The notes beneath the pieces are model-generated. The model worked only from the letters and a program-made list of their open reading frames with translations. It was not told where the DNA came from and searched no databases. Of a DNA stretch of 64,000 nucleotides, positions 1 through 64,000 are shown piece by piece. The stretch comes from Trileptium ribeirensis (Eukaryota > Nematoda > Enoplea > Enoplida > Thoracostomopsidae), in contig JASANE010003305.1 of NCBI GenBank assembly GCA_030248225.1, positions 38,373 to 102,372 on the forward strand, written 5' to 3'. How positions within the stretch are numbered: position 1 is the stretch's first letter; the number at the start of each line of letters is the position of its first letter. The translations under genes and the position numbers were made by a program.

Positions 1-345
1 GGGGGGGAACTTCGGGGGGCCCCATTGTTTATTCTCAGGGGAAATTTCAAAGTGGGGGGATAGATTTTGCTTAAAAATACAAAATATTTCCATATTTTCA
101 TGCATTTTGACTACTGTGAACGTACTTTCAAGCTAAAAAACAATATTTTAGCATTATAAATAGTGGTAATTAATGTTTAAAAAACAATTTGCAAACAAAG
201 AACATAAATTTTCAGACATAAAAAATTTTTGGAATTAGTTGAACATGGGGGGTTTCGCCGAGTGGGGGGGGGGCGACGAACATGGGGAACATCTCACGAA
301 CATGGGGGATTTGGAATGTGGGGGGTCCCCCCACCCGCCCCCACT
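1..345 (+). repeat. G-run-rich repeat, copy A (inverted partner at 14290-14640)
   Basis: G-run blocks flank an AT-rich core. The reverse complement of 14290-14640 aligns across the whole length with scattered mismatches and small indels, including the AT core around 60-235 and the CATGGGG blocks around 243-310. The copy starts at the window edge, so its outer end is unseen. Short ORFs on both strands here come from the G/C runs and are not genes. Confidence 0.8.
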
Positions 346-1039
346 GTGGACAGGCCAGGGGGCCATGATGGTTGGGGTCCCTAGTTCCGAACTGTGGGAA
401 CCGAAAATGCTTGGGGGCGATTCCTCGCAGTTCAACTGGAGGACCGCACAGATGAACTGAGGGAACATAAATACTGTAACCGCCAGAAAACGTCAAAAAT
501 ATCTCACTTAGCAATTGGTTGAAAGAGTGTGCTTAGTAAAAAGGCGAAATTATAGTGATTTTTGCCACACAGGGGAGAATTTGGGGATTTTTTACCCAAA
601 ATTGGGGAAAATTAGCATATTTTTTAGCCGATCAGACAAAAATTTGGAATTTTCTAGTGTAGCACGAAAGTACCTGGGTTCCATAAACTTGGAGAGGCCA
701 AAATTTACCTGGGGCATGAACTAGAGGTAACCTGGAGGTGGTAGAAATACCTGGGGCCCCCAATTCCCTCCCCCGCAATTTGGAGCCGACAGGGTAATGC
801 AGCGTGCACTCATTCTATATTGTAATATGTGCTGTCGTAACACCTTTATAAAATGGTTTTCATAAGTGTCTCGATAGTTCATGTGATAGTTAAAGTTAGT
901 GTAATAACTTAGTAGAAGCATTCGCACGGCTTTTGTAACTACACGAGCTATTGTTACAAATTAGCGTTAGTTTCTGTACTTATAATTAGTGTCAGCGAGA
1001 ATTACACAAGCGGTGCATGAATAATTCTTCCTTTTGGAA
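346..1039. other. Non-coding, G-run-bearing intergenic DNA
   Basis: No credible gene. Runs of G and scattered CATGAAC/TACCTGGG blocks resemble the neighbouring G-run repeats. Confidence 0.5.
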
Positions 1040-1275
1040 GAAATTGGGTAATACCCTGGGCCCTCCATACGCTGAAATTTTTGCCAGGGGGCATGAACCA
1101 GGGGGCCCCTGGTTCCGACGCGATTGGAAACAAGAAAGTTTCCAAGAGGCGGTGAACCGGGGGGAGGGGCCAAAATTTTGTTAGGGGGCATGAACCGTGG
1201 GGCACCTGTTGTGAACCAGGGGTAATCGAAAAATGCCAGGCCTCCCCACCTTTCCAATTTGGAGAGCCCTGATAC
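1040..1275 (+). repeat. G-run repeat of a second type (direct copy at 15665-16075)
   Basis: Shares with 15665-16075 a CGCTGAAA..TTTTGCCA block, a ggggcatgaa block, a GATTGGAAACAA.AAA block followed by CCAAGAGGCG.TGAAC, and an end near CCAATTTGGAGAG. The two copies are in the same orientation, unlike the 1-345/14290-14640 pair. Confidence 0.65.
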
Positions 1276-2039
1276 CGACAATATATTACAATTATGATTG
1301 AGTGCACACAGTAATCTTTGAATGCTTAATATATAGATGCATGTCATTATTATGTCACATAATTATATATTATTATAGTCACACATTTCCGTTATATTTT
1401 GTAAAAGATAAAGTGCGAGTATCAGTAAATTATCTATCTATTGTTACAGTACATGCCGGAAGTGACTCCGGCGCGTGGAACGAACAACTAGCGGGTAAAA
1501 ATAGCTCAAAATCTACCTGCGAACAACTACTCTTGAATAAACATCAATCAAATGTGGAACAAATTAAAAAAAGCGCGTTAAAAGTTTAAAACAAATCCGG
1601 TACAAAATTCCAACACGTAAATTTGTTCTATTGAACGTCGAATAAACATCGAAATAACAGTACGTATTTCTGGCGACCATTGTTTATATCTGGTTTGTCG
1701 GACCATAAAATTGTTCGTCCATGATATTTGCTTCCATCTTCCTATCTGGACGAATTTACACTATGTTTTATTATGTAAGTGTATAGGTGTTTAGTTGCTG
1801 CTGCAGGGTGACTTCGCAATTAACAACAACTGGATACAACGTAAACAACAGAGAACAATGTCCGTTTGTTTAATCTCTAACATGACAGTGATCCGACTGC
1901 ACCTGGGCCATCTCGCATTTTTGCCTCTGGTCATCTATACTGGAGGTCATCGGTCATAGCTAAAGATTTTAACTAAGTTCACACGAAAACTCCAGTAAAC
2001 TACGCTATGAAGGTGGGCGAACACAGGAGTGCGCCGCGA
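1276..2039. other. Intergenic, nothing recognised
   Basis: AT-rich. Only short open frames, without recognisable domains, splice context or codon signal. Confidence 0.5.
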
Positions 2040-2960
2040 ACGGTATAATTGCGAGCAAGAGACATTTAATAGTCACCGGTACGTTTGAATGAATCAGCTC
2101 ATCGTTTAGCAACATCGAACATTTTTGTAATCACAGATGCATCAGAATGTTTATGTAGTATTAGATTCAAAACAACGAAAGCAAGCATGTATCAAGGGGG
2201 TTGGATCCTAGGTGATGCAGTACTATTCTAAAAAGGTTACGTCGGTCACATATACATTAAAATGCTTTATTTCATCGTTTTCAGCAACCTTGAAATCTAT
2301 ATACACAGATGCAACAAATTATAACATTACATTGAATATATATTACGAAATCTTGCATGGTTCAAGATAGGGCCAGGGTCCCAGGAATAGTACTATTCAT
2401 AAAAGTCTGCGGGCAAAGACACATTTAAATGAATTCCTCCATCGTTGGCAGCATCCTTGAAAAGCTTTATAATCGCAGATGCAGCAAATTATAACATATT
2501 GAAAACCACTATATTACATTGCTCAAGTGCGCATATAGAGTGCTCCAGTGGATACAGTACCCTTCCCAAAATGCTACAACGGCTAACAACACGTTTTAAT
2601 TACCAATTGGTTTTCAGCAACCTCCACAAAATTTATAATCACAGATGCTACAAATTTTAGCACTAGACTGAATATCACTAATTCATGCATGATTCTATTC
2701 TGGTGGGCGGTGGAGTCCCAATGGATGATGCAGTACTATTACAAAAAGGTACATTTGTCACAAATACGTTCAGATGAATCAGTTCATTGGTTTCAGCATC
2801 CTTGTAAATCATATAGAGCTTTACGTTGGAAATCACGAAATTATTATGCACTGTTCAAGCGTGGGAGTGGTCCCAGGGTATACAACGCGGCTTCAAAAGC
2901 TACATCGGGCACGGATATATTCAAATCCGTCTATTACCATTTTTCGTAAAATCAAAACAG
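2040..2960 (+). repeat. Degenerate ~175-bp tandem array, about five copies
   Basis: A block of the form TTCAGCA(A/T)C.TTG followed by ATAATCACAGATGCA.CAAATT recurs near 2100, 2280, 2455, 2625 and 2795. A second block, GATGCAGTACTATT.TAAAAAGG.., recurs near 2215 and 2725. Copies are diverged. Overlapping small ORFs share frames because of the repeats and are not taken as genes. Confidence 0.65.
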
Positions 2961-5900
2961 TTATAGTGACCACATAATGCTTATTAAACATTATCTTAAA
3001 AATTTGATATTATAATGCTGTTAAATGGATCTTTTTATTTTGCGTCCCTGTTTCCTTATGCTCGCGTCTGCGAAAAAATTATTGGTCGACAAAGTTATAT
3101 ATAACTGAAACGAATGAACGAAGACAAAGAAAATTTTTTGATATGAAGCCTGTGTCATGAGATATAACTGAAAAAGTAATTTTCTTTGGTCACGAAAAAG
3201 GATGGTTTACCTTTTAACAGGGGGTCTCCCACCATGGTTGAATTGCATATATGAAATCCATGTTTACGGGCCAGACTATAGGCTATAATATGCCAGAGAT
3301 ATAATTTTGAAAACTGTCGTAACAGATAAACACGGTTAAGTTTTATCACAGCGCTTACAAATAAATACTTATTATTAAATGTAGTCGTACTATATATTTT
3401 TTATTTAGTCCTCTTTGGTGGTGGAACTTCTATTTCAAATTATGATACACAATTTTTCCATACTTTTCCATTTTTCCATACCTTAAGCTTAAAACTTTGG
3501 TTTGTGTCCTGTTAATTTAATTGCTTGCGATATAACTGCGCTGATAAAAGTCTACTATAAATGTTCATGATTTTTGCGTAATGTTATTTCTGTTAGCCCG
3601 TGGAATTGTGCAGACAGAATATACAACTACTTGTGCTGTGCATTCATAACTCAGGTTAAGGAGGTTAATCGCGAATCGTCGGTGAAGGATGTGCTTATAT
3701 TTCTGATCGTGATTGTAGCTGTTAGATATACAGAAAAATGTGTTCAAACTTGGTAGTGATATCTATTATACAGTATTGTGTTACGGCGGGAGTGAATAGA
3801 GCTATTCAGTATTACAAGCTAAAACGAAGGTACAATAAATTATTTGAAAAGTTAAGTTGAAATTTAAATTAACTTCAATCAAATCGTGGCAATATAAAAT
3901 TTAAATCAAATCGTGGCAATATAGCCAATATCCTGAGGATAACTAAATATAAATTTGAATTTTTATGCAAGCAACTTCACGAAATAGTTACGACGTGAGT
4001 GCTTTCAACTTCGTTGGAGCAGGAAAGGTCTTGGCAACTTTGCAGCAATCCATTGAACTTACGTGTCAGCTTGAAAATGAAGTTTAAAATGAAAGACGTT
4101 ATTGTAAGTGATCACGTAGCCTATCTGAGTAATAGGGGCCTGAGTGCTTTCATGTGTTGCGACGAATATAATGTAATAATGATTGTACGTTTGCTTTATA
4201 TTGTACTGGTTTTCCCGACCCGAACTTAAGTGCAAATGAGGGACGAAAATTTAGTTTTTCTCAAATTTGAACAGCAGGGACCCTCACGCTTAACGAAGGG
4301 TCAGGAAAATGAGGTAATGTTGTGAATAACTGATTTATAGCAAATATAATAACGTATATTAGAGTACTTGCCACAGTTGACCGATGATTGATGAGAAAAT
4401 AAAGTTTTATTTTGAAATTTTCTTGTTTGTTTTTGTTCGCTCGATGTTCGCTTGCTCGTAAGGCGACAGCAAATTCTTGCGAGTACTGTATATACCATAA
4501 CCTAACAACTGATTAATGTTAGCGATTTTTCCCTCGCGGAAATTTTAGTAATTATTTAGCTCGAAAAGTGAAAGTTCACATAGGATCACAGTGAGAAATT
4601 AGCTGATTTTAGTCGCACAGGAAAATATCTGTGGGCTGAACCAGGCGAAGCTAAAAATAAGTTGTAGGCTACTACACTGATGAGCCCAAAATACGTGGTC
4701 CTCCTCTGTCAGTGAAAAAGCCCGTTGTAATAAATATAATTATTTTAGGTCTCTTCACGCTGCTGCTACGCGATTTTGGTAAGTTAATTTATCCAGCTAC
4801 ACGGATCTTGGTTATTTTTGGCATTTTTATTGATGTACAGATTTATCATTAAGCTCATGCTATTTATGAATTAATTATACTCGTGGGAGACATTGTATAT
4901 CAACGTAGTTTTGCAATTTTTGTTTTCGATTCATGGGCATAACGATGATTAAATTATTAAATTTATACACAAGGCTGGCCTCTCCCGAAAACTGAAGGCA
5001 TGTTCTATTTCGGGAGAAAGTTCAAAGTTTGGGGGGTGGCAAAACACGAATCTTGGATCAAGTATTCGCGAGAAGACCCTATCGCGATGTCAGTCCAGCG
5101 ATGTTTTTTGAGAAGGCCATAGTTTTCTTGAATGTGGTTTTAGGCAACATATATTGGTCATGCAGTTTTGCGTGAAATGATAGATCACCTGAAACTGCTT
5201 AAGTTGCCGCATTGACATTCCCGTTGATGCATAGTTCATCAGCTTAGGAGTGTCCCACCCCAACAAGCAATAATAATAACATGATTTTACCCGTGAGAAA
5301 TAATTCGGACATACAATCCGTTAGGAAACAGTTAAGTAGATTAAGTGTCTGAAACCCCGTTAAGCTCGTGAAATTGGGGACAGTCCCAGAGTGGGTCATT
5401 ACCTCAGTGGTGGTCTGCTCTCGAGCCTAACCGTAGTTCTCATCAATTTCGGTATAGGATTAGCTTAAGTATGTTATTATCAAATCTAGGAAAGTTTACG
5501 TAGGACGAACCAATTTTTATTTTAATGACCCGTATATAGCGATTCCGCATTGAGCCGCTAATATCCGCGGTAGTGCGCCGATCCTTCTTGTGAAGTTGAG
5601 ATTAATATGGTCTTTAGGCTATTTCAATTTTTGTGGCGTTAGCTATTCCGATCGTTAGGATATTAGGATACGTTTGAAGTGGAACCTTAACCTGAGCTTT
5701 GATAGAAAAAAGCTGAGACAACGCCTTAGCTGCCGAAATTTCAACCGGAGAACGATCAGTTGATGAAAAAGATTTCTTGTGGTTATGAATTATACTGCCT
5801 TTACTTTGCTTATCCTGAAAGTAAATTGTTATTACTAGTTTCGAAAGTAACCTGAAAAATTTGCCCCAATATTTGATGTTTGAGTACTTCTATGTGGCAA

Positions 5901-7589
5901 GAAGGAAAATTTTTCCATAGATAAATTTAAAATTCAAACTTGGTAAAGTTGATAGTTAATAAATTATCCATAAATGCTAGGAGAAAATCCTGCAAATTAG
6001 TCCGCTTATTTATACTATAATCGTGATTTGCCTTGCCCGTATTATCTGTATATAGTACGATTTGGAATAGTATTTAATTTCGACTTTTGCATAGCGGTAA
6101 CGACCCACCGATCTGTTTAGGACGCGACGCAACGACGTCGCTCTTGTCATTTTACTCTGAAAACAACCTAAAACTTAGGTTAAAATTTTGTAAGGACTTG
6201 TGAATTTCAGGTCTTTTTCTGTATTAAAAGTTTATAGTGTTAACTCTATCCCTTTCAAAGTAAGTAAAATTTTGAAATTAATTAATTAGACAAACTAAAT
6301 TCACTATGCTATGTTAAGACGGATTCTTGCATCAATTTCCAAGAGGCCGTGCTTTTTGTTAGGAACTCAGAAATTAGTTATGTGGAGCTAGTTTAGGCTT
6401 GGAACCGTTTATCAATCCTGAATTCTTTAATTATTCTCATTTTAGTATTATTCTTTGGACCTAACTCGATCCAGCACCTTCTTAAATTGTACAAAATAAC
6501 GTAAATTTCTGTGATAAAAGTTAATATTATGTTCTTCAAGTTTGATAAACCAGGCATGGTGCAGAAAGCAACTGATAAAATTTTTTTAGGACACTAACAA
6601 TTTTTAGAGAATCCTAGTAGTTATGAAATTGGTCCCAATAAATTCATTTCTACCGGGACCTACAAGTCGAATTAGGATGTCTGCACTGTGCACCTCATTT
6701 GGTTCACAGTGGTTCGCGATTGTAAGTCACGAAACGGCTATCCACAAAAGAAATTATGTCACAGTTGATCTGAGTCTGAGCACTAAAACACTCTTATATT
6801 TATATATATCTTCACTTTGCTCATTATCGTTAATCGACATTGAGCAAGGATAATGTTACCGGGCCCATTATTCGATAAGTCTGAGTTGAGCTAAATAATA
6901 GAGACCGCTATGCATTTGTCTAAGAAAATTTCACTCCATGTATATATAGTAAATGAGTATGATAAACACATCCTTGGGAATATCCAATCCTGACCCGAGA
7001 ATGAGTCTGGGGATTTTATTGAGTTTAAACGACTTCAAAGGATTTACCTAGACACATAACGAACCAGAAAACGCATTGCAACTATTTAGGATTTAGAACC
7101 ATTCATTACGAATTAGTGAATAGTTGCTGTCGTGTCTTGTCATTCGAATGTATCATGCTGTTCATGATTCGTACACTGTTATCCTGTTGAATTTATCCAT
7201 TACTTGCTGTATGATATAATTGTGGATTGTTGTATATCCTTGATATGCATAAAATTGTAACATGTTTACGTATACTCAGTCATTATATTCAGCCCCTAGT
7301 AGATTAGGATAAGAAATAGAATTGCACCTCGTCACTGCTATCTCTTAGCCGCAGCGTACCTGAATCGTTTACCTAATATATTATTAAGGGAGTCGTCCTT
7401 TCTGTTGGTCAACCACTATTTATTAGCAGCCTTCAGCTTACCTGAACAAGCTGATTAGCGTATTATTGAGCGATCAGTTAGCTTCTGGCCTCCCTGTTAG
7501 CTGTATCGTTGGGATCTGTGTCCACTTCTTTTCTTCACTCCATCTCTTCCGCAATTTGCATTTTAATGTAACACAGTCGTTACCACGGT
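2961..7589. other. Long AT-rich intergenic stretch
   Basis: No ORF above about 76 codons and none with a recognisable domain. A short direct duplication (aaatcgtggcaatat) lies at 3885-3925. Nothing else can be supported. Confidence 0.5.
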
Positions 7590-7840
7590 ATGTATAAAAG
7601 CGCCAAATTTTGTCGTTGAAGTGGATTTAGCTCACGGTGGTGTACGTTCGATCAGGAAGATTATGACACACGATTTGATCCAAACCAAATATCTGTGCGA
7701 AATATGTATTTGCATTGTGCTTTTGATTCCATTTACATGCTTGGTGTACGCTAATATTGTCAAAGTGATCGCACTGTATTATCCCATAACGAAACGTGTA
7801 TCCGATTTGCTTATCAATAAATAACCGTTGAAAATCCATT
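7590..7840 (+). promoter_or_regulatory. TATA box to poly(A) signal cassette, possible LTR
   Basis: TATAAAAGC at about 7591-7599 is followed about 225 nt later by AATAAATAA (7818-7826). That spacing is typical of an LTR holding its own promoter and polyadenylation signal. Between them, an ATG near 7663 opens about 53 codons with a hydrophobic stretch (residues about 10-30), ending at the AATAAA. I see no gag-pol downstream and cannot identify matching LTR ends, so this is either a solo-LTR-like remnant or a very small gene. Low confidence. Confidence 0.25.
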
Positions 7841-9125
7841 GAGTTCCTGTGTTATTTATGTTATACGTAGCGATACTTACCAATCGGGTTTGAAATGGTC
7901 GCCCGTTCAGACTTGACGTCGCAAAAGGACTCAAGTTTGAGCGTGATTTTTCTGACCATTCAATGTGCGTGTACGACTGACTAGTGCGAAAGGTCCATGA
8001 GTTTAAGAACGTCAACCACCTGCCGAACTTGGTAGCGCGGAAGCAATGATCCGACTTTAAACGCATAGGGATTGTCGTACCATTATGGGGCCCGCATTGG
8101 CTATAAATTAAAAATGGACAGGAATTGCACTTAATCAACCCCAACGATGACAATTACGGATGAGGCCGGGATACGGAATGGCGGTGTGGTCTCATTGGCC
8201 TGCGAGCAGGTAACGGAGTCAATCTCCCTGCGGACCTCAAAGGTAGTACCATGTAGGTGACGTGTGCAACCCATCCGGCAGGATCCGAACACATACCGTG
8301 AAGAGCTCCTGCGGCATGATAAGCTTCGTAGCTTCTTGGGTCTGGCCGAGGGTTATGGTTAGGTCCCCCTGAGGTTACAATAGCTGGGTGTCGTACGGGC
8401 GCTGCGTTTGGAAGTGCGTAGTGCAGAAGCGTCATATCTATGACACATGCTAAAAATAAAAAGGTACCATTCGATGCGTTTCGAGACAGTAATACTGCGG
8501 ACTTTAGTTATAGTAAATTGACTCTGTTTCGCGTTATGGGCCTGAAACCCGCAAAAATGGCCCGGACTTAGATTTTTTCGATCTGCACAGATTTTTGTAG
8601 ATTTTTATATATCTCTTATCGTTAAGTCTGTTTTCAAATGTGTTTGAATTTCTCTCAGATAAAATATAAGTATTCAGGGAAAATTGAAAAATTTACTGCT
8701 GCGTTATTCAAACTGTGCTTATGTTCTCCTACTAAAGTTTGCTTATCATGCTTTTTGTGTTTTCCGACCAAATTTGGGGTTTTTTCACTATTTTTAAACT
8801 AGCATATCTCGCGATGTAGGATAAAATTCAAAAATCCCACGCGAGACTACCTGAGCATTGTTCGTAAGTGCAGTAGAAAAACAAAATGGATATATTCTAA
8901 CAGACTAGTTTTACTTTAAAAATAGTATCTTATGATATGTTGATATTGCCGTATTTCTATACCCTAACCGGTTTTTCTATGCCCAATATATATTTAAGGC
9001 CTAATAGTTTAGTTATTTAGACGTGGCTTTTTGGTCCAGGCTTGATAGTTAGCCGCTTTTGAGCGACTTATCACCGATATTCAGAATATTATTATTTGAT
9101 ATAATATTTGAATACAAGTTGAAAA
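7841..9125. other. Mixed intergenic DNA with a GC-richer block at 8150-8440
   Basis: The 8150-8440 block is visibly richer in GC than its neighbours and has minus-strand open frames of 93 and 124 codons end to end (7779-8435), but no domain is recognisable. It may be a transposon fragment. 8460-9125 is AT-rich and probably includes the 5' leader of the LINE that follows. Confidence 0.4.
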
Positions 9126-10117
9126 ATGTCTCAAACTCCTTCGCGATTTGGTTCTGTGATGGAAAACCCGATATGCGCTAATCTGCAGTGCCGCAAGAAA
9201 ATTCGACTGGACAATAACGATACTTGCATTCAATGCGAGGTCTGTGATGGAATTTTTCACGTCACCACTTGTACGTCACTCAGCCTGGCAGATGCGTCGA
9301 CGGCTTCAGCAGCTGGAAAGGGTATGCATTGGTTTTGCGGTTACTGTAATCGGGCTGCAACTAAGCTATATAAAAGGTTTCGTGTCGTGGATGTGGACGA
9401 TTTATCTGCAAGGGTAACATCGCTAGAGGCCAAAAACGTCCAATTGGAGGCGAAACAGGAGTATTTGGAACAGAAACAGTGAGATTTAGCTGAGGGGGAG
9501 CACCGCCCAAGTGGCGATAACCTATCTCGCGACTTATCATCCATCATAGATAAAGCCGTCGTGGAAATGCAAAACATAGAAATCCGGGAAAAAATCTGCT
9601 CTTTTTCGGCATGCTCGAGGTAGCCAGGGTGGAAACCCGCCCCAAGATGGACGCTCTTTTGATACAGATCGGTTGTGATGTCATTCCTAGGTCCGTTTTT
9701 CGTTTTGGCCGCAAAACTAATGATGACGGTGTTGTCAAGAACCGTCCCATTTGTATTATATTTAAATCAGTTGACGATCGCGACAAAGTGTTAAAAGCTT
9801 CACCAAAGCTTGCTGATAACCCAGATTATAAAAACGTATACCTTAAGTCTGAGCTAACCCCAAACCAGGCAGCAATGCATGCCAAACTGATTAATAAAAT
9901 GAAGGTCATTAAGGCATCTGGTCGGAATGTGAAAATGGGAGGCAATAAAATCATAGAGAAGAATGGGAAGTGGGGGCTTGTGGACTTGGTGATAGTTGCT
10001 GTATTTACCCAGCCGGCGCTAGTGGAGGTGGGAACGCCCCTCCCCATTTGTCGGCCTAGGAACCACAGATTGGCGTCTCTAATCCGCCGGCTCTGGGTGA
10101 GAGAGGTGACGTATTGA
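9126..10117 (+). pseudogene. CR1-like LINE ORF1 (PHD-like finger plus ORF1 core), broken
   Basis: Nucleic-acid-binding ORF1 of a non-LTR retrotransposon. The first frame (9126-9482) begins at an ATG and has cysteine/histidine pairs spaced like a PHD finger (C.NLQC near residue 18, CIQCEVC, HVTTC, WFCGYC near residue 71), then a leucine/lysine-rich coiled-coil start. It is stopped by TGA at about 9480. The next open frame (9611-10117) resumes in another phase with the conserved ORF1 core (VFRFGRK, RPI.I.FKS, VYLKSELTP). A stop codon and a frameshift therefore interrupt one ORF. PHD-type ORF1 proteins are known from CR1/L2-clade LINEs; the clade assignment is by pattern only. Confidence 0.7.
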
Positions 10118-10165
10118 CTATCACTAATACTGTTTCCGGGCCACCTTGCTCTAAAATTATAAACA

Positions 10166-12984
10166 ATGTGCGCTATTGCTACATGTTCTGGCTCTGCTTT
10201 TTCGTACTTAAATTGTTTGCGATGTAATGCTCGATCCATTATCAACAAGCGATATTTAGTATTCTTAGTCGGCAGTGCAGGCTACAGTTTGGCACCTGAC
10301 GTGATTGCGGTCACAGAAACATGGTTACGTGACTTTATACAACACCACGAGCTGCCCCACCGGGGTACGTATTATTCCGCGCCGACCGTGCCCAGGGGTG
10401 TGAAGATGGTGTACTCATTTAGTTAAAGACTATTGAAGCCAATTGCGATCCCGATTGATATTAAAGGTTACGCGGAATTTGTTGCTGCGCAGTTCCCTCT
10501 TTAGGTGCTGATGTCATCTTTTGCTCTGCTTATCGGTCCTCTAATAACAATAGTCAGCTCAATGCAACCCTGTGCTCTGTTATATCTAGTCTGAGCACGT
10601 TGTATAATAAATCCATCGTCCTCGTTGGCGACTTCAACTACAAAGACGTCGATTGGCAGAACTACGTTTGGACACCCAGTTGCGACGAATTTGTCTCTGC
10701 TTGCGCTGACGCCGTACTAACACAACAAGTAACCGTGCCAACACGACTTAATAATGTTCTTGACCTTGTTTTTACAAACCAACCGAACGTGGTCGGTGAC
10801 CTGTCCACATTGCCCGGGCAGGGCACTAGTGATCATTTCGTCGTTAACTTCGGTATCATATATGACCACAGGATGGCTCTGTCGGCTAATTTGTCTTAAC
10901 GTAATTCTAAATGGGTAAATTGGAACCGTTTTGGTTCTTTTCTTCAGAGAGCCTAACACGGACTATAACTTACGACTGCGAACTCGCATGGTTTAACATA
11001 AAATCAACGATAACTTAGGCAGTATGTAATTTTGTTTCTCAGCTGCCACGTAAACGGGTAACTAAACCAAAATGGGCCGATCGCGTGTACAGTTAAGCTT
11101 TTCTTCGTCAGAAAAAACTGCCACCGCAAATTTTGTTGTACGAGACTCGTAGGAGTTGTATCGGGCGGCAGCAGAGGTAGCTGATATCGCTGCGAAGCAG
11201 GCCCTACGACGTTACGAATACCTAATTGCTCGTAATATAAACTGTGACTTTAAATCATTTTAGATGTACGTTAATAGTCGGGTCAAAGCTAAGCCTTCTG
11301 TGGGTCTTTTTGACTTACAGGACGGTTCGGTCATTGCCTTCGAGTATGAATGTTGTACACTTTTCAATGACCACTTTGTTTCTTTATTTGTTGAGGAACT
11401 CGTCTATAACATTTTTATATTGCATTGCCAAGCTGCTAACAAGCTCAGCAACATTACATTCACCGCGGATCTTGTTTGCAGTAAGCTTAAAGTCATAATT
11501 CAATTTGCCGTCCCAGGTATTGATTCGATTCAGAACCACGTACTTTTCGCCTATCGTATCACGCTTTGCAATCACTTAATGGAACGTTTTAATCATTCCA
11601 CGCTAACTGGCTCTGTTCCATCAGACTGGACGTCTGCGCTAGTAACACGAATTTATAAAAAGGGGTGTAGATTTGTAATCGACAATTACCGGACGGTGAG
11701 TTTGACACCCGGAGTATCCAAGGTCATGGAGTTTATAGTCGCCGGCTGAATTATTGGTCATCTCACAAGCAATAATTTATTCAGTAAAACTCAGTTTGGG
11801 TTTATGCGCAAGCGTTCTGCCGCTTTGCAACTCATAGATTATCTCCAGTGGGTAAACCAGGTGATTAACAGCGGCGTCTTCGTAGACACGATATATTTGG
11901 ACTTACAAAAAGCATTCGACCGGGGTGCCACACCGCCGTCTTATTATAAAGCTAAAATCCCTTCGAATTGACGACAACGTAATACGCTGGTTGGAGGCAC
12001 TTCTATGTTATCGACGGCAGACCGTGGTCGTCAATGGACACCGTTCTGATTGGGTCACGGTTAAGAGTGGGGTGCCATATGGCACAGTTCTGGGACCAGT
12101 TCTCTTTCTCGTCTATTTCAACGACATTGATGACTGGGTCTTTGGTGCTCTGCGAAAGTTTGTGGACGACTCTAAGCTGTTCCGTCGATTACATTCGCAC
12201 GTCTCGCTTACCTAGCTTGATATACTCGACTTGCAACATGACATTGAAGCTTTTTGCGCGTGGGCCACCGTTTGGTGTATGTCGTTCAGTGTACGTAAAT
12301 CGACTTGCCTTCATTTCGGTAGAAATAACCCTTGTCATACATATAATCTTAACAGCGAACCAATCCTTAATAAGTTGTCCGAAAGAGATTTGGGAGTTAT
12401 TGTTTCTGCGGACTTCAAATCATCCGAACACTGCTCAGACATTGTGCGCCGGGCATAGTACTTTATGTGGTGCATTCGCCTTTCGTTCAAGTCCCTCAAC
12501 AAGAACATTTTCCTAATGTTTTTCCGCTCGCTGATTCGTCCGCGTCTAGAGTACGGTGTCGAGCGCTTGGTGCCACCATTACCAGAAGGACATCAAGCTT
12601 ATCGAACGTGTCCAACGCCGCGCAACCAAATTTATACCCGGCATTGGAGAGTTGCAACATGAGGATCGCCTGCGGTTTCTCAGACTGCAATCACTCGCCA
12701 CACGCCGCTATCGTGCCGAATTGCTGCTACTCTTCAACGCCATTCGGGGAAATGTCGATTTCCCCATCACATCCTGGTTCGAATTCATCGCCGACGATCG
12801 ATTGCGGGGCCACATGTATAAGCTGCGTGCTAAGTTGAATTCGCGACTTGACTGGTCCCGGTACTCGTTCGCTTATCGGGTCGTTAGCGGCCGGAATAAC
12901 CTACCACCAGCGGTGGTGTCAGCTCCCACAGTTGCCGCTTTCAAGTCTCGTCTTCATGTGTCCGGGTGTCTCTCGGAACTGTAG
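10166..12984 (+). pseudogene. CR1-like LINE ORF2 (endonuclease and reverse transcriptase), heavily broken
   Basis: Polyprotein that would nick target DNA and reverse-transcribe the element. Domains in order, each in a different broken frame: AP-type endonuclease (RCNARSI.NK and VTETWLRDF at about 10216-10335; VGDFNYKDVDW at about 10624; SDHF at about 10829), reverse transcriptase (SGVP-Y-GTVLGPVLF at about 12066, where a Q is expected before GT; KFVDDSK at about 12158, the F.DD catalytic box), and the C-terminal region with RVQRRATKFIPG and YR.VSGRNNLPP (12556-12984). At least five frame changes or stops separate them. Order and motifs match the CR1/L2 group. It cannot make a working protein. 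Confidence 0.8.
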
Positions 12985-14289
12985 TCTGCGTCGCAGTCTT
13001 GTCCTATTTCAGACCGCGGCACGAATGCCACTTCAACATCTTCATCTTGTGTTCAAGCTAATGTACAAACCGTACTTTTTCAATACGGTTCCCTGGACGG
13101 TTACTGAGAAGTCTCCGGATGATCGATGGCTGCCCGGGTCAAAGGTGAATTCCAAAATAAATTCATATACGTCCTCTATGGGGTCCAGCTGAAACCCTGT
13201 CTGAAAGACCTCAAATTACCACTTTTGAGTCAAATTTAGGTATCTAAACCAGCTTAACCATGCTAGTTGGCGGCCTTTGAACTACTTTGTAGCCATTTGC
13301 GATTGAAGTCCGTTAAAAAGTATACTTCACCAAATTGGGCACTCTAATAAATTTGTGAGCACTACTTTGAGTACCTACGTAGCTTCCTATACCATTAAAA
13401 TCGTGCTAATTGTGTTTATGACGGCCCGAAAAATTGGATTTTTGTAACTGGCTCGCCCAAAAAGCGATTTAACGGGAAAATCTAAACTTAATTAAATTAG
13501 GCACTATAGTGACTTTGTGAACACTGCGAATTTCGTAGTACTATGTATTTCTTTCACAAAAACAACTTAGAAAAATTTCCTTAACGGTAGTTTAGAAAAG
13601 GAACCCTAATGTAAAAAAACTATTTTAGTCTAATCGTAAAAGTAAGCTTCAAATCATGTTTGTTCGGTTTTTACAGGTTTGTTATAAACTGAAAAATCCT
13701 TTCTCAGTTATAACGGTGCAAATGAAATTGTATTTATAAATGCATGTAAGACAAAAAGGCGTTCGCCAACCCCTAACATGAGTAACAAAAAATATTTGCA
13801 ATGGAGTACGAAATTAAGGTAGGGATCAATATGAAAGCACCATTCCGCAACTTTTAAGATAAACTAAATTCATGGAATACGCATATACTCGCAAATTTCG
13901 TAAAGAGTGTTTTATTTTAAGAGTGTTTGCTACAGTTTACCTTTATGACGTTTAAACAATATTTACGTTTCGATTTCAGTAAAAGATAGTTTTTTCTGAG
14001 CTACTCGCTCAAAATGGTATTTGGACAAACTGGTCGTTAAACATTTTGGTCATCTAAATGTTCTATACAAGTGGATTAACACAGAGTTACCAAAAGTACA
14101 CTAATAGATTTATTTTTTAAAAGTATTGCTCATGGTAATATTTTTATATATACGCCAACACGACTAACGTCATTCTGTTAACATCAGCTGTTTGAAGTAT
14201 TGCAGTTGCAGTAATAGTAGAACTAGTATCTCGAGAGCGAGGGTGAAACAGAGCGACTGTGGTTTATCATTTTGTTTAATCACTAGTAA
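12985..14289. other. LINE 3' tail, then AT-rich intergenic DNA
   Basis: The first ~200 bp after the ORF2 stop remain GC-richer and are probably LINE 3' UTR. No clear terminal microsatellite was found. From about 13200 onward, AT-rich DNA without recognisable genes. Confidence 0.45.
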
Positions 14290-14640
14290 CAGGCTGACCT
14301 GGCTACAGTGGGGGAGGACCCCCACTTTCCAGATTCCCCCATGTTCGTGAGATTTTCCCCATGTCCGTCTGCCCACTCGTTCGAAACCCCCATGCTCAAC
14401 TAATTCCAAAAATTTTTTATGTCTAAAAATTTAAGGTTTTGTTTGAAAATTGTTTTTTAAACATTACTGTATTACCACTATTTATAATGCTAAAATATCG
14501 TTTTTAGCTTCAAATTCATTTACGTAGTAAAAATGCATGAAAATATGGAAATATTTAGTATTTTTAAGCAAAATTTATCCCCCACTTTTAATTTTCCCCC
14601 AAGAATGAAAATGTGGGCCCCCCGAAGTTTCCTCCCCACT
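14290..14640 (-). repeat. G-run-rich repeat, copy B (inverted relative to 1-345)
   Basis: Reverse complement of copy A: it reads from CCCCCAC through an AT core with TAATTCCAAAAATTTTTTATGTC to GGGCCCCCCGAAGTTTCC. Orientation is opposite to copy A, with the aacttcggggggcc ends facing outward. Confidence 0.8.
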
Positions 14641-15664
14641 TTTCGGAGGGCTGTGGACAGGCAAGAACTGGTGTGTTTGATGTATATATAATACCTTAAA
14701 ACCTCTTGAACCCTGAGCTCATTTAAAATCCTAAAACCTCGTCGACCATAAACCCATCAAAAACAACGGACAACGCTTCAAGTATTTGTGCTGGTTTCTA
14801 GATAAACAAACCAGCGTATTCAGCTTACTGAAAAGCCTATATAAACAATTCTTGATGTCCTCTTCGCAATACGCAGTCAAACTACTGAAAGACTGTATAT
14901 CGGCAATCTGGTTTATTTGACCCGAAATCCTTTGGGGGCATCTGAAAAGGCATCAAATATTTGTGGTGGACTCAAAATAACCACACGATCGTATTCAGCT
15001 TATCGAAAAACCTATGTATAGACCATCATTGATGCCCTGCAAGCAATAAATACACAAAGAAATTAAAACTAACTACATTTTAGAAATCGGGTTCGTCCGT
15101 CGTATAACCCTTGAAACCCCTTGAAAAGACATAATATAGGCAAATTTGGCTCTAAATAGCAACACCGTGGTAAACACTCATTGTAAAGTAAAAACACCGA
15201 AATTTGAAAAATCACTGTTGGCAAAGGGTCGGCGGGTTATATTCGTCCCCGCAGCGGCCTAGGGATTGATCCTACAAAAATTCGTGGTCAGCAAAGTTGT
15301 AGATCTCTACGAGCTGATTCTGCTCAGTGGGCTACTTTTTCGATGCGAAGCCTGTGTTGCGAGATACGGGCTGCGAAATACTGGCACCCTTATGGCCAAA
15401 CTCTTAAAAAGCTATTTTTGCCATTTTGACCCCGAACGTGGGGTCGGAGCTACTCGCGTTCAACTAACAGGTACATCATCATCAGTTTTGCTATCGAATA
15501 AAAAATTATCGAAATCCATCGCCCAAAGATGAGTTATCCGTGACAGAAATAGACAAAAAGACATTTTCACGGTTTTTCCCGTTAGCGCCCTCAGTGGAAA
15601 CTCCGCTTGCTTCGAGTTCTCCGTTTTAATTAATCCTGCAAAGCAAACTGCTTTTTGAACCACT
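14641..15664. other. Intergenic with a degenerate ~200-bp duplication and a copy of the Polinton's flanking repeat
   Basis: A block ending in GTATTCAGCTTA.(T)GAAAA.CCTAT occurs near 14815-14845 and 14990-15015, flanked by similar CAA.TATTTGTG.TGG text, so a ~190-bp unit is duplicated. 15520-15600 (GATGAGTTA..GACAGAAA..GCGCCCTCAG) matches 17830-17905, directly left of the Polinton. No genes. Confidence 0.45.
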
Positions 15665-16075
15665 GCAATCTGGGTTCTCCATTCGCTGAAAATTTTGCCA
15701 CGTGCCAGGGGCATGAATCGCCCCCCCCCCCTTCTTCCGAACTAAGGGGCACCCGATTTTGAGACGGGAGATTTTGTCAAATGAAATACTGTTAAAAATC
15801 GCCTCAGAAACACTGCCAAAACGTTTTTGATTGACAGAAAAACTATTTTGAAGCAAATTTTAACAAAATTTGTCAATTTTTTACTTGGACGTAATTTTAG
15901 TACAACTTTTGATCAGATTTTATGTACTTTGGTTTTTGGATTGGAAACAAAAAATTGCCAAGAGGCGATGAACGGGGGGGGGGGCAAAATTTTGCCATAG
16001 GGCACAAACCGCAGGGCACTCAGTTTTTGCCAGGTGGCACTTGAAAATGCTAGCCCCACCAATTTGAAGAGACCA
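15665..16075 (+). repeat. G-run repeat, second copy of the 1040-1275 type
   Basis: Direct-orientation relative of 1040-1275 with C10 and G11 homopolymer runs (15721 and 15975 areas) and the GATTGGAAACAAAAAATTGCCAAG-type block, interrupted by about 200 bp of AT-rich DNA. Confidence 0.6.
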
Positions 16076-17918
16076 AGCCATTAAACAGAACGATCAACAT
16101 GAAATACTGTTTTCCGTGTTTGGCATAACCATTGAACCGGTGGTTTTGGAGGTCCTTTTTAATTATTGTCGTATCAGTATTTATAAATAAAATTTCATTT
16201 TTATAGTTCGCATATACTCATTATTTTGCAGCTGTACTTAACCAAAAATGCACTTATTTATTAAGGAGTGCAACAAACACTTGTTTTTGTAGTTTTGGCG
16301 ACTGAATGACAATTCAGGCAGCCGTGCCGTATGAGGATCAGTATTTTCTTGTTTTCGATATTTGAATGAGCGAAATAACTTACTATCGCTGGATGTGAGA
16401 GGGGTCCCCTCTTCCTCAGTTTGGACAACACAGCTGGGTGGCTGCTTGACTTACTTGACTTAATCCGCTTGCGTCCAAACTGAACTTAGAGCATAATCAC
16501 TTTGAAATATCTCTGATGACGGCTTTCTATCTATTTCGGTATGTAACCATATCGTTGTAATCCTAGGATTACTGCCACTGCTCAGTGTAAATAAATGACA
16601 GTCATAGTAAGCATACGACGAATTAATTAGTATCCGGCAAGCGGTGAGGAAACAAGCGAGCGTGAGACCAGTGAGTGTAATCTGTAAGTCTTCGATGTTT
16701 AAATGTATGAGGTAATGGGTGTGTTAGTATGCACTGTATCAGCATAATATCGGAATATAATTACTGAAGCTATCATGAAATGCAGCAAAACTGTTAATAA
16801 AGAAAAAGGTGTTTCTGCACGTAAAGCAAACCGACCTGCCAGTTAAGCTATTGTTTGGCAAGCGAAGACTACCTATTCAGGAAAGCGGGTTAGTCGAGTT
16901 TAAATCTGTTGATTCCCTTTAAACTTGGACATTTTACTTATGTTGAGCCGTAATATAACAGCCACCTTGTCAGCGTACCGGAAAACCTATGGAAACTATT
17001 ATAAATACATGTAAAGCCATAACCAAACAAGGTACTACATGTTATATTGTGATAATCGAGTTAGTCGATCTTAAAATTATCTCTGACCGTAACATATAGC
17101 CTAAATAACAAACTCATGGTATAGTGTGGCTTGGTCGACCTTAAAATTATCTCTGAACGTAAGATATATCCTAAATAATAAACCCATAATGTGTGTTAGT
17201 TGTACTGTGTAGCCATAGTGGGCTTCATAATCTTATAGGTACAGTCATGGACAGAAATAAATGCACAAAAAATGAACGCAACAACGTTCGTTTAGAAAAG
17301 AACGTTACAACGCTTGTTTGCGTTTACGTTCATTCTTAAACGAAAGCAAAAAATCGTTCTAAAATACGAAAGGTTTTGTTTACTTTCACGTTCCTTGTAA
17401 GCGAACGTTTTAACGTTCGTTTGCGTTTACATTTGTTCGCATTTCGCGTTGGTTGTTTATATTCTGGTTACTTATTTTTGATTTTAATAACGTGTCGAAA
17501 TATGAAAAGCCGATATTTTATGGCAAAGGGTTTGGTGCACTTGATTAGAGCCCATAATGGTCCAGGTCCCATAGAAACTGTTGTTCATCAAGCTACTCAT
17601 TTCTATAAACTGATTAGGCACGTACAGATTGTTTTTCGAAGTGACGTTTATATAATTAGATAGTCCGCAAGATAAAGGTAGCCGTTAACTACATTTAGCA
17701 ACCAGTTCTTAAAAACTATTTTTCGTGCATTTTTACATGTAAGTTGGTTCAGAGCTCGTAGCATCCTATTAAAGGGCATATCGTCATCTCTTTGACTATC
17801 AAAACATTTGTCGAACCCTGACCACACGAAGATGAGTTAAGAGTTATACCGACAGAAAAAATGTATTCTCTCACCCTTTTCGTCATAGCGCCCTCAGGGA
17901 AACCTACACTCCCCCCCC
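16076..17918. other. Intergenic DNA left of the Polinton
   Basis: Holds a ~69-bp direct duplication (about 17064 and 17133, sharing TTAAAATTATCTCTGA.CGTAA) and a cluster of GAACGTT/AACGTTC palindromic blocks at 17270-17430, next to TACAGTCATGGACAGAAATAAATGCAC at 17239, a string reminiscent of a Tc1/mariner-type end (inference). No gene recognised. Confidence 0.4.
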
Positions 17919-18080
17919 GACATTTTAACACATCTGTAAGGGTCTGATAGTGTTGTGAGCATTTTTAACACACCCGTAAGGGCGTAGTAGTGTTTTCGAC
18001 ATTTTAACACATCTGTAAGGGTGTAGTAGTGTTTTCGTATTTTTAACACATCTGTAAGGGTAGGATAGTGTTTTCAACAT
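17919..18080. repeat. Terminal ~40-bp tandem array, left TIR
   Basis: Four copies of a unit of the form ATTTTAACAC..CTGTAAGGG..TAGTAGTGTTTTCG, starting near 17921, 17961, 18000 and 18040. Internal differences between copies are not all shared with the right end, so the ends have drifted or exchanged units. Confidence 0.85.
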
Positions 18081-18115
18081 TTTGGCATCTCACCAAACGT
18101 GTAATTTTATTTTTC

Positions 18116-18121
18116 TTTATT
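18116..18121 (-). terminator. Poly(A) signal of left TIR ORF
   Basis: AATAAA on the minus strand about 95 nt beyond the stop codon of the TIR ORF; the same signal occurs at the matching place in the right TIR. Confidence 0.6.
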
Positions 18122-18215
18122 GAGAAAATTACATACACAATACAAATGAAGTATAATATATACATACACAACATATACAGCAAAATATAAATATTAACAT
18201 ATACAATATCTTCAT

Positions 18216-18548
18216 TTATTCCCTTGTAGCACCATACTGATGCACCAATTGATATTTTCGTCGCCGTGCATGAACTGGGTGGTCGTAGACGAATGCCGTT
18301 ATGACTACATTGCCTTCTGTCACCACACATAATATGCAGCCTGGTTCACCCGTCCATCCTCGATAGCCAATGACTTTGTTGAATATTTTGAAGTGCTCCA
18401 CCCGATTATCGTGTCGCTTGAAGTGATCATCGCCATTGAACACCGTTTCGTAGATATTTGCCTTGTAATCGTTGATGAGACGTGAATTTCCACTGGCAAC
18501 GTGACCAGTATGACCATGTACAAAGTGTTTACTGAAGTGGAGAAACAT
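18216..18548 (-). CDS. TIR-encoded protein of unknown function, left copy
   Basis: I do not recognise this ~110-residue protein. The frame is open from 18620, but the TATA box at 18606-18617 lies inside that longer frame, and an Inr-like TCAGT (18580-18584) follows at initiator spacing. The ATG at 18548 is therefore the likelier start. The protein is rich in H, K and R, with a central GWTGEPGC segment and a C-terminal HARRRKYQ basic patch; no signal peptide or membrane segment. It is transcribed outward toward the element end. The right TIR carries a copy differing at about five residues, all substitutions, suggesting the frame was under selection or insertion was recent. Its position and promoter suggest an early gene (inference). 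Confidence 0.7.
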   Translation of the reverse strand: MFLHFSKHFVHGHTGHVASGNSRLINDYKANIYETVFNGDDHFKRHDNRVEHFKIFNKVIGYRGWTGEPGCILCVVTEGNVVITAFVYDHPVHARRRKYQLVHQYGATRE

Positions 18549-18579
18549 GACAGACTGTTCTCGATGAATGAAAGTGTAA

Positions 18580-18617
18580 ACTGATTTAATAAATTGAAAT
18601 ACACTGGTATATATAAA
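18580..18617 (-). promoter_or_regulatory. TATA box plus TCAGT initiator, left TIR ORF
   Basis: Minus-strand TTTATATATACC at 18606-18617 with TCAGT at 18580-18584, about 30 nt downstream. This is the layout of an arthropod-type RNA polymerase II core promoter. The same arrangement occurs at 30078-30115. Confidence 0.55.
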
Positions 18618-18696
18618 CATTTCATCCCTGCCAAAGGAATCATCAGATGGCTTTACACCGTATACACGGTATTGGCTACCATTATGTTTTTTCTTT

Positions 18697-19002
18697 TTAC
18701 TTCAAATCAAACATATAACACAACTTAATAATATCATCATAATAATCAACATACAACATAGGGTATGACAATGATAATTCATACAAAGACTGTTTAAAAG
18801 TGTTTTCGTTCTTCATTATAAATTCCACCGCCTTGATAATTGCTTGTCGTCGTCGTTGAACCTTGAGCAAATTTTCTTCCTCTTTCGATCGCCCGTCGAT
18901 ATAGTCGCCTGTTGCTTCACATTGACGTCGAAACTCATCCACCCGGTTTTGCCAATAAGCAACTTCCTTTTGAAGATAAACGTTGCGCACGTATTGTTCC
19001 AT
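18697..19002 (-). CDS. Hypothetical coiled-coil protein, probably the frameshifted C-terminus of the preceding membrane protein
   Basis: About 101 residues from the first ATG at 19002; the frame is open from a TTG at 19026, and a TGA lies a few codons further upstream. Charged, heptad-like text (QKEVAYWQNRVDEFRRQC, then KEEENLLKVQRRRQAI) predicts an alpha-helical coiled coil. The frame overlaps the end of the upstream membrane protein by 68-92 nt in another phase, and has no TTCTTAAAAAGG motif or TATA box of its own. That protein's tail after the overlap looks like out-of-frame translation, so one ~260-residue protein with a single-base shift near 19040 is the simpler reading. No family recognised. 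Confidence 0.5.
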   Translation of the reverse strand: MEQYVRNVYLQKEVAYWQNRVDEFRRQCEATGDYIDGRSKEEENLLKVQRRRQAIIKAVEFIMKNENTFKQSLYELSLSYPMLYVDYYDDIIKLCYMFDLK

Positions 19003-19495
19003 ACGCTTCACGAATATTGATTCCAATGTATCGTTGACGAATCACTTTATCCAAATCGTACGTTGCGAGATGTTTCATAAATCTTGCTCCCATATACTGG
19101 TTGGTGAATGTGTATCCACGATAAATACCAACCGATCGTACCAATATAAGTCCGTGTTGATATGGAATCGATAAGTTCATAAACAAATGTTCAAATACGT
19201 CGAATAGATAAACCATCTGTGCGTTCCATTTAAGACCTTTCGGTGGTTTGAGTCGAACGTTGAAGTGTAGATTTGATGATGTTTTATTGATCCATTGAAT
19301 ACCATAACCCTTTGCCGGGTTCCATTTTTCGCTTGATCCGTTTGTCCAATCGTTGTAGCATAAAGTTTTCGTACAATTTTCGAGGTTCCACGTGGTAGTA
19401 GTACTACGCTTTACACTTATGAACAATATAACCGTCTCCACAACAACAGCTACAAATAATACAGCATACAATAGAATAAAACGTTTGTTATCCAT
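18935..19495 (-). CDS. Type II-like membrane protein of unknown family
   Basis: 186 residues as it stands. A hydrophobic segment at residues 5-27 (ending VVVETVILFISV), followed by KR, predicts an N-terminal membrane anchor or uncleaved signal, with the rest outside or lumenal: cysteines in CTKTLC, and N-x-S/T sites. It follows the major capsid gene by 28 nt and has its own promoter motif (19519-19530, overlapping the MCP stop codon), so it would be expressed with the virion genes. I do not recognise a homologue; an envelope or host-membrane role is only inferred. The last ~35 residues probably derive from a frameshift (see the downstream coiled-coil frame). Confidence 0.6.
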   Translation of the reverse strand: MDNKRFILLYAVLFVAVVVETVILFISVKRSTTTTWNLENCTKTLCYNDWTNGSSEKWNPAKGYGIQWINKTSSNLHFNVRLKPPKGLKWNAQMVYLFDVFEHLFMNLSIPYQHGLILVRSVGIYRGYTFTNQYMGARFMKHLATYDLDKVIRQRYIGINIREAYGTIRAQRLSSKGSCLLAKPGG

Positions 19496-19518
19496 GGTTG
19501 ACTAAAACGTTTTCTATA

Positions 19519-19530
19519 GCTATTTAAGAC
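19519..19530 (-). promoter_or_regulatory. Conserved promoter-like motif before the membrane protein
   Basis: Sense GTCTTAAATAGC, a two-mismatch variant of TTCTTAAAAAGG plus a first-base change, 24 nt before the ATG at 19495. The TAA inside it is the stop codon of the major capsid gene. Confidence 0.55.
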
Positions 19531-20816
19531 ATTTTATTACAAAATACTTTATTTGAGTTAATGTTCAATTCAGCTGTAAATTCTCCCATTGCGAAAATCA
19601 CAATAGCCTTTTTCAACTCCTCTACAAAATCAATTGAAAGCCTCAATTGTCCATCTGGTGGGTTTGAAAGATAATTGCAATCACTGCTATGATCTCTGCT
19701 CAAATCAATACAAAATATTTGGTAACCTGCACCATGTCGAAAGCCAACTTCTGTTAATCCCAAATTTTCTGTTCTACCATTTAATGCATATAATGTATTA
19801 TAAAATAACCTCATATCATTGCCAACCTTACACGGTAAAGATATATTGCACGGGTATCTGTCATCGTTCATAAATACTGTAAAACTATTCATATCTGGTA
19901 AACTTAACTTAAACAAGTTTGACTTTGGTGCACCAGCATATGCTTCTTGCGTTATACCCCAAATGTATATTCTACGGGGTAATGATCCTTCAAAAATTGT
20001 CCAATCCACGTTTTGTAATCCTTTATTTACTGAAAGTGTTTGAACCTTGTATCGTATACTAGGAAATTTAACCCCACTACTATTTAGAATTTTATCTTGG
20101 TGTTCAAGAGCTTGTTTTATCAGCCTTGCTTTTGGTATGTAAAGTTTAAAATCGTTTATTCGAACTAAAAGTTTATTAGTTGGTTCATGCAACAAAATTA
20201 GTGATGGTGAACTTCGAGTAAATTTAAACTCTAGTCTACTTTTCGGGGGTAGATAAGTTGGTGTTAACTGTGAGTCTGTAATGATAGGAAAGTAAAGTTC
20301 ACATTTTTGTGACATTGAAGTCAACGCGTTCCTATAAACAGAACCTTCATTATCTTGTAGATCATCAAACATATACGTCTGATCGGGTTTGTAAAGACAT
20401 CCTGCCAAATATTGTTTCCTTTGCTCCTCACTCATATGTAGCATGTACAGCACATAAGTCATCCAAGGGTAATGCTTTTGGTTAAAGGTTATTGGTTCTC
20501 CATTAATTTTCATTTCAACTGAAGAAAAAAGTGCGTAGCCAAACATATTGCATGGTGTAAATTTAAGATTTGCCTCTTTAATCTCTTTGCCATCACCCTT
20601 TATAATTTGAAATTCAATATATGCGAAAATTTCTGATATATCAACTAAATCAAAAGCACTTTCACCAATTTTAAAACGAAACGAATCATCCGTATCTATG
20701 CTTGGTAACGTTGTTTCACATGCGACTTCCACCAGCTGTGTCGAGATGATCGATTGCTGAACGGGGTATTGATTCCCCTGCCAGTTAAGTTTTTCGACGC
20801 CGCATTCGTTTGCCAT
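19524..20816 (-). CDS. Major capsid protein, double-jelly-roll (Polinton MCP)
   Basis: 430 residues, intact. It matches the family often annotated in invertebrate genomes as F54H12.2-like, now understood as the Polinton hexon: after a short N-arm, a segment on FRFKIGES..DLVDISEIFAYIEFQI (residues about 46-73), then the LFSSVEMKING.PI and YPWMTYVLYML region (about 95-127), a long insertion with YLPPKSRLEFKF, a lysine/arginine helix (PKARLIKQALEHQ), and a second barrel from about 250. Pseudo-hexameric capsomers of the icosahedral shell would be its product. It starts 25 nt downstream of the motif at 20841-20852, overlaps the end of the 46-residue basic ORF by 24 nt, and its TAA stop lies in the next gene's motif. 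Length is typical for Polinton MCPs. No break. Confidence 0.85.
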   Translation of the reverse strand: MANECGVEKLNWQGNQYPVQQSIISTQLVEVACETTLPSIDTDDSFRFKIGESAFDLVDISEIFAYIEFQIIKGDGKEIKEANLKFTPCNMFGYALFSSVEMKINGEPITFNQKHYPWMTYVLYMLHMSEEQRKQYLAGCLYKPDQTYMFDDLQDNEGSVYRNALTSMSQKCELYFPIITDSQLTPTYLPPKSRLEFKFTRSSPSLILLHEPTNKLLVRINDFKLYIPKARLIKQALEHQDKILNSSGVKFPSIRYKVQTLSVNKGLQNVDWTIFEGSLPRRIYIWGITQEAYAGAPKSNLFKLSLPDMNSFTVFMNDDRYPCNISLPCKVGNDMRLFYNTLYALNGRTENLGLTEVGFRHGAGYQIFCIDLSRDHSSDCNYLSNPPDGQLRLSIDFVEELKKAIVIFAMGEFTAELNINSNKVFCNKMS

Positions 20817-20933
20817 GTTTGCTTTTCTTCTTCTTACGATCCTTTTTAAGACTTTTCTTCTTTATATTCTTTGTTACTACTGCATTAAGCTGTTTTGACA
20901 AATTGAAGCATAAAGGTAGCGCCATCTTGACGT
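20793..20933 (-). CDS. 46-residue lysine/arginine-rich peptide, protamine/mu-like
   Basis: An ATG at 20931-20933 opens 46 codons ending in TAA at 20793. The C-terminal half is almost entirely basic (K/R-rich from residue 22 on, including KKDRKKKKSK and RMRRR). It starts 22 nt after a perfect TTCTTAAAAAGG (20955-20966), the same layout as the other genes, which argues that it is real despite its size. It sits between the minor and major capsid genes, and its 3' end overlaps the MCP start in another frame. Its own codons S-L-K-K-D contain the promoter motif of the MCP. By analogy with adenovirus core peptides it may condense packaged DNA (inference); a nucleolar-signal-like peptide is an alternative. 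Confidence 0.6.
20841..20852 (-). promoter_or_regulatory. Conserved motif before the major capsid gene
   Basis: Sense GTCTTAAAAAGG, one base from consensus, 25 nt before the MCP ATG and inside the coding sequence of the 46-residue basic ORF. Confidence 0.65.
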
Positions 20934-20954
20934 ATGTTTAGCATATGCATTAAT

Positions 20955-20966
20955 CCTTTTTAAGAA
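20955..20966 (-). promoter_or_regulatory. Conserved motif before the 46-residue basic ORF
   Basis: Sense TTCTTAAAAAGG, exact consensus, 22 nt before the ATG at 20933 and 3 nt after the minor capsid stop codon. Confidence 0.65.
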
Positions 20967-20968
20967 CT

Positions 20969-21583
20969 TTACGAGAACAATAACCGAATGATAATTTTTG
21001 CTCCTTGAAAAAACTCCACGGGTTTGAATTCAGAGTCAAGCACTTCAAATCCAAGCACTTTAAACATACAGTTATTCAAGTCTAACGATATAGTATTTTT
21101 GGGTGCTGATATTACATGTAGCAATGGTTTGTATCTTCCATTCAACATTCGCTCTTTCACAAAGGAACCCATAAGGAAGCTTGGTTTGCACCTTCCAAGA
21201 TCCACACATTTATTCCCTGCGTGTCTACCATTTTTCAAATGAGGGTTTTCGAAGCCAAACAACTCCTGAATTTCGGAAAATAATTTTATTTCTGTGTTGT
21301 CTAGCAAATATACACTAACCATATCACAGCATGGGTTGACAGTAAACTCGATGCTGGTACTAAACATATTTAGGTATGAGCGTAGATTATCAATTGTATA
21401 GTATCCTTTTTCAACCTTAAATTGTTTCCACGACTTGTTTGAAAAATACTCAACGGTGCCACCCAGCATGTTTACATATTTATCGGGAAGCTGTACATCC
21501 AATACTCTAACTCTGGTTGCACAAAATGCCGTTGGAAACTCAACAGCCGGTTCGCTCAAGTCACATACAACAACAACTTCCAT
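20969..21583 (-). CDS. Minor capsid (penton-like, single jelly-roll) protein
   Basis: 204 residues, intact. The C-terminal half carries the family pattern of Polinton minor capsid proteins: I.ELFGFENP (residues 105-114), a VDLG turn (127-130), PLLHVISAP (153-161), and a closing F.P V.FF.GAKIIIRLLF strand pair (186-203). Polinton minor capsid proteins are thought to form pentameric vertices. The gene is followed 3 nt later by the next promoter motif and lies beside the MCP, the usual pairing. It starts 26 nt after the motif at 21609-21619. The assignment rests on pattern and neighbourhood, so it is less certain than the MCP. Confidence 0.72.
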   Translation of the reverse strand: MEVVVVCDLSEPAVEFPTAFCATRVRVLDVQLPDKYVNMLGGTVEYFSNKSWKQFKVEKGYYTIDNLRSYLNMFSTSIEFTVNPCCDMVSVYLLDNTEIKLFSEIQELFGFENPHLKNGRHAGNKCVDLGRCKPSFLMGSFVKERMLNGRYKPLLHVISAPKNTISLDLNNCMFKVLGFEVLDSEFKPVEFFQGAKIIIRLLFS

Positions 21584-21599
21584 GATTGATTACAATATT

Positions 21600-22604
21600 T
21601 TATTGAAGCCTTTTAAGAATATTATACACTGTATTGCACAACAAATAAAAATCATTTACACATTTACAACCTGTTATCACTACATTCCCACTACTGAAAA
21701 TCAAAGCTATACCTTTATTTAGGGTGAGCTTCATGCTATTATGCAGTTCGGTTTCATACATTACTGTGTAATTATTTCTAAGTTGCTCATAAAGATGTGT
21801 TAAATTTAATGTAAAGCCACTTCTTAGTAAACCAGCTACATTTACAACATGTGCTTGAGGTTTTGAGAAGCATTGATAGTCCAATTTTTGCAATTTTTCT
21901 CTCGCATTAAAAATTTCATTTTCTTCAAATTCTGACCTAACACCAACTAATACAAGCTTTCCATATGAAAAAATTAATATAGTTCCTCTAGGTTGAAATT
22001 TCCAAATACCACCATTAAACCGCAACATATCATAATCAAAGCCATCAATTTCACATGATAAATATAACAAGTCAACCCTACATCCAATGTTTGAAGTTAT
22101 TGTCATATTAGTTATTTCGCTTCGTCTCGAAAGTCCACCCAAAATGTTTTGTCCTTTCGACTGCGAGACAGCGCGATTTGACTGATCGTAGATACTTTTG
22201 CCGATCCCCCAATACTGATCCCATTCTGACGCCTCCGCTATTAGTGCGTTTTCCGTTCCGATGAGTGCCGCTCGTATATGAGGTAGTTGTTGAAACTTTG
22301 CTTCGAAACCCACTTTCATTATTGAAACCGCATTGTCCTTCTATTTCTCCGCGTCGAAATTTTTGATCTGACGACCTAGCTTCTTCTGTTGCGATGGTTT
22401 GAATGGTGACATTATTAATTGACATGTTTCCATGTCGTTGAAGTACCGCGTCCTCTCGCTCTGGTACCTCTGCTCCACACAATTGTATTTGACGCCGTTG
22501 ATTGTTATCCATCCGACATTGAAGTTGCTGAACACGCTCCATCCCGATCGAAATAATACGAGTGGTGTGCCGTCGTTTGTAGTGCAATATTTAGTATGTT
22601 CCAT
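21600..22604 (-). pseudogene. NADAR domain fused to a TATA-binding-protein-like domain, interrupted by one in-frame TAG
   Basis: One 335-codon frame from the ATG at 22604, broken once by TAG at 22341-22343. The first 87 codons are the N-terminal half of a NADAR (YbiA/DUF1768) fold: FSNFN, NCVEQRYQSERTRYF and KKLGRQIKNFD. After the stop the same frame continues with the NADAR C-terminus (EASEWDQYWGIG, then GQNILGG). NADAR enzymes are N-glycosidases acting on ADP-ribosylated nucleic acid or NAD-derived intermediates. From about residue 68 of the second part, a two-lobed TBP core follows: ITN.TITSNIGCRVDL, GTILIFSYGKLVLVG, then a second repeat HVVNVAGLL and ALIFSSGNVVITGCK. By position, three of the four DNA-intercalating phenylalanines of TBP are kept; the one expected after EL in lobe 2 is H. 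The stop falls where NADAR proteins usually have W, so TGG to TAG is the simplest origin. A TATA box drives it. Confidence 0.82.
21609..21619 (-). promoter_or_regulatory. Conserved motif before the minor capsid gene
   Basis: Sense TTCTTAAAAGG (one A shorter than consensus), 26 nt before the ATG at 21583. It lies inside the last codons (I-L-K-R) of the TBP-like domain. Confidence 0.6.
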
Positions 22605-22669
22605 TATTTAATAATACTGCTGTGTAACAATTATAAAACACGACCGATTTCAATGAAAGCAAAACTAAG

Positions 22670-22707
22670 ACTAATAAGCTTTTGAAAATACACGTCTTTA
22701 TATAGTT
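22670..22707 (-). promoter_or_regulatory. Canonical TATA box for the NADAR-TBP gene
   Basis: Sense TATATAAAG at about 22699-22707, followed about 30 nt downstream by TTAGT, an Inr-like string, giving a leader of about 65-70 nt before the ATG at 22604. This differs from the other internal genes. Confidence 0.5.
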
Positions 22708-22733
22708 ATCTGCTCGATTTTGATTGGTTGATT

Positions 22734-22745
22734 CCTATTTAAGAA
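22734..22745 (-). promoter_or_regulatory. Variant of the conserved motif, upstream of NADAR-TBP
   Basis: Sense TTCTTAAATAGG, one base from consensus. It contains the TAG stop of the preceding small gene but lies 130 nt before the next ATG, much further than elsewhere, so function here is doubtful. Confidence 0.4.
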
Positions 22746-23160
22746 TAAAGTGTTCTCCATCTTGTTTTATGTTCCACAGCTCTACTTTTTCTACCCCTCC
22801 GAAATTCTGATAGGGGTACACTGCCCAGTAGCGTTTCAAATTTATCAGAGTCAAGAGGTCGAGGGGGTGAAAAGTTAACATCTGATATAAAGTACTTGAC
22901 CAAATCGAAAATATTGGAACCAACAGTTTTATCTGGGTATATTACTAGGTTGTTATCATTCAACTTTAAATCTTTCATGTTGTTTAACATTACGATTTAG
23001 CTTTATTTCGCAAATTTTTAGGAAACATAAGTGACAAGTCCGGTTTTTCTTTGCTTTCGTAAACATCCACTTCATTTCTAACTGGTGCTTTATCTTGCAA
23101 TCCACCATTTTTCATAGCATCTAGCCAACCTACTGGTACCACCGCCATTTTACGTGCCAT
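22735..23160 (-). pseudogene. Conserved small Polinton virion-type protein, two frameshifts
   Basis: Three overlapping frames read as one ~140-residue protein. Part 1 (23160 to 22990, 56 codons) begins MARKMAVVPV.W and ends FPKNLRNKAKS, then TAA. Part 2 starts at an ATG overlapping that stop (22990, TAATG) and holds the family-like KTVGSNIFDLVKYF and DSDKFETLLG segments. Part 3, in a third frame, ends with ELWNIKQDGEHFILK and a TAG lying inside a promoter-like motif (22734-22745), just as other genes end here. The order LP/FP...KA..L...GSNI.DL...F..LL matches a small conserved Polinton protein of presumed virion role. Part 2 and part 3 overlap, so the second shift lies near 22810. Translational coupling of separate small ORFs is the alternative. 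Confidence 0.55.
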
Positions 23161-23181
23161 AATGTTTATTGAAGTAATTAA

Positions 23182-23424
23182 TCAAATACTTAACAACAGT
23201 AGGTTTAAGCAACTTTTTCTTTCTTGAAACCGAAATGCGTTTACTTGCAATGCTTTAAGACCTTTACGTTTGGTTTTGGTGTTTTGTACTATGTTATATG
23301 CAATCTCCGCAAATGCGTGAAGTAGAGATAGAGGTGCAACTTTGATAACAGCTGAAACAACTTTAGACGATGATCCACCAAGAAACTTTAACGCTGGTAA
23401 ATTACGTTCAATATTTCGAGACAT
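23182..23424 (-). CDS. Small basic core-like protein
   Basis: 80 residues. The N-terminus NLPALKFL, a central hydrophobic helix pair (SAVIKVAPLSLLHAFAEIAY) and a basic stretch (TKRKGLKALQ) follow the pattern of a short conserved protein found in many Polintons/adintoviruses, compared by others with adenovirus core proteins. The last ~15 residues (SCLNLLLLSI) look less conserved and could reflect a late frameshift. It starts 26 nt after the motif at 23450-23461, directly downstream of the ATPase stop. A virion DNA-binding role is inferred from family and charge only. Confidence 0.55.
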   Translation of the reverse strand: MSRNIERNLPALKFLGGSSSKVVSAVIKVAPLSLLHAFAEIAYNIVQNTKTKRKGLKALQVNAFRFQERKSCLNLLLLSI

Positions 23425-23449
23425 AATGCTAAATATATTATGAAGAAAT

Positions 23450-23461
23450 CCTTTTTAAGAA
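23450..23461 (-). promoter_or_regulatory. Conserved motif before the basic core-like gene
   Basis: Sense TTCTTAAAAAGG, exact consensus, 26 nt before the ATG at 23424. Its TAA is the ATPase stop codon. Confidence 0.65.
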
Positions 23462-24207
23462 TATATAAACAACTGCTCATCGTCAGAGAATATATTCTGT
23501 CGTACCCTTAGTACACTCTCTGTAGCTGGTTTCAGATGAAGAAATAAATAACCATACGGCTCTCTAGTTGCTTGCTCAAATGCGTTTGATAGAAAATTGG
23601 GTGTTGGAGGCCACATTTGCCATCCCAAGGTATGTATCATTGATTGATCTCGAAAGTTGGGGAACAAAACCATATACTGAGCATTTCGTGTAATGGTTCG
23701 CATATATTTACCTTCATGGTATAAATTTTGGGTTACAAATATCGTGCTGAGCTTGTTGTGACGCATGCGAGAAAACGCTGCTGCCAACTTTTTGTCATTT
23801 GAGGCCTCAATCATTAAATCGTCGAGTATACAAATTGTATGTCCGTCAGATGACGGGAACTCTGTGGGTATGCCTTCGTAAAGTTCTAAATTTGGTATCT
23901 CGTTCATCATTTTACTATATACATCTTGAAAGATACTGTAACAATACAAAATTTTATCAACTTTTTGATCAAAAAACACATGTTTGAGTAATCGATATAT
24001 CCATTGCGTTTTTCCACTACCTGTTTGACCACTTACTACTCACGTGAACGGTAATTCCAGAGGTAATAGTACGCTATCAGTATCACAACTTTGAACGTCA
24101 ACTTGAGAAACTGGAGGTATATTTTGCGGTTGAGCTCTACTAGTTTTGTTATGTCTATGCAAATGCTGACGAGAAGTATAAACACGATTAACAGCTGATA
24201 CATACAT
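23455..24207 (-). pseudogene. FtsK/HerA-type genome-packaging ATPase (A32-like), one in-frame TGA
   Basis: 250 codons from the ATG at 24207. Walker A GQTGSGKT lies at about 24007-24030; Walker B ICILDD is at residues 49-54 of the part after the internal ATG at 23979; the sensor-like TQN follows at 83-85. This is the motor that pumps DNA into polintoviral capsids. An in-frame TGA at 24040-24042 sits four residues before the P-loop, where this family has a hydrophobic or cysteine residue, so the frame cannot give a full protein. Two short upstream ATGs (one followed after three codons by TGA) precede the chosen start. Length is normal for the family. The promoter motif is 35 nt upstream; the stop codon overlaps the next motif. 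Confidence 0.85.
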
Positions 24208-24241
24208 GATCCATAATTATCAAAGATTATACATGATCAAC

Positions 24242-24253
24242 CCTTTTTAAGAA
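24242..24253 (-). promoter_or_regulatory. Conserved motif before the ATPase gene
   Basis: Sense TTCTTAAAAAGG, exact consensus, 35 nt before the chosen ATG. Confidence 0.65.
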
Positions 24254-24254
24254 C

Positions 24255-24600
24255 TTTGTACCCTACATCTACGTTTGGTAGCCCTGTGTATCCATATTGT
24301 GTACCCATACCCGAGTTTTGTACCCATATTCTGTACCCCTATGTACCCCTTTCCTTTACGACTACGCTTTATACCCATATTCTGTACCCCTGTACCCCTA
24401 CTCTATAGCTCTACGGGTACGCTTTGTACCCCTATTCTATACCCTGTGTACCCCTATTATGTACCCCTACTACCCCGTCTTTGTACCCTTATGTTTACGC
24501 TGTATCCCAAAATTGTATCCTTTAGTGTAGCTATGTACCCCTATTTTGTACCCGTATGTGTCTATGTATGTATATTCCTATGGGTACGTTTTGTACCCCT
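24255..24600 (-). repeat. GGGGTACA-type degenerate repeat between integrase and ATPase genes
   Basis: More than twenty short blocks of GGGTAC (minus sense; gtaccc on the plus strand) spaced roughly 8-20 bp, often as TAGGGGTACA(A/G). The block begins right after the integrase stop codon and ends just before the ATPase promoter motif, so it fills the only long gap between internal genes. Plus-strand ORFs here are open only because of the repeat. Confidence 0.75.
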
Positions 24601-25654
24601 AAATAGGTCGCAAATCGCGTTCATGTACCCATGAGTTCATTGATTTGGGGTACCCCAACCACTTGACTAGGTATTCTGTACCTTTCTTAGTCTTGCGCTT
24701 GCATATTATCTTTTCAATCTTATATATATCGTCTGTAACATAAACTTTCTGCAGCTCTTGCGCATAAAATTTACCAAGTATAACTTCATTATTAACATCA
24801 ACAATCTTATATACTGGAGGGTTGAATAGGAAGCTGCTATTGACTGTAAATACTTCTCGTGACCACAATTGATTAAACCCACGCTCGAAAGGTAAACGCT
24901 GTTTAGAAATGCGCACAACGTCTCCAAGTTGAAATTTATATCGTACTCCAATATCTCTAGCTGGAAATAATTTTTCGCGTACCTCGTTTTCATTATGTGC
25001 CGATACTTTGGAGGGAACATATCCATTGCGATTTTCGGTGTTATATGTTTTCACAATACTTCGCAACTCATCTATATATCGCTTCGTGTTACTTACTGTT
25101 AGAAACTTGTAAATTTTACTCTTTAGTGTACGTATAAAACGCTCCGCCATACTTGCTTTGGTTTCTTTGTTCTTTGCGATGTATACATTAATACCTTTAC
25201 TTCTACAGTAGTCATAAACTAAGCTGTTAACAAATTCTTTACCGTTATCAGTTTGAAAGTTATCGGGATTTGTTTATTCAAACACTTATTTGAGAGCTGT
25301 TAGAATGGTATTTGCCGCTTTATTTTTTACTGGAACAACCCTTGCATACTTTGAAAAACAATCAATCAAAACAAGCAAGTACTTGTAACCATCGTTATAT
25401 GCTGCAAGATTTGTCATGTCAGCTAAATCCGCTTGATAAAGATCATGCAAACCTTTCACAACTGTGCGTCGCCGTTTAAATCTAAGTCTTCGGGGTTTGT
25501 GCAAAGTATAAGTTTCTTGTGCTCGTAACCATTCCTGCACTTCTCTTAACTTAACATCAACTCCACGCTTTCTCGCCTCAATGTATAGTCTAGGTGCAGT
25601 AGAGAATCCAGCAACGTTAGTGGGGTCGTAATAAATAGATTTAAGCTTATCCAT
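24599..25654 (-). pseudogene. Retroviral-type integrase with C-terminal chromodomain, two in-frame TAA
   Basis: 351 codons from the ATG at 25654, 29 nt after the motif at 25683-25693. It would insert the linear element into host DNA. N-terminal HHCC-like/helical region with IYYDP and AGFS, then the rve core: first catalytic D in YQADLADM (residue 76), second in QTDNGKEF, and E in MAERFIRTLK, with 34 residues between the last two. Then the SH3-like region (F.LGDVVRIS) and a chromodomain at the end (IYKIEKII.KR through YLVKWLGYP.S.NSWV). Two TAA codons, at 25286-25288 and 25274-25276, interrupt the frame between the first and second catalytic residues; reading resumes in the same frame. All catalytic residues are otherwise present. 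Confidence 0.9.
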
Positions 25655-25868
25655 TGCAACTGAATGTTATAAAACAGTAGTAGCTTTTAAGACATTCCTG
25701 CATGTTTAACACCTTCCAGTGCGCAGGTTGTCTATATCAGCTCCGAGTAATTTAACGCGGACACAGAAGTTCACGATAATCGTTTATTTAAAAAGCAACA
25801 TAATACAACAAAATAATACACACATTATAATATCATATAACATACAGTACATCGAACAATACACACTA
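25655..25868. other. Gap between polymerase and integrase genes
   Basis: Holds the integrase promoter motif and an AT-rich stretch (25780-25865) that probably serves as polymerase 3' UTR. No further gene. Confidence 0.4.
25683..25693 (-). promoter_or_regulatory. Conserved motif variant before the integrase gene
   Basis: Sense GTCTTAAAAGC, a shortened variant of the consensus, 29 nt before the ATG at 25654. Confidence 0.5.
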
Positions 25869-28800
25869 CTAAATGCCCAAATGTTCCTTATGCATTTCCT
25901 CCAAAAGTTCAACAAATTCAATGTCTCTATGTCCATATGCGTATGAAGTTATTCCATCGTTCGTGATATATCGTTTGTCATCATATGCTGATAGACTAGT
26001 CTTATTGATAGTCACCGTATTCAATATATGCTTTGTAGATCCAATCATATTCATTTTGTGTCGCATCGTATCACTGTTTAATAAAGTGTCCACATAGTTC
26101 TGATGTTTAATCTCTTTCTTGACTACCACCTTCTTTATCCCCTTTGCCCGTTTCTTTTCCATATCACCACATTTGATGCTATACATCTTTGACCGCAAAC
26201 CCACGAATTCTTTGATCGCTACTCCCGCGGTTTCGTCCTTCATCTTACCCAACACCTTTTTGTTAACTGTTGAGTAAAGTGGGTGTCCCGTTGGGTAATC
26301 ACTCGTATCGAAGAAAGTCGCGTTGTTTGCCATGTCTGTGTAGATATCATCGGTGTTAACTTCGTAACATAAAGAGTCTGTATCTGTGAAGAGAAGTCGA
26401 CATTGGTTACCATAGAATGCCTTCATATAGTTGTAGTGGAATCCGTACATCAACGACTTTGACAAATCGAGAATCGAAAATCCGACGTAGATTGGTTTGC
26501 ATAAATTGACCGTCTTGCGATGCATTTTGACTGCAACGAGGTCTTCTTTAAAGATTGACGACATTGAATATCGGGGGTTTGCAACTAATTTCGTGTATCG
26601 TTTTGTGTCCGTCACCAAATGTATATCAACATATCCTCGAACGTTTTCCATTGTTTTGCCGAACACAGCATTGTTTAAAAGTTTATAGAGATCTTTCTCA
26701 AAATCACTTGTTGCTGCCTTCCTCATCTCCGTGTTGAATGTGATGTATCGCTCCATCCACGCCCATTGAAAGAAGGAGACGACCCGGTGCACCTTTGTGA
26801 GTTTCATACCAAAACCGATGTATTGTTGGAGATTGCGAATGTGAACCTTGTAATGTTGTTTGTCATTGAGATTGGGTACCAACTTTTCGACCGCTGCATT
26901 TGATACGTTGAGTGTTTCCTTAATGTCTACGCAATACGATGATAACATATTATCCGTGATTTTCATCCGCTCGGGTGCGAGGGGGTAGTCGTTGTGAAGA
27001 TCATGGAGTCGCTCGGGGTACTCCAGATCGACCTCTAACACGTATCCTGTGTCACCATTGGTATCGACCGTATTCCAATCGATTGCATCAATATCTTCGT
27101 TTGACATCCATTTGAATGTATGACATGGTAACTTCTGCACCATCGACCAACCGTATAAATTGTTTGCGTCGAGGTACATAATGTATTTGTTGGGTTGGGT
27201 CTCACTATATCCATCGACGTATGGGTTATTCGCCTTTGAATATCGGTGGGAGATGACTGACACACCACCCCGTATACCGTCTTCGAAGAACGCGTACATA
27301 TCTGCATCGCTGATCAAGTCGAGCTTGACGCCGCTGTACTTGAGACATGCATCCCACGCGAAACTTGGAAGGGTGATGTAATGAACGGGGTCCAACTGGT
27401 ATTTGTCGAGTGCGAATCTTCGAAAGTTCTCGAAAACATCGCACAATAATAAAACATCCGTCTTGAGATAAATATCGTGATATTCTCCGACGTTTTTAAT
27501 CCCCATCTCCTTCCACACCGATTGTGCATGTATGTAGTCATTATCATTGATGTCATCACCGCTAAGCGATGAATAAAATGCTGATTGAGGAGGTAATTCC
27601 GTTTCATTGAATCGATGCACACTATCCATATACTCATACGGGTAAACCCCTTTGCGCAACATGAGATCCACTTTGTCACCAAAAGTATTCCTCATCGCTA
27701 CGAATGCGTCAATATCTTTTTTCTTTAAATTGTCTGTGAGAGTTTGTAGAGACGAGGGAAGAAATTGAATTGTATCGATAAATCTAATCTTCCACCCAAC
27801 CTCGTCCTCATCATCGGTGTCGTCATTGCCCAATATGAAATCCACACCTTCCATCTCTTCATCCCAACACTCATCGTTATCGTCTTCTTCACAATCTGCT
27901 TCACTCAAAATGAATGGGTTGCTGCTATCTTTGCCACTACAACTCTGTCGTTTCTTTGATTTGCGCTTGATTGAGAATGTCATGTAGTCTTCCATCCCCT
28001 TCGCGATACATTCGATCTCGAGTCCTTGCTCTTTACAAACTGCCCCGATTTCTTGCATGATCAAATGTCCATCATACCGTCGTAGGTTATGAAATAAAAC
28101 CGTGACGTCACGACTAAGACGGTAGCCAATGTTACATTTGAGGTGTGCTGCTCCACGGTACCGACCGCATAAGTGACAATGATCTTTTGCTTTATCATCT
28201 ATATTCAGCCATCCACCGCATAAGTAGCACACGACCGCATTGCAATGATTGATCCGACCATCCTCGGTCATAGTGATTGCTTTTTGATTGTCCATATAAC
28301 GCTGTTGAAATATTGTTGAGAGTTCAATAACTTTGTATAAGAACTTTTTGACCACGTCTTCACCACGGTATACGATCGGATCAGCGATTTGCAATTTGTC
28401 GCTGCAGCAACCGAACGCCTCGACTATGCCATATCCACATGGTTTATGACGTTGATATTGATTAGTATATGACGAGATTGGTGGTGGTTCGCTGGTGCTG
28501 ATCTTTTGAAGTATACATTCGAAATCCGCATACATAACATACGGTGCGCGTTGCATTCGGTGAATGTTAGTGAACTGAAGGGTAGAGCCGGGTTGTGGTA
28601 CCTGGACCTGAGATGGTTCCCCATTACGACAACGCTCCATATGATTTCGCCTTTGCTGATAGTTGTAGCAAGGTATTAGACAACGGTCACAAAAATATAA
28701 CATGCCTTTATTTCATCGTTGATCGAATAAAAGAGCGTCTAAGCTCCGTACCAAACAATGGTTCTTGTATAGTAGAAGGTGCACGTATTTTTCATGTTGA

Positions 28801-29893
28801 GTGTTTGATATAAATAGGGGGTATATGACGCCATCGTCCTCCAAACCATAGACGTTAATCGCGATGTTATTCTGCCGTTCGAATCGGAGTATGTCTTGAA
28901 ACGATACTGGGTAATGTATACCATTCATATTGAGTTCATTTTCATATGGTTGATAGTTATTAACACGTTCTGCATGCTGCTTCCGATCCACTGGGTGCAA
29001 TGCCGCCAATACTGACCATATGAAGCACTTGCTATCTTTGTTTTGAATATTTAAAACCGCGTGTTTGTTTCGAATCCATGTCGGTAACTCTCTGTATGTT
29101 GATCCTCGAAGGGGTTGGTATGTGCTGATGTGAACGTCTGCATGTTTGATGTCTTCTAGTATCCATCCGGACCCACGTGTTTCGAAATCTTCGAACTTCT
29201 TAATTAGTTCATTGAAGATACTTGTTATTTCTTCATTGATATTTGATCCTGGTAGTATAGACCGCACTTTATTGTTGAAATGTGCCGTCGTAGTTGCTCC
29301 ATCAAATTTGTTGAGGACACACTGAATGCTGATCCATAACTTGACACCTCGCCCACGTTCGTTGTGGAGAAGCTTTTCCAATATTGGTTGAGACTGCTTA
29401 AAGAACATTGAGAAATCATCGAGGGTCGCATTAGGTATAATATAGTAGCTCCGGATATACCCCTTGATCCATTGATCCAGAGGTAGACTGCATCGCTTTG
29501 ATCAACCAACTTTCCTTGTTGTCTGCAACCGTTGATATCATTCGCTATCGCAATAATGCAACCGAGATCGTCTTCAACACATCGCGTCTTTGATGGTATT
29601 GTTTCATCTCGGTCCACCGATCGTTTCTGCACCGTTGTTTCGAGCTGTGGTACTGCTTGACTGAGGTCTGAAACGTTGTTGTGCTGCTTGCCTGATATCT
29701 TTGATTTCTGACCTGTTGACGTTGTCTGGTTGTGCCATCGCTTGACGTGTCCCACCAACGTGTCTTTGCATGAAAACACATTGCCACATTGTTCGCACTT
29801 CCATTCCATCACTTTGTGAATACTTTGGTTGTGTCGCGTTAAATGATCACGTCTCGAGAATTCGATATTACACCGGTCACATCGTAGTGCCAC
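25869..29893 (-). pseudogene. Protein-primed family B DNA polymerase with N-terminal zinc fingers, one frameshift and one in-frame TGA
   Basis: About 1340 codons, the replicase. Two C2H2 fingers open it (CDRC..EF..RDHLTRH, then CEQCGNVF...L.GHVKRWH; 29720-29885). A frameshift near 29460-29510 moves into the second frame, with the typical pre-polymerase region (GSGWILEDI, YQPLRGS.Y.ELP, NVYGLED). TGA at 28713-28715 interrupts that frame; it continues three codons later at the ATG at 28703 with the 944-residue core: CDRC zinc knuckle, ExoI YADFE (58-62), treble-clef CYLC...DHCH..GRYRGAAH..C (159-190), ExoII YDGH (210-213), ExoIII YLKTD (412-416), motif A DANNLYG (512-518), motif B KLLNNAVFGKTMEN (674-687), motif C DTDS (774-777). 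Residues 246-301 are a basic then strongly acidic insert. There is no ATG before finger 1; a GTG sits at the expected start. Confidence 0.92.
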
Positions 29894-29894
29894 A

Positions 29895-29905
29895 GCTTTT
29901 AAGAG
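29895..29905 (-). promoter_or_regulatory. Conserved motif variant before the polymerase gene
   Basis: Sense CTCTTAAAAGC, two bases from consensus and one A shorter. It lies only 2 nt from the GTG where the reading frame plausibly starts, so spacing is unlike the other genes. Confidence 0.4.
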
Positions 29906-30061
29906 ATTATAACGTAAATTAAGTTACTAGCTTTATTAATAATTTCCTAAAATCAACGACTGTTTGTTAGTGAAGCAAAACGAGAATGATTTGAAAAATA
30001 AAAATTCACTTCTTTTTATACTCTAAAATCTGGCACTGTGCCAACCAGCTAAACCACGCGC
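29906..30061. other. Intergenic between polymerase and right TIR
   Basis: Short AT-rich interval with two runs of stops in the polymerase frame. It contains tttttatactctaaaa (30014 area), a possible weak TATA-like string in either direction. Confidence 0.35.
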
Positions 30062-30077
30062 TGGCAGGGATGAAATG

Positions 30078-30115
30078 TTTATATATACCAGTGTATTTCA
30101 ATTTATTAAATCAGT
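30078..30115 (+). promoter_or_regulatory. TATA box plus TCAGT initiator, right TIR ORF
   Basis: TTTATATATA at 30078-30087 and TCAGT at 30111-30115; spacing about 30 nt. It leads the ORF starting at 30147. Confidence 0.55.
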
Positions 30116-30146
30116 TTACACTTTCATTCATCGAGAACAGTCTGTC

Positions 30147-30479
30147 ATGTTTCTCCACTTCAGTAAACACTTTGTACATGGTCATACTGGTCACGTTGCC
30201 ACTGGAAATTCACGTCTCATCAACGATTACAAGGCAAATATCTACGAAACGGTGTACAACGGCGATGATCACTTCAAGCGACAAGATAATCGGGTGGAGC
30301 ACTTCAAAATATTCAACAAAGTCATTGGCTATCGAGGATGGACGGGTGAACCAGGCTGCATATTATGTGTGGTGACAGAAGGCAATGTAGTCATAACGGC
30401 ATTCGTCTACGACCACCCAGTTCATGCACGGCGACGAAAATATCAATTGGTGCATCAGTATGGTGCTAAAAGGGAATAA
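30147..30479 (+). CDS. TIR-encoded protein of unknown function, right copy
   Basis: Second copy of the ~110-residue protein of the left TIR, on the opposite strand, also transcribed outward. Differences from the left copy are a handful of substitutions (for example A/T after GHV, F/Y in ETVYNG, H/Q in KRQDN, T/K near the end), with no indel. As on the left, an in-frame ATG at 30075 precedes the TATA box, so the ATG at 30147 after the TCAGT site is preferred. The stop TAA is followed by AATAAA at 30581. No family recognised. Confidence 0.7.
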   Translation: MFLHFSKHFVHGHTGHVATGNSRLINDYKANIYETVYNGDDHFKRQDNRVEHFKIFNKVIGYRGWTGEPGCILCVVTEGNVVITAFVYDHPVHARRRKYQLVHQYGAKRE

Positions 30480-30580
30480 ATGAAGATATTGTATATGTTA
30501 ATATTTATATTTTGCTGTATATGTTGTGTGTGTATGTATATATTATACTTCATTTGTATTATTGTGTATGTAATTTTCTC

Positions 30581-30586
30581 AATAAA
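30581..30586 (+). terminator. Poly(A) signal of right TIR ORF
   Basis: AATAAA about 100 nt after the TIR ORF stop, conserved in the left TIR. Confidence 0.6.
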
Positions 30587-30786
30587 GAAAAACAAAATTA
30601 CACGTTTGGTGAGGTGCCAAAATGCCGAAAACACTATCCTACCCTTACAGATGTGTTAAAATGTCGAAAACACTACTACGCCCCTACGGGTGTGTTAAAA
30701 TATCCGAAAACACCATTATACCCTTACGGGTGTGTTAAAATGCCCGAAAATACTATCATGCCCTTACGGGTGCGTTAAAATATCGA

Positions 30787-31045
30787 AAACAAACACAGGA
30801 AAACAAAAAAAAAAAAAAAAAAAGACACAACACACAAACACACCCGCCAAAAAAAAAAACCCCAAAAACAACCCCCCCCACACCCCCAAAAAAAAAAAAA
30901 CAAAAAAAAAAAAAAAACACCAAAAACAAAAAAAAAAAACAAAAAAAACAAAAAAAACAAAACAAAACAAAAAACACAACAAAAAAAAAACAAAAACAAA
31001 AAACAAAAAACCAAAAAAAACCAAAACAAAACAAACACAACCAAT
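30787..31045. repeat. Almost pure A/C low-complexity tract
   Basis: From about 30847 to 31043 the plus strand contains only A and C, in irregular A-runs broken by single C; G occurs four times between 30798 and 30846. It starts exactly where the Polinton end should meet host DNA. Long ORFs on either strand here (K/T/N-rich or F/V/C-rich) are by-products. Real simple repeat and assembly or base-calling artefact are both possible. Confidence 0.8.
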
Positions 31046-31770
31046 AGCCTGACTAAATTAAATTGAGCCTATTGATCGGTTAATCAAAATTTAGACTGCC
31101 ATTCGATTAATAAAAATTTAGCAAATCACTTGACCAACCAAAATTTAAGTTATCTCGATAAAACAAAATTTAGCCAATCGTTCGACGATTTGAAGTTTAG
31201 CGCGTCGTTTGACTAAACAAAACGTAGCTTATCGCGCTCAACTAAACCAAAATTCAGACGAACACATATAAAACGATCAAAGATGAATAGATTATGATAG
31301 TTAATCAAAATAATTTAACATGCCATATTTTTAAATCTTTAAAACCTCTGCAGTTACTCGACTAATAAAAGTTTAGCTTATTGCTGGACCAATAAATATT
31401 TATCAGGTCCCTTGACTTTCCAAAATTTCGACTGTCGCTCGAGTAATCAAAATTTAGCGTGTCGTTCGACTAATAAATTTAACCTATTGATTGATTAATC
31501 AAAATTTCATTTCAAAATTTAGCTTATCGCTTGATATAACAAAACTTAGCCTGTCGTTCGACAAACTATTCTTTAGTATATCACTTGACTAATCAAAAAC
31601 TAGTCTTTCGTCAACTAATCACAATTTACCCTATAGCTCAACTAAACCAAAATTCAGATAAAAATATGTAACACTGTCAAAGATAGACTCTGATGGTTAA
31701 TCAGAATAATTTATTAAACCACATGTTTAACTCTTTAAAAAATCCGCAATCGTTCGATAGCTACTAATTA
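31046..31770 (+). repeat. Degenerate ~30-bp satellite with a ~400-bp higher-order unit
   Basis: Many blocks of TCGACTAA.CAAAATTTAGCCTATCG type. A longer segment beginning AACTAAACCAAAATTCAGA and holding CAAAGAT..A and GGTTAATCA.AATAATTTA recurs at about 31240-31345 and 31637-31750. Confidence 0.75.
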
Positions 31771-34189
31771 CGTTTCAATGTGTTGTGCAAACTAAATTAA
31801 ACGAATACTGTACAATTGTGCGCGTGTTGTTCTCTTGCTTTGCGAGGAGCACTAATAATCCGAGCAATAGCTCCAAAATACCTCAGTGGGGAGTAAACGC
31901 GACTTTCGCCCAGGTTCTAATTATTATTATTAGATACTTGAACCGCAAGTTAATTCAGGACATGAAGGGTTAATTGGAAATATTAATTTATTATAAATTA
32001 TAATAGCATTATTATAAATCATTTAAGTATAATCACATATAAAGTTTCCTAGTAATTTTCTATAAAATATATCATTCAAGCGGCACCGTTTGAACCACTA
32101 TACATTCATTACAATATTATAGTTGTAAAATAATGCTACATGTTGGAGTTCAATTTTTTTGAATTTTTAAATAATTATGACATAGCAGCAAGATTATATG
32201 AGTTATTAATAATCCTAAAAAGGGCTAATGATTTGCTTTGAATATATACTAACATTCACTTCCATTTTGCATCGGACTGTAAAAATGAATCGGTAAAAAT
32301 AAGTCAAATAAGTAACACAATCGAAGTATTTATGCCACCATTCAGCAGTATTATCTGATTTTCTCAAGTACAGGAGCGTAACTACGAGCTGTAAACTAGA
32401 GGGAGGTCCGAACAAAATTACCAATTGACAACTGGATGGAACGTAAGGCGTCGAATTGAGGCATAATATAAATGTTCAATAGTAACGTGATTGGTGATTC
32501 ACAAAATTGGGGCTCGAACATTTAAAGAGAACCCCTAATAGCCGATGTTGATGGGACCATGACTAAATATCTTGCAGTCCTCATATTATGCCAATTATTA
32601 AGAAATAATTTATGTATTTTTTAGTTTAACTATGTTAATTTTGTAGCATAATGATGCTATTGAAGAACTAAAGTGTTTAACATAAGCTTAAAATTAATAC
32701 GAATTACACTTTTAAAGCATAATAAGTTGCGGCGGTCACGTTATAATGTACCCTACGTTTGGAACCTATGGAGACCACGCAGTCTAAGGGACACTGTCGG
32801 CAACAGGGTGTATAACTCACCCGATGCTTTTATACATTTTTTCAAAGGTATAAAGCTATTAATATTGTCACATCTCGATGGTGTCAAGCACACCGTGCCT
32901 TTTTTCAGTTTTATTGACAGTGTGCGGGATTATTTCTTCAACATTCATATGACCTAGATACAGATATCGAGAATTTAAACAAGGCTACACATCACAATTG
33001 ACTAATAAGCCGCATTAGCTACAGACGGTGTCCGTAATAATTAATTCGCAAAAATTGGTAGCTAAGGGTGTGAACGACACTGTAAAGATAAAATGTAGTA
33101 GCTAGGAGTATGTCGTACACCCTCGGCAGTTGATTTACAGTATAGGTGTCACCCTCACCGTCTATACGGTAGGGTCCCGACTACAGGAAGACAAAAGTTC
33201 GAAACATCGGGGACATTATAACGTGAATGCCGCATAAGGCTCAAATGATTTTATCATTAGCATAATAAACCTCAAATATTTTTATCATCAATAGTGTTTA
33301 ATATTACGCGTATAAACTCTTGCTTAAACTTTGCAGTAAACATAATTATAATTTAAAATAAGCAAAATTATGTCAGATTAAGCATAAAGCAATGCCAAAT
33401 ATATTGAACATATGCATTTTCTGTGAATAGATGTATTGATTAAATAGCAGCACGTCAGCCTTTTGAACTCCCACTACTAAGTCTAGATTGTGTCTCTCGT
33501 CCCGATGTGGGCTTCACACAGATCTCTAGTATATAGTTTTGAAAGCTGTATTATCTACATTCGGCCATATCGATATGCGTCACAAAAACCAAGCGGCCTC
33601 TATGGAGGAGGGAGGTAGCATGTCGCAAGGGTGACTCTCAATTGCTAATAGCAGGGTTTATATTAATCCGTATATACATTCTTGTTCTATATTTTTAATC
33701 CTTGAACCCAACTATCTCGTTGCGACTAAACGCTGAATCTGCTAAGATTGGGGTGAGCGGTCACAAGCAGATCAAGAGTGGGTACCCAAAATATGTTCAT
33801 TAGCTACATATATATTATATACATAAATATTTATGATTTCCGGGATTATATTTAAAGATAAATTGTTTATCTTGTCTTTACTTCAAATTTTGGAATTATT
33901 GTATATCCTGCCACAAAGATTTGTTAATGTAATCGAACTAGAGTTTTATGACGCAAGATAACAGAGAGAGTAACATTTGTACAAAACGTAGAACAATGCT
34001 AAAAACTTACAGTATGTAAAATAGTTGACATTCCAAGGAAGTTTCAAGATGTGTAGTTCTGCTTTTAAACGAACGCGTTCCTGCATTGCCTAGGCTTTTT
34101 CGAGCCTGTAAATGTAATACAGCATGGGCGTAACAACAAACTGAAAACTGCTGCAGTGCGGGAATTCGAACACAACTACAAAATTACAA
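31771..34189. other. Intergenic; diverged SINE-like fragment at 31815-31915
   Basis: 31815-31915 aligns with 53050-53150 (TTCGC(T)T..CGAG...ACTAA...AGC..CTCAGTGG) and is probably a second copy of the tRNA-derived SINE described there. 32800-32990 shares GGTGTCAAG.ACAC.GTG.CTTTT with 42520-42620. No genes. Confidence 0.4.
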
Positions 34190-34560
34190 CGATGTGAAAT
34201 ATAGCTTGTCGAAACCAATTTATTAATTCATAACCAGCGGATATATAGGGTGTCGGAACCAAATTATAAAACCACAACGAAATAAAATATAGGGTACTCA
34301 AACCAAATTATAAAGTGGCAAGCAGATGAAATATAGCCAGCCCGAATCAATTATAAAATCAAATTACATAATTACAGGAAGATGAAATACAGGGTGTCCG
34401 AACTAAACTATACAATCACGAGACGAAACATATGGTATCCGAACCAAAGTATAAAAACACGACATGAAATATGGGGTGTCCGATCCAAAATATAAAATGA
34501 CAACAAGCTTGAATATACGGTGTCGCGTCCTAACCAAATTATAAAATGGCAAGTGCTGAA
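34190..34560 (+). repeat. Degenerate ~42-bp minisatellite
   Basis: Eight or nine diverged copies of GATGAAATATAGGGTGTCCG followed by AACCAAATTATAAAATCACAA. No coding potential. Confidence 0.7.
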
Positions 34561-37500
34561 ACGTGGAGGGGATCCGAAAAAATTATTATAAAATCATCCC
34601 AGGCTGGAAAGTGGCAATTGATCTTGCAATGCAAAGTGTAAACGTGCAGCGTAACCGAGATAAGTGTTGTTGGCAAGGGCCGGTTTGAAGTCGAACGGCC
34701 GGCCCTAGGCTGACGCTCCGACAGCGGTTCATCCAACAGCTCAACGACTGGGAGACGACAAATAAGCGGCTAACTTGAAAAAAGCTTCTTGTACTACGAT
34801 ATTAATTAAATATTCGTGTAAATACTTCTTCTTTTGAAATACTTCTTCTTATTTATTGAAAAATCTGAAGGCTTACACAATGTGCTATAGCAAGTACCGA
34901 ACCTCGTGCATAAGCTGATTATAGCAGGACGGTTTTAGATTTGGTGCTAGGCGATCATTAAACGTTGACGCACATTAGTTTAGCAACACAAATATATATT
35001 TTTATATGCTTAAATATGACATGATGGTACTAGCGCCGTACAAAATCTTTGCATGTTGGCTATATAGAATTGTACATGCATCAAAAAGTTCAAGTAGTGT
35101 GGTTTTTAATTTACTTGGTATACAGTAGTAAACGTATAGCCGCAGCCGGCCGAGGGAAGGCCCAAACTGCTGACCAACGACTTTGCCAACTGTCAAAGGC
35201 CAAATATTCTTAACGGCAGGCCGACGGCCATTAACGGTAGTGGGAGGATTTGCAGCCGTTAACGCCAGAAAACTGTCAGCGACCGGCCATTTAACAACAG
35301 ACGGAAAACCATCAGCAGGCCGGCCGTAACCTGGCCTATAGCTTTCACGGCCGTTGCTCAACACTATTGATAAGTGATTGACAAATCTGTGTATGAATGA
35401 ACATTCATACGGCCCCCAGCAACTACATTTGTGGTGATTATGAATTAGATTATTCATTGTCTTAGAAAGCGCGAAAACGATGTCACACCCTTTTCGAAAC
35501 AGCCACGTGTAATTCGTTTTAGCTAATAAACAGGTTGCGTGCAATCTAAATACCATTCCATCTCCAAGTAAGTGCTAGTGAAAATGATAAAACCTTGATA
35601 CTTTTATATGTATTCGTCGGCATGTTTGTACTTATACTTTATAAGCCTAATACCGTACAGTTGATCGTTTTACGTTTAGTGTTTTAGCCGACATAACACA
35701 ATATATTTAGGCTTGAGACACAAATAATATATATATATACTATTAAATTATCATATACTGCCTGACTGATTCCGAACGCACCAGTCTGTATTTTTGTGTG
35801 TTGGTGACTCGTTACAATGACAGACGAATGCTGGCAAAAGTTAACTTTTTACAATTCAATTTATGCTTGTGAAACTAAATTATAGTCATAATATTCTAAC
35901 CGACAAAAGCAACACACTAAAACTTGCCGCATGTCGTCTGGCCAACAGGTAAATCGCGTGAGCCTGTATTTATTATCTATACATTTAAACAGGACAAGAA
36001 ATATTTATGAAAAATAAATATATATACATAGTAATAAATATATATTTATAAATTCCGTGTACATGTATATTAATAATATACATTTTATATATCAGAAGTG
36101 CGCATAATTGGTTGAAAAAGCAGTTTTGCTGTATACATTTAAGTACATAAAATGAAAAAATATATTGTGAGAATGAACAGAACGTAATACCTTCATCTCA
36201 TGTATCGGGACACGATCAATGTGATAATGTTTGAAACCATGACTCTAATGTATTGAGCTCTCAGAAGAGTCTAATCGGTCAGAAAATACTAGTTTTTGTT
36301 CGCTAATATTAGATTTGTTCGCGAACAGAATTTTGCCGGATTAGAATTAACAAGGGCTTTAGTTCGCGAAGACTAATTGATAAGTAATATGACCGTTCGT
36401 TTATGACGTCGCAGTTACATTAAATTTAGTTATATTGCGAACGGAGATCGCTCCGAAGCAGTGGATGTGGATTCCACATCGAGAACTGGAAAATAGAACA
36501 GTTAGCGTGGTCACCTAAAGTTTATTCTATCAGCGAGTATTTTTAGTGATGAACAGGCGTAATTATGGTACCTGCATCAATTTGAGGTACGACGTGTAAT
36601 TTATATATACTTATTACCTGACTATGTACATACTAAGTGCCTTGATCGATGGATCTCCAACTGCCCCGAAAACTAAAATTTAATTAATTATATTTAAAAG
36701 AAACTAAAAAGCCGAAACATTGGTGCGTCATTTAAAAGTTCGGGAGATGTGAGAAAGCTGGGGATACGAAATTGGGACTTAGATTTCCTGGCCAGTGGTT
36801 TACATCTTTATGTTACCTAAGTTTTGGAAAGAATGCATCTGCATATCCCCATGTGCCTATGAAGCAAAACAAAAGTAAAAAATCTAGCTATGTAATATTC
36901 ACATTTAAAATTATATATTTAAACCGCTATGATAGCAATACGAATGGAAATTCGTTTGGACCGTCGACGTCGAACTTACATTTAATTTGGTGATAGCGGA
37001 AACTAATAAAACACATGCACAACTTCGGGTATTGTGTGTTGTGCGCTGCGAAATTTAACGACACTACTTTGTATGAAACAGTGGCAAAGTTGAAAATTAT
37101 AGTTTTAAACACGACTTATTCATCTTAGAAATTTTTGTTTTCGCCTTAAATGTGGTAGCGCAAAGCCGAAACGTGCCATTTTCAGTTGGTAAGTACACTA
37201 GATGTTTATTAGACTTGTAAAAAAACTTCATAAAATTACATAAGCGAACCACGCAATCACAATATAATTTTGATCCAACATCGTGTGACGACGAAAGATA
37301 TATAATAAAAACTTTGATTATTATTTCTAACCGTGTGATTAAAAATTAAAACGTTGCCAATAACCAAAACGCTAAGATTCTCGATGGTACTCTACAGCGA
37401 TATTCTACCTACAACATTTCCAACTGTAATTTCTAAAACCTTGGCAAAACACCTACTTATTAACTATTATAACTAAACATAGCCAGAATCTGTCTTTAGT

Positions 37501-38889
37501 AAAATAGCTACGCTAGCAAAATATACCTGTATTTTTCTTTCGAATAGATGATAGAAGGTAAAATTGGTAAAAACAGGCTTCCACTAAATAATAGTTAACA
37601 TCCACCGATATAACTAATAAATAATTCATTACATAATGATAGTTTTATTATGAAATCAAGTAATGTTTTGAACAATCTAAGCCTATATTAGCTTTATACA
37701 GACAGTGATATTGGGAAAACAACAAAACGGCCTACCTAGTCGTACAAATTATGTGCAGATAATACAAGGTGTAATTAAAATTTTATTGAGCACATCTGTT
37801 AAACATCGACTGCTTGTTATATGCAAACTAAGCGCTAAAATATTAAACAAGCTCATATAAAAGCTATGTATTAAGGTATGGTATATAATTATAAAAAAAT
37901 TGTATATAACTGGGAGGACCATTTTATCTGCATCAAAACAACCAAAAAATGCTTAAACAGGCTTTTAAGATCATTTATTGCACAAGTAAACAAGTTATCC
38001 TACATACCCAATAGCTATAAATATTGTATCATAAGATTCCTACTGGCTTCTTATGTCGAAATACGTTTTTTATTGAAAATATATATGCGTCATTACACAT
38101 TAATATCTTATTATTCTAAAAAGATGTTGCCCGTTTTAAATTTTGCCTCCAACATAATAGTTTAGCATTCATTGATCGGAAGAGTTTTTCATCAGGTCAA
38201 CTATTCAGTGGCGTTGGTTTTAGCAAATACAAGTATATATGTACTAGATAATCTTGAGAGCGTAGGTGCAGAATGGCTAGGAATTGCTAAGGACCCAGTG
38301 TCACGACAGCGAAAACGTGGTGTCTAGGTTAGGCATGAATTGACCAGACCTATGCATCATCTCTGTTATAATCCCAATGCTGACAAAAGCTAGCGAGACT
38401 CGTGACCTTAAGCAAAGGTGCTCAAACATCTGTTAGACACTGCAAAAGTCATAAAATGTTGCTGAGTGTTTTGTTTGCTTCATCAAATTTAATTTGGTAC
38501 AAACACAAAAAATGACGATACAGCACAGAATATATACCACTAAAATCCTTATTATGATGTACTAACATAAACGTCCGAAGCTGTCGCAGTCATGGTTAAC
38601 AGAAAGTATTATACGTTACTACCGATTGGTGTATACAACACATTAATTTCGAAATCCCAAATTTCCCTTTTTACTGGGAATGGTAAAACAAACTAAATAT
38701 CTGACAAGCTGATCATTTATGTTCATACCTATATGCACAATAGAAATATTTGCATAATTTAATTGCACTATATTAAAACAACGTATTAAACTGTATCGTT
38801 CAACATCTTATGTCTATCAGAATTAGGTAACCTAATAAATATTAATTACATAACATATCAACTCCAAAAATTATTGTCAAGCTTGTGCC
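34561..38889. other. AT-rich intergenic DNA
   Basis: One 184-codon minus-strand frame (35002-35556) overlaps GGCCG-rich imperfect repeats around 35140-35340 and shows no recognisable domain; I do not call it a gene. Otherwise nothing. Confidence 0.45.
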
Positions 38890-39179
38890 AAAATTATATA
38901 AGTAATTATTCAAGGAATAACAGCAACAGTTTGAGGGCTTTGATATTGAGCTTAGGATTACAGTGACTAATGAGTAAATAAATTTTCTAGGTTGCGTAAT
39001 AAGGCGTCCGAACTACGGCTGTGTACGGTTACCTGCGCAGTGATCTTAAAACCATCAGATTATGCTACGGCATTATATACATTGAGTAAAATTATGGTAA
39101 ACAGCTTAATTTTTAGCTGTTTATTATTCAGGGTTTTACCAGTTCTGGCTGATTGACCTGAATGCTCTGAAATCCTATT

Positions 39180-40016
39180 GCATAATAATGTCGGCGGGAT
39201 GAGCCGATGTAGTCCGTTTCACAAACGGAACAGTGATATTTATAAACCACATAGGATCTCAATACTTCAGGTATCTGGTCTTTAAAAACAAAAGAATGTT
39301 TCAGCTTTTACCAGTTTGGAAAATAACCCTTATTTTAACATCAAGGAAAGCCATTTTTAATCTATGAACGAAGCGTTTTCTATGATTGTTTGATTAGTCA
39401 CCTATGAACGGTACTTTGACGACAATGTTCTTTAATTTGGACGAATCCGTTACAGGTGTCAACTTTGAGCTATTTCATCAACAATTGTGCTGTTTGGAGC
39501 GTTTGCCCATTTGTTGAAGAATTGTGTAATAAAGTTATCAATGACCTTATCGGGATAACTGTTATTTTTGAAGAATTCCTTAAGAAATTGTACTTCATTG
39601 TGTATGATGTTAAAGTTAGAGCTGATTTGATATGCTCGAATGAGCAAACCGCTTATAAGGACTGTTTTGTATTTGCCAAATACGAAGGAATCATATTTAG
39701 TGAGTAGGAACGTGAAAGTTGGTTTTCAATAGACAGACGTAGAGATATTGTCATTGCGGTTAACGATATTAGTGTCCAAAAACTGAATATATCCTTGGGT
39801 TTCTTTTTCCATTGTGAACTTAATTGTATTACGTTGCGCATTGAGGTATTGTAAGAACAGTTTTGTATATGCTTCTTTTTGAAAAATCGTAAAAGTATCG
39901 TCTACGTATCTGCAATAGAAGAGCGGTTTATATGTTGTTGGGCAATTATTAAGCCATTTGGCTTCTGACTTATTCATAAAAATGTTAGCTAGAGTAGGAC
40001 CTAACGGCGAGCCCAT
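39180..40016 (-). pseudogene. PLE reverse transcriptase/GIY-YIG fragment, left arm
   Basis: From GVAMGSPLGPTLANIFMNK and YCRYVDDTF (RT motifs, 39890-40016) through FLDTNIVNRN (39726 area) to the endonuclease region around 39190-39260. The frame is broken at least twice (stops between 39653 and 39840). It keeps the G after GVAM where the right arm has S. Confidence 0.75.
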
Positions 40017-40034
40017 AGCGACTCCTTCGATCTG

Positions 40035-41127
40035 TTGCTAAACTTTGTTGTTCAACAAGAAGCTGATGTTTTTAACGCAAGCGCTACAAAGTTTACAACT
40101 TCTTGTTCAACAAGCTTCTTGTTCAACAACAGAGTTTACCAACAGATCGAAGGAGTTGCTATGAGCTCGCCGTTAGGTCCTACCCTGGCTAACATTTTTA
40201 TGAATAAGTTAGAAGCCAAATGGCTTAATAATTGCCCAACAACATATATACCGCTCTTCTATTGCAGGTGCGTAGACGATACCTTCACGGTCTTCCAAAA
40301 AGAAGCAGATACTGAATTGTTCTTATAAAACCTCAATGCGCAACATAATACAATTAAGTTCAGAACGGAACAAGAAACCCAAGGATCTATTTAGTTTTTG
40401 GACACTACTATCGTTAACCGCAATGGCAATATCTCTACGTCTGTCTATCGAAAACAAACTTTCACATTCCTACCCACTAACTATGATTCGTTCCTATTTG
40501 ACAAATGCAAAAGCTGTTTGCTATTTCGAGCATATCAAATCAATGTTAACTATAAGATCATACACAACGAAGTACGATTTCTTAAGCAATTGTTCAAAAA
40601 TAATGGTTATCCCGATAAGGCCATTGATAACTCTATTACAAAATTCTTCAACAAATGGGCACACGCTCCAAACAACACAATTGTTGATGCAAATGGCTCA
40701 AAGTTGACAACTGCAACGGATTCGTCCGAATTAAAGAACATTGCCGTCAAATTACCGTTCATAGGTGACTTATCGAACAATCATAGAAAACGCTTCGTTC
40801 ATAGATTAAAAATGGCTTTCCTTAGTGTTCAAATAAGGGATATTTTCCAAACTGGGAAAAGCTGAAACATTCTTTTGTTTTAAAGACCAGATACCTAAAG
40901 TATTGATATCCTATGTGGTTTATAAATACAACTGTTCCGTTTGCGAAACGGACTACACCGGCTCATCCCGCCGACATTTATGCACTAGAATTTCAGAGCT
41001 TTCAGGTCAATCAGCCAGAACTGGTAAAACCCTAAATAACAAGAACCTAAAAATTCAGCAATTTACCGCCATTCTACTCAATGTAATGAACTTGGCACAA
41101 TCTGATGATATTAAGATCACTGCGTAG
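40035..41127 (+). pseudogene. PLE reverse transcriptase/GIY-YIG fragment, right arm
   Basis: RT motifs IEGVAMSSPLGPTLANIF (40150 area) and YCRCVDDTF (40260 area, the Y.DD box), a shift near 40330-40400, then FRAYQI, FLKQLFKNNGYP and FFNKWAHAP. A TGA at about 40863 separates the C-terminal GIY-YIG part, VVYKYNCSVCETDYTGSSRRHL (40910-40990). GIY-YIG is the hallmark endonuclease of canonical PLEs. Several stops and shifts; inactive. Confidence 0.8.
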
Positions 41128-41278
41128 GTAAACGTACACAGCCATAGTTCGGACGCCTTATTACACAACCTAGAAAATTTACTCATTAGGCACAGTAATC
41201 CTAAGCTCAACAATATGAAAGCCCTCAAACCGTTGCTGTTATTGCCTGAATCATTACTTATATAATTTTGGCACAAAT

Positions 41279-44200
41279 TTGATATTAATTACATATTTAG
41301 GTTTTCGGCTTCATCAGGCTAAATGAGAATTTTGTGTAAAGATTGAGAAAGTATTGGCGGCAATGAGTAAATTTTTTCTATTGTATGCGTTTAATGTTCT
41401 CCGTAAACGAATGTACACCGCCTCGAATGTTGCTTTATCGTTTTTAACGTGTTTGATAGACAGTTAAAATTAAAATTTTTGTAGTGTGTATGAACTTAGG
41501 TCTTATGTCAGCAGTAACGATATACCATGTAAAGCTCATTCACACAGCTATTTTGGAAAATCTTTTTAGTATTAGTAGAAATAAAGGCCGTACTCGTATA
41601 ACTTATCATACGAACGAACCTGTGCGCAACTTTATTTTTTGGAGCACCATCGGCCAAATTTTTACTCATTTATGGTCTTACATTACCAGTGGTGCTCCAA
41701 TTGGACCCCAATGTTTATATACATGTAGTCTTAAAACTAGAATCCTATCCATGTAGTGATCCTAAAAGTAATTTTCATGAGCAAACAAGAGGGGTGATAC
41801 CACTTACTTCAGAAAATATGTAAATTTACATCGTTGGGCATGATTTCAGCAATTTTGTTTCAATTTTGCAACGCATGCCGAAAATATTTATGGCAGCAAT
41901 ATTATCTATTTTATAGTTGCAAAAGTCTAATTAAAGTAACATTATTGGCGTAAGATAATTTTCCTTTAGGACCTGTTGTCAAACACAAAAAAAATAACAC
42001 ACTTTTCGCAACGACAACAATAATTTGTATTGTAGGCTCAGCAGGGGCGCACCCCAGATTTAGTCTTGGGACGAGTCCGATGCCATGGAAGGTATGGGAT
42101 ACCTTAATTCACGTTATAATATCGCTTCTGATTCAGAGAAATCCAGCTGTAAGGCACAGTCGCATTCCAGAATATGGCAGGGACATTTTCAACAGGTGAC
42201 CCTTGATAAAAATTCTGTTGACCCGGTCTAAGAGGTCAGAACCCTCGAAAACCCTCTGAGCGCGCCACTGAGGTTTAGGTGTGTAAACTCCAGTGATCCA
42301 CTATCGTATCAGTTTACAATATCAGGACACAAATAGGAACAATGATCTTTACGAACTGATAATTCGCAACCTCTGCTACATGCAAGCTGACTTAATTTCC
42401 TAGAATTGTTTATTTACGCATTGTAAACTTTATAATGTCCAACGTTTATTAAACCTTTGAACCATGTACAGAGTCAGGCAAGGATGTATTTTTCACAGAA
42501 CTTTTCACGGGTGTTGCCGTTCATTCTCCGTCGGTGTCAAGGACACTGTGTCTTTTACTTTTTTTGACGGTATGCTGTTTACCATTTTATCAAAGTGCAT
42601 ATACGTTCTAGATACAAATAATGAAATTTTCAAAAACAATGTGGCTAAACATCGTTGCGTACTGGATACTTATGATTGCACATAGTTCACATTAAACATA
42701 ACATATGCAGAAAAATGTATCTATTGTATACATTTCACCAATACAATTTTGAATTCAAACATCGTTGCTATATATATAATCAGCAAACAATAACAAAATC
42801 TATTGTGAAAGTCCAGTGGTTACATGGACAAATAATGCTATTACAACCAAAAAGAATAATATTATTTTTCGAAATAAATTCTTTTATATTTCAAAACCAA
42901 ATTTGAATAAAATGATATATTTAATAATAAACCCGATAAACGACAAACAAATCCACACCACTGTGGTCGTTGCCTGCCTGAATGCCTGAGAAATAAACCA
43001 GATGATCATAGCACGTATCTGCAGTAGTAGAATATTGTAAAATAGAATCGGAAACAATATAAGATAATAAGTACAAACAATGCGAAGGTTATTAAGTGAA
43101 TATTGATTACACACACGGAACTAAAATTATATGATTGTATTATTTTATTATAAAACGTTATTATTCGAAACTTGGTACGTATTTGTTAAGCCAACAGGCA
43201 GATTCGTTGTTGAAGAATCATAAATCAGCAATAATTACAGTTAGCGCCATGATATACATAATGTATTATTTTTTTTCAAAATATATCTGTTTTGTCGACT
43301 GTTCCAGTATATTGATTTTGTGCCTCGATAATGGTTATAAATATATATTCTAATTATATACTTGTATTATTGTTATGTGTAATTAGCTCAGAGCTCATAG
43401 CCACATGCTAGGTATATAACGTTGTAAACATACATCATTTTCTATTTCCTTGTCATTTAGACGAACCTTCCTATATTTTTGTGAAGTCTTGACGGCTACC
43501 TTGATAAATTCAGGACTGTCAGGTTCTAAAATCTCGTCGACTCAAGTTCTAAACTCGTTCGAATGGGAAAGTTGACCAACTAACAATATATACGAACAAT
43601 TGATTCACATCAAGCCATTGAACTCATTTGGTGCATCTGGCTGTAACATCTGTCTGCTTCGTAAAACTAATATCTATATTCTATAGGTGATAATAACAAC
43701 CCACATTTCATATACACAAGCGCAACGCCACTATGTTTTACCCAGGCGTGGGAGTTGGTGTCGGCGTTTTTGTGATTGCCTAAACAGAACCAACAGACGT
43801 CCGCAATTCCAATAAAATCATTTTACAGTTGCACACTTAGACACCACTGAATCTGTAGAAGGGGAGGCATGGTTCTTCAGTACCGCCGTAGTAACGCCCA
43901 TATGTAGGCGTAATATTATACGCAGAGAGTGCTATAAGAAACCGCAAATGCTGATTTGAATCTAACGATTTGTACAAAAAATCCTGCAAGTAACCCTGAG
44001 GGGCGTTACGTTATAACGTTAGAAAAAAAGAACAGCTTAGAGCGGGGGTTCGGGGGGCGGCAGCCTCCGCGAAGACAAGAGTCTAGATGTAGAACTATTT
44101 TAACCAAAGCTTAAAATAGGCGGCGTGATACAAAACTGATAGCAGAACATTAGTTGTACATTAACAAGATGATGGCGTATGCACGTGCTATCTCTCTATT

Positions 44201-45533
44201 TCGACCCCCAAAGATGCTTCAGCGTTATATATCACTATCCGTTAGGTTTTCATTTGTTCAAATACGACTATCTTATTAGCTGTTGTACCTCTAGCTAATA
44301 TATACAATCATTCATTGTGATAATATATATTCTAAATTTTGGTTTCGAGCATTTGGTTTAACCACAAAATTGTAGATTTGAACTAATTGGGTTGCCGTGG
44401 TCACACGCCACAGAGGAAAATGTGGAATAACAATGCGAAATAACTATATAGATAAGCGTAAAATCGTACCAATTCCAGGAACATGAAAGAAAAATAATCC
44501 TTGCTTTCTGGACCCTTGAAACACGTATGAGGGAGCTTCGACGCCTACAGCGTTTTATCGGAACATCGGAGACAAATAGTAGTCACTCCAATAGACTCAG
44601 CGGTGCAAATTACGATATAGAGACTAACCTGATTTTTCGATTTATGGACGTTTGAGCATGATATTAGAGTGCTCTCTCGAGCATACCCTGACCCCCAATA
44701 GCTCCTTACCAAATCCAGCTCCTTATCGGAACCAGGAAACGATAATTAACCACTCCAATCGACTCAACGGGTCAAATAACCTTTTATGAGGTTAATTTTC
44801 ATTTTTTTCGTTATCTAGACAGCTGAGACGCATATAGAAATGTCCTTCCGAAGGTCCCCTGACCCCCGTAGCCCTTTACCATCTAAATTTTTAAATTCAA
44901 AATTTCTAAATTTGTCTTATTAATACTTTTACAGCTCACTGCAGTTGCACGGTAATGATTTCGGACAAAATATCAAATTTTAATTATATTTGAAATTTTA
45001 ATTTTAAATCGATTTCAGATTTCAAAACTTCATAGTCTGTGTCACTCGTTCTGCCTCACTGAGACGAATCGAATGGTGTTCAAACGAGCCTGATGCAGCG
45101 TACCGTTCAAAAGTTAAGCGTAGTTAACTCACTATAAAAAATGTTCTAAATTTCGAACAAACGAAAAGAACAAAATATCACAATGATCTACACCGCTGCA
45201 GCAGCAACAGGAGCAGATGATTATTTTAGTATATAGACTACAGTACCAACATTCAGCATACATATAAAATGCATAAGCTAACATAAGCTAGTTACGGCCG
45301 TCATGTTATAGAAGAAACAACTTTAATGGATTAAAAATATATTTATTTATATATTATGGAAAACATGGTGTCTCGTTTTAGATAATATTAATAACAATCT
45401 TGTTCTTTTCTAACTTTGGGCTAATAAATGTAATTTGTTATCATTAGTGATTTACTTGATTTATTATACGCTTTCAGCGAAATTTGCTAAATGGCTGTTT
45501 ATCACCTAACCCATTAAATGATCAAGCCTTGTG
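41279..45533. other. AT-rich intergenic DNA with a ~200-bp duplication
   Basis: 44540-44700 and 44725-44890 share TTATCGGAAC...ACTCCAAT.GACTCA.CGG and CC(C)TGACCCCC.TAG. A G-run block (cgggggttcggggggcggc) lies at 44043-44061. No recognisable gene. Confidence 0.4.
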
Positions 45534-47844
45534 CATAGGCGCAAATTCGCGGGGGGTCGGGGGGGTCCGGACCCCCCCAATATTTTGAAATTTAAAACAA
45601 GATTGACACAGCTCATTCGGATTTTATTTACATGAGAGAATTCTGAAAATTGAAAATGTTGGAAAAATTTTAAAATTCTTCCTAACGATAATGACTGTTC
45701 AAAATATATACAGTTAGGCGTTGGTACGCTGTAGTTGCATTTAACATTTGAATTGCCAATGCCACTTAACATTTAATATATGAGCACTTACAAAACTCCT
45801 TGCGGTAATCAAATATCTAATTTTGTACCGCCTATTGCGGCACCTTCACAATTGCCGTCCAGACTCGTTTTGGTAATCGTTAGTGAAAATTTTTTTATTG
45901 CTTCGGTTTCAACAATATGTGCTGCCTTTGGATTTCACATTGTTTTATATATTATATGCTTTATGCCCATCTTTAATTTGGAAGTCTGAGAATTGGGGTC
46001 GACGGCTCGGGGTCGATATCGATGCATTGCAAGGAGAAGGGAAGCCAAAAATAAGAGTCGAATGTCTCCCCTTGGAGGGGAAAAATTTTCAAAATTTACA
46101 TTTACACGTTTCAGAGGTATATCGAGCCATCCTAAGCATTTGTGTACCATTCATCCCGATTTGCATGCCTTTTATCCCAATTATAGTGCATATATGTTCA
46201 TATATAATGAAGATGATAGTAGCAGAAAATATCTCTCGACCGAGAATGGTTCCAGTGCTCTAAGACTGACAGGTATAGCGCTGAGTGAGCACGCTTAAAA
46301 ATAGTGAATTCCAAAAATGATACTTTGCCGAAATTGTTTCTTTTTCAAACTTGACCATATGTTTTTAATATGTGAGTTGATTTAGAGGTGCTTCCCACCA
46401 CCCGGCGCAGAATTTAATGCGCTTTATGCGTTGAAAATGTTGGTGGTTTTGCGGTCGCTGTACAACAGTTGTAATTTTGCTGTAAAAACAATGGCAAGGG
46501 GCCAAGTAGATTCCAGTCCAAAGATGTCTTAGAACAACCGCCATTTATCCTGGACTGCATGAATTGGATTAATGAATTGGGATGCTTATTCTCTACAAGC
46601 TCAAAAATGCGGTCAACATTCAAAGGTATTTCTGTGGGCCAGTCATCACATATTCTGCGACCCCTATGTCCGACGCGATGGACAGTGCGGACACCAGCTA
46701 TAATTCAGGTTATTAATGAGTACAGCAAAATTTGCGAAGCACTTGACGAAATGTGTAGCTCATCAACTGGAAAAATGGCATCCAAATGTCGCGGATTGCT
46801 TGAACAGTTCGAAAAGGGAAATACATTTCTTGGCCTATTAATAGCGCGTACAGTAATGGAGCCACTAGAGACTTTGAATACGGCAACACAAGGAGGGACC
46901 CAAACAGTCGCTGGAATGCTTAACGCTGTCAATGCTGTCTCTAAAGCGCTAGCCACCAAACGTACCGCTGAAGCATTTCAAATAATATACAGAAATGCTG
47001 AACGCGAAATTGCTGAAATGGATCTAGTACCAATAAGTATGGCACGTAAGCGACGACCACCAGCACGTTACACAAACCCCAGTACTGCTCACCATCACGA
47101 ATGTGCTGAATCTCAGTACGGCAACACTATTTTACAATGATAGATACTGCCTTACAGCAACTGCAAGCCCGATTCAACCAACCTGACCTCATCGTTTACC
47201 GTGGCTTGGAATCTGCTCTTCTGACTGGAAAAGTAACAACTCAGACAGCTGAATTTCCAGAATTAGACTGCCATCTTGAATTTCAACTTGATATGTTTCG
47301 CCAGCAACACGAATACGTAGATGTTTCCCAGGCGGCTGCTGCTCTAAAGGCCATGCCTACCGAAGTGCGTCGGATGTATTCCCAGGTCGAAACTTTGGTT
47401 AGGTTCTGTTTAGTGATACCAGCATCTTCTGCCGAAGCCGAGCGCAGCTTCAGCGCGTTGCGTCGCTTGAAATCATGGCTGAGATCAACTATGGGTCAAG
47501 ACCGGCTGAACCACGTCGCCGTATGTCACTGTCATCAAACTCGTATAGATCAATTAGATATCAACAGTTTAGCCGCCGAATTTGCATCTAGAAGCGAGAT
47601 ACGCAAGAACACAGTTAAGATATGACTGTAAGTTACGTTAGGTGGGATAAGAATGTGTAAATTTCTCGCTTTGTAATATGCTATATTATTGTACCTGTAC
47701 CTGTGGGTGTATTGGGAATGCAAGTATCCCTCGCATTTTCTTTGCATATTTTTGGAAAATCTGCTGAAGTTCACGCTTAAAATTGGATCATAAATTTCTG
47801 ATTGACTTGGACCCCCCAATGTTTTGGAAGGATTTGCGCCACTG
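45534..47844 (+). mobile_element. hAT-superfamily DNA transposon, internally deleted
   Basis: Ends match in inverted orientation: CATAGGCGCAAATTC at 45534 and, read from the right, CAGTGGCGCAAATCC ending at 47844, each followed by a G7-run/GGGGGGTCC block. The left end also holds a perfect palindrome GGGGGGTCCGGACCCCCC. No matching 8-bp target duplication could be read. The transposase body lies at 46559-47625. Confidence 0.75.
46559..47625 (+). pseudogene. hAT transposase, ZMYM1/TTF-type, frameshifted and N-terminally truncated
   Basis: First frame 46559-47140: INELGCLFSTSSKMRSTFKG and LCPTRWTVR (the conserved catalytic-domain tract of this subfamily), down to RKRRPPARY. It stops at a TGA overlapped by the ATG of the second frame (47137-47625), which gives FRQQHEYVD and the hAT dimerisation domain SSAEAERSFSALRRLKSWLRSTMGQDRLNHVAV. 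A one-base shift therefore separates catalytic and dimerisation regions. The zinc-finger/BED N-terminus and the first catalytic region are not visible upstream, so it is inactive. Confidence 0.85.
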
Positions 47845-48600
47845 GGCATACATGCATTTAAACATGTTTTCTATGATCATATGATAGTTACATATGTAGG
47901 CATATTAAGATTACACGAAATCCAGTTTTCATGAGAATGTAGTGGGTCTAGCTATCGCCAAGACTTAAGGCATTTTGTATTAAGTATAAATAAAACACAT
48001 TTTATAACGCAGTTTTGATAGCTACACAATTTTACCATTTTACCTACGATGCGACAGATTTTTTTTAGCCGATGTGAACAATTTGACAACACTTTCCTGA
48101 TTTAAGGGTCCCTAATTGTATTTATCATTGAGCGTCGACATTAATTGCCAACAAGCCAGGCTATAAATATTGCATACCCTCGAACATTTTTAGAATTAGG
48201 ATACCCAATTCCCAAAATTATGGGTGACGTACATAGCACAGGTGCCAAATATGTGGAGGGTTGGGTCAATCCCCATTATTTCAACATTCCTCCATACCAT
48301 GACTGTCTAAAAGTCTCATTATACTTACTTGAATTCGAAACAATTTTCAACGACATCTCAGAGTTTAGTACTGTATGCGCTATGCCTTCTTGTTAGTAGC
48401 AATGGATTTATTTTAGAAATATTTGATACATAAGTTCGGAAGATATATTTTAGTTTTATTGCAGTCTAACTCTAGAGACAACGATGTCACTTTTCTGTAA
48501 AACCTGCATAATGTTTTATTTCGTTGTGTCATTGCACTCTGATGCATTTGCTATTCTCAAATAAACTGTTCCAACGACATAACACAATTAGTGCAACCAT
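47845..48600. other. Intergenic, nothing recognised
   Basis: AT-rich; no domain-bearing ORF. Confidence 0.45.
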
Positions 48601-48755
48601 TCTTTATAGCCGAGCCACACCCTGGGAAGCTACACCCTGGGAAGCTACATTCTGGGAAGCTATACCCTGGGAAGCTACACCCTGGAAAGCTACACCCTGG
48701 AAAGCTACACCATGGGAAAAAACACCCTGGGAAACTATACCCTGGGAAGAGTTCA
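48601..48755 (+). repeat. 15-bp minisatellite, about ten copies
   Basis: Unit ACCCTGGGAAGCTAC with point variants. Because 15 is a multiple of three, frames stay open and translate as PWEAT or HPGKL repeats. It lies inside a 129-codon plus frame with no other coding features, so I treat the ORF as a by-product. Confidence 0.85.
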
Positions 48756-51700
48756 AAATTACTCAGGTTTATGTCCTCATTTTATATTTTCTTATAAAAC
48801 ACAACTCCGAGCAAACATTTTATTTGTTGACTAAAAATGTTATAGTCCAGTTAAAACTGATAATTTTATTATTAATAGGTTCTCGTTATTGTACCATTCG
48901 ATACATTGATTAAGCCTTACCGAACTGTTTTGCCCTGATTAACTTCTTCATTTTTTGAACACAGAATCATTATTTTGAAATATTTTGCTAAGCGTTTTAA
49001 GCATTTTTTGTAAATATATCATTGAAAAATTGTTTCCACTGCCAATACGTCTCTGGAAACCTTAACTTTAATGGGTATCATATCACTTTTCGTTTTACAA
49101 CAGTTTTTTGATTATAAAATCGTTTGCGTACTTTAAAATGTTAATGATTTTCTGTTCTTTTCTACAAATTATATGTATATTTTATGATCGCCCCCAAAAC
49201 GTATTAATTTTATGACTGTAATATCAAGAGTGCATTAGAGAGGAGTATGACACTTATCCTACGGCTTTATATTACAGTACAGGGATGTATCATACTCTTC
49301 CCTAATGCACTCTTGATAATATTAACTGCATGCGCGTACGCTACATTCGTTTCTCTCCAATTCGCACAACCAACCGGATGTAGAATTATTTTTTTTGAAC
49401 ACATCGCTTATTTCATTCTCAGAGTTTATAAAATCCTGACTCACAAAACACTTAATACATAAAATTATATAGAAATATTGACTTTTGAGTGCCGAGAGAG
49501 AATAAAATCAAAGCAAAATGCCTTCACCAATATCTATTGCTAATTTTTAGAAAAAACTACCCTGTTTACCCACGTCCCAAACAACCACCCCTACTGAAAT
49601 CGAAAAAACACATCAATTCGTTCTTCGTTTGTTTTCAAATAAACCTTATTTACTGTAAAGTTTTATTTTTGCTCAAGGAAAAACCCCATTTTATCATCAT
49701 TTTTTGGTTGTTTGCTCACAATTTGTTTAGTCATACAACGGAAATATAATGCTGATTTATTTACCGAAATACCCTTGACATCCACACAATATCGCATCGG
49801 CATTGATACAATTATTGTTAGACACACGTGGACCGAGGTATGAAGTTCCATTGGCTAGCCGGATAAACGGTAGGTAAGGCGTTCGGCATCCCCAGGGGTA
49901 GAGGCGGTCATGGGAGAGGGAGGGTGTTGCGCCACGGGCTCAAACCCCTATGGCGTCTCCAGTGTGGAGGCAGGGTGACCCGAAAGAGCAGAACCCTCCA
50001 CCCATACCCCTATGAGCGTATATGATTCTTAGCAAATCTCTAATATTAGTCACAATTAATAACGTGTGTTCACCCGTTCAAACTGTGCTCTGTTTTTGAT
50101 GTCAATATTTTAGCAAAATTGCTCTATTATGTAATTTTAAAATCCAAACAATCATGCCTCAAATTTTAGATAAAGATTTGTCATTACATGTTTACTGTTC
50201 GTGCTTGGCCGAAGCAACACCCTATCGAAGTTGGAACTGCGTTCACACGTTCAAATTTACTGAAAATGATAAAAAAATTCTTTCGTATTTTTATCAAAAT
50301 TCGAGCGTAAATTTTGAACATGAGAACGGATCTTTTAGTTTACCTTCGTGCCAAAAAGCAAACTATTTTCATATCTATGCGACAATCTCGGCAGTGATCG
50401 TTTAAGTAATATTATATCTGTCACACAGTTTTAGTCAATGAAATTATGATTCTATTTAGCATTTGGGCAATAATTTGCAATTAGACCAAATTCATTTGGA
50501 AAAAAACTGCAAGGGGTTTGAACCGAGAGCCATATTTACATTTTTTGCTCCACAATTAAGTAAGTATGCCCATATCTTTAAAATAAACCTGGAAAAGCTA
50601 TAATTAATATATAATAGAAATATAGATAAATAAATAAATAGATAAATAAATAAATAAATAATAGAAATAGAAAAGCTATAATTAATTATTAGGGTCCGAT
50701 TATTAAGAAAAACCTGGAGAGAATAAATTTTAAAATTCAGCTATAGCTGGTTGATTTGTGTCAATTTGGAGAAAATTTCCACACATTGGAGTACGTTTTA
50801 GCAGATTGGGAAAATTATGCGTTTCTAGAGATTTCAAAAATTTACCCCTCCTCTGTACCTTCATGAACCCCACGGGTAGGACTATCTGCACCTGGGCTGA
50901 TGGACTTCGGAGATCCCTATGAGCTAAATTAAAAAGATGAGAAATATTTCATAGATTGTTTTTAATCGTCATTTTAGCGTCTTGATTTCTTTATAGACGC
51001 ACGGTTTGGCTTGATATAGAATAACACCTGATCGCATGACCTTATGTTGTTCCAGGACACACCTCCATATTGATTATAGCATGTTTCTACATAGAATAGA
51101 ACGTACCTATTGAAACACAGCTAAATTGCAGAGACATTCGAAGAAACGTGATGCTCCAGAAAGACCCACGCCGCGAGCAAAGCCCGTGGGTTCGGCGTCT
51201 ACGGCGCCTCCAGAGGTAGAGATTCGGAGCCCTAGAAGGATACCCCATACCAATAGGGGCATGTATGAATAGAGACAGTTTTATATGAAACAGTTGCAGC
51301 GTTTCCCACAATAATTAGCGTATCAAATCCAAAGCCCTGAACTAATAGGCAAACCTTGCGTTTGACATACCTAGCATTAGCAGCTTGATTTTTTCATAGA
51401 TATGATTTTTATAAATAAAAAAACTATTTTTTTTCCTATAATGTAATTTAAAGATCGATATTAAAAAAAATAAGCACTGATATGTAGAAAACCCTGACTC
51501 CCTACAACTATACTGTCGCATTTTCATCGACAAAACTACCCCAATATCTATATTCTTATTGTGCCGTTTTATTGACGTTGTCGGATTTTTGGTTAATATC
51601 TAACAAATGACGGTTTTGGGAACAAAAAATTGACACCATCATCAATTTTGTGTCTACGAAGATAAAAATTATTGTTTTTATGTTATTGCCAACATCTTTT

Positions 51701-52620
51701 GTGTTCTAAAATGCTTTAGCCCCGATGATTTTCCATGGCACTACCAGGCGGCAACGTTCAAAAATCTATTCGGGCCGTTTATAAAAAGCAAATAGGTTTA
51801 CGCATAAAGGTTTACGTCGGATAAGTCGGCGGAAGTTTTTCTACAAACTTATCTGACGAAACTAAATATAGTAAAAATTATCCTTTTGAGAGCAAATGAT
51901 TTAAAGAAATGCGATTCCCCGTGTAGCCAGAAAGGCAATAGACCCAGAGATTGCTGTTATATATACCCAAATTTGGGGTGCCCCTAGAACTTTTAGGGGG
52001 TCGTTTATTTTTTCGTCTCAGTGTCTAGAATATTTTTTCTCAGGTAAATTTTGTTTTAAAGAAACATTTTTCAAATTCCACAATATATAGCGGGAGGGTT
52101 TGAGGAATATTTTTTTTAATTTGTATATATACGAATTTTAGAATAACCTTTATGGGTCGTACATTACTTGGTTAGAGATGAAGGTTTAGCGAAGGAGAGG
52201 TAGAGTCTCGGTAGGCGGCAGACCACGAGTTAGGCTTAGGCTTAATCTAAGGCTTATGTGTGATGCAAAGCTCTGGCTAAATAATATGGCTTAAGCTTTT
52301 AATATATCGAGAACAGCATGGCATGTATATTGCCACTTATTCCCATAAACGTTATATTGGACTTCTCTGTGGCTGACATAGCGGAAATAAACTATGTTAA
52401 CCAACTAGTTTTTGATATCTGATAAATTATTTGTCTTCGTGGTCGGCTATTTATAGATAGCGTTTTAACAATATTTTGTTCTTAGCAATCAGCCTTGGTT
52501 TTTCGTTTAGAAAGAATCGTTTCAAATCGATAAAATAACATTTAACATTTTCAAGTAATATGTTTTATTCTCTTCCCATTCGTAGACTCATAGTCATTTA
52601 GCGTAAATTTTGGCCACAGT
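48756..52620. other. Intergenic; GC-richer fragments at 49850-50020 and 51160-51250
   Basis: The two GC-richer blocks share CCTCCAG.GG/GGAG and ACCCATACCCCTAT/ATACCAATAGGGG-like text in opposite senses and may be fragments of one repeat family. A TAAATAAA microsatellite occurs at 50625-50670. No gene. Confidence 0.4.
49221..49319. repeat. Hairpin with ~31-nt arms
   Basis: 49221-49251 (ATATCAAGAGTGCATTAG...) is nearly the reverse complement of 49288-49319 (...CTAATGCACTCTTGATAA), with a 36-nt loop. A fold-back MITE or a small-RNA precursor could look like this. Confidence 0.7.
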
Positions 52621-52840
52621 GAATTAAACCCGGGGCTACCCACATTATCAAGCAGGATTCAATCTATTTATTAGTATACGGATCTTTAAGGAATTTCGCC
52701 CATTTAGGTGGGACCAGTTGTGTTTATTGTGAATTATACCCGGGGCTACCCATATTATTAAGCAGGTTTCAATCTATTTCTTATTATACGGATGCTTAAT
52801 GAATTTCGCCCATTTAGATGGGACCAACTGTGTTTATTGT
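52621..52840 (+). repeat. 110-bp tandem duplication
   Basis: 52621-52730 and 52731-52840 are about 90 percent alike, both starting GAATTA.ACCCGGGGCTACC and ending TGTTTATTGT. Confidence 0.9.
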
Positions 52841-53110
52841 CAATTCAAGAATCCTTGCTATGTACACACATTTTCATCAATGAGATGACGGACTTATCGA
52901 AGTGTAAACCTAAGCAATGTTGATAGCAGTTCTAAAATGATATCCTGGATCTTTTTGTACACTTTTAGATTAGTATTCAATTTTAGGGGTCTCTAAAGAT
53001 GGGTACAGCTAACGCAGCAAATTTGTTAATAGAGTTTGTTTTTCACATAATGACTGCACATTCGCTTGTATTCGTTCGCTTAGCGAGATTACTAAAGCGA
53101 CCGAGAAACA

Positions 53111-53180
53111 GTTCCTATATAGCTCAGTGGTTTGTGTACGTCACTTTCACCATACAACTCGGGGTTCAATCCCTGGTAAC
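53111..53180 (+). repeat. tRNA-derived SINE-like element or tRNA pseudogene
   Basis: Box A TAGCTCAGTGG and box B GGTTCAATCCC sit about 33 nt apart in a 70-nt segment whose ends (GTTCCTA and TGGTAAC) pair at six of seven positions, counting a G-T. The anticodon arm does not fold convincingly. A related, more diverged copy at 31815-31915 supports a dispersed SINE rather than a working tRNA. Confidence 0.55.
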
Positions 53181-55813
53181 ATTGGGAGACCTAAGTATGG
53201 ACCGATGTACAAATTATTTTGTGCATTAAAAGGTTAATACTTTTATACGAACGGCAATGAATGTTTAGGGAAGCATTAATGATGCAAATCTTAATAATGT
53301 ACCAAACGCAACGATTATTAAGTGTAAACATATAGACCAAACCAGATCAGTGTATAACAGGTTATATCATGGAATAACAATATTGGCTTTTTTAGGTTTA
53401 TACACATCCAGTCCGAAAATGATCGATTTGAAAAAAAACAGTTAATTTTGCTGCAGTACTGTTATAGGCAGTCGAGACGCTTAAAAATCCCTACTACAAC
53501 CGTATTTATGACGAAATTTTTTTCCCATTTTCATTCTTATCATTGGCGCGAAAAATTTTCTATTAAATGTTACATATCATTCGAAATACATTCTCAAGCT
53601 GAGTCGTATGGTACCCAAATATGGTGGATCCATGAGTTAACGGCTTAAACTAAGGCTTAGGCTAAGTATTAGGTTTTCACTGAGACAAGTCTCCTTAATC
53701 CATGGCCAATTTCACCTAAATTTGGTACCATTAGATTCTTGTTAATGAGGCTCGAATTGTATAAAACATAGTAACCAAGAATATTCGAATGGTATAAAAT
53801 TATACCTTTACTACGATCAGTTCTGACTCGGTGCTATAAACGAAAAGACCCAGCAAAATTTGCTTAGATTTGAGAATAAAATTTTAATCTATTCAGGATT
53901 TTTTCCTTGTACGACCATTTATCACAGCAATATTCCGCGGCTAAGCCACCTAAGGCCATATCTACTTTAAAAATTTTGGTGAAATTAGTTTTCTTGCAAT
54001 ATAGCTACAAACGATAATAGCAAAAAACTGGCTGAAATTGGCCTGAAACATTATGTCGTCTGGTCTATGCTCCCAAACAGGTGGCGATAGTCATAATTTT
54101 GTAATTAGGGACTCGTATCTGTAAACACATGCAATAGAAAAAAAATTTACCAAATACTTTCATATGTGGCTGAATTATTAGCGTTGTAACATAATTTCAG
54201 TGTAAGTATTATATTCATTTGCTACGTGATCTATTTTGTTGATTTTTATTGAAAGATGATTTTTTGGTTTTGAATATTTTATGGTGTATCGTATTCAACA
54301 TAGTACCTATCAGAATATATGTATGGTGCAGACGCCTACCATTGCCTACGACATAACATAGTAACCAAGAATGATAAATCTTTGAGTTAAGCAATTATGG
54401 GGTTAAAATTTCGAAATTAATGTCCCATTAGAATATATCCCAACGGTAACTAATATTTCAATAAGATGAAAATCAGAGCTGTTTCTTAATTAAAATTGCT
54501 GTATTTATTTTCGAACCACATAAAACTTTAACATCTAAATTTTGTTGGCTTACAAATTAAAAATGTACGTTTTCTCTTATATGATGACAAAAAAATTAAA
54601 GCTAGTAACATAATCCCAACGTGAAAGCAAATATGAAAAATACATATGTATCTATATGAATTTTTTTTCGAATTACAAGTTTATAAAAATTCTTCTGACT
54701 ATCAGGAATAGCATCGATGCTGGGCATCCTTTGCCTGATGTTATCATGCAATGAGCTGTGGGTATCATGATATACACATTTGGAAAAAGTGATTGCAGCG
54801 AATTAAACCAGCGTAGGTATTAAATAAGATTAAAATTCACTCGGCTACAGCCTTTCAGCCTTCCGCATCGTTAACGGTATCGATTTACTGCATGAGTAAA
54901 CTTAAGCTGCGCCCCTACAATCCCCTTTTGATACTATGTACAAAACGCTTTTAGTGAACTAAACATTCTTTGTTAATAATAGCCAATTCCAAATTCAAAA
55001 ATTTCCGTTCGCAAACCAGATAATTTCCGTTCGCTAACACAATGCACCGATTTCCTGAATTGCAGATTATTTCTTTCTGTTTGGCTGTTCACAAAGCACA
55101 AAGTGGCAACTTGCTAACACATTTCGTATTATTATTGATAATACGTGTAGTTTGCGAACATTACATGTAATGGGCTGGTTTTAAAACACTAAACCTGGGA
55201 AATTTCGTTCGATAATAAAATAATTTTCCAGTTCAAATGTCAAACGGTCACAAATCGGTTACTTAATGTTTTTGAAGTAATCTTTAATAGGGCAATTTTT
55301 TTGTTACTTAACGTTTTGGATGCGTTACCCAAAACACCAATTTTATGTTCTCTTATATGTTAGCTTTATGCAATGGCCAGTCGCCAATGACAGATGGGGA
55401 TGGTAGTGGGCGCACCCTAAGCAGTTTAAGTTTACTCATGCATAAACATTTTAACGCAAATCATACAATTCTAAGCTTCCAGAATTTTAGGCAAATGTCT
55501 GCGCGTAATTTTCAAATTTTGACAAATCTGACTCTATTGGCAGTATCGATTTCTAAGGCCACGGAGATTAAGCTAAGAACAGATTCTAAACCGCATCAAT
55601 TTGAATTAACGCAGCGCAGATCCTAAATAGCGGTCTTACTTCAAGATGCATCTTACGAAAACGACACGGCCACCTGGTGCCAATATTTATAATAAATTTA
55701 CACGTTGACCGTGACAAAAGTTTTGTTCATCGCCCGTACTTATAAAATTGTTCACGCAATCTGTCAATCAATAAAATTCCAAACCAGTCAATCAATCAAT
55801 CAATAATATTCAT
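53181..55813. other. AT-rich intergenic DNA
   Basis: No recognisable genes; ends in short CAATCAAT repeats at 55785-55805. Confidence 0.45.
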
Positions 55814-56419
55814 ATGATATATTTTCAGCTAACCGACTCAATAAACAATAGCGTTCGTCCATGCCGCCTTCTCCAATCTCACCGACGCTCTTCACCGCTA
55901 GCAGCCACCTACATCTCGTACGACTCGTTTTATTCGCCGGTTGAATTTCGTTGCGGCTGCCCAGTTTGCTCCATTGCATCATCATCAACAGTTGAAACAC
56001 GGCGTTGTCCGGCAACTGCTCCGCTTCCGCTTAAATCACCAACAACAGCGGCCATCACCTTCGGCTCGAACCAAAATCTTACCAATTATAGCATCGATAT
56101 ATCAACGCCATTACGACATTCACCATCTGTTCATCGAGAAGACATCATGATTTCAATATGGGATCGTCAGCAAGGTTTTGACCATCTTCATGACAATCGC
56201 AGTCATTGTGCAAGCGATGACAATAGCAGGAAGCAAACGTCAGATTATCACGAGAATGGAAACGTCAGGACAGCCAAACACCATCGCTTTGTTGCAGGGT
56301 TATTCGAACAACTTGCTCCGCAACCGGTTGGAGTTCCTCAGCCGTTTAAAACGACGTCTGCTAACCGCAATTGTGCGAAGCCGCCGAAGCCTGTTTCGCC
56401 GTCACGTGTATGTTTTTGA
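55814..56419 (+). CDS. Unidentified 201-codon open frame in a GC-richer island
   Basis: I do not recognise this protein. The frame is long for such AT-rich DNA, and 55860-56440 is visibly GC-richer than either side, as an exon or retrogene would be. Composition is S/T/H/R/P-rich with CGCPVC near residue 47 and no clear domain. An alternative frame (55941-56438, one TGA inside) gives an arginine-rich tail. It could be a first exon of a host gene, whose next candidate exon is at 57391-57491, or a mobile-element fragment. Confidence 0.3.
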   Translation: MIYFQLTDSINNSVRPCRLLQSHRRSSPLAATYISYDSFYSPVEFRCGCPVCSIASSSTVETRRCPATAPLPLKSPTTAAITFGSNQNLTNYSIDISTPLRHSPSVHREDIMISIWDRQQGFDHLHDNRSHCASDDNSRKQTSDYHENGNVRTAKHHRFVAGLFEQLAPQPVGVPQPFKTTSANRNCAKPPKPVSPSRVCF

Positions 56420-56458
56420 TGCAACGGCTTCGTCATAGTTTATATATTTAAAGCGGTG

Positions 56459-56770
56459 CCTACAAATCTTTGAACGCACGGCAGACCTATGTTACCAGTC
56501 TGCTGTAGCATAGACAGCTGTATTTTCAATGATATGTGCGCACGGTAAAACTCGCTCAAAATGGTAGTATCGCAACTCGTTTTGACTCGTTGCAAACCAT
56601 ACGTACAAATCTTTGAACGCATGGCAGACGTTTGTTTTAGTCAATTGTAGGATAGACAGCTGTACTTTCAATGATACGTACGCACACTAAAACTCTCTCA
56701 AGATCTTGCTATCGAATCGCTTGGATTTCTTGCAAACCGTACGTACAAATCTTTGAACCCACGGCTGCCT
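56459..56770 (+). repeat. ~142-bp tandem repeat, 2.2 copies
   Basis: TACAAATCTTTGAAC.CA.GGC starts copies at 56461, 56604 and 56744. Copies share GATAGACAGCTGTA.TTTCAATGATA and CTCGTTGCAAACC-type blocks. Confidence 0.85.
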
Positions 56771-57390
56771 TATTTGTAAAAAAACAATCGTTTAGAGGAG
56801 TATATATTGTTTTGCGAACTGGTTTTCAGGGCTTCTTCGGCAGCACTTTTTAGCGTGCATAAGTTTCCGGTCATGACACGGTTGAAGTCAATATCAACAT
56901 GTTGACAGACCACAACATGAATTTTTCATTACTCGTAAAATGATTATTTATAGTATTTGTTAAAATTTAAACTCCAATTAAACTATTTCAGTACATTAGT
57001 TTTTTTAAGTTTAAACGTTTTGTGTTTTCGATGTTCGTTTTTCAAGACTTAAATTTTGCAGAAAAGACAAAAGCAACAAGAAAACAAGTTGTCATTTCAT
57101 ATTGGTCGTACCAATTTGGACAGAACTGAAACCTAATTACTCTTTTGGGACCCATAGCGGTTTACACCGCAAAAAGCTAAAAAGCTAGTTATTGAACTAT
57201 GTCGAATTTATGAGTGGGAGTCGTCATGCACAGATTCCCACTCATTTTATATTTTAAATATAATACAAATTTGTACATATTACTAATATTAATATAACTA
57301 ATATGTTAATATATATATATGAATTATAATCTGAAATTTTAAACTTTTAGTCTCATATTCTAAACTTTTTATAAAATTTGTATATTTTAG
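56771..57390. other. Intergenic or intronic, nothing recognised
   Basis: AT-rich, with an (AT)n stretch at 57285-57320. It could be an intron leading to the candidate exon at 57391. Confidence 0.35.
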
Positions 57391-57491
57391 GCGAAAGTTG
57401 AACTGGTTCAATGTATTCGCAATTCGAACAATGAAGTTTCAACTCAGCTCGACTATAAAACTGGTCAAGTGATCGCCGTTATCAATAAGAG
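57391..57491 (+). other. Candidate internal exon
   Basis: A pyrimidine-rich tract and TTTTAG precede, and AGGTAAGT follows, a 101-nt segment open in frame 1 (AKVELVQCIRN...TQLDYKTGQVIAVINKR) that is much less AT-rich than its surroundings. Ideal splice signals on both sides make it a plausible exon of a host gene. I do not recognise the protein, and a second candidate (59352-59398, AG/GTGAGT flanked) does not join it in an open phase. Confidence 0.35.
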
Positions 57492-58204
57492 GTAAGTGAA
57501 CCCATTATTGAAGTTATAAAACACACCGTGTTTCTACTGTTTTCATCACACTGTTTTGATGGTAATTTTCCGTAGTTTTTCGCATACATTTTACATCGTT
57601 ACCTACAATGTATAACGGGTATTTCCTTACTCCGTTAATGACCGGTAAACGGGAAATGGAGCTATTGCAAACTGTTGTGTTAATTGAATTTGTCTTCGCA
57701 ATGTTCGATTTTAAGTGCTTTGTTAATCACTTGCTTTGTGTGGTTCTTTAAGGAATCAAACAAGAGCTTCTAGATAGATCAGTAGTTCTCGTACGCTGCT
57801 TGCAATCATACAGTCGGAATTTAAATTTATACGAGCTTGTCAAACACCGCACGGTAGAAGAAATGTGTCAAATGAAGTTTTAAACTAATTTAGTAATATT
57901 ATGAAGTAATAAAACAAACGCACTTGTATATCTCCGTTAGTTAATAAAAAGAAAAGTAAACTCATAAATTTACATAAAAAATTTACGATTCTGGGTGGTT
58001 ACCCGGATGGGCAATACATGATGACGTTAGAAAAATTATTAACCTTACTCCGACCGACCTATTCTTGGGCTTAGGCTATGGTTGATATAAGAACCTAAGC
58101 CTTAGCCTAAAGTCAAGTTTTAGGTTTTATAGGATGCACGGCTGAAATTTCACGTTCGCCCTCAAGGTCAGCTTGGTAAATGTGTTTTAGTGTAAACCTA
58201 AAAA
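57492..58204. other. Intergenic or intronic
   Basis: Nothing recognised. Confidence 0.35.
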
Positions 58205-59043
58205 CTGCTAATATAAATTATTTCCTAATATTAATTTCCTAAAATTAATATTATTTCCTAAATATAAATTATTTCCTAATATTAATTTCCTAAAATTAAT
58301 ATTATTTCCTAAATATAAATTATTTCCTAATATTAATTTCCTAAAATTAATAGTATTTCCTAAATATAAATTATTTCCTAATATTAATTTCCTAAAATTA
58401 ATATTATTTCCTAAATATAAATTATTTCCTAATATTAATTTCCTAAAATTAATATTATTTCGTAAATATAAATTATTTCCTAATATTAATTTCCTAAAAT
58501 TAATATTATTTTCTAAATATAAATTATTTCTAATATTAATTTCCTAAAATTAATATTATTTCGTAAATATAAATTATTTCCTAATATTAATTTCCTAAAA
58601 TTAATATTATTTCCTAAATATAAATTATTTCCTAATATTAATTTCCTAAAATTAATATTATTTCCTAAATATAAATTATTTCCTAATATTAATTTCCTAA
58701 AATTAATATTATTTCCTAAATATAAATTATTTCTGAATATTAATTTCCTAAAATTAATATTATTTCCTAAATATAAATTATTTCCTAATATTAATTTCCT
58801 AAAATTAATATTATTTCCTAAATATAAATTATTTCCTAATATTAATTTCCTAAAATTAATATTATTTCCTAAATATAAATTATTTCCTAATATTGATTTT
58901 CCTAAAATTAATATTATTTCCTAAATATAAATTATTTCCTAATATTAATTTCCTAAAATTAATAGTATTTCCTAAATATAAATTATTTCCTAATATTAAT
59001 TTCCTAAAATTAATATTATTTCCTAAATATAAATTATTTCCTA
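58205..59043 (+). repeat. 51-bp tandem array, about 16 copies
   Basis: Unit AATATTATTTCCTAAATATA continued by AATTATTTCCTAATATTAAT and TTCCTAAAATT; period 51. Copies differ at few sites (single substitutions, one lost base near 58528, one extra base near 58897), so the array is young. Minus-strand ORF text (ILGNNLYLGN) is repeat-derived. Confidence 0.95.
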
Positions 59044-59627
59044 TGACATACGACACACAGTGAAAATTACTGGCATTTTTCGTCAAATTTGTGTGTTTCA
59101 ACAGTTGTAGAAACAAATTAGGAAAAGATTAATTTTTGTTTTAGGACTTGCAGTTATTTCGGCATTTTAAAAATACAAATATTGTCTAAATCAGCTGGAA
59201 AACGGTTAGTTAGCAAACTATATAAGTATACTTTAAAGATTATCGATATTTCGGACATTTGCTGATATTTTTGATTGGTCATAATAAGCCTGAACAGTCT
59301 CAGCAAATTATCATTTACGTGTTCGATTGTGTTATTAATTAATAATTTCAGAAGAAGTGAACTATAAATTATTGGGAGACCTAGTAGCGCTCGTATTGGT
59401 GAGTGTTAAAAACAAAATTTCAACAGCATAGTTGAATAATGTTCTGAAAAAAATTAACTCAGATGATGGACTTTGTATGGAAAGCTTGTAATTGACAATG
59501 TTCGCTCACATGTTTTCAGTATATTTTATGCCTTAAAACACGTTCATTATCCTATTGGAAATTTCACGTTTTGACGTATAAATGTGCATAAAGTAGTTGG
59601 GATCTCGCCATTTGAGACACTTGACAT

Positions 59628-60062
59628 ATGTTTAGTATCTTGAGGTTATTGTTCAGGGTTTTCGGCTACCCAGAAGGCTATTTCTGGCTCGGTGCATTGT
59701 GCGACAAATCACTACCACAACCCCAGGTGGGTCTCTTTCGACCAATCGATACAATAATCTACATCGGGCCTGATGTGCCTTTATTTTCACATCTCGGTAA
59801 AACTAGTCGATCCAGTAGCAGCAACAACAATAACAGTAACGAGAACAACAACAGCAACAACAACAAAGAAAGCAATGGGAGAATGGCTATGAGCGAAAAC
59901 AGCGAACGGCGCTCCCGACCTCTACACAAACGAAGCTATACGTTAGGATCCCATTCGTTTCGCTATGAACGACGATTTGACGACAGTAATGCTATGACGA
60001 GTGGATTTAGTAAGTTTGATAAGTTTCACTATGAACAACTTTTGACGACAGTAATGTTATGA
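59628..60062 (+). CDS. Unidentified open frame ending in a repeat; possible exon fragment
   Basis: 144 codons. The first ~65 (including FGYPEGYFWLGALCD and DTIIYIGPDVPLF) look protein-like and GC-rich; then a simple Ser/Asn tract (SSSSNNNNSN) and an RSRPLHKRSYTLGS segment; the last ~35 codons are the first unit of the tandem array that follows. It could be an exon into which the array expanded. No homologue recognised. Confidence 0.3.
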   Translation: MFSILRLLFRVFGYPEGYFWLGALCDKSLPQPQVGLFRPIDTIIYIGPDVPLFSHLGKTSRSSSSNNNNSNENNNSNNNKESNGRMAMSENSERRSRPLHKRSYTLGSHSFRYERRFDDSNAMTSGFSKFDKFHYEQLLTTVML

Positions 60063-61310
60063 CGAGTGGATCCAGTAAGATTGAGTCCTATTTCTATCCC
60101 ATTCATTTCGCTGTGAACCACGATTTGACGACATTAATGTATGACGAGTGGATTTAGTAAGTTTGATTCGTTTCAATATGAACAACTTTTTGACGACAGT
60201 AATGTTATGACGAAGGGATTTACTAAGATTGAGTCCTATTTCAATCCCATTCATTTCGCTGTGAACCACGATTTGAAGACAGTAATGCTATGACGAGTGA
60301 ATTACGTAAGTTTGATTCGTTTCACTATATACCACTTTTTGACGACAGTAATGTTATGACGAGTGGATCCAGTAAGTTTGAGTCCCATTTCTATCCCATT
60401 CATGTCGCTGTGAACCACGATTTGACGACATTAATGTATGACGAGTGGATTTAATAAGTTTGATTCCTTACGCTATGAACGACTTTTTGACGACAGCAAT
60501 GCTATGACGAATGGATTTAGTAAGTTTGAGACCTATTTCGATCCCTTTCGTTTCGCTGTGAACCACGATTTGAAGACAGTAATGCTGTGACGAGTGGATT
60601 TAGTATGTTTGATTCGTTTCGTTATGAACGACTTTTTGACGACAGTAATGCCATGCGTATTTTTAGTAAGTTTGAGTCCTATTTTGATCCTATTCATTTC
60701 GCTGTGAACGACGATTTGACGTCAGTAATGCTATCAGTTAATTTAGTAAGTTTGATTCGTTTCGCTATGAAAACTTTTTGACGTCAGTAATGCTGTAGCG
60801 AATGGATTTAGTAAGTTTGAGTTCTATTTCGATCCCATTCATTAGGCTATGAACCACAATTTGACGACAGTAATGCTATGACGAGTGAATTTAGTAAGTT
60901 TATGTCCAGTTTGAATCTTATTCGTTTCGCTTTGAACGACTTTTTGACGACAGCAATGCTATGACGAATGGATTTAGTGAGTTTGAGTCCTATTTCTATC
61001 ACATTCATTTCGCTATGAACCACGATTTGACCACAGTAATGCTATGACGAGTGAATTTAGTAAGTTTATGTCCAGTTTGAATCCTATTCGTTTCGCTATG
61101 AACAACTTTTTGATGACAGCAATGCTATCAGTGGATTTAGTAAAGTTTGATTCGTTTTGATATGAACAAGTTTGGCAGTAATGCTATTACGAGTGGATTT
61201 AGTAATTTTGAGTCCTATTTCGATCCCATTCATTTCGCTGTGAACCACGATTTGAGGACATTAAGGCTATGGGCAGTGGATTTAGTGAGTTCGAGTCCTA
61301 TTGCACAAAA
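59940..61310 (+). repeat. Complex degenerate array, two alternating units (~60-75 bp)
   Basis: TTTGACGACAGTAATGCTATGACGAGTGGATTTAGTAAGTTTGA-type core alternates with GTCCTATTTCGATCCCATTC..TTCGCTGTGAACCACGA and ATTCGTTTCGCTATGAACGACTTT tails. About 18-20 core copies over 1.37 kb, clearly diverged. Confidence 0.85.
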
Positions 61311-61399
61311 ACATTAACTATCACCATAACCAAAATTAGAGCAATTTTCGAATCTGTATCTCAAAATGAAGAAGTTGTTTGTGTAAAAAAGAAACTGAC

Positions 61400-62560
61400 A
61401 TTTACTTTATAAATGACCCAGCACATAGAAATTTTATCCACTCTGAATCATAGGCGTCGATAGGCAGGGACGTTATGCGACAACTACTGTAAGATGTGTG
61501 CACAGAGATAGTGAAAATTGCTCGAACTGACTCTGAACTAGCTTTTGTTCTACTAATAATTGTCAATACTGCTGGGTGCCCTTGCGGGGTGGGCGCGGTG
61601 CCGTCTGAGGCGCCCGCATAGCCGCACCGTCGCTTTCTGTTCCCGCCCCGCCCCGCGTTGCGGGGGGTGTTTGGTGGCGGGGAGGGATAGGAGTCACACA
61701 GGGAAGGGAAGAACATAGGGGCCGGGAAGGGGAGCGAACAAGATGGCGGATACCGAGGCTGCCGCTAAGCAGACGATAACTGAGTAAAGAAGGATCCGCG
61801 CTAGCTAAGAACATCAAATTCCAACATTGGCCATGTAGGTCGTAGATATAGTCACTGAAGCGTCAAACCAGCTCCAAGCCGTTAAACGGAAGAGACCCTA
61901 ATGATTGCATCAAACCGTAGGGCCTGCCGGCAAACGGGCGAAATAAGATATTCCTAATTTCAAACCGCCTACAAAAGACAATGGGAGCTTCTCTTCCTGC
62001 TCCACCCGCGCCGCTTCCGAAGAGAGCTGAAGTGAATGAACTAGAAAACTAACGAGAACAGCTCCAGTCACGCGGCTTAGAGACCCAATTATTGGGGCAA
62101 CAGAGCGAGCGGTCCGCTCAGACGGAATTAGTCATCTGCACGCTGTGAGCTATAAAAGATGAAGACAGAACCCCTGACGCTAGTGCCGAAACTTGAGCTC
62201 CTGTCCTGAGCTTGGTTTTCATCCGGGAAAATCAACTAACTAACCCCCAATGCAGACGGTCTCAGCCGTGAAGAAACGAGAGCACTCCGTCAGAACTTTT
62301 ACGAAAAAGAACAATCGGGGGTCGATACAGCACTGTATGAATGCTTGCAAATGACCGCATTGGAATCGAAGTGCTCGAAAGAGCAACCCACTAAGTATGG
62401 ACTGAAGAGCGGAGCAATATAAAGATACCGAGCGAATTTCAAGAAATCAAGCGATCTCACCCGCAAGCGAGGATGACCCGAGACCAATAAGCAATATCTC
62501 TCCAGCTCTTTCCTTGCAACAAAATTAGAGCGTGCTCCACAATAAGGTAGACACGGGTTT
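61400..62560. other. GC-richer block, decayed coding-like text from 61981
   Basis: 61555-61700 contains GC-rich runs (CCGCCCCGCCCCGCG). From an ATG at 61981, one frame reads a coiled-coil-like segment (KRAEVNELEN, stop at 62050, then REQLQSRGLETQLLGQQSE) with further stops. This resembles an old gag-like or ORF1-like coding region, but no family can be assigned. Confidence 0.3.
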
Positions 62561-62924
62561 TACTATAGCGTACTGCATCAGGTTAAATCCCGCAAATATT
62601 TTTAATCTAATTTCGTTTTATTTAAAACCATAAGTTTTAAAATTTCTAGCAGCAGACATGTTCCGGAGCGCGCGCAGCGCCTCCTCTTTTACAAGCTCAC
62701 GTTTTGATCCGACCCCGAGCGCAAACTTACGAGTAGCAGATCCGCAGCTGACGTCCGGACTCAGTGAATAATCATCACCTGGAAGGAGCGCGGAGAAAAA
62801 GAACTGACCAATTGAGTGCGTGGTGAATGATGATAACTTAGGGCGCTTTCACCGGCGCAGTTGGACAAGTAGTCGGTGAGGAAGGATCAGGGGTTTACCG
62901 TTAACACGTTTACGCCATCGTCAC
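62561..62924. other. Intergenic, nothing recognised
   Basis: No domain-bearing ORF. Confidence 0.4.
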
Positions 62925-63180
62925 TCACCGGCGAGTAACAATCAAGGTGCGTGCCTGCCATCGTTACCCACCGGTGGGTAATCTTATGTGAATTTGTATT
63001 AGCTTTTTCTCACAATCGGCAACGCCTTCTGCGCCCGAAATTTACACTTTTGTCACAGGAAAATGTCTACATTTTTAATGTATCGAAGCGTTACCCACCG
63101 GTGGGGAACAATCGACGAGTTCTGAACGCTAAAACCGCACATGAAAATCAGCTCTCGTTACCCACTCTACTGTAACTTTG
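62925..63180. repeat. Repeated ACCCACCGGTGGGT palindromes
   Basis: CGTTACCCACCGGTGGGTAATC at 62963-62984, with a perfect 16-bp palindrome TACCCACCGGTGGGTA; CGTTACCCACCGGTGGGGAACAATC around 63090; a relative CACTCACCGGCGAGTAACAATC at 62923-62944; and a half site CGTTACCCACT at about 63157. Confidence 0.8.
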
Positions 63181-64000
63181 ACTGTCAGTTTTAACACTAT
63201 GCCGATGCAAACACTAGCATTCAAACATTTTAATGAAAAAAGTTAAGAAGAGTTATTGTACGTTGCAGACAACAGCAATTACTTGGTCAAATGGCATAAG
63301 TAATTTACTAAAATGCCCAGAAAAGCAACATTAAAGTACTAATGAATAACGTGAACGCAATTAAGCGTTCTAAAAATCACAACCTAATCTACTGTGACAA
63401 GTTCCTAGCAATCTCCATCCCGCCAGTATAAATCTTGGTACTTTTCCACCAACGAATTGACCAACCGCTGAATTTTGTGAAGCTTGTCCTGCGTTGACTG
63501 TACATCATCGTGGAGATATGGAAGAACTTGAGAAGCTTCTCAAACCGGACACGTGGGATAACACTTGGCAGAATGGATGCCCGATATAAAATTTTTTTTC
63601 GCTGAGTAATCGCGAATCTGTCGGAAGTTGAACTAATCCCATGTACGTCACGCAGCCGATAACTTGTACTTTTTACTGCATTTGTTTTTCGCCAAGTTTA
63701 TCGAATTTCTTTTGTTGTACTGGTTCAAGTTGTAATGAAAAGTCTTCGGCATAAACATTCGTTGCTTCAGCAATCAAATTCGCAACAGATGCAGTAATCT
63801 ACTAGAGCCTAATAGCGATATGTCGGTAATATTTTGTTGTTGGCTCCTGAACCAAGGAATTTCAGCTAGTATCTCCGGGGACTTTCCTTCAAATCGAAGC
63901 CGTTTAGAGTCCTAAATGTTCACCCAGACCTCACCGGATGTGAAAACTTCCGCTTCATTTTGTTCGAACTTGTGCTTCATCATTATTGTCGTCATTATCC
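63181..64000. other. Intergenic to window end
   Basis: Mixed-composition DNA with short frames only; minus-strand frames in 63400-63950 contain no recognisable motif. Confidence 0.4.

Follow-up and report, generated by a model that had tools for sequence, protein, structure and literature searches.

Neighbouring NADAR and TBP genes in a decayed Polinton-like element of the nematode Trileptium ribeirensis

The locus and the element around it

The stretch of DNA analysed here (64,000 nt in all, hereafter the window) carries, on its minus strand from 22604 to 21600, a NADAR domain and a TATA-binding protein (TBP) core in one frame that is interrupted by a single internal TAG (22343-22341). When the pieces on either side of this TAG were searched separately against Pfam, NADAR was matched both before it (PF08719, E=6e-10, 40.1 bits, profile positions 12-83) and after it (E=1.9e-13, 51.4 bits, profile positions 87-153), each part exceeding the curated cut-off of 35.1 bits, and TBP was matched in two stretches (PF00352, E=7e-26), so that all three matches lie above the Pfam cut-offs. 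The NCBIfam models agree in kind (NADAR and TBP), all of them under their curated cut-offs, and the solved structures nearest to this piece are TBPs, the best being human TBP (1cdw, 1.9e-14). The sequence-only reading of this DNA, which had described a NADAR fold and a two-lobed TBP core in one TAG-broken frame and would have fallen had profile searches returned no TBP, is borne out to this extent. This TAG falls within the NADAR domain, where it separates profile positions 83 and 87, and not at a domain boundary; the TBP frame is open across the whole TBP profile. The features of the locus are as follows.

18156..18633, no strand: left terminal inverted repeat, inner part, complementary to 30062-30539
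19524..20816, minus: major capsid candidate, an ORF of 430 aa named by size and order only
20969..21583, minus: penton-like candidate for a minor capsid protein, immediately after TBP, with a homologue at the equivalent place in relatives
21600..22106, minus: TBP gene starting at a separate ATG (22106-22104), 168 aa, two repeats, open (Pfam TBP, solved TBPs, start as in close relatives)
22134..22337, minus: NADAR C-terminal part without the last residues and stop (Pfam NADAR, shorter spacing to TBP)
22341..22343, minus: premature TAG within the NADAR domain, flanked by profile positions 83 and 87
22344..22604, minus: N-terminal part of NADAR, 87 aa, running from the ATG up to the TAG (Pfam NADAR)
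22739..23181, minus: small ORF ('SM') preceding NADAR, divided between two frames in this copy
23455..24039, minus: packaging-ATPase candidate, an open frame of 194 aa homologous to the ATPase ORF of the related locus L004
24599..25666, minus: integrase region with chromodomain, two open frames with a stop between them (Chromo, weak rve)
25869..29923, minus: PolB-like region with a zinc-finger N-terminus, three open frames (ORFs, motifs by eye)
30062..30539, no strand: right terminal inverted repeat, inner part, complementary to 18156-18633

The element that holds the NADAR and TBP of the window is Polinton-like and decayed, and the proposal that they are encoded in a Polinton setting has held. 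Its host is an animal, as shown by 44 Wnt matches, with 0 in 14 control genomes. The likeness of the element to Polintons/Mavericks consists of terminal inverted repeats (478 nt, 99% complementary, 18156-18633 versus 30062-30539), a chromodomain with a weak RVE match, an A32-type ATPase in a relative, and penton-, MCP- and PolB-like ORFs recognized by order and motif; it differs in carrying NADAR and TBP genes. One integrase piece matches Chromo above the cut-off (1e-11) and its neighbour matches rve at 2.4e-4, with 21.7 bits against a Pfam cut-off of 32.6. The ATPase ORF of L004 matches Pox_A32 above the cut-off (7.9e-6), and the candidate ORF in the window itself has no Pfam match. The label 'penton-like' is presumed from position and from the usual Polinton gene order, the ORF having no Pfam or PHROG match, and the 430-aa major capsid candidate has no Pfam, PHROG or meaningful PDB match. 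Similarly, the PolB-like region is taken to be such from polymerase motifs recognized by eye, with no Pfam PolB and no PDB match, its Pfam matches being a weak endonuclease VII and zinc fingers. No adenovirus-type protease was found among the 10 window ORFs scanned with Pfam. NADAR, the small ORF, the integrase and the PolB-like region are broken or split in the window; open frames are kept by TBP, the ATPase and the penton-like and MCP-like ORFs. Each terminal repeat also holds an open frame of 150-161 aa (18216-18701, minus; 30027-30479, plus). The outer ends of the repeats (17918-18142 and 30560-30785) look like short satellite-type repeats, which blurs the boundaries of the element and with them the ends at which a target-site duplication would lie.

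Relatives in the host genome and the NADAR-TBP junction

A search of the 687-Mb host assembly (20229 contigs) returned at least 150 matches for NADAR, at least 152 for the window's own piece (P0002) and at least 150 for TBP, from 2317, 1234 and 975 first-look candidates, respectively. Among 85 locus entries chosen by NADAR or TBP matches, 82 have TBP and 74 of those also have NADAR; once duplicate entries for one place were removed (L051, L052, L081 and L082), 70 distinct loci with both genes were left, including the window. Some of these, L004 and L005 for example, lie on different contigs yet are almost identical. Among the entries displayed, those of sufficient length repeat the order ATPase, small ORF, NADAR, TBP, penton-like gene. 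The gene pair is real, much copied and conserved, and the cassette has diverged into about a dozen subfamilies (at 75% identity the complete NADARs fall into 13 groups and the complete TBPs into 12). In the intact L004, NADAR scores 139.5 bits and TBP 1.1e-32 over two stretches, and predicted models reach a mean pLDDT of 96.0 for NADAR and 92.8 for TBP. L001-L003 have NADAR without TBP, in whose place lies an ORF of 188-189 aa with no convincing family match.

Both genes are complete in 42 entries, corresponding to 39 distinct loci, and in none of these 39 are they contained in one uninterrupted ORF. The relatives within this genome have a NADAR closed by a stop codon and a TBP that opens with a separate ATG, the distance between the two (measured to the TBP ATG nearest the profile start) being exactly 5 nt in 22 of 41 loci and 1, 2, 11, 24 or 132 nt, or an overlap of 4-47 nt, in the remaining ones; in L010 the gap cannot be measured in this way since the joined frame ends with TBP. 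The distance between the N of NILGG and the I of ITN is 33 nt in the window, 44 nt in most of the close relatives compared and 46 nt in L024. The window junction is 11 nt shorter than in most of these relatives and, therefore, the end of NADAR and its stop are missing and TBP falls in the frame of NADAR. An ORF is shared between part of NADAR and TBP in eight entries, the window included, and NADAR is incomplete in each.

These findings bear directly on the central claim of the sequence-only reading, namely that a single bifunctional NADAR-TBP protein is encoded, in which case the TAG would be a late mutation or a sequencing error. Apart from this TAG the window is indeed in one frame, and L010 has an open frame of 351 aa spanning NADAR profile positions 1-157 and TBP positions 2-170. 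However, the last part of NADAR in L010 is displaced into another frame, as if produced by an indel, the window lacks the NADAR end that is present in close relatives, and the uninterrupted two-domain homologue that had been called for is absent from all 39 complete loci. A single fusion protein was rejected on this census of the sampled relatives and is almost certainly not what these elements make, the apparent one in the window being accounted for by the shorter junction. The idea that one factor combines promoter recognition with ADP-ribose reversal is left with no physical link, and what remains is two separate functions encoded side by side. It had also been anticipated that the reading would fail if the two domains were always separate genes in homologues with a stop at the position of the TAG: separate genes were found, but their stop lies at the end of NADAR rather than at the TAG.

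Some fusion could in principle be produced from intact copies by programmed -1 frameshifting. The frame of TBP relative to NADAR is offset by -1 in 28 of 41 loci, and many of these 28 have 487-507 nt of open TBP frame across NADAR, as such a mechanism would have it. The offset is, however, 0 or +1 in the other 13 and differs between subfamilies: seven loci are in phase (L010 and, with a stop codon separating the two genes in every case, L004-L008 and L079) and six are at +1. Moreover, the opening across NADAR, taken by TBP group, is 0-119 nt in nine, 301 nt in L073 and 507 nt in L076, and by eye no obvious slippery site precedes the stop in the junctions displayed. With an offset that changes from one subfamily to another there is no conserved frameshift, and this explanation, which we consider very improbable, was rejected. 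A conserved N-terminal extension of TBP overlapping NADAR was rejected too, the upstream opening not being generally conserved.

NADAR and TBP are thus very probably two separate genes, and the window holds a decayed copy with a false fusion. Genomes of this lineage would carry separate, tightly packed NADAR and then TBP genes, with the packaging ATPase on one side and the penton-like gene on the other; in the window copy, a stop inside NADAR and a junction shortened by 11 nt would make TBP seem to continue the NADAR frame. Translation of TBP would start at the ATG of that gene, possibly through re-initiation on a message spanning NADAR and TBP. The case calls for caution, as a fused protein can be mimicked when a compact viral genome is read from a single decayed copy.

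Other neighbours are found joined in individual copies. In L001 (952-1944) a single open frame holds both the small ORF and NADAR, which lie in separate frames in L002 and L003; this is a joining of the same accidental kind where closely packed genes meet. A single open frame likewise covers TBP and the penton-like gene in L074 (1547-2770) and L075 (1371-2435), the penton-like profile being complete in the former and partial in the latter; here again, neighbours are joined.

Selection, active site and DNA-facing positions

Pairwise dN/dS was summarized as medians in four bins of rising dS (0.03-0.2, 0.2-0.6, 0.6-1.2 and >1.2), after pairs with dS under 0.03, saturated dS or fewer than 120 codons had been dropped, which left 321 of 1225 pairs for NADAR (50 sequences), 1048 of 1540 for TBP (56 sequences) and 456 of 903 for the penton-like gene (43 sequences). 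The medians were 0.16, 0.18, 0.13 and 0.20 for NADAR (81, 68, 117 and 55 pairs), 0.24, 0.19, 0.23 and 0.23 for TBP (148, 159, 122 and 619 pairs) and 0.21, 0.16, 0.12 and 0.17 for the penton-like gene (71, 171, 1 and 213 pairs), values that come from stop-free frames only, and so are biased towards the low side, and from pairs that are not independent. NADAR and TBP are both under purifying selection, near the level of the penton-like gene. It might be argued that the two are host-derived passengers with no viral role, given that many copies are broken and that the host has a TBP of its own (on contig C9496). Nevertheless, dN/dS is well below 1 in every divergence bin and near that of the penton-like gene, the two genes keep a fixed place in the cassette and the catalytic residues are retained, which makes passengers decidedly improbable.

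The retention of these residues was scored in 50 complete NADARs, using the numbering of the Phytophthora nicotianae protein (PMC11543638) mapped via an alignment to its structure (8bau). E43 is kept in 49 of them (L083 has Q), K50 in all 50 and E125 in 46, three of the four exceptions at E125 matching the L001-L003 group, in which this position is Y or N. The P. nicotianae protein is a YbiA-type NADAR, with which L004 aligns at 2.3e-11 and with which the equivalents of E43, K50 and E125 are held in common; the present NADARs differ from it in being Polinton-borne, in the Y or N of L001-L003 at E125 and, for the window, in an Arg at the K50 position. Tested NADARs hydrolyse guanine-linked ADP-ribose (PMC11543638, PMC11125620), the K95R variant of the E. 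coli C7 NADAR kept its activity in vitro and lost toxin rescue (PMC11543638), and nucleic-acid and small ADP-ribose targets have been argued for in different viruses (PMC9503650). Because a YbiA-type active site is combined with this activity of tested homologues, the Polinton NADAR is predicted to free guanine of ADP-ribose, its targets being either viral DNA or RNA or else small derivatives of ADP-ribose, a prediction to which we give about an even chance. A search of the host genome for a DarT-type transferase yielded none.

TBP positions were scored in 56 proteins, including that of the window, and are given in yeast numbering, with the DNA-contacting, intercalating and TFIIB-contacting roles assigned by that numbering. 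N69 (56), F99 (56), F116 (54, with W in 2), N159 (53), E186 (55), E188 (56), F207 (50, with Y in 5) and T215 (55) are largely kept. On the DNA face, V71 is replaced by Thr in 54 of the 56, every protein has Val or Leu in place of T124, and 29 retain V161. Among the four presumed DNA-intercalating phenylalanines, three positions are aromatic in at least 55 of 56 proteins; the fourth, F190, is H in 39, Y in 9 and F in 2. Given the changes at V71, T124 and F190 and the mixed state of V161, ordinary TATA binding by the viral TBP may be weakened or lost. Since the TFIIB-facing E-x-E motif (E186 and E188) is kept while three DNA-facing positions are changed, the protein is predicted, with what we see as an even chance of being right, to meet host TFIIB and to read a different or looser promoter. 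Judged against expectations from single-base shuffles, which are a weak control, TATAWAW lies within 160 nt upstream of NADAR in 32 of 67 loci (17.9 expected), of TBP in 11 of 68 (4.8 expected, 8 of the sites at one position), of the penton-like gene in 13 of 67 (21.1 expected) and of the small ORF in 2 of 60 (18.6 expected). By this weak scan, TATA-like boxes show some enrichment before NADAR and TBP and none before the other two.

Relation to known systems and implications

Beyond the host genome, P0002 had no match at E<=0.001 in the protein database among 699 candidates and none in IMG/VR. The alignments fared as follows: that of TBP found 8 loci in IMG/VR, none of which matches the other Polinton proteins tested, and 202 matches in the protein database, and that of NADAR found none and 9, respectively. 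Among the matches listed (120 of the 202 for TBP), the best relatives on ENA contigs are P0003, on 10.5 kb, and P0123, on 8.2 kb and at 59% to L004. As these are metagenome contigs, the NADAR and TBP genes are not confined to the host genome. The metagenomic P0125 resembles, by eye, the NADAR subfamily of L001-L003. The viral TBPs share with eukaryotic TBPs and insect TRFs the two-repeat core, many DNA-facing positions and the TFIIB-facing ones, and differ from them in that the equivalents of V71, T124 and F190 are nearly always replaced. In a tree, 10 of the 12 viral groups cluster, although not strongly (88/56), L079 and L083 join P0003, P0004 and P0008 (99/100), and the viral TBPs are not placed with three insect TRFs, in a topology whose deep support is weak.

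The sequence-only reading knew of no described NADAR-TBP fusion or Polinton TBP, and the open-access literature searched agrees: it yielded neither of these, no description of a Polinton together with NADAR, none of a NADAR domain together with a TATA-binding protein and none of a NADAR-TBP gene pair in Polintons. Term searches of PMC11071308, PMC11071296, PMC10120064, PMC4028283 and PMC8097293 found neither NADAR nor TBP/TATA, and articles mentioning both Maverick and NADAR are unrelated, judging by their titles and the start of their abstracts. NADAR is known in phages, in NCLDVs (phycodna-, mimi-, irido- and ascoviruses) and in RNA viruses, according to PMC9503650, in whose main text 'polinton' and 'adinto' occur 0 times. 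TBP genes are described in repeats of putative mirusvirus origin in PMC10675990. NADAR domains are reported in many animals in PMC11125620, and some of these could be elements such as the present one, unnamed as such.

How might the two genes serve the virus? A TBP with a TFIIB-facing E-x-E would bring TFIIB and Pol II of the host to viral promoters, its own DNA preference being changed. NADAR, as a separate enzyme, would strip guanine ADP-ribose from viral nucleic acid during infection or, alternatively, would break down ADP-ribosyl signals. Taken together, a two-gene module of animal Polintons can be tentatively proposed, and it is rather doubtful as yet, in which TBP would provide private access to Pol II and NADAR would undo guanine ADP-ribosylation of viral DNA or RNA by the host. 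If true, this would imply that there is an animal antiviral defence based on ADP-ribosylation of nucleic acids. Polintons are thought to lean on host transcription; the conserved viral TBP suggests that some of them bring their own promoter selectivity, and its conserved neighbour, NADAR, that ADP-ribosylation is a pressure which Polintons face in animals.
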